Assembly: GCA_007132505.1 (NCBI GenBank)
Contig: SLOM01000149.1
Coordinates: 1 to 33,531, forward strand
Direction: 5' to 3'
Source: Candidatus Sumerlaeota bacterium
GTDB taxonomy: Bacteria > Sumerlaeota > Sumerlaeia > SLMS01
Length of the DNA: 33,531 bases
Each line of letters begins with the position of its first letter. Positions within the stretch are counted from its first letter, which is position 1. The notes under the pieces were generated by a model that was given only the letters and a program-made list of their open reading frames with translations, was not told where the DNA came from and did not search any database. Positions 1 through 33,531 of this stretch are shown here, piece after piece. Both the position numbers and the translations under genes were made by a program.

Positions 1-190
1 ATCACAGGCACCGTTGTGCCGTGGCGGCGTGGCGTGAGTTCCATGAGAAGGAGGAGCACGCAACGGCGCTACGACGCAACGAACAGGGAGCGCGGTCACG
101 GCCTCACCGGTCATCCGCCGACGTGTCAGACCCCCCTCGAAATGGCGGGATGCACCCGGTGCACCGGCCGTTGAGGCTGCGGATTCGCCG

Positions 191-220
191 TTGACAGGGC
201 AATGGGGGGTGACGAGAAAT
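191..220 (+). promoter_or_regulatory. Possible sigma-70 promoter for the tRNA
   Basis: A perfect -35 hexamer TTGACA lies at 191-196. About 17-18 bases downstream is a weak AT-rich -10 candidate (GAGAAAT, about 214-220), in an otherwise very GC-rich stretch. It would start transcription about 30 bases before the tRNA. The -35 match is clear and the -10 is poor, so this is tentative. Confidence 0.35.
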
Positions 221-260
221 CCGCCACCCGCCGCGGCGAGAGCGCAACGGCGGTTCCTGT

Positions 261-336
261 GGGGCTGTAGCTCATCTGGTAGAGCGTCGCGTTCGCAATG
301 CGAAGGTAAGGGGTTCGAGTCCCCTCAGCTCCACCA
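261..336 (+). tRNA. tRNA-Ala (anticodon CGC)
   Basis: A full cloverleaf can be drawn by hand. The acceptor stem GGGGCTG pairs with CAGCTCC and includes the G3:U70 wobble pair that is the identity element of alanine tRNAs. The D arm is GCTC/GAGC. The anticodon stem TCGCG/TGCGA closes the loop TTCGCAA with anticodon CGC, which reads GCG. The T arm is AGGGG-TTCGAGT-CCCCT, and the 3' CCA is encoded. It is a single isolated tRNA with no neighbouring tRNA genes. Confidence 0.97.
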
Positions 337-341
337 TCCAA

Positions 342-670
342 ATGCCATGGACAACGAGTTGGGACTTTGAGGCCGTGGCCGGGTGGTGCGGCGTTTTGTC
401 TCTCGGGAGGCCAAACCTTCCCGGACGTGCGGGGTCGGGAAAGAGTGCTGGACCGCGTTCAGCATGGTTTTGGGCAGCGTCTCAAATGGGCATTTTTTTG
501 CATGGCGCGGTTCGGGGAGCCCGGGTAACCGGGCGTTGTGGGGCAGGAATTGGTTGCCCTGCCACCGAAGGGATGCATGGGCTAACCGCCGCTGGGTGGA
601 CGGGACCACCCCCCCTCCCACTTGGCATGGCAAGCAAGCCCACCACCTTGACCCAGTCTGCGAGAGGACA
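342..670. other. Gene-free, hairpin-rich intergenic stretch
   Basis: No credible coding signal is seen between the tRNA and the ABC ATPase gene. The upstream in-frame extension of the ATPase ORF does not look like protein. Several short inverted repeats are visible: CGGGAGG..CCTTCCCG near 399-422, GCCCGG-GTAA-CCGGGC at 519-534, GGCAGG..CCTGCC at 542-563, and GGTGG..CCACC near 595-611. A T7 run lies near 493-499. It could hold a promoter, a structured leader or a small RNA. I recognise no known RNA family. Confidence 0.4.
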
Positions 671-1675
671 ATGGCACCGGTAATCGAAATCAATGGCCTG
701 TCGAAGGTCTACGTCCGGGATGTGATCGGTTTCGAGAACGGCCGGCTGCGCGTTCGGCTGAAGGATCGCCGGACAGTGGCCCTCAAGCCGCTCGACCTGA
801 CAGTGGAGGAAGGCGAAATCTTCGGCCTGCTCGGGCCCAACGGCGCCGGCAAGACAACCGCCATCAAAATCCTCATGGGGCTGCACTTCCCCACCAGCGG
901 AAGCGCCCGCATCATGGGCCGGCCGCTCGAGGACAACTCGGTGAAGGCGAAGATTGGCTTCCTGCCTGAGAACCCTTTCTTCTACGACTACCTGAAGGGC
1001 GAGGAGTTCCTCGACTACTACGGACAGCTTTACGGGATGGACAAGGCCACGCGCCGGCGCCGGATTCCGGAGCTGCTGGAGCTTGTGGGGCTTGGGCACG
1101 CGGGCCAGTTGCCGCTGCGGGGCTATTCCAAAGGGATGCTGCAGCGAGCGGGCCTTGCGCAGGCCCTGCTGAACGACCCACGGATCGTCTTCCTTGACGA
1201 GCCGCAGTCGGGGCTCGACCCGTTCGGGCGCAAGGAGGTGCGGGACCTGATCCTCTCGCTGCGCGAGCAAGGCAAGACGGTGTTCTTCTCCAGCCACATC
1301 CTGCAGGACGCGGAGATGATCTGTGACCGGGTGGCGATCCTCCACCAGGGCGAGCGAATCGCGGTCGGGGCGCTCTCTGAGATGCTCTCTGCGAAGGTGA
1401 AGGAATACGAGGTGGGCTTTTCGGACGTACCCCACGAGCTTGTGGAGAAGCTTCGGGAGGGCGCCTCGCGCTTTGTTGAGCGGCCGAACGAGTATCTGGC
1501 AGTCTACGAGAAGGAGGAGCCCGCACGGGAGTCGGTCCGGGCCATTCTCGATGCGAAGGGCGTGCTCGACTCGTTCATCGCGAGGAAAGAGACGCTCGAG
1601 GAGTACTTCATCCGGGAAATCGAAGGGAAACGGGAAGAAGCACGGGCAGCCCTGGCGAACGGAGGTAATGGCTGA
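671..1675 (+). CDS. ABC transporter ATP-binding protein
   Basis: This is the cytosolic ATPase subunit of an ABC-2 type exporter, which would hydrolyse ATP to power the membrane partner encoded next. The chosen ATG gives 334 residues and has a GAGAGGA ribosome site just upstream. The track ORF's 96 extra residues look non-coding. Visible motifs are Walker A GPNGAGKT at about 55-62, the signature YSKGM at about 152 in place of LSGGQ, Walker B IVFLDEP at about 172-178 and the H-loop histidine at about 209. The last 100 or so residues form the accessory C-terminal region usual in ABC-2 ATPases. The stop overlaps the permease start as TGATG, so the two are translationally coupled. The substrate cannot be told from sequence. 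Confidence 0.93.
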   Translation: MAPVIEINGLSKVYVRDVIGFENGRLRVRLKDRRTVALKPLDLTVEEGEIFGLLGPNGAGKTTAIKILMGLHFPTSGSARIMGRPLEDNSVKAKIGFLPENPFFYDYLKGEEFLDYYGQLYGMDKATRRRRIPELLELVGLGHAGQLPLRGYSKGMLQRAGLAQALLNDPRIVFLDEPQSGLDPFGRKEVRDLILSLREQGKTVFFSSHILQDAEMICDRVAILHQGERIAVGALSEMLSAKVKEYEVGFSDVPHELVEKLREGASRFVERPNEYLAVYEKEEPARESVRAILDAKGVLDSFIARKETLEEYFIREIEGKREEARAALANGGNG

Positions 1676-2655
1676 TGGCCGGCAAGATTGCGGCAATCGC
1701 GCTGAACACGTTCAAGGAGGCGGTGCGAAACCGCGTCCTCTACGTTCTGCTGTTTTTCTCCATTTTGATCATGCTGGGGGCCTGGGTGGCCTCCACGCTG
1801 AGTATTGACGACGAGACGAAGATCGTGCGCGACCTCGGCGCCGGGGCGATCAACTTCATCGCCCTGCTGATCGCGGTCTTCGTGGGCATCGGTCTTGTCT
1901 ATAATGACTTGGACAAGAAGACGATCTATACGATTATTTCGAAGCCGATCTCGCGATGGCACTTCCTTGTCGGGAAGTATTTGGGCCTCTTGCTGACGAT
2001 TGCCGTGAACGTGCTTTTCATGACGTGGATTTTCTGCACGGTGCTCTATCTGCGGGGTTACTTTGCCGGCGACGTAATGTTCGAGGCGCTGACCTACAGG
2101 GACGAGGAGGGCTACCGGGTCTACCGGGGCCTTTTTGCGCACGGCTGGTACCTTTTGTGGTCCACGATCAAGGCGCTGGTGTTCGGGCTGCTGCACGTGC
2201 TGATGTTCGGCATGGAGGGTGTCCTCGGCATCGAGGGGGCCGCAGCGACACAGGGACTTTTCCTGACATCGGTGCTGACGATCCTCGAGATGGGCGTGGT
2301 GACGGCGTTTGCGGTGCTTTTCTCCTCGTTCTCCTCGCCGACGCTGAGCGCGTTCATGACGGTGATCGTGTTCGTGATCGGCCGGCTGAACCAGGAGCTT
2401 TATCTTTTCGCCGACACCATGGTACAGCGCGCGGGCGGCATTGAGGCACTCGGGGGAGGTCAGATGGTGGCCTACTATTTCTCCGTGGCCGCGGCGCACC
2501 TTTGCCCGAACCTTGCCGTGTTCAACCAGCGGCGGGAGCTGGCGGAGTTCCAGGAGATTCAGCTTGGGCTGCTGGACATCTCCTACGGAATCGCATACAC
2601 CGCGATGATCCTGGCGATTGCGGTGATTGTGTTCAACCGGCGCAACTTCAAGTAA
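1675..2655 (+). CDS. ABC-2 type transporter permease
   Basis: This is the membrane partner (326 residues) of the preceding ATPase. It has about six hydrophobic segments. The first (VLYVLLFFSILIML) follows an N-terminal stretch, FKEAVRNRVLY, that is typical of the NosY-like/ABC2_membrane_2 group. Further segments include FIALLIAVFVGIGLVY and LLLTIAVNVLFMTWIF, plus later helices near residues 165-185, 205-235 and 300-320. The motif KKTIYTIISKPISRWHFLVGKY after the second helix is characteristic of this permease family. The start ATG shares bases with the ATPase stop. It ends 25 bases before the next gene, so all three genes probably form one operon. The cargo is unknown. Confidence 0.92.
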   Translation: MAGKIAAIALNTFKEAVRNRVLYVLLFFSILIMLGAWVASTLSIDDETKIVRDLGAGAINFIALLIAVFVGIGLVYNDLDKKTIYTIISKPISRWHFLVGKYLGLLLTIAVNVLFMTWIFCTVLYLRGYFAGDVMFEALTYRDEEGYRVYRGLFAHGWYLLWSTIKALVFGLLHVLMFGMEGVLGIEGAAATQGLFLTSVLTILEMGVVTAFAVLFSSFSSPTLSAFMTVIVFVIGRLNQELYLFADTMVQRAGGIEALGGGQMVAYYFSVAAAHLCPNLAVFNQRRELAEFQEIQLGLLDISYGIAYTAMILAIAVIVFNRRNFK

Positions 2656-2680
2656 CCGGGCGAAGGGAGGCCCGACGGCG

Positions 2681-4153
2681 GTGAGACAGCTACTGCAAGA
2701 AAACCGGGGCATACGGGACTTGATACTGGGCATTGCGGCCTTGGCGCTGCTGCTCGGCGCGGTGCTCTACCAGAACAAGCGGCTGGGCGACCTCGGCCAC
2801 CGGGTGTTCATTTACGAGCAACGGATCAACCTGCCGCCCTCCGAAGTCCTGCGCTTCGTGACCCTGGGATACGACAACATCTACGCGAACTGGCTGTGGT
2901 TGGTGTCCATCCAGGCGTTCGGCTCGGGCTGGCGCACGGAGGACGGCACCGAGCGGCCCATCTTCAACTTTTTCGACACGCTGACCGACGTGGACCCGCA
3001 CTTCGCCTCGGCCTACCGATTCGGCAATCTCGTCATCGGGGACCAGCGGGGCGATTACGAGCTCGGGCAGGAATTGCTGCGAAAGGGCACCCTCCTGAAC
3101 TGGCGGGAATACGAACTCCCCTATCTGGGCGTCTATAATGCGCTCTGGATAGCGGGCAACGAGGCGCATGCCCGGTGGTTCGCCACCATGCTGCGGCGCA
3201 TCCCGGACGCGCCGAACTTCATGCTCCGGCTGGAAGAGTTCATCGAACGAACGGCGGGTCGGTACGAAATGGCCTTCGAGTACAACGTGCGCTACTGGCT
3301 GGACTACCATCTGGCCGGCAACGAGGTGGAGCGCGACCTGATCGAGGGACGCCTGCGCGTGATGCTGGACCAATGGTACCGGCAGGAACTGACCAACGCA
3401 GCGGAGTACTACCTGGAGGTGACCGGCGAGCATCCGCGCGAGATGGAGGACCTGCTTGAGGAGGAGTTCATGCCGGCCTTCGAGGCCCCCACCTTCTCCA
3501 ACTTCGTCGCGGCTCTCGAGCGGCGCGAAGAGCAGATTGAGCGGCTTCCGGCCCGCAGGGAAATACCGCAGGAGTTCATCAACGAGGTGGTGGAGGAGTC
3601 GTTCGAGTTCATTCTGGGCCTGCCACCCTGCCCCTACGGGACCTGGTACATGATCCACGAGCCAACACGCGACGGATACGTGGATCACCCGGAGCTGTTC
3701 GATGAGAGACACGGTTTGCCCTACATCAGCAGCGCCCGCGGCCTGCTGGACCTGGTGAACCGGCACAACATGCAGGCACAGGAGTTCATCCTGGACTTCC
3801 ACGCCACGCACGGTCGGAAACCGACGGACGAGGAGATCTCCCACCTGCTTGTACGGGATCCCCTCGGCGGGCACTTCGTTTACGACAGGGACGCTCCGGA
3901 GTCCCCGACCTTCGGCGTCTTCTACAGCACCGCGCAGCGCCGCATCATGGAGGGCGAGGACCCGCGCATGGGCCTTTGGGGGCCCGGCCCCTTCCCCATC
4001 CATCTTGCTCCGCGGCTCTCGGATTTCCCCGAGGATCGTGAATGGGGCATCGAGCAAGGCTACATCCTGGAGGACGGCACGGAGCTGTGGATGCGCGAGG
4101 GTGAGGCGGGCCTGGAGGTTCTGGTGCAGGAGGAGGACGAGGAGCAGGAATAG
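2681..4153 (+). CDS. Membrane-anchored helical-repeat (TPR-like) protein of the ABC operon
   Basis: A 490-residue protein whose family I do not recognise by name. The GTG start was chosen because AGGGAGG lies about 10 bases upstream and the preceding 18 codons overlap the permease gene. Residues about 10-30 (LILGIAALALLLGAVLY) form one N-terminal membrane anchor. The rest is soluble, rich in aromatic residues and acidic. Stretches such as FFDTLTDVDPHFASAYRFGNL and ARWFATMLRRIPDAPNF look like TPR-type helices. The C-terminus is strongly acidic (EEDEEQE). Its position right after ATPase and permease genes suggests an accessory subunit facing the periplasm. That role is inferred from context only. 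Confidence 0.85.
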   Translation: MRQLLQENRGIRDLILGIAALALLLGAVLYQNKRLGDLGHRVFIYEQRINLPPSEVLRFVTLGYDNIYANWLWLVSIQAFGSGWRTEDGTERPIFNFFDTLTDVDPHFASAYRFGNLVIGDQRGDYELGQELLRKGTLLNWREYELPYLGVYNALWIAGNEAHARWFATMLRRIPDAPNFMLRLEEFIERTAGRYEMAFEYNVRYWLDYHLAGNEVERDLIEGRLRVMLDQWYRQELTNAAEYYLEVTGEHPREMEDLLEEEFMPAFEAPTFSNFVAALERREEQIERLPARREIPQEFINEVVEESFEFILGLPPCPYGTWYMIHEPTRDGYVDHPELFDERHGLPYISSARGLLDLVNRHNMQAQEFILDFHATHGRKPTDEEISHLLVRDPLGGHFVYDRDAPESPTFGVFYSTAQRRIMEGEDPRMGLWGPGPFPIHLAPRLSDFPEDREWGIEQGYILEDGTELWMREGEAGLEVLVQEEDEEQE

Positions 4154-4261
4154 CGGACTCCCGCTGGACCCTGAACTCCCGGGCCAGCCTGCTCCACTCC
4201 GTAACTCCTGTTGATCCCGCACGGTAATCTTTGATTCCCCCTTGGGCTCACGGAGGGAAGG

Positions 4262-4939
4262 GTGTGGCCGACGCCCGCCGCCGGCACGGCCCCATTAGGA
4301 CCATCCCCCTGCAACACACGGAGAAAGCCTGGCCCGGTGGCCCTGAGCGACGTACCAGTCTCCCTGATCGAGCGATGCCGCGCGGGCGAACCCGGGGCCT
4401 TTGACGAGCTGTTCTCGTTCATCCGTGACGACCTGTTCCGCTGGACCTTCTCGCTCGTGCGCAACGAGGACGACGCGCTGGAGATCATGCAGGAGTGCTT
4501 CCTGCGCATCTTCCGGCACCTGCACCGGCTCCAGGACCCCAACAAATTCGCCCAGTGGGTCTCCCGCCTGGTCATCAATCAGACCAACACCTACCGGGTA
4601 AAACGCCGGAAGAGCCAAACCGAAGAGCTCGAAGAAGGGTTCGATATCCAGGAAGGGGCGCTGCCGCTGCAGGGCAAGGGCGTCCCCAATCCACGCAAGG
4701 CCGCCGAGCGTGAGGAGGTCTTCCGCAAGGTCAACGAGGCGATCGCGGAACTGCCCCCGCGGCAACGGCTGGCGGTGCTGCTCTTCGACGTAAAGGGCAA
4801 GAGCATCCGCGAAATCGCCGGGGAGCTCGAGTGCTCGGAGGGCGCGGTGAAGTTCAATATTTTCCAGGGCAGGCGCAAGTTGCGCGGGATGCTGCAGAAT
4901 TACATGGACCGGCATGGCAACCTGGACCTGATGGAGTGA
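4262..4939 (+). CDS. RNA polymerase sigma factor, ECF-like sigma-70 family
   Basis: A group 4 (extracytoplasmic function type) sigma factor, which would direct RNA polymerase to a specific promoter set. Region 2 spans roughly FDELFSFIRDDLFRW to the FAQWVSRLVINQTNTY segment, with the DALEIMQECFLRIFRHL helix that contacts the -10 element. Region 4 is a helix-turn-helix with LPPRQRLAVLLFDVKGKSIREIA followed by SEGAVKFNIFQGRRKLR. The GTG at 4262 has GGAGG five bases upstream. A second GTG at 4337, closer to the conserved part, is the alternative start and would remove 25 low-complexity residues. The next gene begins six bases after the stop and is likely its regulator. Confidence 0.92.
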   Translation: MWPTPAAGTAPLGPSPCNTRRKPGPVALSDVPVSLIERCRAGEPGAFDELFSFIRDDLFRWTFSLVRNEDDALEIMQECFLRIFRHLHRLQDPNKFAQWVSRLVINQTNTYRVKRRKSQTEELEEGFDIQEGALPLQGKGVPNPRKAAEREEVFRKVNEAIAELPPRQRLAVLLFDVKGKSIREIAGELECSEGAVKFNIFQGRRKLRGMLQNYMDRHGNLDLME

Positions 4940-4945
4940 TGTAAA

Positions 4946-6568
4946 ATGACTACCAGCGGGCAGAAGGGCCATCGTGACCCCGAACCACCGGCCGGGTGGG
5001 AACCAGAACATGACCGGGAGGCGCATTGGCAGGCCATCACGGAGCTGCTGCGCCGGGCGGACCAGCCGCCCCAAGTACCTCCCGCACGATTCGAGGCGAT
5101 GCGCCTTGAGCTGGAGAGGACGCTCCGGGCCGAGGGCCTGATCGCCAGCGGCAACCCGGGCCGGCACCATCACGACGGGTTCCGGGCCTGGCTCTCGACG
5201 GTCTTCTTTGGGGGCGGCCCGGGCGGACAGGTTGTCCGGCTGGGCGTCGCAGCGGGGCTTGCGCTGTTCCTGGGCCTTCAGATCGGCAACATCCGGCAGG
5301 ACGCGGGCGAGACCGCCGGTCCGCCCCTGGTGGCCGAGGATGTCCGGGCAACGGCACCGGACGATTCCATGCTGGCGGCACGCACGGAGGAAGTGCTGAG
5401 AACGCCGCCACGGGCGGAACTCCAGCCGCAGCCGGGCACTGTGGCGATCCCGGATCAGGAACCCCCCATCATGCAGCAGGTGCGGACACGCACGGAGGGC
5501 CCTGGAGTGGCAATCGGTGGTGCTCCAGTGACCGCGCGCGACGGGAACGGCAGCCGCACGATCCCGCGCAGCCACCTCGCAGAGCTGGAGGAACGCTCGC
5601 TCTGGCAGGAGACGGTACCGAACGCACAGGCGTGGGTCTTCGAGCTTCCACGTCCGCGCAGCGAGCCGGTCCTCGGCACCATGACACCGGTCTCGCAGGG
5701 CACCTACGGCGATCAGCGGGTACGGCTGGCCTCCGAGGCGCTCGATCAGCTCCAAGTGCTCAAGTTCTACTCCCTCGTGAATCGTGACGACCAGAGCCTG
5801 CAGGAGGTGCGCCGCATCGAGAGCCTGCTGACAGACCTTGCCGCCCAGACGGAATGGGACGCGCGGCCGAAGACAAGCGTCATGGAGGCCTTCCGCAAGG
5901 CGGAGGCTTCGCTCGCCGCTCAGCGCTACCATGAAGCACAGCAGTCCTTCGAGGAAGTGACTTTCATCGCACCGGGCAGCGCCCATGCCTTCCTGGCTCA
6001 TTTCCAGATCGGACGGATCGCCCTGGAGCACACGCAGGACTACGATCTGGCCCTCGAATCGTTCCGCCGCTGCCTGGAGGAGTACCCCTCCTCGGTCATG
6101 TCAGGCCAGCACCGGCGCTACCTGATGGACCGGGTGATGGTGCTGACGGAGACGGAGGAAGAGGGCTGGCAGAGCCTCGGCTGGTGGCAGGCCTCCGAGC
6201 AGGCACAGGACCCGCGCGAGGCAGCGCGGCTGCTCCAGCAGGTGGTGCGGGAGTCCTCCTCTGACCGGTTGGCTTCCGACGCGGCAACCCGGCTGAAGGA
6301 CATCGTGCTGGCGGACGTGGCGCTGCAGCGCGTGAACGCGGTGGAAATCGCCGAGGCGATCCGGGACCGCGTGGCACGCACGAAGTCCTCCCACGACGCC
6401 GCGCGCATCCAGTACGCCGTGGCGGAGATGCTCGCCCGCGGCACGACTGACACGCAGGAGGCCGCACGCGAGTATCGCCGCGTCCTGGAGCTGACACCCG
6501 ACGACCAGACACGCCGGCTGGCCAGCAACCGGCTGGTGCAGCTCGGAGCGCTTGCCGGCCCGGAATAG
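4946..6568 (+). CDS. Putative membrane anti-sigma/TPR protein paired with the sigma factor
   Basis: A 540-residue protein starting six bases after the sigma gene, so almost certainly co-expressed. Residues 1-90 are cytosolic and helical, residues about 95-115 (VVRLGVAAGLALFLGLQI) form a single membrane helix, and the remainder should be periplasmic. From about residue 313 onward there are TPR-like helix pairs, for example AEASLAAQRYHEAQQSFEEV and DYDLALESFRRCLEEYPSS, ending in EYRRVLELTPDDQTRRLA. The topology and position match transmembrane anti-sigma factors. No zinc-type HxxxCxxC motif is visible in the N-terminal part, so the anti-sigma role is inferred from context. Confidence 0.85.
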   Translation: MTTSGQKGHRDPEPPAGWEPEHDREAHWQAITELLRRADQPPQVPPARFEAMRLELERTLRAEGLIASGNPGRHHHDGFRAWLSTVFFGGGPGGQVVRLGVAAGLALFLGLQIGNIRQDAGETAGPPLVAEDVRATAPDDSMLAARTEEVLRTPPRAELQPQPGTVAIPDQEPPIMQQVRTRTEGPGVAIGGAPVTARDGNGSRTIPRSHLAELEERSLWQETVPNAQAWVFELPRPRSEPVLGTMTPVSQGTYGDQRVRLASEALDQLQVLKFYSLVNRDDQSLQEVRRIESLLTDLAAQTEWDARPKTSVMEAFRKAEASLAAQRYHEAQQSFEEVTFIAPGSAHAFLAHFQIGRIALEHTQDYDLALESFRRCLEEYPSSVMSGQHRRYLMDRVMVLTETEEEGWQSLGWWQASEQAQDPREAARLLQQVVRESSSDRLASDAATRLKDIVLADVALQRVNAVEIAEAIRDRVARTKSSHDAARIQYAVAEMLARGTTDTQEAAREYRRVLELTPDDQTRRLASNRLVQLGALAGPE

Positions 6569-6636
6569 TCGTTGCTCCCATGCGTGGGCGGAAAGCGAGG
6601 TAATCCAACCCCATCCGCCCACGGGAGAACGGCTTC

Positions 6637-7221
6637 ATGGCAATGACCCCCTCCACAATGCTGCCGCTCGGCACGCCCGCGCCGCACTTCGCGCTTCCCT
6701 CCACGCAGGGAACAACGGTCGAGCTGAACGATTTCAACGACGCTCCGGTCCTCGTCGTCATCTTCATGTGCAACCACTGCCCCTTCGTGAAGCACCTCCA
6801 CCAGGGGCTGGTGGACTTCGGGAAAGACTGCCAGGCGAAGGGCGTGGCAGTCGTGGGCATCAGCTCCAACAACCCGGAGACCCACCCCGACGACAGCTTC
6901 GAGAAGATGGTCGAGGAGGTGGAACAGGTGGGTTACACCTTCCCCTACCTCTTCGACGAGACGCAGGGAGTGGCGAAGGCGTACCACGCGGCCTGCACGC
7001 CGGACTTCTTCGTTTTCGACAGCGAGCGGAAGCTGCGCTACCGCGGCCAGTTCGACGGCAGCCGGCCGGGCAATGACGTGCCGGTGACGGGCAGCGACCT
7101 CCGGGCGGCAGTGGATGCGCTGCTCGCGGGTAAGGAGCCTCCGGCTGAGCAGAAGCCCTCCATCGGCTGTAACATCAAGTGGAAGCCCGGGAACGAGCCG
7201 CCATACTTCACCGCTGGTTAG
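6637..7221 (+). CDS. Thioredoxin-fold (AhpC/TSA-like) family protein
   Basis: A 194-residue protein of the thioredoxin superfamily in the redoxin/AhpC-TSA branch. It begins with the family's typical PAPHFALPSTQG stretch, then strand VLVVIFM and the active-site motif C45-N-H-C48 followed by PFVKHL. This CxxC is characteristic of a widespread 'thioredoxin family protein' group of about 190 residues. Later, GVAVVGISSNN, the conserved TPDFFVFD with its cis-proline region, and LRYRGQFDG complete the fold. There is no signal peptide, so it is probably cytosolic. The ribosome site GGGAGAA precedes the ATG. The likely role is thiol-disulfide or peroxide reduction, with substrate unknown. Confidence 0.88.
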   Translation: MAMTPSTMLPLGTPAPHFALPSTQGTTVELNDFNDAPVLVVIFMCNHCPFVKHLHQGLVDFGKDCQAKGVAVVGISSNNPETHPDDSFEKMVEEVEQVGYTFPYLFDETQGVAKAYHAACTPDFFVFDSERKLRYRGQFDGSRPGNDVPVTGSDLRAAVDALLAGKEPPAEQKPSIGCNIKWKPGNEPPYFTAG

Positions 7222-7336
7222 GACGCCGGGCGAGCGGCGCTGAACTCCCCTTGCCCGCGTGGCAACCACGGGAGGCACGATTTCCCCGCTTATCATCAAT
7301 CCCGGCCCGGGGATGGGCCGGCGAGGAGACCTTGCC

Positions 7337-8407
7337 TTGGAATCACGCGCGCTTGAATTGCTGAAGAAACTGGTGAACACCCCCGGGCCCTCGGGCTTCG
7401 AGGAGCAGGCCCGGCGCGTGTGGGTGGAGGCGGTGCGGCCGTACTGTGACCAGCACCTGACCGACGTCCACGGGACGGAGATCGCCACGCTGCGGGGCAA
7501 GTCCCAGCGCACCGCCATCATGCTGCTGGGGCACATTGACCAGCTCGGGCTGATCGTTCGCTACATTGACGAGAAGGGCTTTCTTTACTTTGCCCCCATC
7601 GGGGGCGTGGACGTGGACACGGTGATCAGCCAGCCGGTGCGGGTGATGGGGCCGAAGGGCACCATTCCGGGCATCGTGGGGAAGATCGCCTTCCACCTGC
7701 AGGATCCGGAGGATCGCAAGAAGAAGCTGCAGCTCCATGAGCTTTGGATAGACATAGGCGCCACCTCGCGCGAGGAGGCCCAGGAGTACGCCCCCATCGG
7801 AACGCCGGTGGCCGTGGGGGAGGGAGTGACGGAACTCCTGAACGGGCGGATTGCGGGCCGTATAGACAACCGGTTCGGTGCGTTCGTGGTGGCCGAGGTC
7901 CTGCGCCGGCTTCATGGCCGGAGGGAGGAGCTGTTCCCGACTGTGCACGCGGTGGCCTCCGTGCAGGAGGAGACGAGCGGACGCTTCACGGGAGCCTCCA
8001 CGGCGGGCTACCGCCTGATGCCCTCCGCAGCGATCGCGGTGGACGTGAATCACTCAATGGATATCCCCGGAGCCGACAAGCGCCGGGCCGGCGACGCAGC
8101 CATGGGAAAGGGCGCCATCCTGACCGTGGGCGTCTCCTCCAGCAACAAGCTGGCAGCAGCCATCCGCAAGGCGGCCGAGCAGGCGGGCATGTCCATTCAG
8201 CTCGAATACGAGAACGGCCGGCACGGCACCGATGCCGACGCCATGCCCGTGACCCGCACGGGCATCCCCTCGGTGAGCCTGGGCAACGCCCTGCGCTACA
8301 TGCACAATACGGTGGAGATGGCGGACCTCGGGGACATCGAGGCGGTTGTGGACGTGCTGGAGGCGTTCCTGCTCTCAATCAGTCAGGACGTGGACTACAC
8401 GGCTTGA
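7337..8407 (+). CDS. M42 family metallopeptidase (aminopeptidase)
   Basis: A cytosolic dinuclear-metal aminopeptidase of the M42 family (FrvX/glutamyl aminopeptidase type). The sequence opens with the family's LLKKLVNTPGPSGFE. It carries the expected metal and catalytic positions: GHIDQLGL (His, Asp), GRIDNRFGA (bridging Asp), VQEETSGR (catalytic Glu-Glu), AVDVNHSMDIPG (Asp) and LRYMHNTVEM (last His). I place the start at a TTG with GAGGAG eight bases upstream, giving 356 residues. The track ORF starts at 7259, but the added residues do not fit the family. An ATG at 7313 is the other option. The gene stands alone between the thioredoxin-like and dockerin-repeat genes. Confidence 0.92.
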   Translation: MESRALELLKKLVNTPGPSGFEEQARRVWVEAVRPYCDQHLTDVHGTEIATLRGKSQRTAIMLLGHIDQLGLIVRYIDEKGFLYFAPIGGVDVDTVISQPVRVMGPKGTIPGIVGKIAFHLQDPEDRKKKLQLHELWIDIGATSREEAQEYAPIGTPVAVGEGVTELLNGRIAGRIDNRFGAFVVAEVLRRLHGRREELFPTVHAVASVQEETSGRFTGASTAGYRLMPSAAIAVDVNHSMDIPGADKRRAGDAAMGKGAILTVGVSSSNKLAAAIRKAAEQAGMSIQLEYENGRHGTDADAMPVTRTGIPSVSLGNALRYMHNTVEMADLGDIEAVVDVLEAFLLSISQDVDYTA

Positions 8408-8497
8408 CTTGGCCGTTACTCTTGCCAAGCTGCCGGTCGAGAGGATTAAATCGGGTCGAAAGCACGATTTCCCATCATGACGGGGGCGAGGTTTCCA

Positions 8498-9331
8498 ATG
8501 ACGATTCGAGCAGCAGCGGCCGCCATGTTTGTTTTCGCAGCATTCGGAATCGCAACTGCATCCCTGCCGCTGTACCAGACCCAGTTCGACGCCCCCACGT
8601 TCACGGCGGGTGACAGCGTTGACGGTGTCGAAGGCTGGCAGGTTCTGAGCCCTCCGGCCACAGTCGCTGCCGGAGGTGCGGCGGTTGGCAACCAATTCGT
8701 CCAGCTCGGCAGCGGTGCGATCCTCGACCGCGCCTTCACGGGCACGCAGGGCGAGGACACGCTCTGGGTGCAGGCGTACTTCCGCGGCCGGGGCAGCAGC
8801 CAGACCCTGACCGAAATCGAGGACGAGATCGGCTTCCCCGCCAGCGCCATCCTGCACTTCAGCGAGGCGAACGGCATCGAGGCCGAGGACGGGACGGGGG
8901 ACGGCGCACCCGGCTCGGTCATCCAGGTCGGAGTGCCGCTTGGACAGGCCAACCAAACCACTTGGTACAAGATCACCGTGCGGCTCGATTTCGAGGAGAA
9001 AGCATGGCAGCTGTGGGTGAACGACGAGAGGCGGAGCGGCGAAGATGGATTCGGTTTCCGCTCCAATCAGGTCAACAACCTGAGCGGGTTCCGCCAAATG
9101 GCCCAGGGAGAGAGCGGGTTCGACGGCTTCCGCGTGGTCCTGCCCCTGCTCGGCGATGCCAACGGCGATGGCGCCATTGACGCAGCAGACCTGATGGCCG
9201 TGATAGAGTATCTGGCCGAACCGACGGGCGACCCGATCCTCCGGGGCAACGCGGACCTGACCGGCAACGGTGACGTGACCGAGGACGACCTGGACCTGCT
9301 GGCGGGCAAGCTGACCGCCATGGCCCCGTAA
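8498..9331 (+). CDS. Secreted protein with C-terminal dockerin-type calcium repeats
   Basis: A 277-residue exported protein. The ATG at 8498 was chosen because GGCGAGG lies seven bases upstream and it begins a clean signal peptide (TIRAAAAAMFVFAAFGIATA). The upstream ATG at 8477 has no ribosome site. Residues about 30-215 look like a beta-rich LamG/concanavalin-like jelly roll, with patterns such as VQLGSGAILDRAF and TTWYKITVRLDFEEKAWQLWV. The C-terminus has two dockerin type I-like EF-hand repeats, GDANGDGAIDAADL (from about 219) and GNADLTGNGDVTEDDLDLL. No cohesin gene is nearby. The binding target is unknown. Confidence 0.85.
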   Translation: MTIRAAAAAMFVFAAFGIATASLPLYQTQFDAPTFTAGDSVDGVEGWQVLSPPATVAAGGAAVGNQFVQLGSGAILDRAFTGTQGEDTLWVQAYFRGRGSSQTLTEIEDEIGFPASAILHFSEANGIEAEDGTGDGAPGSVIQVGVPLGQANQTTWYKITVRLDFEEKAWQLWVNDERRSGEDGFGFRSNQVNNLSGFRQMAQGESGFDGFRVVLPLLGDANGDGAIDAADLMAVIEYLAEPTGDPILRGNADLTGNGDVTEDDLDLLAGKLTAMAP

Positions 9332-9359
9332 GGTGCGGCCTTCCCGGCGGGACGGGATA

Positions 9360-9377
9360 TCCCCCGGCGAAGGGGGA
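9360..9377 (+). terminator. Weak stem-loop after the dockerin-repeat gene
   Basis: TCCCCC-GGCGAA-GGGGGA forms a 6-bp stem with a 6-base loop, 29 bases after the stop codon, followed by GCTTTG instead of a proper T run. It could terminate the upstream gene. The rest of the 229-base gap up to the Hsp70-kinase start shows no clear promoter. Confidence 0.35.
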
Positions 9378-9560
9378 GCTTTGCCCGGAATTATCTTTCG
9401 TTTGCGTGAATTCCGTTTGACCGGGTGGCTGGGCGGCCTTGGGGTCGCGGTGAATGGACTCTTGCCCCGGGCCACCGGGTGAACTGAATGACACGCCTGT
9501 CGGCCGGCTGGACATGTGGGAGCGTAGTGGATGGAGTAAGGGAACCACAGAACAAAGACA

Positions 9561-12500
9561 ATGATGCACGATCCCAAAATAATCGGAATTGATCTGGGGA
9601 CGACGAACTCCGTCGTCGCGATCATGGAGGGCACGGAGGCGGTCGTCATACCCAACCAGGAGGGGGCAAACAAGACCCCTTCGGTTGTGGCGTTCCTCGA
9701 CAACAACGATTGCATCGTGGGAGAGATCGCCCGCCGGCAGGCGGCGACGAATCCCTCCCGCACGATCAGCAGCATCAAGCGCCTCGTGGGTCTCCACCCC
9801 GAAGATGCGGGTGAGCTGACGGAGGCGCTCCCCTATGACGTGGTCGAGCACGAGGGTGCCCTGCTGGTGGACGTGGACGGGTTCGGCTACACGCCGGAGC
9901 AAATCAGCGGACTGGTGCTCAAGAAGCTCAAGGAATCCGCGGAGGTCTACCTCGGGGAGGAGGTCCGGCAGGCGGTCATCACCGTGCCGGCCAACTTCGA
10001 TGACAACCAGCGCTCTGCCACCATGCAGGCGGCGGAGCTGGCGGGGCTCAAGGTGCTGCGGCTGATCAACGAGCCGACGGCGGCGGCACTGGCCTATGGA
10101 CTCGGGCAAAACAGTCAGGACGAGGAAGTCGTCGCGGTTTACGACTTCGGCGGGGGTACGTTCGACATCACGCTGCTGGAGGTCGCGTCCAACGCCTTCG
10201 AGGTGTTGACGTCCACGGGGGACTCCCAGCTTGGGGGCGACGACCTGGACAACGCCCTGGTCAGCATGATCATCGAGGAGTTCGAGGACGAGCAGGGAAT
10301 TGACCTGACACTGGACCCGGTGACTCTGCGGCGGCTGAAAGAGGTGACGGAGAAGGCGAAGTGCGAGCTTTCCGTGGCCAAGGAGACGACCATCACGCTC
10401 CCGTTCATTGCGTACCGGGACAACATGCCGCTGCACCTCGAGCGCAGGCTGGCGCGTGAGGAGTTCGAGGAGATCATCGAACCGTTCGTGGAGAGAACGA
10501 TCCGCTCCTGCCAGCGGGCGCTCGACGATGCGGGGCTCTCCGCGGACGACATTGGCCGCGTCATCATGGTGGGCGGTTCCACCCGAATCCCGATGGTTCA
10601 GGAGGAGGTGGAGGCGTTCTTCGGACGGCAGCTCTTTAAGGGTCTCAACCCGGACGAAGTGGTCGCGCTGGGTGCGGCAATCCAGGGGGGCATCTTCTCG
10701 GGCAACATCGAGGAAGTGGTGCTGATGGACGTGGTGCCGCATTCGCTCGGGGTCGAGGTCAAGGACGGCCGGTTCTCCCGCATCATCGAGAAGAACGCGC
10801 CGATCCCCATCCGCGCGTCCAAGTCCTTCACCACCACCGAAGACGATCAGACCTTCGTGGCAGTGCACATCCTCCAAGGCGAATCGGAGGAGGCCGCGGA
10901 GAACCGCAGCCTCGGGAAGTTCATCCTGTCGGACATTCCCTCGATGGAGAGGGGACAGGCACGTGTAAAGGTGACGTTCTTCGTGAACGCGGACGGGGTG
11001 ATGGAAATATCCGCCGAGGAGGCCTCCGGCGCAGCGAAGAGCCTGACGATCAGCCATGCGGACCTCGACCAGCGCGAGCGGCAGATGCGCAAGCGCGCCC
11101 GTCAGCGCAAGGAACGGGAGAAGGCGTCCGCAGGAGCCGAGGCCGGGAAGGAAGCCCCCAAGCGCAAGCGGCGCACCAGAAGAGCTCCGGCAACGAGCCG
11201 GCCCGAGTCCACACCCTCATCCCCGCCGGAAGAAACACCCGCCGCAGCTGCTGACGTTCCCGCGAGCAGCGATACCGCCGCGACAAGGCACGAGGAAGTC
11301 CACTTCGACCTGCTGAGCGATACAGCCGGTGGACAACCAAAACCGCCCGAAACCAAACTGGAAGAGCAGCGCGCACCCGCCCCGGAGCCCATGGTGGGCG
11401 CCATGGAGGAGGAAACGCCCGGGGAGCCGGCGGAAGTGGAGGAGCCTGCTTCCAAGCCTGCCTCGGCACGGAGTTTCCGCAGGCCTGCGCGCTACGGGGT
11501 GCCACTCGGGGGAGGCCAGGCACCACCCCCCGAGGTGCCAGGGTTGCAGGAGCCGGAATCGTCCTCCGCTTCACCGGTGGTGGAGAGTGAGCCGGCGGTA
11601 ACCCCGCCGCCGGTGGATCAGAGTCGCAGCGGCTCCAAGTCCACGAGCAAGGCTCCTCCGCTCCGCCCGGATCCGCCCGCCACGGCGCTGAAGGAGAAAA
11701 TGGCGACACGCGATCAGCGCCTTGAATGGCCGCCCCGTGTGGCCGCGGCCTTGGAGGCGCTGGAGAATGACCCGGACGGAAAGGAGACAGCGGGGCTGTG
11801 CCGCGAGGCGCTGGCGGCCCTGTCGGAGGAGCCATGGCACAGTGACGATCGCTACCAGGTCAGGCGGGCCCGGGTGCTCTGCCAGATCGCCACGGGAGAG
11901 GAAGAGGCGCTTGCCGAAGAGCTGGGTGCGCTGACGGCTAAGTATGGAGAGAGCAGTAGCGAGCAAATCGAGGCCCTCCACGAGCGGGCACTGGCCCGGT
12001 TTTCCCCGGCCGCGGGCCTGCGCCGGTCAAGGGCGCGGCTGCGGGAGAAGCTCGGCAAGTTGGAAGGAGCGTGCGAGGATCTGGAGTATGCCACGCGGCT
12101 CGAACCGTCCAAGGACGACCAGGACGTGCTGGAGGAGCTCTACCGCCGGCGCGTGATCGAGGCCGGCGATCCGGCCGCAAAGTTCAAGCTCGTCAAACTT
12201 TACCTGAAGACCAACCGGGTGGATCAGGCCATCGAGGTGCTGGAGGACCTGCAGCACGTTGATGCCTACGAGACGCGCGCGGTGAAGATTCTCGGCCTGT
12301 GCCACTGGCAGAAGAACCTGCATTTCCTGGCATGGCAGAAGTTCAAGCAGCTTCGCCCCACGGAGGAAATCCGGGACATCCTTTACCGGCTGGCGGGCGA
12401 CATGGAGAGCCTGGGGCAGTTGCCGAACGCCCTGGCGGTGCTGGAACACCTTGCAGAGGAAGCCCCCGAATACCGCGACGTGCGCGCACGGGTGAAGAAG

Positions 12501-13346
12501 CTGCGCTACCGCATCAAGCTCCAGCAGGAGGAGGCGAACCGCGACGACAGCGGGATGCTGCTCGATCCCCGGTTCACGATCATCGAGGAAATCAACCGGG
12601 GCTCGATGGGGATCATCTTCAAGGCACACGACAAGGTGCTGGATGAGCAGGTGGCGTTGAAGGTGCTGAACGACTACCTCTGCCAGGACCCCGGCGCCGT
12701 GGAGAGGTTCAAGCGCGAGGCAAGGGCCGCAAAACGCCTCAGTCACCCCTACATCGTGCGCATCCACGACCTGTTCGAGGCCGGGAAGAAGCGGTTCCTC
12801 TCCATGGAGTACATTGACGGAACCGACCTGAAGCGCATGATGGCGGAGCGTACAACACTGAGCGAGGAGGAGTTGATCTACTACTTCCTCCAGATCTGCG
12901 ACGCTCTGAGCTACGCCCATGGACTCGGCATCATCCACCGGGACATCAAGCCCGCCAACGTGATGATCACAGGCAAGCGGCAGGTGAAGGTGACCGATTT
13001 CGGCATCGCGAAGATCCTCAAGGGCGACGATTCCACCAAGTCCGGCACGGCAGTCATCGGCACCCCGCTCTACATGTCCCCGGAACAGGTCACAGGCGAC
13101 GGGGTGGACCAGCGCAGCGACATTTACGCGCTCGGGATCATGATGTACGAGCTGGTGAGCGGCCATCCGCCCTTCTACCTGGGGAACATCGAGTACCACC
13201 ACATTCACACGCCGCCGCCGCCACTCCCCGACCGCGTGTCGGAGAAACTCCGCCGGGTGATCATGAGGTGCGTGGCGAAGTCGCCGAAGGACCGGTTCCA
13301 GACGGTGAACGAGATCTTCGAGATGCTGGAGCCCGCGGGGCGCTGA
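9561..13346 (+). CDS. Hsp70 (DnaK-like)-TPR-Ser/Thr protein kinase fusion
   Basis: One uninterrupted 1261-residue frame. Residues 1-385 are an Hsp70 ATPase domain with DLGTTNS (11-17), YDFGGGTFD (about 194-202) and VGGSTRIP (about 337-344). Residues about 390-505 are the substrate-binding beta domain (VPHSLGVEV to DGVMEISAEEASG). The helical lid is missing. It is replaced by a basic stretch (MRKRARQRKEREK, KRKRRTRR) and a Pro/Glu/Ala-rich linker to about 715. Residues about 715-995 are TPR-like helices. Residues 1002-1261 are a Hanks-type kinase with catalytic Lys1034, HRDIKPAN (1126-) and DFG (1146-1148), GTPLYMSPEQ and DIYALGIMMYEL. There is no signal peptide or membrane helix, so it is cytosolic. 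No dnaJ or grpE lies nearby. Confidence 0.95.
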   Translation: MMHDPKIIGIDLGTTNSVVAIMEGTEAVVIPNQEGANKTPSVVAFLDNNDCIVGEIARRQAATNPSRTISSIKRLVGLHPEDAGELTEALPYDVVEHEGALLVDVDGFGYTPEQISGLVLKKLKESAEVYLGEEVRQAVITVPANFDDNQRSATMQAAELAGLKVLRLINEPTAAALAYGLGQNSQDEEVVAVYDFGGGTFDITLLEVASNAFEVLTSTGDSQLGGDDLDNALVSMIIEEFEDEQGIDLTLDPVTLRRLKEVTEKAKCELSVAKETTITLPFIAYRDNMPLHLERRLAREEFEEIIEPFVERTIRSCQRALDDAGLSADDIGRVIMVGGSTRIPMVQEEVEAFFGRQLFKGLNPDEVVALGAAIQGGIFSGNIEEVVLMDVVPHSLGVEVKDGRFSRIIEKNAPIPIRASKSFTTTEDDQTFVAVHILQGESEEAAENRSLGKFILSDIPSMERGQARVKVTFFVNADGVMEISAEEASGAAKSLTISHADLDQRERQMRKRARQRKEREKASAGAEAGKEAPKRKRRTRRAPATSRPESTPSSPPEETPAAAADVPASSDTAATRHEEVHFDLLSDTAGGQPKPPETKLEEQRAPAPEPMVGAMEEETPGEPAEVEEPASKPASARSFRRPARYGVPLGGGQAPPPEVPGLQEPESSSASPVVESEPAVTPPPVDQSRSGSKSTSKAPPLRPDPPATALKEKMATRDQRLEWPPRVAAALEALENDPDGKETAGLCREALAALSEEPWHSDDRYQVRRARVLCQIATGEEEALAEELGALTAKYGESSSEQIEALHERALARFSPAAGLRRSRARLREKLGKLEGACEDLEYATRLEPSKDDQDVLEELYRRRVIEAGDPAAKFKLVKLYLKTNRVDQAIEVLEDLQHVDAYETRAVKILGLCHWQKNLHFLAWQKFKQLRPTEEIRDILYRLAGDMESLGQLPNALAVLEHLAEEAPEYRDVRARVKKLRYRIKLQQEEANRDDSGMLLDPRFTIIEEINRGSMGIIFKAHDKVLDEQVALKVLNDYLCQDPGAVERFKREARAAKRLSHPYIVRIHDLFEAGKKRFLSMEYIDGTDLKRMMAERTTLSEEELIYYFLQICDALSYAHGLGIIHRDIKPANVMITGKRQVKVTDFGIAKILKGDDSTKSGTAVIGTPLYMSPEQVTGDGVDQRSDIYALGIMMYELVSGHPPFYLGNIEYHHIHTPPPPLPDRVSEKLRRVIMRCVAKSPKDRFQTVNEIFEMLEPAGR

Positions 13347-13414
13347 CTCGTGGGCAGCGGGGGGCCTGGGGGTGCCCAGCCACCCGCTCCGGGGTGCGGC
13401 AGAGCTTCACTCCT

Positions 13415-13444
13415 GTTGACGCACCGGCGCGAGGGCCCATGAAT
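13415..13444 (+). promoter_or_regulatory. Possible promoter upstream of the lipoprotein gene
   Basis: TTGACG at 13415-13420 is followed 17 bases later by CATGAAT, a weak -10. A perfect 7-bp inverted repeat GAGGGCC-CATGAATC-GGCCCTC (13431-13452) overlaps the -10 region. It could be an operator or the terminator of the kinase gene. If real, the promoter favours a start codon downstream of 13456. Confidence 0.25.
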
Positions 13445-13530
13445 CGGCCCTCCGGGTGACGTACCCGCCCCAAATCCTCCCGACCGGGTGTGCCGTGACT
13501 GACGCGATTCCCGCTTCCGGAAAGTTCCCC

Positions 13531-14187
13531 GTGCTTTTTCGCCTGATCCTGGCCGCCCTGCTTGGGGCGGTGCTGCTTGTCCCGGCCGGTTGCGCCCGGA
13601 CGCAGATTGACCCCCAGCGCACGGTGCGCGTGGCGGTGCTGGACGGAGTGATCAACTACGACGTGGCACCGGCGGGCGAAATCCGGCGGGAGGGCTGGTG
13701 GTTCAGCTCCCGCGACCGGTTTGTCTCGCCGAACATCTCGATCCAGGTGGGCGATGAACTGGCCCGCGAGCTGGACCGGGTGCCGGGCGTCGAGGTCTAC
13801 TCGCGCGAGGACCTGATAATCTTCATGGCGCGGAAGGAACGCCTCCTGCGCCGCTCGTTCCCCGAGCTGGGGGACAGCTACCTGCGCAAGCAGGTACTCC
13901 TCCGCCAGGACCCGCTGGACTACGGACAGTCCCTCAACGTGGACTACGTCATCACCTCGCGGGTGGACCGGGCCTCCACGGTGACGAACCGCACGTTCTC
14001 CTGGTGGTACAGCCACCTCGATGCAACGGTGGAAATCTGGGACGTGCCCCGCGGAGAGCTTGTCTATACGGTTCCCTACGACGGGACGGGCGCCTTCTGG
14101 TCCCAATTGCGCCTTGCGGAACGGCTGGCACGCCGCACCGCACGGGAGGCACAACGCCACGACCTCTTCCGGCTCCGGGTCCCCTGA
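13531..14187 (+). CDS. Putative lipoprotein, CsgG/LpoB-like
   Basis: An outer-envelope lipoprotein by its signal LFRLILAALLGAVLLVPAGC, where the final cysteine is the lipidation site. The GTG at 13531 has GGAAAG six bases upstream and gives an ordinary short lipoprotein signal. GTGs at 13495 and 13456 are in-frame alternatives. The mature part (RTVRVAVLDGVIN, then ELARELDRVPGVEVYSREDL and LNVDYVITSRVD) follows the strand-helix order of CsgG/LpoB-type periplasmic domains, in which a short-lived operon-like pattern of 'lipoprotein, variable-ligand' domains occurs. The match is structural in character and weak, so the product is best treated as a lipoprotein of unknown role. It sits 60 bases before lysS. 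Confidence 0.75.
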   Translation: MLFRLILAALLGAVLLVPAGCARTQIDPQRTVRVAVLDGVINYDVAPAGEIRREGWWFSSRDRFVSPNISIQVGDELARELDRVPGVEVYSREDLIIFMARKERLLRRSFPELGDSYLRKQVLLRQDPLDYGQSLNVDYVITSRVDRASTVTNRTFSWWYSHLDATVEIWDVPRGELVYTVPYDGTGAFWSQLRLAERLARRTAREAQRHDLFRLRVP

Positions 14188-14247
14188 GCCGCGGCGCCCC
14201 TGCAGCATCGGCCCATCCGCCATCCCAATCCCACACGCCAGGCCAGA

Positions 14248-15792
14248 ATGACGCCCTTTCCCTTCCTGCCCGACCACAATGACCTGATCGAGACACGCTA
14301 CCGCAAAGCGGAGGCGATGCGCGAGGCGGGCATCGAGCCCTACCCCGCCAAGGCGGAGGCCGGGGACACGGCGGCGGAAGTGCTCGCGCGGGCCGAGGTG
14401 CTCATGGAATCCGGCGACGTGGTCTCGCTGCTCGGCCGCGTCATGGGCGTCCGGTCCTTCGGGAAGGCGGCGTTCTTCCACCTGCGGGACCGAACCGGCC
14501 AGGTCCAGGTCTATATCAAGAAGAACATCGTGACGGAGGAATGCTTCCGTCTATACAAGGAATTCCTGGACGGCGGCGATCTGGTCCATGTGACCGGCCG
14601 GCTTTTCCGCACGAAGACGGGTGAGCTGACGGTGGAGGCGGCGGAACTGCGGATCGCGGCCAAGGCGGTGCGCCAGCTCCCGGAGAAATGGCACGGTTTC
14701 AGGGACGTGGAGTCACGCTACCGGCAGCGCTACGTGGACCTGATCGCGAATCCCGCGGTGGCGGAGACGTTCCGTGCGCGCTCCCGTGCCATCTCCGCGA
14801 TGCGGCGCTTCCTCGACGCCGGCGGATTCATGGAGGTGGAGACGCCGATGATGCAGGCGATATACGGCGGCGCCGCGGCCCGCCCGTTCGTCACGCATCA
14901 CAACGCCCTCGACATGCGCCTTTACCTGCGGATCGCGCCCGAACTCTTCCTCAAGCGCCTGCTGGTGGGCGGACTCGACCGGGTCTACGAGATAAACCGC
15001 AACTTCCGCAATGAAGGCATCTCCACGCAGCACAACCCGGAGTTCACGATGCTGGAGCTTTACGCCGGAGGATGGAACGCGGACCGGATGATGGGGTTCG
15101 TGGAGGACATCCTGCGGGAGGCGGCAATGGGCGCGCTCGGGGGGACGCGGGCGGTGTTCGGTGATTTGGAGATGGACTTCGCCGATCCGGTCCCGAGGGT
15201 GCGCATGGTGGACGCGGTGTCTGAAGCGCTCGGCGCGGAGGTGGACTGGGACACGCCGCTGGAGCGGCTGCGCGAGCTGGCAGGAGAGCTGCCTGAGGAA
15301 GTCCGGACTCCCGATGAGGCGATCGTGCACGTCTTCGAGGAGCGCTGTGAGGAGAAGCTCCAGCAGCCCACCTTCGTCCACGATTTCCCGAAATCGCTGA
15401 GCCCGCTGGCCAAGTCCGTGGAGGGCCGGCCGGAAGTGGCGGACCGGTTCGAGCTCTACATCGCCGGGATGGAGATCGCCAACGGGTACTCCGAGCTGAA
15501 CGACCCCCGGGAGCAGTACGAGCGCTTCCTGGAACAGGCGGAGCGGCGCAAGGCGGGCGACGAAGAGGCCACCGCGGAGGTGGATGAGGACTACGTTCGC
15601 GCCCTTGAGTACGGCATGGTACCGGCCGCGGGGCTCGGCATCGGGGTGGACCGGCTGGCGATGGTGCTCACCAATTCGCCGTCCATCCGGGACGTGATTC
15701 TTTTCCCGTTGTTGCGGACGGCCAAGCGCGAGGAGCACGCCGACAGTCCTTCTTCCGTGGAGGAGACCGCCAACGGAGGCAGCACGGGATAA
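14248..15792 (+). CDS. lysS: Lysyl-tRNA synthetase, class II
   Basis: Charges tRNA-Lys with lysine using ATP in the cytosol. The 514-residue length fits bacterial class II LysRS. The N-terminal OB-fold anticodon-binding domain covers residues about 55-150 (VSLLGRVMGVRSFGKAAFFHLRD). Class II motif 1 surrounds RAISAMRRFLDAGGFMEVETP. Motif 2 is YEINRNFRNEGIS (about 249-261) followed by HNPEFTMLELY. Motif 3 is GLGIGVDRLAM from about 462, ending in the family's characteristic IRDVILFPLLR. A short acidic tail follows. The next gene starts four bases after the stop, suggesting co-transcription with the LolC/E-like permease. Confidence 0.97.
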   Translation: MTPFPFLPDHNDLIETRYRKAEAMREAGIEPYPAKAEAGDTAAEVLARAEVLMESGDVVSLLGRVMGVRSFGKAAFFHLRDRTGQVQVYIKKNIVTEECFRLYKEFLDGGDLVHVTGRLFRTKTGELTVEAAELRIAAKAVRQLPEKWHGFRDVESRYRQRYVDLIANPAVAETFRARSRAISAMRRFLDAGGFMEVETPMMQAIYGGAAARPFVTHHNALDMRLYLRIAPELFLKRLLVGGLDRVYEINRNFRNEGISTQHNPEFTMLELYAGGWNADRMMGFVEDILREAAMGALGGTRAVFGDLEMDFADPVPRVRMVDAVSEALGAEVDWDTPLERLRELAGELPEEVRTPDEAIVHVFEERCEEKLQQPTFVHDFPKSLSPLAKSVEGRPEVADRFELYIAGMEIANGYSELNDPREQYERFLEQAERRKAGDEEATAEVDEDYVRALEYGMVPAAGLGIGVDRLAMVLTNSPSIRDVILFPLLRTAKREEHADSPSSVEETANGGSTG

Positions 15793-15796
15793 CCAC

Positions 15797-17356
15797 GTGA
15801 CCGCAGACGCAAACAGGAAAAGGACACTGCCCTTCCGCCTGCTGGGATTTCTGGCGGACATGGTGTTGCTCGGGCTGTTCCTGCTGTTCGGGGTGGCCCT
15901 GCTGAACATCGTGATTCAGACGGTTGTGCTGGCGGTGGGGATTTACCGGGAGCTGGCCCCTGCCTCGCCGTTTGCCCCCACGCCGGAGGATGGGCGCTGG
16001 CGGCGGGACACGCTCGACCTGCTCATCGCCATCGTCCAGGCCGGTGTGGCCGGGCTGCTGCATTTCGGCTTCCTGAAGCTGCGGAAGAAATACCTTTTCG
16101 TGGCGGCGGGAACGGGGTTCGAGAGCTTCGTCAGCAAGCGCTATCTGCTCGCGCGTGAGGGGGGGAAACTGGTCGGCCTGATCAGCTTCGTGTCGGTGCT
16201 CGGCGTGGCAGTGGGGACGATGGCGCTGATCGTGGTGATCAGTGTGATGGAGGGCTTCGACCGGGAGCTGGTGCGCAAGTTCATGGGAGTTTTCTCGCAC
16301 GTGCAGGTTGTGCGGGACCCGGCGCTGACCCAGAGCTCCCACATCCCGCAGGAGCATGCGGAAATCCTGATTGAGCGGTTGTTGGAGATGCCCGGCGTCG
16401 TCGGTGCCGCGCCCATCCTGGAGCATGAGACAGTGATGCAGTCCACGCGCGGCGCGGGGGAGCTGAAGGCCCCGGCGCTTTTCCGCGGCGTGGACCCGGC
16501 ACGCGAGGCGGAAGTGACCGAGTTCATGGATTACGTGATCATGGGCGAGGCCATTCCCGGGCACCGGCAGGTCGTGGTGGGCCAGCGGCTGGCGGAGCGT
16601 CTGGACGTCTATCCCGGCAGCCGCGTCTATGCAATCGGGGCGATCCTGCCGGGATCCATGCGCCCCCTCGTGCGGACGACACCGCTGGAGGTGGTGGGGA
16701 TATTCCACAGTGGCCTCTACGACGTGGACGACAAGTTCGTCTATACGACGATCGGGACAGTGCAGGAGATGCTCGTCCTCGACGGGGAGGTGAACTCGGT
16801 TCACCTGAAGGTGGAGAACCCGCAGCGCGTTGATGTCTTCGCGGAGCAACTCCTGAACGTGCTGCCCGCCGGATACGGCATCCGCACCTGGCAGATGCTC
16901 AACCCACAGTTCTTCGAGGCGCTCTGGCTCGAGAAGGTGGCCATGTTCATCATCCTCATGCTGATCGTGATCGTGGCGGCGCTCAACATCATCGGCACCC
17001 TGATCATGACGGTGATCCAGAAGACCCGGGACATTGGCGTGCTCAAGTCCATGGGCGCGGGGAACAATTCGATACTGCGCATTTTCCTCTACCATGGAAC
17101 CTACATCGGCGTCATCGGGACGTCACTCGGCGCAGCCTGGGGCCTGCGGCTCTGCTACTTCGTGAAGAATGACATCGAGAAGATTTTCGAACTGCCCGGA
17201 GGCGTGTACGGCATTGACCGCCTGCCGGTCGTGGTGGATCCGGTGATGATCGGCATCATCGTAACGTGTGCCCTTGTGATCTGTATCGTGGCATCCATTA
17301 TTCCCGCGTGGCAGGCAGCACGCCTGGACCCCGTGGAAGCGCTGAGGTACGACTGA
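15797..17356 (+). CDS. LolC/LolE-family ABC permease with N-terminal membrane extension
   Basis: A 519-residue inner-membrane permease of the FtsX/MacB type that in the Lol system extracts lipoproteins for transfer to the outer membrane. The LolC/E-like part starts at about residue 112 with FVSKRYLLAREGG and the first helix LISFVSVLGVAVGTMALIVVISVMEGF. A large periplasmic domain follows (roughly 145-375), then three C-terminal helices, with the family motif TRDIGVLKSMGAG between the second and third. The first 110 residues add two hydrophobic segments (VLLGLFLLFGVALLNIVI and LIAIVQAGVAGLLHF) not found in standard LolC/E. No LolD ATPase gene is adjacent. It ends in a TGATG overlap with the next gene. 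Confidence 0.9.
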   Translation: MTADANRKRTLPFRLLGFLADMVLLGLFLLFGVALLNIVIQTVVLAVGIYRELAPASPFAPTPEDGRWRRDTLDLLIAIVQAGVAGLLHFGFLKLRKKYLFVAAGTGFESFVSKRYLLAREGGKLVGLISFVSVLGVAVGTMALIVVISVMEGFDRELVRKFMGVFSHVQVVRDPALTQSSHIPQEHAEILIERLLEMPGVVGAAPILEHETVMQSTRGAGELKAPALFRGVDPAREAEVTEFMDYVIMGEAIPGHRQVVVGQRLAERLDVYPGSRVYAIGAILPGSMRPLVRTTPLEVVGIFHSGLYDVDDKFVYTTIGTVQEMLVLDGEVNSVHLKVENPQRVDVFAEQLLNVLPAGYGIRTWQMLNPQFFEALWLEKVAMFIILMLIVIVAALNIIGTLIMTVIQKTRDIGVLKSMGAGNNSILRIFLYHGTYIGVIGTSLGAAWGLRLCYFVKNDIEKIFELPGGVYGIDRLPVVVDPVMIGIIVTCALVICIVASIIPAWQAARLDPVEALRYD

Positions 17357-18288
17357 TGCGTCTTTGCACCGTGGAAACCGAGAAGGTCGCTTCTTTTTTC
17401 GCGATTGAGTTGAAGAAGAAGGTTCTCCGCCTGCGGGAGGCGGCCCGCGCCTTCTCCCTGCCGGACGCCGAAGCGTCGTATTTCGATAGTTCCCTGGCCT
17501 ACCTGCAGGGGCTTCCGAAGTCGGAGGGCGTGCTGCGGGCGCTGCTCAAGGAGATTTCCGCGTCGCCACGTACGCTTGGCCGGCCGGCACCAGACGGGGA
17601 GCCTCACCTGATTGACCAGGCATCGGTGCGTTACCTCCCGCCGGTACAGAATCCGGGCAAGTTCCTCTGTATCGGAATGAACTACCGGGATCACTGCGAG
17701 GAACAGAACAAGGAAATTCCGAAGAAGCCGGTTGTTTTCAACAAGTTCGCAACCTCGCTCATCGGCCATGATACCCCGATCCCGCTGCCGCTGCGCTATG
17801 ACAAGGCGGTGGACTACGAGGCGGAACTCGGCGTGGTGGTTGGCAAGCGCGCCCGCCGCGTGACGAAACGCACCGCCATGAAGCACGTGGCCGGGTATAT
17901 CATTGTGAACGACGTGTCGCTGCGGACGATACAGAAGACCGAGAATCAGTGGTCCCGCGCGAAGGGCTTCGACGGGTCCGGCCCCTGCGGCCCCTGCATC
18001 GTGACCCCGGACGAGGTGCCTGATCCGCACAGCCTCCGGATTTCCTGCCTGCTGAATGGCAAGACCGTGCAGTCCTCCAACACGGAAAACCTGATCTTCA
18101 AGGTGCACGACCTGATCGCGTTCGTCAGTCAGGTCATCACGCTGGAGCCGGGGGATATCATCTCCACGGGCACACCGGGTGGAGTGGGCGCGTTCCGCGA
18201 GCCACCCCGGTTTCTGACACCGGGCGACGTGGTGGAGGTCCGTATAGACCGGCTCGGGTCACTGAAGAACCGCTGCGAGAAGGGCTGA
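17356..18288 (+). CDS. Fumarylacetoacetate hydrolase (FAH) family protein
   Basis: A 310-residue cytosolic enzyme of the FAH family, which cleaves or hydrates carbon bonds in 2-oxo/acylpyruvate-type acids in aromatic and related catabolism. The start ATG overlaps the permease stop (TGATG). The track's earlier start would lie inside the permease. Family features are FLCIGMNYRDHCEE, the metal-binding VDYEAELGVVVGK (Glu155, Glu157), the YIIVNDVSLR aspartate, KGFDGSGPCGPCIV, and DIISTGTPGGVG near the end. About 80 N-terminal residues precede the catalytic domain. The exact substrate cannot be assigned, and no pathway genes are adjacent. Confidence 0.92.
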   Translation: MRLCTVETEKVASFFAIELKKKVLRLREAARAFSLPDAEASYFDSSLAYLQGLPKSEGVLRALLKEISASPRTLGRPAPDGEPHLIDQASVRYLPPVQNPGKFLCIGMNYRDHCEEQNKEIPKKPVVFNKFATSLIGHDTPIPLPLRYDKAVDYEAELGVVVGKRARRVTKRTAMKHVAGYIIVNDVSLRTIQKTENQWSRAKGFDGSGPCGPCIVTPDEVPDPHSLRISCLLNGKTVQSSNTENLIFKVHDLIAFVSQVITLEPGDIISTGTPGGVGAFREPPRFLTPGDVVEVRIDRLGSLKNRCEKG

Positions 18289-18312
18289 GCCGCCGCCAGC
18301 AGCCAGGCCGGG

Positions 18313-19758
18313 TTATTCCGTCATCTCCTCTGGAAGGAGGATGCGGAAGAAGACCCTCGCGTCGAACTTGTGTTCTTCACGCCTGTATTCGGCCTCGCTC
18401 ATGTCCGGACTGTACACGAATTCCAGAAATCCTTTGTCCTCGAGTTCGTGCATGCCAAGTTCCGCGTTGATGGGGTGGCGGAACTCATTCGGTATGCGGA
18501 GGTAGTACTCGATCCCCTGCTCGCGGAGAAAGCGGGCGCGCTCCGCGGGGTCATCTATTTCGTAACCCGCCTGGATGTCCCAGTCGTCCAGTTGCACGAT
18601 GGTGATGGATGGATCGAGGACATAGTGGCGGTTCTCATGAGTCAGGAGGCGCTGGCCGGTGAGGTGCTCGTTCGCGAACTCCCATGTGTCCACGTCCGTG
18701 CCGTACCGAAGGCGTAGAAAAAGGTCCGGCGGCATGCCCGGATTGCGGAAGGCATCGAGCGCCAACTGGTTGAAGTGCTGGCCCTCGACCTCGCGCGCGC
18801 CGGAGAACTTGAATCCCATTAGCCCGAAGGTCAGACCCGGCGTGACCAGGATGGCGAGCAGCATGGCGGCGCTCCCGGCGGCGAGGGCCGTATAGACTGT
18901 ATTGAGCTGGGTGCCGCCCTTCTGCATGGCTTGTTTCAGCCAGTGGAAAGGCAGGCCCGCCAGCACTGCAGCCGGCGCCATGATTCCGATAATCTGATAG
19001 AGGTAGAAGTCCGCCAGGAGGTACTTGTACCCCATGTAGCCTGCCGCAGTCAGGTAAATCAGCAGCAGCGGGAGAGCCGTTTCGCTTTCCGGCATCCGGC
19101 CCGTGCGACGGTAATGAAGGACAATCCAGGCTGCACCCACGAAGGGCAACAAAAGGAATACGGGAATAAAAAAACCGGGGAATTTCGGAGCCATCTTGTA
19201 GTGATGTGGCCAGACGTAATAGATGCGGCCAGCGATTTGCTCGCTCTGGCGGTAGTCCTCGTTCCCTGTCGTGAATGATGCGAGACGATAGAGACGAGCC
19301 GGCCAGCCGGCGGTGCGCAGGGCAGGGAACTCCTCCCCCTCGCCCACTCGCTTCAGAATATCGTATCCAAACCAGAACGGCCAGCTACCTCGAAGGCGCC
19401 AGTGCAGATTGTTCGCCTTGCGCTGATAGTCCGGGTGTCCCTCGTCGCGGTCGCGGCCGTGGTGCAGGTCGTGGTAGAATTCGGCCAGCTTGCCCACACC
19501 GTCACCTACACGGAACCATTCGATTTCGGCGGACCGCAGGACGTCCGGGTTCACGCGCACACTGGTCGTGAAGACTTCCGGGAAAAAGGCATAGACGGGA
19601 TTGCCCGTCAACACCCAGTTGCGCACGTACCACGGTACGGAGATGGCCAGGCAGACGGCAAAGGTACAGATGAAGAACCGGCCCAGATAAAACGCCCGGG
19701 CCCGGCGCCGCGCCTCCAGAGCCAGTCCGCCAGAATCACCACCAGCCACGGCACCCAA
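18313..19758 (-). CDS. GT-C-like membrane protein, 3' part of a frameshifted gene
   Basis: This 481-residue frame is the downstream part of one gene whose upstream part is 19608..20834. Its first 20 or so residues are an out-of-frame reading of the upstream part. Real homology probably starts near RAFYLGRFFICTF. It contains VPWYVRNWVLTGNPVY, a pattern of the GT-C/PMT-type membrane glycosyltransferases. Several hydrophobic segments follow, then a soluble C-terminal region of about 150 residues (from about TQLNTVY onward) lacking membrane helices apart from one. Convergent with the FAH gene, with 24 bases between stops. It is either a sequencing or assembly frameshift or a recently broken gene. 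Confidence 0.75.
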   Translation of the reverse strand: MGAVAGGDSGGLALEARRRARAFYLGRFFICTFAVCLAISVPWYVRNWVLTGNPVYAFFPEVFTTSVRVNPDVLRSAEIEWFRVGDGVGKLAEFYHDLHHGRDRDEGHPDYQRKANNLHWRLRGSWPFWFGYDILKRVGEGEEFPALRTAGWPARLYRLASFTTGNEDYRQSEQIAGRIYYVWPHHYKMAPKFPGFFIPVFLLLPFVGAAWIVLHYRRTGRMPESETALPLLLIYLTAAGYMGYKYLLADFYLYQIIGIMAPAAVLAGLPFHWLKQAMQKGGTQLNTVYTALAAGSAAMLLAILVTPGLTFGLMGFKFSGAREVEGQHFNQLALDAFRNPGMPPDLFLRLRYGTDVDTWEFANEHLTGQRLLTHENRHYVLDPSITIVQLDDWDIQAGYEIDDPAERARFLREQGIEYYLRIPNEFRHPINAELGMHELEDKGFLEFVYSPDMSEAEYRREEHKFDARVFFRILLPEEMTE

Positions 19759-20834
19759 AGAATTCCCATCAGGTAATTCAGGTTCATCCCGATCGCAGGC
19801 ATGAGTGTAAAAGCCACCAGCGCCCCACGGCCACGCGTCAGAAAATAAAGAGTCCCGAAATAGATGAAAGCCGCCGTGTAGAAGATCGCAAAGGCATAGT
19901 CCGAGGCATAAGTTGTGTAGGCGATGCCGTTCGGGAGGGACCGGAAGAGTATCGTGCAGGCGGCGGCAACGGCATGGCTGCGGAAAAGATGCGCGGCGGT
20001 GAGATACACAAATACGCAGGAAAAAAGGCCGGATAGCGGAGCGGCAAGGCGCTGATGCATATCGCTCCAGTCCGCGAACATTGTGGACGCGAAAGCACCG
20101 TAATTTGAATACAAATGCGGGTAGTTCGCTCCAAGGCCAATGCCGACCTGAGCCTCCGCCTTGAAGGGGAAGCCGCCCTCCAGGAAAGTCATCCGTGCGT
20201 AGCCGAGATAGAGAATCAACGAGTCCCAGTACGTCTCGGGATAGAATATGGCATGCCAGAACGTGAAGAGCGTGATCAGGCCAACCCCAATCGCGGCGAG
20301 GACAAGAAATACTCTCGTGCCCATTGAGGACGGAAGTGGCGGGAGCGGCTCGATTTGCGGCGGGGTGTCATCGCTCTCGAAAACCGGCTGCAGCTTTCTG
20401 ACCAGATAGATACCCCCGGCGAACAGCAGCGCCCAGAGCAACCAGGCAAGCGGCATATACAGAAGCCGCGCCATTGTGAGAAGAATGAAAGCAAAGCCGG
20501 CGATTCCCCACCCGAGCGCGTAGGCCGCCGCCATCGAGCCGGGCCAGCTCAGACGCAGCCTCAGAACCCTTAGGATCACGTACCCCAATCCGAAAACAAG
20601 ACCGGTGACGATGAGAGCCTGCAGCATTTCAAGCGGCGGTGAGTTTTGGAGGGAGAACGTCCACGGCCCAAAGAGCGCCGAGAAGACGCCCAGTCGGAAC
20701 TCCTCGCTGTGGACGAGGGCGAGGTTGGAGTGAAAGAAGTAGAGATAATTCAGTGCGCCCCAAAGAAGGAGCAGTCCCACCCCGGCAAGCGCAGCAAGGT
20801 GGCCCCGGTTGCGCCCCTGCGGCTCGCCGCTCAT
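19608..20834 (-). CDS. GT-C-like membrane protein, 5' part of a frameshifted gene
   Basis: The 408-residue upstream part of the split gene. It has about nine hydrophobic segments beginning with LAALAGVGLLLLWGALNYLYF. The loop YWDSLILYLGYARMTFLEGGFPF, with an acidic residue after a helix, is usual in GT-C glycosyltransferases. The reading makes sense to about LADWLWRRGAGPG, then becomes basic and serine-rich (RFIWAGSSSVPLPSAW), while the sensible sequence continues in the other frame. The break lies within the GC-rich run at about 19690-19715. Restoring one base would give a protein of about 840 residues. The start overlaps the proline-rich gene's stop by ATGA. Confidence 0.75.
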   Translation of the reverse strand: MSGEPQGRNRGHLAALAGVGLLLLWGALNYLYFFHSNLALVHSEEFRLGVFSALFGPWTFSLQNSPPLEMLQALIVTGLVFGLGYVILRVLRLRLSWPGSMAAAYALGWGIAGFAFILLTMARLLYMPLAWLLWALLFAGGIYLVRKLQPVFESDDTPPQIEPLPPLPSSMGTRVFLVLAAIGVGLITLFTFWHAIFYPETYWDSLILYLGYARMTFLEGGFPFKAEAQVGIGLGANYPHLYSNYGAFASTMFADWSDMHQRLAAPLSGLFSCVFVYLTAAHLFRSHAVAAACTILFRSLPNGIAYTTYASDYAFAIFYTAAFIYFGTLYFLTRGRGALVAFTLMPAIGMNLNYLMGILWVPWLVVILADWLWRRGAGPGRFIWAGSSSVPLPSAWPSPYRGTCATGC

Positions 20835-21253
20835 TGCTCCTCCCGGGGCGGTTCGGCGGCGGCCTGATACTGGTGGAGGTAGTGGTAGCGCTCCTCAGGC
20901 GTGAGCGCCGGCCCGAGAGGCGGGGGCAGATAGTCGTTGTACTGGATGGCTTCAGGAGGGGCGGGTTCGGACGGAACCTCCCAATTGGCAGGCTGGTCCT
21001 GCCACGCTTCTCCGGGCCCGGGGGGATACGGCGTGCCGGGGTCCTGCCGGGAGCTCTCTTCACCGCCCGCGTGTGACATCGGCTGTGTCTGGGCCGAAAT
21101 CAGCGGCGGGGGCGGTGGAGGGGCGTGGAGGTCGGGAGGCGGGGCGCCGGGGGTCCACCCATAGACGGGCAGGTCCTGGGGTGCTCCCCATGTCCAGGGG
21201 CCACCATTGGGAAAGTCGCGGCGGGGCCGGGCCGGCGGGGTTTCGCCGTTCAC
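20831..21253 (-). CDS. Proline-rich protein of unknown function
   Basis: 140 residues, strongly biased to Pro, Gly, Ala and Glu, with a run of seven prolines (PPPPPPP) and many PxxP patterns. It has no signal peptide, membrane helix or recognisable domain, and is probably disordered. Its stop and the GT-C-like start share ATGA, the classic coupled arrangement, which supports this being a real gene of the same operon. Low-complexity GC-rich sequence can stay open by chance, so the call rests mostly on the overlap. Confidence 0.6.
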   Translation of the reverse strand: MNGETPPARPRRDFPNGGPWTWGAPQDLPVYGWTPGAPPPDLHAPPPPPPLISAQTQPMSHAGGEESSRQDPGTPYPPGPGEAWQDQPANWEVPSEPAPPEAIQYNDYLPPPLGPALTPEERYHYLHQYQAAAEPPREEQ

Positions 21254-21459
21254 AGGAGAACCCCTCCCGCAAGGCTGGTTTGGACCTTGCTCGCCCGGGA
21301 GGCGATGATGAGTGTGCTCTTGCGGTACGGAATTGGTGAGGACAGGGATTTCAAAGGCATGACTTCATCCGGAAAAGCGGAAACACCAGCATGGTCGGGA
21401 CTCCCTGCGCGGGCCGCAACGGGGAAAAGGGGCAGGCGCCGCGGCGCGCGTGAGGAGCC

Positions 21460-22233
21460 ATGACGGATCTTCTCCAACTGATCTACCCCGTCACCCTTGT
21501 GCTGTGCCTGGCCACGGGGCTTCTGCAGCTTATTCTGCGGCCCGAGCTGCTGCGACATTATGCCTCGCGCGAGGCGGTGCTTGTGGGCGGGGCGCTCCTG
21601 GTGTTCGCGGCGGGCATGGTGGCCTTCGGCGGCCTGGAGCTCTACGTCAGCGGAGCGGACAGCCTTCCCGTCATCGAAATCGCATTTCTCAGCACGGTCG
21701 TCATGCTGATGGTGAGCGTGGTGGTCTGGCCCGGAGGCAGCGAGACGGACCATCCCCGGATCAGAGGCTGGACGAGGGACAAGGTGCTGGCGGTGAGCCT
21801 GCTACCGCTCGTGGCTTTTGTGTGGTCGGCCGGCTACTTCGTCGTGGCAGGCCTGTTCGTGGAGCTTGTGGAGGTCGAGGGCGGCATGGTGGACCTGTTT
21901 CGGGAAGGAACGGCGCTTGGGTTCATCATGCTGGCTTTTGTGGCGTTGAGTGGCGCCGTGACGGAGGAGGTGGTCTTCCGGGGCTATCTGCAGGGCCGGC
22001 TGGAGAGCAGCCCGCTCGGCCCATGGGGAGCGGTGCTGATCGCAGCCACCATCTTTGCCTTGGGGCATGGCAACTACGTGGAGCCCTGGGGCCTGAAGGA
22101 GCTCCAGATCCTGGTGCTGGGGATCTTCTTTGGCTGGATCAAGCTGCAGTACGGCCTGATGGCGGCCGTGGCTGTACACCTCGGGCACAACGCGATTTCG
22201 CTGGTGATTCCCGTGGTGGTGCTCACGCTCTGA
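21460..22233 (+). CDS. CPBP family intramembrane metalloprotease (CAAX protease/Abi type)
   Basis: A 257-residue polytopic membrane protein with about seven hydrophobic segments. The CPBP (Rce1-like) active-site motifs are all present: EEVVFR at about 169-174, a histidine in FALGHGN at about 203, and AVHLGHN at about 239-243. In this family they form a glutamate-histidine protease site in the membrane. GAGGAG lies just before the ATG. The gene diverges from the proline-rich/GT-C unit (206 bases between starts) and converges on the DUF4384 gene with 16 bases between stops. Substrates of bacterial members are mostly unknown, with some linked to bacteriocin immunity. Confidence 0.92.
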   Translation: MTDLLQLIYPVTLVLCLATGLLQLILRPELLRHYASREAVLVGGALLVFAAGMVAFGGLELYVSGADSLPVIEIAFLSTVVMLMVSVVVWPGGSETDHPRIRGWTRDKVLAVSLLPLVAFVWSAGYFVVAGLFVELVEVEGGMVDLFREGTALGFIMLAFVALSGAVTEEVVFRGYLQGRLESSPLGPWGAVLIAATIFALGHGNYVEPWGLKELQILVLGIFFGWIKLQYGLMAAVAVHLGHNAISLVIPVVVLTL

Positions 22234-22249
22234 GGGCCGTCAAGGGCAG

Positions 22250-23407
22250 CTACCAGACACCGCGCAGAGGCTGCAGGCGTACCGAGAAGCGGTTGGCGGA
22301 GCCCTCACGGATGCGGACCTCGCGCTGCCACGGCTGGTATCCGTACCGGTACACGGTCACCGTGTAACGTCCCTCCGGCAGGCGTGTGCTGAAGGGCGTC
22401 TGGCCCATGTAGATCCCATTAACATACACCTCGGCGGGACCTCGCGCGGCGTTGACGTAGAGGGGGCCCTCGCGGACCTCCTGGCCGGGCCTGCGGCGCA
22501 GGTCCTCACCCGGATAGGGCCGGGGGCGGAGTTCACCGGTGAACGGCGGCCGGGGCGGATAAGGCCATCCGACGTCGTACCCCGGAGGCAGCGGACGGGA
22601 CGGCACGTACCGGTCGCGCGTATAGTGCGGCAACGGCGGCACCGCCGGGGGCAGGACGGCAATGCCCGGCGCGTGACGTTGTTCGTGGCCCTCGACGCGG
22701 ACGCTGGTCCAGCCCTCGCCGAGCCAGGGGATCCAGGCACGGCCTGCCAGTGGGTTCTCCCACTCCTCGTTATCCTCCCGCTCCATGCGGAGAGATTCCA
22801 GCAGGTCATCCCAGGCGCGGCGCACCTCGCGTTGGAAATGCCCGCGCAGGGAGTCCGGCGAGGCAGTCACCGAGCCGTAGGTTCCGCGGAAGCTGTGAGC
22901 CGCGAAGGGCCAGCGCACGCCGGGCGCCCAAGCCGGAACAGCGAAGACATGGATATGCTCCACCCCGGGCTCCGCGACCGTAAAATGGCCGCCGGAGTGG
23001 GGGAAGGTGACCGGACGGGCGCGGGGTGACTGGTTGCGCCATTCGAAGTTGGACGGCACGACCTGACGCGTGATGCCCTGACTGTCGGTCATGTAGATGA
23101 AGACGTAGGCATCGGCGTCCGTCCGGACAGCGAGCCGGACCGGATCGCCCGCCTCGTAGCGGGAACGGTCCGTCTGCACGCTTACGGAGATGGGCCGAAA
23201 GCTGGGGCGAACGGGGGCCTGCTGACGGGGCTCAGGCGTCCTCTCGGGCGTGGCCTCTGGGGTGGCTTCTGGGGTGGCTTCAACCAGGACATCCTCCCCG
23301 TTGACGGGTGTGTCCACATCAGGCGAATCGGCTGCCAGCATCAGCGCAGGAAACGCGAACAGGAGAGCAGCCGCGAAAAGGGAAAGAAAACGGGGGGCAG
23401 TGTTCAT
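22250..23407 (-). CDS. Secreted DUF4384-PEGA domain protein
   Basis: 385 residues starting at an ATG preceded by GGAGG. The 42 upstream track codons look non-coding. A signal peptide (FLSLFAAALLFAFPALMLAA) is followed by the short repeat EATPEATPEATPERTPEP. Residues about 70-155 match DUF4384: VQTDRSRYEAGDPVRLAVR, DAYVFIYMTDSQGITRQVVPS. A proline- and arginine-rich middle follows. The C-terminal 70 residues are a PEGA domain: LYVNAARGPAEVYVNGIYMG, TPFSTRLPEGRYTVTVYRYGYQPW. DUF4384 and PEGA are both surface or periplasmic beta modules, often found beside kinases and peptidases. The protein is probably envelope-exposed, binding partner unknown. Confidence 0.87.
   Translation of the reverse strand: MNTAPRFLSLFAAALLFAFPALMLAADSPDVDTPVNGEDVLVEATPEATPEATPERTPEPRQQAPVRPSFRPISVSVQTDRSRYEAGDPVRLAVRTDADAYVFIYMTDSQGITRQVVPSNFEWRNQSPRARPVTFPHSGGHFTVAEPGVEHIHVFAVPAWAPGVRWPFAAHSFRGTYGSVTASPDSLRGHFQREVRRAWDDLLESLRMEREDNEEWENPLAGRAWIPWLGEGWTSVRVEGHEQRHAPGIAVLPPAVPPLPHYTRDRYVPSRPLPPGYDVGWPYPPRPPFTGELRPRPYPGEDLRRRPGQEVREGPLYVNAARGPAEVYVNGIYMGQTPFSTRLPEGRYTVTVYRYGYQPWQREVRIREGSANRFSVRLQPLRGVW
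23250..23285 (-). repeat. Three 12-bp tandem repeats inside the DUF4384 gene
   Basis: On the + strand the unit GTGGCTTCTGGG occurs three times in a row with few changes (23250-23261, 23262-23273, 23274-23285). It encodes EATP repeats in the linker after the signal peptide. Such a short in-frame repeat could vary in copy number between strains. Confidence 0.8.
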
Positions 23408-23529
23408 CGCTCCAACCTCCACTACTGAAAGGGTGGACCAATGCCACCCTTCTGGCAAGGTTGACTTGCGCCGGAATGGGCAAGTTAGCGTTGGAGCGCG
23501 AGAGGGGCGAAAATAAAGCGCACTCCCTC

Positions 23530-24333
23530 TCAATCCTCGCGCCGGCGGAGAAGGAGAATCTTGCTCTGGAAGACCACCAGCGTGCGGTACGCCGGACGGA
23601 AAATGAAGGGAACACTGATCCCGTGGAGAATCTCCCAGGTGGGGGAATCCCGGAAGAAGGCGGAGAGATCATTTCTCCAATGCCGGCGCGGGGTGAACTC
23701 CTCGTGCCAGTCGAGCGGACTGGAAATGGCGAGGTAACCTTGCGGCTGGGTGACGCGTGCCAGCAAATTGGGGAAAGTGTGGGGCTCCGGCACATGGTCA
23801 ATCACGTTGAGGCAGGCCACGAGGCCGAAAGGTGTGCCGTTTCGCTCCACTTCGGGGGCGAGTTCCTCGAGCGTGGCCGCCCGGACCTCCACAGGCGGTG
23901 CTCCACTACGGGAAGCCCCGGGATGGCTGACAGTGAAGCGATGGATGCGTGCGAGGTGGTCCCGGCAGGGGATCTCCCGATCCGGACCGGATGGCCCGAA
24001 GATCCAGCGGAGGAAGTCCGCCTTCGCGGCCATGGGCTCACAGGCCATGGCGCGGCGGAAGTGACTCCGCTCCCGCAGCAACTCCCGGAGAAAACGCCCG
24101 CAACCGGCGCCCACTTCGAGGACCGAATCAGGCTCTTTTGCCTCACCCTCCAGCCAGCCGAGGACGGTAGCAGCGGCTTCCGCGGGGAAGGGCGATTGGA
24201 TCCGGAGCGGCGGGGAGTGGTGGCTGCTCCGGAGAAACCGCTCCGGCGGCCGGGAGGACTGGGGAAAGAACACGTCCGACCAGTCGTGCTCGATTCCGGC
24301 CGCAAGAATGGCCTGCTCGGGGGGGGTCTTCAC
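23530..24333 (-). CDS. SAM-dependent class I methyltransferase
   Basis: A 267-residue methyltransferase. The GTG start has AGGAG a few bases upstream. The longer track ORF would run across the divergent peptidase gene and is rejected. Motif I, VLEVGAGCGRF at about 71-81, binds S-adenosylmethionine. GLVACLNVIDHVPEP is the motif II region, with NVIDHVPEP in the position of the usual 'VLEHVPDP'. LLARVTQPQGYLAISSPLDW is motif III, typical of the Methyltransf_11/23 type. The substrate is unknown. It lies upstream of, and on the same strand as, the DUF4384-PEGA gene. Confidence 0.85.
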   Translation of the reverse strand: MKTPPEQAILAAGIEHDWSDVFFPQSSRPPERFLRSSHHSPPLRIQSPFPAEAAATVLGWLEGEAKEPDSVLEVGAGCGRFLRELLRERSHFRRAMACEPMAAKADFLRWIFGPSGPDREIPCRDHLARIHRFTVSHPGASRSGAPPVEVRAATLEELAPEVERNGTPFGLVACLNVIDHVPEPHTFPNLLARVTQPQGYLAISSPLDWHEEFTPRRHWRNDLSAFFRDSPTWEILHGISVPFIFRPAYRTLVVFQSKILLLRRRED

Positions 24334-25320
24334 CGGCTCCTGATCCTTGTGGCGGCGGTGGGTTTTCTGCTTCTCACCGGAGGGACTGCGCCGGCCTCCT
24401 GGCAGTTGGACCGCGACACGCCCCCTGCGTTCGAGGTCATGGGACTGGACGACCGGCCGGGGCTCAAGGACTCCGTGCGGCTCATTGCCCAGCGGTCGCG
24501 CCGGGCGATCGTGGAGCACGCCGGAGTGGACTGGGAGGGCACGGCTCGGATCATCTGGGCGGAGGAGCAGGCGTTCCTGCGGCAGACGGGCTTCCACCCG
24601 GAGAACGTGGCGGCGGCGGCCCGGCCGCGCGAGATGACGATCTGGATCAACGCCCGCGCGTGGACCAGGTCCACCCCGCGCCAGCAGCAGGAGACGATGA
24701 CGCACGAGTTGGGGCACCTGCTGCTCGAGAACCTGCCGGGCGGGAGGGACCTGCCGCTGTGGGCCAACGAGGGCATTGTCATGCATCTGGCCGGGCAGTG
24801 GACGACAGAGGAACACCTGCGGTTGCTGACCGCCCACACTTTCGGGCAGTTGCCGCGTCTGGCGGACCTTGAGGAGGGTTTCCCTCGCGACGGCCCGTCG
24901 CAGTCCCTGGCCTACCGCATGAGCTACGCGGCCATCTCGGTGGTGGCTCAGAACTACGGGGACGAGCCCGGGGAGGTGCGCCGGCTGGTGCAGCGGCTGG
25001 ACGACCCGGTGCTCGGGCCGCGCCTGGCCGAGGAGTTTTGGGATGAATTCCGCCGCGAGGGCTGGCAGCGTGCCACGGAGCGCTCGCTTGGCGCGCGATT
25101 CACAACGGCGGTGATTGTCATGACCGGTACCAGCGCGATCTTCCTCATGATAGCGGTCCTCGTGATCGTGGCGTTCCTTTCCGTGAAGAAACGCCGCACG
25201 GAGCGTGCCGCCGCGATGGAGGAGGAGGAGGCCTGGGCGGAAAGCCTGACCGACGAGGATATACAGGATATATACGGCGACCGGGAGGACCGCTGGGAGG
25301 CAGAGGAAGACAGGGAGTAG
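24286..25320 (+). CDS. Membrane-anchored HELGH metallopeptidase (peptidase MA-like)
   Basis: About 344 residues from a GTG at 24286, giving a signal-like N-terminus (LHRLLILVAAVGFLLLTGG). A GTG at 24349 would remove the positive n-region. The true start is uncertain, and the first option overlaps the divergent methyltransferase by 48 bases. The zinc site is MTHELGHLLLE (His140, His144) with the third ligand in LWANEGI (Glu162), the gluzincin arrangement of peptidase MA-like proteins. One C-terminal membrane helix (AIFLMIAVLVIVAFLSV) is followed by a highly charged cytosolic tail. The peptidase domain should therefore lie outside the membrane. The upstream 300 codons of the track ORF are antisense to the methyltransferase. 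Confidence 0.85.
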   Translation: MLDSGRKNGLLGGGLHRLLILVAAVGFLLLTGGTAPASWQLDRDTPPAFEVMGLDDRPGLKDSVRLIAQRSRRAIVEHAGVDWEGTARIIWAEEQAFLRQTGFHPENVAAAARPREMTIWINARAWTRSTPRQQQETMTHELGHLLLENLPGGRDLPLWANEGIVMHLAGQWTTEEHLRLLTAHTFGQLPRLADLEEGFPRDGPSQSLAYRMSYAAISVVAQNYGDEPGEVRRLVQRLDDPVLGPRLAEEFWDEFRREGWQRATERSLGARFTTAVIVMTGTSAIFLMIAVLVIVAFLSVKKRRTERAAAMEEEEAWAESLTDEDIQDIYGDREDRWEAEEDRE

Positions 25321-25350
25321 GAGAAGGTTTGTGGCGAGTAGGGCAAACGG

Positions 25351-25384
25351 AAGGGACGGCGCACGGAGCGGCCGTCCCTTTTGT
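25351..25384. terminator. Bidirectional Rho-independent terminator
   Basis: A perfect 10-bp inverted repeat, AAGGGACGGC (25351-25360) and GCCGTCCCTT (25371-25380), encloses a 10-base loop and continues into TTGT. On the reverse strand the stem is preceded by the matching run. It sits between the convergent peptidase (+, ends 25320) and alanine dehydrogenase (-, ends 25408), exactly where a shared terminator is expected. It is the best terminator in the window. Confidence 0.85.
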
Positions 25385-25407
25385 CGTTCCAGTTCGGTGT
25401 CCTGCGT

Positions 25408-26520
25408 CTAGTTCAGCACTTCCTCCACGGGAGTGAGTGGAAGGTCGAATGCTTCGGCGACGCCGCGGATGGTGACCTTGCCCTTGGCGACATTGACGCC
25501 GTCCCGAAGCGTGGGCCGGCTTTTGACGCAGTCAGGCCAGCCTTCCTCGGCGATGTGTATGACGTGGCCTTGGGTGGCGTTTGTCAGCGCGAAGGTGGCG
25601 GTGCGGGCCACGGCGCCGGGCATGTTGGTAACGCAGTAATGAACGATGCCCTGTTCCTCGAAGATGGGGTCGCTGTGGGTGGTGGGGCGGGTTGTTTCGA
25701 AGCATCCGCCCTGGTCCACGGCGACGTCCACCAGCACCGAGCCACGTGGCATGATGGAGAGGTGCTCGCGGCGGACAAGCTTTGGGGCGCGGGCGCCGGA
25801 GATATAGACACCGCCGATCACGACGTCCACACGCTGGAGCTGATCGGTCATGTTCAGTTCGTTTGAGAAGAGCGTGGAGATATTCTTCGGCATGACGTCG
25901 TCGAGGTAGCGGAGCCGCTCAAGATTGACATCGAGCATGGTGACGCGTGCACCCATGCCTGCAGCGATCTTGGCGGCGTTGGTGCCGACGACTCCACCAC
26001 CGAGGACCATGACGCGTGCGGATTTTACGCCGGGCACGCCACCAAGCAATGTCCCGCGCCCGCCCGTTGTGCGCTCGAGGTATTTGGCGCCCTGCTGCAC
26101 GGAGAGCCGGCCGGCGATTTCGCTCATGGGGGTCAGGAGGGGATGCCCGCCGGGGCCCGAGACCGTCTCGTAGGCGAGGCAGACGGCCCCGCTCTCCATC
26201 ATCGCCTCGGTGAGCTGGCGCGAGGAGGCGAAGTGAAAATACTCAAAGAGGATGTGATCGGACCGGATCATTTTGTACTCGGAGGGAACCGGCTCCTTGA
26301 CCTTCACGATCAGCTTGGCGCGCTCGAAAACCTCCTCGGCGTTGGGGGCGATTTCCCCCCCGGCGGCCTTGAAGTCCTCGTCCGGTATGCCGGAGCCCAA
26401 GCCGGCGCCCTGCTGCACCACCACTCGGTGCCCGCGCCGGGTCAGCTCCTTGACTCCCGCCGGGATCATGGCCACCCGGTACTCCTGATCTTTGACCTCT
26501 TTCGGAACACCAACGATCAT
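25408..26520 (-). CDS. ald: Alanine dehydrogenase
   Basis: Catalyses NAD-dependent conversion of L-alanine to pyruvate and ammonia in the cytosol. The 370 residues match the family length exactly. It begins with the typical MIVGVPKEVKDQEYRVA. KVKEPVPSEY carries the substrate-binding lysine, and FEYFHFASSRQLTEAM the active-site histidine. GRLSVQQGAKYLE and VMVLGGGVVGTNAAKIAAGMGARV form the nucleotide-binding fold. DVAVDQGGCFETTRPTTH and VTNMPGAVARTAT are signature regions. GGAGGA lies about eight bases before the ATG. It is a lone gene, divergent from the SDR/DUF2867 gene by 190 bases that should hold both promoters. Confidence 0.97.
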   Translation of the reverse strand: MIVGVPKEVKDQEYRVAMIPAGVKELTRRGHRVVVQQGAGLGSGIPDEDFKAAGGEIAPNAEEVFERAKLIVKVKEPVPSEYKMIRSDHILFEYFHFASSRQLTEAMMESGAVCLAYETVSGPGGHPLLTPMSEIAGRLSVQQGAKYLERTTGGRGTLLGGVPGVKSARVMVLGGGVVGTNAAKIAAGMGARVTMLDVNLERLRYLDDVMPKNISTLFSNELNMTDQLQRVDVVIGGVYISGARAPKLVRREHLSIMPRGSVLVDVAVDQGGCFETTRPTTHSDPIFEEQGIVHYCVTNMPGAVARTATFALTNATQGHVIHIAEEGWPDCVKSRPTLRDGVNVAKGKVTIRGVAEAFDLPLTPVEEVLN

Positions 26521-26710
26521 CGCCGCATTCCTCCGTGTGTGTTTTGTTGCCTGACGGTTCGAGTGAACGTGGGAGTCGGCCGGAGGGTCAAGCCCCGCGG
26601 TCCAACAAACTGGGAAGCTTCCGCTTGTTGGCGATTAAAGAGGGAACCGTTCAGAGGGTCGTGCACCATCCGGCAGGGGCGCTGTCACGGCTCTTGCTGA
26701 TGGCGGATGC

Positions 26711-28180
26711 ATGAAAATTCTGGTCACTGGCGCGACAGGCTACGTTGGAGGACGGTTGATTCCGGAACTGTTGTCCCGGGGTCATGAGGTACGAGTGCTT
26801 GTCCGCGACCCAAGGCGGGTGATGGGCCGTCCCTGGGCTGACAAGGTTGACATCCGCGTGGGGGACCTTACCCGCCCGGATACCACCCGAGGCATTGGCG
26901 ATGGGATTGAGGTGGCCTACTACCTGGTCCACTCCATGCAATCGGGAGGCAAGTACGCCGAAATAGACTCGCGGGCGGCGGAGGTGTTCCGTGATGAATT
27001 GGTCAATGCTTCCCACGTGGTCTATCTGGGCGGTCTTCTGCCGAAGGGTGACAGGGTTGGGAACCACCTGAAGAGCCGTGCGGAAATCGGAGAGTTTCTG
27101 CGCAATTCGCTGCCGGTGACTGAGTTTCGTGCAGGGCCGATTATCGGCTCTGGCTCTGCTTCCTTCGAAATGGTGCGCTACCTGACTGAGCGTATTCCGG
27201 TCATGGTGACTCCGCGTTGGCTCCGGAACGCGGTCCAGCCAATTGCCATCCGAGACATCCTGGCCTACCTGGTGGGGGCATTGGAGGCGGGCCCGCAGGG
27301 CATTGTGGACGTGGGCGCAAACAGGCTTACCTACATGGAGATGATGCTTCAGTTCGCGGAGATCCGCGGCTTGAAACGCCGGATTTTCACGACACCTGTG
27401 CTGGCGCCGAGGCTTGCCGCGCGCTGGATCGGCCTGATGACGCCCTTGAACAACAAGCTCGCAGTTCCCCTTGTGCAGAGCATCATTACACCCGTACTGG
27501 CCGACACGGCAAAGGCGAGTGAGGTGTTCCCCCACATCCGGCCAATCAGCTATCGCGAGGCTGTGAAGCGTGCACTGGATAACAGCCTTTCCGGCACCGT
27601 ACAGACACGGTGGAGCGACGCGCTGGGCGGGGGCCCCACGTACGAGTTGGTGGATCGGGAGGGGCTGATCCGCGAGGAGCGCACCCTGCATGTTGATCTG
27701 CCGCCGGAAGAGGTGGCGCGCTGCTTCATGTCCATTGGGGGGGACCACGGCTGGTTGGTGTGGAAGTGGGCTTGGCGGGTCAGGGGCTGGCTTGACCTGA
27801 TGGTGGGCGGACCGGGCCTGCGACGGGGGCGCCGGCACCCCGTTGACCTTCTGCCGGGCGAGGCGCTGGATTTCTGGCGTGTCGAGGAGGTGAAGGCGCA
27901 CGAGCTTCTGCGGCTGCGCGCGGAGATGCGCGTGCCCGGACAGGCGTGGTTGCAGTGGGAGGCCTATCAGGAGGGCTCCGGGACACGCCTGATCCAGACG
28001 GCGCTCTTTGCCCCGCGCGGTCTTTTCGGGTTCGCCTATTGGTATGGGCTTTACCCCCTGCATCGGCTGATCTTCAGCGATCTCATTCGTGCGGTCGCCC
28101 GGGAGGCTGAGAACATGGCCTCAGCGGGCGCACCCCAACCGGAAGCGAAGGCTGCTGACTCAAAGCCGCTGGATCATTGA
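26711..28180 (+). CDS. SDR-type NAD(P)-binding protein with C-terminal DUF2867
   Basis: 489 residues. The N-terminal half is an atypical short-chain dehydrogenase/NmrA-like Rossmann domain: VTGATGYVGGRLIPELLSRGHEV with the GxxGxxG dinucleotide motif, then VRVGDLTRP-like DIRVGDL and an AYYLVHSM catalytic-region segment. The C-terminal about 150 residues match DUF2867, with ERTLHVDLPPEEVARCFMSIGGDHGW, WRVEEVKAHELLRL and the closing GLFGFAYWYGLYPLHRLIF. This two-domain architecture is well known in bacteria, but its substrate is not. It is probably cytosolic or peripheral. The ribosome site is weak. It is followed 50 bases later by a small gene on the same strand. Confidence 0.9.
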   Translation: MKILVTGATGYVGGRLIPELLSRGHEVRVLVRDPRRVMGRPWADKVDIRVGDLTRPDTTRGIGDGIEVAYYLVHSMQSGGKYAEIDSRAAEVFRDELVNASHVVYLGGLLPKGDRVGNHLKSRAEIGEFLRNSLPVTEFRAGPIIGSGSASFEMVRYLTERIPVMVTPRWLRNAVQPIAIRDILAYLVGALEAGPQGIVDVGANRLTYMEMMLQFAEIRGLKRRIFTTPVLAPRLAARWIGLMTPLNNKLAVPLVQSIITPVLADTAKASEVFPHIRPISYREAVKRALDNSLSGTVQTRWSDALGGGPTYELVDREGLIREERTLHVDLPPEEVARCFMSIGGDHGWLVWKWAWRVRGWLDLMVGGPGLRRGRRHPVDLLPGEALDFWRVEEVKAHELLRLRAEMRVPGQAWLQWEAYQEGSGTRLIQTALFAPRGLFGFAYWYGLYPLHRLIFSDLIRAVAREAENMASAGAPQPEAKAADSKPLDH

Positions 28181-28230
28181 TTGCCATGCCTCGGGTGCAG
28201 GACAAAATAACCCAAGAGAGGTGACATTCG

Positions 28231-28431
28231 ATGAGCGACACGAGAACTTGGCCGGAGCTGGCCATTGGCCTTTATGACAAACTGACGGGCCGCGGAGCCG
28301 AAATCAGCTACAGCTTCGACAGCTTCGAGGTCCATGTGCCCAGCAGCGCCTCCGCCGACGCGGCCCACGCCGTGTGGAAAATGAACGGCACTGTGAAGAT
28401 TTCGACCCGCGACAAAGTTAACCCAGGCTGA
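28231..28431 (+). CDS. Small conserved-looking protein (66 residues), unknown
   Basis: Has a good ribosome site AGAGAGGTGA seven bases before the ATG and a composition like a folded small protein: WPELAIGLYDKLTGRGAEISYSFDSFEVHVP, then AVWKMNGTVKIST. There is no signal peptide or membrane helix. I do not recognise the family. The spacing of 12 bases to the next small ORF suggests the two are expressed together. Confidence 0.7.
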   Translation: MSDTRTWPELAIGLYDKLTGRGAEISYSFDSFEVHVPSSASADAAHAVWKMNGTVKISTRDKVNPG

Positions 28432-28443
28432 GCGGTCCACTCC

Positions 28444-28758
28444 ATGTCCAACCCCTCCCCAAGCCGCCTCGAGGTGGATGCAGCGCTCGAAATATCCCAT
28501 GGGGACACTGCCATCCATGTAACCTCGGAAGGATCACGGATGCGGCTCGAGCTTCACTCACTGAGAAACGCTTGGGGTCTGAGCCGGATGATAAGACGAT
28601 CGCAGGGCCTTGGCTTACTGGTCAGCCGGGCCCATACGATCGCGAAAGATTTGGGCCTGAGCATCGAATTCCGGGTTGGCTTTCTGCGCGTTGGTTCGCT
28701 TGGAGCCGGTAGTAACCCGCGCCTGCTTTCTGCGTTTCTCCGGCTGCCACGGGCCTAG
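28444..28758 (+). CDS. Small protein (104 residues), unknown
   Basis: A basic protein with a plausible folded composition (LEVDAALEISHGDTAIHV, LGLSIEFRVGFLRVGSLG) and no membrane helix or known domain. The ribosome site is poor, but the gene follows the 66-residue gene by 12 bases, so it could be read by coupling. Third-position GC seems lower than in neighbouring genes. A minus-strand ORF over the same bases (28622..29314) looks like an antisense shadow. Confidence 0.5.
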   Translation: MSNPSPSRLEVDAALEISHGDTAIHVTSEGSRMRLELHSLRNAWGLSRMIRRSQGLGLLVSRAHTIAKDLGLSIEFRVGFLRVGSLGAGSNPRLLSAFLRLPRA

Positions 28759-28798
28759 CAGGCTCCCGGACGCCCCCCCCCGATGGGTCGGGGTCTAA

Positions 28799-28822
28799 GC
28801 CGGTCCATACCGGCCTTCTTAA
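28799..28822 (+). terminator. Possible terminator after the small-gene pair
   Basis: GCCGGT-CCAT-ACCGGC (28799-28814) forms a 6-bp stem with a 4-base loop, followed by CTTCTTAA, a broken T-rich run. It lies 40 bases after the 104-residue gene. The rest of the gap up to 28980 shows no gene. Confidence 0.4.
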
Positions 28823-28979
28823 TTTACCTTCCAAGCACCGCCAAACCAGAGTGCACCCCCTACTCCGTTGCCCCGCAGGAGTCTTTAGGGGTATTAGGAG
28901 CAAACGTGGACAGCGGGACGGCGGTCCATGTCCGTGTTGTCCATCATGACAGAACCGGAGGGGTGAGAACAGCACCGTA

Positions 28980-30515
28980 ATGAGACTCATTTTGCGCATC
29001 CTTCTGGCGGCGGCAGCTGCCGGCACGCTCGCGCCGACAGACCTGTGGGCGCAGCCGGGCAGCCTCGAAGAAATGGAGGCGCTCTTCCCCGATGAGATCC
29101 GCCGGCTTGACCTGAGCTGGGAGCACTCCTTCGCTGCGCCGCTCGCCGATGCATCACACTTCGCCGCGTTCAATCTCCACCTGATCGTGGGGTTGCAGCC
29201 TGAGGAGGAGGCGCTCGCCCTCCACCGCCTGCGCATGGGAGCGGACGGCTTCCGCGGCGAGGAGGAGCCGGTGGACACCGAGGGCCTGCCGGAAGACTTC
29301 CAACTGGAAGCCATGACACCGAACGCCTACACTCAGGCACTCGTGCTGGCGGGACAGACAGCCGAGGGACCGGCTGTGTACGTGGCCCGGCTGGACGCCG
29401 AGGCATCACCCTCAGGGCCTTGGGAGCCGCTGGCGTCCCTGCCGGAGGGCTTCAACGGGCATTTCTTCAAGGGGCACAGCTACGACGGGCATTTGTTCCT
29501 GTTTTCGCGCCTGCCGCGCGGGGACCGGCCCGAATTGGCCGCGCACACCATCAACCTCGCCCTCCCGGAGGAAATGCGGTCGTGGACGACGATGCCGCCT
29601 CCACCGGAAGTGCGCCGGGGCGACAGCGTCGTGATGCTGCGCAACCGGGTTTACCAGGTCGGCGGGCAGGTGCTTCCGGAGGAGGGAGGCGCGGCGCGGC
29701 CGGGGTACGTTCCCTACCGCACGGGCTTTGAATCACCGGACTTCACCGAGTGGGAGCGCATCTTCCGGCCCGTTCCCCTCGAGTACAGCGACACATTGGG
29801 CATCGGTTACGGCTCGGCCATCTTCCTTGCCCAGCGGGAACCCTGGGCGCCGGAGACCAGTGGCGAGGAAGAGGAGGCGCAGCCGGAACCACCCTCCGTG
29901 ATGCAGCTCCAACTGGCGACGGATTATGGCGGCGGGGAGCTTGGCCACTGGCGCCCCCTCGTGCTGGAGCAACCACCGGCGGAAATTCGCGACATGGTGG
30001 TGGATCCGGGATACGGCCGGCTGCTGCTCTTCACCGAACCGGATGATGACTCGGATGCGGAAGAGGAGCGGAGCGAGCTGCGCCTGAGCGCCTACTCGCT
30101 GCCGTCGTGGATGCCGTCGCGCCGGCCTTCGGACGAGGAGTTGCAGCGGGCGCACTATGCACAACACGCCGTTGAACCGGCACGGCTGCCCGTTGACACG
30201 CTGCTGAGCGGCATGGCGGAGGAAAACGCCCACGGCGTGATCATCCTGCCGGGGAGCGATGAGGACACCTCGCTGGACCTGCGCCTGCGCATGGGCTCGA
30301 CCCGCCACCGCTACATGATGATGGGCAGCATGACCACTTTTCTCGAAGGCACTCAGGGGGAAGAAGCCCGGCAGCGTTACAACGTCGGGGCGACTCCCGC
30401 CTATATCATCCTCGATCCGGAGGGCAACGAGGTCGGCAGGCATGAGGGAGGCATCCCGAGCAACGAGGAGCTTTTCCGGCTGACTTCTCCACTCCGGTCT
30501 GCGACCATGGAGTAG
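28980..30515 (+). CDS. Secreted protein with kelch-like and thioredoxin-like regions
   Basis: 511 residues with an N-terminal signal peptide (LILRILLAAAAAGTLA, ending near LWAQ). The middle third contains a kelch-like repeat (SVVMLRNRVYQVGGQV) in a beta-rich region with repeated 'WEPLASLPEGF'-type phrases, suggesting a beta-propeller. The last about 100 residues resemble a thioredoxin fold: HGVIILPGSDEDTSL, then YNVGATPAYIILDPEGNEVGRHEGG, where the cis-Pro loop and final strands are recognisable. The whole protein contains no cysteine, so it cannot be a redox thioredoxin. Acidic stretches (DDDSDAEEE) are present. The family is not recognised. Confidence 0.8.
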   Translation: MRLILRILLAAAAAGTLAPTDLWAQPGSLEEMEALFPDEIRRLDLSWEHSFAAPLADASHFAAFNLHLIVGLQPEEEALALHRLRMGADGFRGEEEPVDTEGLPEDFQLEAMTPNAYTQALVLAGQTAEGPAVYVARLDAEASPSGPWEPLASLPEGFNGHFFKGHSYDGHLFLFSRLPRGDRPELAAHTINLALPEEMRSWTTMPPPPEVRRGDSVVMLRNRVYQVGGQVLPEEGGAARPGYVPYRTGFESPDFTEWERIFRPVPLEYSDTLGIGYGSAIFLAQREPWAPETSGEEEEAQPEPPSVMQLQLATDYGGGELGHWRPLVLEQPPAEIRDMVVDPGYGRLLLFTEPDDDSDAEEERSELRLSAYSLPSWMPSRRPSDEELQRAHYAQHAVEPARLPVDTLLSGMAEENAHGVIILPGSDEDTSLDLRLRMGSTRHRYMMMGSMTTFLEGTQGEEARQRYNVGATPAYIILDPEGNEVGRHEGGIPSNEELFRLTSPLRSATME

Positions 30516-30575
30516 CAGCTGGGGGGGGAAACGTCCTCCCCATTCACCCCCGGCACTGCAGCAAGGAGGTTCCTC

Positions 30576-30875
30576 ATGCATCGTGACCGTTTCCTGGCGG
30601 GAGCGCTCCTGCTCCTGGCCGTCGCCCTTCTCTTCAACGGGGTTGCGTTGCTCTCGCGTCCGGACCCTGGAGCCCATGGCATTGCCCTCGGGTCGCTTGC
30701 CGGCGCGGACCAGTCCCGCCAGCACGTTGACCCGCCGATGTACTTCCTTGGGCGGAACACGTACTTCATCACGGCCGGACAGGACGGGCGAGAAGTCCAT
30801 CTCTGGTTCTACAACCACAGCCCGGTAATGCGCCAGAACTCCATCGAGCACGTGCTGACAGAGCGGGCCCGCTGA
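30576..30875 (+). CDS. Small membrane-anchored protein (99 residues), unknown
   Basis: A strong ribosome site AAGGAGG lies six bases before the ATG. Residues about 6-27 (FLAGALLLLAVALLFNGVALL) are a signal anchor. The remaining 70 residues are soluble, with DPPMYFLGRNTYFITAGQDG and REVHLWFYNHSPVM, and should lie outside the cytoplasm. No known domain. It follows the kelch-like gene by 60 bases and may share its transcript. Confidence 0.75.
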   Translation: MHRDRFLAGALLLLAVALLFNGVALLSRPDPGAHGIALGSLAGADQSRQHVDPPMYFLGRNTYFITAGQDGREVHLWFYNHSPVMRQNSIEHVLTERAR

Positions 30876-30931
30876 CCCTTCGGCGGAGCATGCCACGCCG
30901 CGCGGACAGGCCCGGGGCTTGCACCGGCGAT

Positions 30932-30956
30932 GGTTGTGCTCGTAGTAAGCACAGCC
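30932..30956 (+). other. Stem-loop between the small membrane gene and folC
   Basis: GGTTGTGCT-CGTAGTA-AGCACAGCC forms a 9-bp stem with one G:T pair and a 7-base loop. No T run follows (GTTCATTGCCCC), so it is a weak terminator or a leader structure of folC, which starts 31 bases downstream. Confidence 0.4.
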
Positions 30957-30987
30957 GTTCATTGCCCCCACCAAACGAGGCCGCCCC

Positions 30988-32409
30988 TTGATCCTGGACA
31001 GGTTGCTAGACCTTGAGAAGGCCCCCGCGGCCCGCGGATACAGTTCCGTGGAGTATAACCTGGACCGATACAGAGCCCTGCTGGAGGCGCTTGGCAACCC
31101 GCAGGAGGGCCTCGCGTTTCTCCACGTGGCGGGGACCAAGGGAAAGGGCTCCACCTGCGCCATGGCGGAGGCGATGTTGCTCGGGCTGGGGCATCCCACG
31201 GCCTTCTACTCGAGCCCCCACCTGGAGCACTTTGGCGAGCGGTTCCGGCTGGATGGTGAGGCGCTCACCCCGGGTGAGTTCGAGACGGCGCTTGAGAGGT
31301 TCTTTGACCGGCTCCCGCCCGAGACGCGCCGCACGTTCGAGGGACCTCACTCCTACCGGACCGTGTTCGAGACGTTGACGGCGCTTGCCCTGATCGAGTT
31401 CCGGAGCCACCGGGACACCGCACGCGCCGGGGGGCGCAAACCACAGGCCGTGTGCTGGGAAACCGGGCTCGGCGGCCGGCTCGACTGCACGAACGTGGTG
31501 GACCCGCTGGTGACCGGAATCACGGCACTCGGGATGGACCATTGCCGGCTGCTGGGAGACAGGATCGAGCTGATCGCGGCGGAGAAGGCGGGAATCGTCA
31601 AGCCGGGCCGGCCGGTCATCGTGGGCCGGCAGAAGCCCGAGCACGCGGAGGCCGTCTGGCCGGTGCTGCTCAGCCGTGCCGCCGAGATGGGCGCCCCGCT
31701 TGTGCGGGCCTGGGAGCACAACCCGGTGGTGGCATCACGCGATGTGCCTGAAGGGCAGGTGATTCGTGTGCGCTTGCCTGACGGGAACGAGGCGGAGGGT
31801 CTGCTTCCGCTCCGGGGCGGGTTCCAGCACGGCAACCTGGAGGTGGCGGTGGCCCTGTGCTGGTACGCGGTGCGCGAGCTGGAGGGGCGGGCGCCATCCG
31901 GTGAGGCGCTGCTGGCGGGACTGGCGCGGACGCGATGGCCGGCGCGCTTCGAGGTGCTGGAACGTCCGGGCCGTCCGGCGCTGGTGCTGGACGGAGCACA
32001 TTGCCCGCTCAGCGCCGAGGCCCTCGGGCGCACGGCAGCGCAATGGTTGGCGGACCGCGGCGAGGAGCGCATCATTCTGCTCTGGGCCATGCAGAAGGAC
32101 AAGGACCATGCGGGTTTCCTTCGGGCGCTCCGGAAGGGGCTCGGGGAAGGCGTGCGTATAGACAAGGCCGTGACCTGCCCCGTCGTGGGAGTGCGTGGCG
32201 CCACGCCGGAGGAACTCGCCGCACGGGCAAGGGAGGCAGGGCTGGAGGCGGAGGCGGCACCGGACGCGGCAGAAGCGGTCCGGCTCGCGGAGGTAATGGG
32301 CGCCCCGGTGCTTGCCGCAGGGACGCTCTACACACCGGCGGACCTGCGGAACGCAGCACTCGCCGCCGGAGAGGAGCCACCAGCCGGCGATGCACGCCAG
32401 CGACTTTGA
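30988..32409 (+). CDS. folC: Bifunctional folylpolyglutamate synthase/dihydrofolate synthase
   Basis: Adds glutamate to dihydropteroate and folates in the cytosol, using ATP. The 473 residues include the family P-loop HVAGTKGKGS (Gly49-Ser55), FYSSPHLEHFGERF, ETGLGGRLDCTN with the omega-loop region, and ITALGMDHCRLLGD with IAAEKAGIVKPG. The C-terminal Mur-ligase-like domain carries LDGAHCPLSAEAL, where the usual 'HNP' is HCP. The TTG start has GAGG seven bases upstream and no better codon lies nearby. The stop lies within the next small gene (20-base overlap). Confidence 0.95.
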   Translation: MILDRLLDLEKAPAARGYSSVEYNLDRYRALLEALGNPQEGLAFLHVAGTKGKGSTCAMAEAMLLGLGHPTAFYSSPHLEHFGERFRLDGEALTPGEFETALERFFDRLPPETRRTFEGPHSYRTVFETLTALALIEFRSHRDTARAGGRKPQAVCWETGLGGRLDCTNVVDPLVTGITALGMDHCRLLGDRIELIAAEKAGIVKPGRPVIVGRQKPEHAEAVWPVLLSRAAEMGAPLVRAWEHNPVVASRDVPEGQVIRVRLPDGNEAEGLLPLRGGFQHGNLEVAVALCWYAVRELEGRAPSGEALLAGLARTRWPARFEVLERPGRPALVLDGAHCPLSAEALGRTAAQWLADRGEERIILLWAMQKDKDHAGFLRALRKGLGEGVRIDKAVTCPVVGVRGATPEELAARAREAGLEAEAAPDAAEAVRLAEVMGAPVLAAGTLYTPADLRNAALAAGEEPPAGDARQRL

Positions 32410-32629
32410 ATTGCTCTCCGGGGAAGACGGCCCGGAAGGGAAGCGGGTCTTCAAGGTCCGCATTGCCGCGGCGGGTCTTGTGCGCCGCTATGAATACGAC
32501 CCGGCGCAGGACAGCATCCAGCTCGCACCGGCTGAGGGACCGTTGCTTGTGGCTGGCCACGACATGACGTCCATCATCGGCAAGCGCGTGCGTGAGTGGC
32601 TGCGGACAGAGGTTCTGGGCGGCGGCTGA
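32390..32629 (+). CDS. Small protein (79 residues), unknown
   Basis: Starts at an ATG inside the last codons of folC, so its expression is probably coupled to folC. The track's earlier start would overlap folC by 98 bases and is less likely. The sequence (FKVRIAAAGLVRRYEYDPAQDSIQLAPAEGPLLVAGHD) looks like a small beta-rich folded domain, with no signal, helix or known motif. The ribosome site is weak. It could be a folC-associated accessory protein, but there is no functional clue. Confidence 0.6.
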   Translation: MHASDFELLSGEDGPEGKRVFKVRIAAAGLVRRYEYDPAQDSIQLAPAEGPLLVAGHDMTSIIGKRVREWLRTEVLGGG

Positions 32630-32691
32630 GGGGCATGGACGCGGGAAGCGCCCCGGGCCGTACTTGTATAGACGAACAGGAGGGGAAATAC

Positions 32692-33531
32692 ATGGCCACC
32701 CACCTGCACAAGAGCGCAGCCGCCTGGGGGGATGACTACGCGGCGGGCAACGCGGAGATCCGCCGCTTTCACGCAACGGATTGCTTCGACTGGCACCCCG
32801 CCGCGGAGGCGCGGTACCCGGGCGCCTGGGATCCGCTCCGTCCGGAGGAGCTGGCGGAATGGAAGGCGCTGCTTTCCCCACACGTTCCCGGCAACGGTAT
32901 GCTCCGCGGGCTGGACGTATTACGCGATCCGGAAGCCATCGTATCCATCACGGGCCAGCAGGCCGGGGCGGCGCTCGGTCCGCTCTACACCGTCTATAAG
33001 GCACTTGGGGCGCGGCACTGGGCCGGGGAAACGGCCCGCGGGACCGGCCGGCCGGCCGTGACGCTCTTCTGGGTGGCCTCCGACGACCACGACCTCGCGG
33101 AGGTGAGGAATGCCGCATGGCTGGACTCCGGTGGGGAGCTGCACACGGCGGCACTCGCTCCGGAGGACTCGGGGAACGGCGCTCCTGTCTCGCGCGTGCC
33201 CGTCGCGCCGGACCTTGCGCGCGGCTTCCTGGAAGAACTCGGGGAGACCACTCTCGAGACGGAGTTCCGCGGCGGCGTGATGGAGGCGCTCGAGGTGGCG
33301 CTGCTGGCGGAGGGGGCGGATTTCGAGAGCCAGTTTCTGTCGCTGGCCTGCCGGTGGCTTCTTCCGCTCGGCATCATTCCGGTGGTGCCGCGGCTCGGTT
33401 TCACGCGGCGGCGGGCGATGCCGCTGATCCGCAGGGAAATCGAATCCTTCGCGGAGACCAACGCCTCCGTGCGGCGACGGGGTGAGGAGATCGCGGCGCT
33501 CGGGTGGAAGCCACCGCTTCACCGCGAGGGC
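32692..33531 (+). CDS. bshC: Putative cysteine ligase BshC, partial (right end of window)
   Basis: Missing from the ORF track because it runs off the window. The first 280 codons are open from an ATG with an excellent AGGAGGGG ribosome site. BshC adds cysteine to glucosaminyl-malate in bacillithiol synthesis. The family hallmarks ITGQQAGAALGPLYTVYKA (about 86-104, usually ITGQQPGLFGGPLYT) and TLFWVASDDHDLAEV (about 124-138) are clear, followed by GIIPVVPRLGFTRRRAMPLI. The full protein is usually about 540 residues, so about half is shown. bshA and bshB are not in this window. It is separated from folC only by the 79-residue gene. Confidence 0.9.
   Translation, partial: MATHLHKSAAAWGDDYAAGNAEIRRFHATDCFDWHPAAEARYPGAWDPLRPEELAEWKALLSPHVPGNGMLRGLDVLRDPEAIVSITGQQAGAALGPLYTVYKALGARHWAGETARGTGRPAVTLFWVASDDHDLAEVRNAAWLDSGGELHTAALAPEDSGNGAPVSRVPVAPDLARGFLEELGETTLETEFRGGVMEALEVALLAEGADFESQFLSLACRWLLPLGIIPVVPRLGFTRRRAMPLIRREIESFAETNASVRRRGEEIAALGWKPPLHREG

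Follow-up and report, generated by a model that had tools for sequence, protein, structure and literature searches.

Organization of the Fusion Gene

The window (33,531 nucleotides of contig SLOM01000149.1, from a Candidatus Sumerlaeota bacterium) contains an open reading frame of 1,261 codons that starts at an ATG and has no internal stop in the ORF list. The encoded protein consists of an Hsp70 ATPase domain and substrate-binding beta domain (together aa 5–500), a disordered linker, a TPR alpha-solenoid and a Hanks-type Ser/Thr kinase (table 1). Pfam matches HSP70 at aa 7–532 (E = 3.8e-182, 607 bits) and Pkinase at aa 1006–1247 (E = 1.1e-55, 189 bits), and weak TPR matches fall between the two domains at aa 803–901. 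The protein has no transmembrane segment (maximum 19-residue hydropathy of 1.15), which rules out a membrane receptor. A 661-aa open frame runs antisense to the Hsp70 part (9072–11057, − strand); such a frame is typical of GC-rich coding DNA, and it shows no sign of being a gene.

No description of an Hsp70-TPR-kinase protein was found in the open-access full-text literature, which supports the sequence-only reading in its view that the architecture is uncharacterized. Two Sumerlaeota genome papers (PMC8092238 and PMC10866078) do not mention the fusion in their main text.

Table 1. Features of the Hsp70-TPR-kinase fusion gene, with positions in the window
Feature	Position	Strand	Basis
Hsp70-TPR-Ser/Thr kinase fusion gene, 1261 aa	9561..13346	+	ORF; Pfam; single orthologous frames in 28/40 Sumerlaeota genomes
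Hsp70 nucleotide-binding domain (NBD), aa 5–385	9573..10715	+	Pfam; phmmer against PDB; residue map on E. coli DnaK
Hsp70 interdomain linker, aa 386–392 (D390 is the equivalent of D393)	10716..10736	+	Alignment to E. coli DnaK
Hsp70 substrate-binding beta domain (SBD-beta), aa 393–500	10737..11060	+	Pfam; residue map
Low-complexity linker in the lid position	11061..11720	+	Alignment; composition; lid search
TPR-type alpha-solenoid, about aa 725–998	11733..12554	+	Pfam TPR; AF2 model; conserved block
Hanks-type Ser/Thr kinase domain, aa 1003–1252	12567..13316	+	Pfam; Foldseek; residue invariance in 25–27 orthologs

An Hsp70 without a Lid

A phmmer search against the PDB matched DnaK and mitochondrial Hsp70 to aa 6–523 of the fusion protein (E about 1e-147). 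The DnaK residues D8, T11, K70, E171, D194, T199, and D201 correspond to D11, T14, K73, E171, D195, T200, and D202 in the fusion, and these ATPase residues are invariant in 26–27 out of 27 aligned orthologous frames, with a single truncated frame as the sole exception. The allosteric switch (P143/R151, DnaK numbering here and below), the J-domain contact R167, the interdomain linker residue L391 and the SBD-beta pocket residues F426 and V436 are likewise invariant among the 27 frames, and the position of D393 in the interdomain linker is occupied by D in 24 and by E in three of them. Within the arch of the substrate-binding domain, the position of M404 is K in 14 frames (including the window protein) and E in nine, and the position of A429 is T in all 27.

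The sequence-only reading had described a complete Hsp70 ATPase and SBD-beta. Both are present but the Hsp70 half is not whole because the helical SBD-alpha lid is absent: neither phmmer nor blastp detected it in any of the 27 frames, where a low-complexity linker takes its place, and a retained lid was rejected as undetectable. Since the lid is gone and M404 is mostly changed to K or E, client binding may be weak or specialized. Residue conservation predicts that the lidless Hsp70 is ATPase-competent and, with its allosteric switch intact and its arch polar, it would resemble a transient reader rather than a holdase. A complete and separate DnaK gene is present in most fusion-bearing genomes (including the window genome), and housekeeping folding therefore need not explain the fusion. 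The fusion protein passes the threshold of the NCBIfam DnaK equivalog PRK00290 (662 bits, cut-off 648), so that automatic annotation may label the gene DnaK and hide the kinase, and it scores below the cut-off of TIGR02350 (650 against 822). An AF2 model of the Hsp70 part built from ten sequences was poor and was set aside.

Linker, TPR Solenoid, and Kinase

The linker of the window protein is basic at first (net charge of +11 at aa 500–545) and then acidic and rich in Pro, Ala, Glu, and Ser. Across the orthologs it is mostly basic at its beginning and variable in both length (about 120–270 aa in most members) and sequence, with a Ser/Thr/Pro content of 19–40% and no strongly conserved site.

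Helical repeats between the Hsp70 and the kinase, as proposed from the sequence, were recovered both as the weak Pfam matches and in an AF2 model of aa 722–1261, in which about 15 helices make up a purely helical solenoid (mostly pLDDT 80–94) and one long helix leads from the solenoid into the kinase. The kinase half of the model is poor because only ten sequences were used, and the model does not show a reliable docking of the domains. The TPR segment adjoining the kinase is conserved (FKLVKLxLK..LGLCxWQKNxxxLAWQKFKxL..YRDV). The TPR junction recurs in a 741-aa frame (L048, G019:C48), where it is closely related to the TPR of the fusion; this frame lacks a kinase but carries two CxxC motifs that resemble zinc ribbons.

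The kinase of the window protein contains K1034, E1053, HRD at 1126–1128, and DFG at 1146–1148 (the Lys, HRD and DFG positions had been correctly assigned before) and the activation loop TKSGTAVIGTPLYMSPEQ. The Gly loop, the VAIK Lys, the alpha-C Glu, HRD, DFG, APE, and the Arg of subdomain XI are invariant in the orthologs that cover them, except for one change of DFG to DLG. Judged by its motifs the kinase is complete and is predicted to catalyze phosphotransfer. Despite the poor model of this half, the best Foldseek match is PknB of Mycobacterium tuberculosis (about 36% identity). The kinase matches NCBIfam NF033483 with 303 bits, below the cut-off of 450, and no PASTA repeats were identified in the fusion by Pfam.

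Conservation and Origin

The fusion is kept by almost the whole of the little-known phylum Sumerlaeota. A total of 28 out of 40 genomes contain it in one frame (G000–G010, G012–G016, G019, G021, G026–G034, and G039), among them a one-contig genome (G015) and a member of another class of the Sumerlaeota (G039); two of these frames run off the contig inside the kinase (G026 and G028) and two start at a contig end within the Hsp70 (G004 and G006). The Hsp70 half runs off a contig end in four genomes (G011, G018, G020, and G025), and a matching TPR-kinase half lies at the start of another contig in G018 and G020. In G035 the fusion is frameshifted inside the SBD and not at a domain border, giving frames of 466 and 783 aa (L062/L087, G035:C58) that represent either real decay or an assembly error. 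The fusion was not detected in seven of the 40 genomes (G017, G022, G023, G024, G036, G037, and G038), three of which (G017, G022, and G036) are over 90% complete. A contig scan identified nine relatives, most of them titled Candidatus Sumerlaeota or Sumerlaeia, that all share the domain order in one frame with 54–81% identity over the full length; they are largely genomes from the whole-genome search and were not counted twice.

The window genome is a draft of 303 contigs, which would fit an artifact in the form of an assembly join, a frameshift read-through or an internal start yielding two proteins from a single frame, but such an artifact is barely credible. Because 28 genomes, a one-contig genome and a member of another class among them, contain the same frame, the fusion is not an assembly join; the orthologs are moreover similar over their full length. 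Two proteins via an internal start were ruled out, as a search of the fusion frames for a conserved start of this kind that has a Shine-Dalgarno-like site found none. Separate genes in relatives were not found either: apart from contig breaks and the G035 frameshift, the two halves are separate genes in no genome examined. The single open frame described by the sequence-only reading is confirmed, and the frameshift, the assembly join and the separate genes in close relatives that it had named as grounds against the fusion were not found.

Between the two closest members (one pair, NG86), dN/dS is 0.10 for the NBD, 0.12 for SBD-beta, 0.27 for the linker, 0.16 for the TPR, and 0.05 for the kinase, and the low values in the NBD, SBD-beta, and kinase indicate that both enzymes are under purifying selection. 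All fusions group in one clade in the Hsp70-domain tree (support 97/91) and in the kinase-domain tree (support 93/79), and the well-supported subgroups of the two trees largely agree, pointing to a shared history of the two halves and to one ancient fusion before the split of the two sampled classes.

A profile of the SBD was used to search 193 genomes and gave 32 matches to Sumerlaeota fusions with an E of 2.8e-53 or better, followed after a gap by an ordinary 611-aa Hsp70 at 1.6e-47. Scans with the full Hsp70 model identified no Hsp70-kinase frame in 64 outside genomes. Inspection of twelve longer or unusual outside Hsp70 frames revealed no kinase in any of them, the second set of 38 genomes among the 64 contained no Hsp70 frame over 826 aa, and there was no match on plasmids (TPR query) or viral contigs. 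Independent Hsp70-kinase fusions may exist elsewhere, since about 90 outside genomes were covered by the SBD profile alone and the outside families were represented by one or two genomes each.

Related Architectures

The same genomes, and also other phyla, contain relatives of the TPR-kinase half that have other N-termini. They include proteins of about 1400–1700 aa with a propeller, a TM segment, TPR, and kinase (L046, L047, and L093), proteins in which repeats or a PQQ-like propeller precede TPR and kinase (L092, L094, and L099), and a kinase with TPR only (L097). One profile (A4) detects the fusion as well as its propeller/TPR/PQQ-like paralogs, which share the homologous TPR junction block adjoining the kinase, and the kinases of L092–L099 are 41–55% identical to that of the window protein. 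In contrast to the fusion with its Hsp70, these proteins carry a propeller or repeats at the N-terminus, and several of them look like membrane proteins. Since the N-terminal domains of the relatives are sensor-like, Hsp70 occupies the slot of a sensor domain. The paralogous frame L046 (G000:C187:1500-8500) encodes 1697 aa with a beta-propeller-like N-terminus, a TM segment, a long TPR array, and a kinase. Most Sumerlaeota genomes contain homologs of it, and so does at least one further phylum (L093).

The fusion shares the NBD, the interdomain linker, and SBD-beta with E. coli DnaK, including the catalytic and allosteric residues, but differs in the missing lid, the charged or polar arch, and the appended linker, TPR, and kinase. 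It has the kinase domain of the PknB-type PASTA kinases (PknB/Stk1 type) but neither their TM segment nor their PASTA repeats, and its N-terminal input would be Hsp70 plus TPR. Other bacterial Hsp70 fusions (G066, G085, and G166; L100–L107) also join Hsp70 to further modules in long frames but those inspected contain no kinase. Among them are two uncharacterized Hsp70 frames from a 9-Mb genome whose N-terminal parts are long and Pro-rich or PilZ-like (L101 and L106, G066) and a long frame with repeats, Hsp70, and an apparent trypsin-like protease domain at the C-terminus (L104, G085). In eukaryotes, Hsp70 controls stress kinases in the BiP-PERK/IRE1 and HRI-Hsp70 systems; in these systems chaperone and kinase are distinct proteins, whereas the Sumerlaeota fusion joins the two covalently. 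Where chaperones control stress kinases, the control is usually transient and involves several proteins.

Possible Function

Given the TPR-kinase family context, Hsp70 as input and kinase as output is the best reading, a step that we infer. The protein would then be a cytoplasmic sensor kinase with the lidless Hsp70 as input, the TPR as spacer or scaffold and the PknB-like kinase as output, which we regard as nearly an even prospect. The Hsp70 half would bind exposed hydrophobic segments and/or cycle between ATP and ADP states driven by a J-protein; the binding or change of state would alter the conformation, oligomeric state or localization of the TPR-kinase half, which would switch phosphorylation on or off and thereby give a proteotoxic-stress signal. 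We infer that the ligand is unfolded protein, that the state of the Hsp70 controls the kinase, and that the outcome is a protein quality control response. Counting against this reading are the missing lid and charged arch, the model without reliable domain docking, the absence of a conserved gene neighbor, and the seven Sumerlaeota genomes in which no fusion was detected.

Two couplings had been suggested from the sequence, recruitment of clients to the kinase and gating of the kinase by the chaperone, and comparative anatomy favors the gating or sensor version because homologous TPR-kinases carry sensor-like N-terminal domains and because the missing lid and the charged arch argue against strong client-holding. 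If Hsp70 served to bring its partners, or proteins that are unfolded or nascent, to the kinase for phosphorylation as a mark, the kinase would not need to be regulated by Hsp70. The intact catalytic residues of both enzymes agree with such a client-targeting role, the long flexible linker suits a tether better than rigid coupling, and the TPR could serve as an additional client or partner site; the role is nevertheless somewhat unlikely, as the missing lid and charged arch lead to an expected short residence time of clients and the homologous kinases use N-termini of the sensor type.

Control might also run in the opposite direction, with the kinase acting in cis on the Hsp70, on the linker, or on the TPR by phosphorylation, so that signal perception by the TPR-kinase tunes a specialized chaperone. 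The Ser/Thr/Pro-rich linker and the mostly kept Thr/Ser positions of the activation loop are compatible with this, and the related TPR-kinases suggest that the TPR-kinase unit is a self-standing signaling module. However, the Ser/Thr positions of the linker are unconserved in the alignment and a lidless Hsp70 would make a poor dedicated chaperone, and we consider this direction of control decidedly unlikely. The invariant ATPase residues and SBD pocket exceed the needs of a mere docking scaffold, in which Hsp70 would mainly serve to localize the kinase through contacts with J-proteins, with the DnaK system, or with the surface of an aggregate, using ATP cycling for release only; the invariant J-contact R167 and the mostly kept D393 would fit such a scaffold, which is quite improbable overall.

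For the sensor kinase, a broader claim can be put forward tentatively: Hsp70 may be the covalent, ATP-cycled sensor of a Ser/Thr kinase across the phylum, converting unfolded-protein load directly into phosphorylation. The chaperone may thus serve as the built-in sensor of a signaling kinase in Sumerlaeota cells and, if true, this would add a Ser/Thr-kinase route to bacterial protein-stress signaling beside the heat-shock sigma factors. A single-chain, ancient, and phylum-conserved version would make the Hsp70 cycle as an allosteric kinase input directly testable with one purified protein.

Gene Neighborhood

Synteny around the fusion is limited to close relatives, and no conserved gene neighbor that gives a pathway context was found. 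Directly upstream of the fusion, the window encodes a protein that looks secreted and contains a type I dockerin domain (8477–9331). Several close relatives (L009, L010, L011, and L015) likewise have a dockerin gene next to the fusion, and in L011 a cohesin-domain protein is encoded downstream of the fusion.
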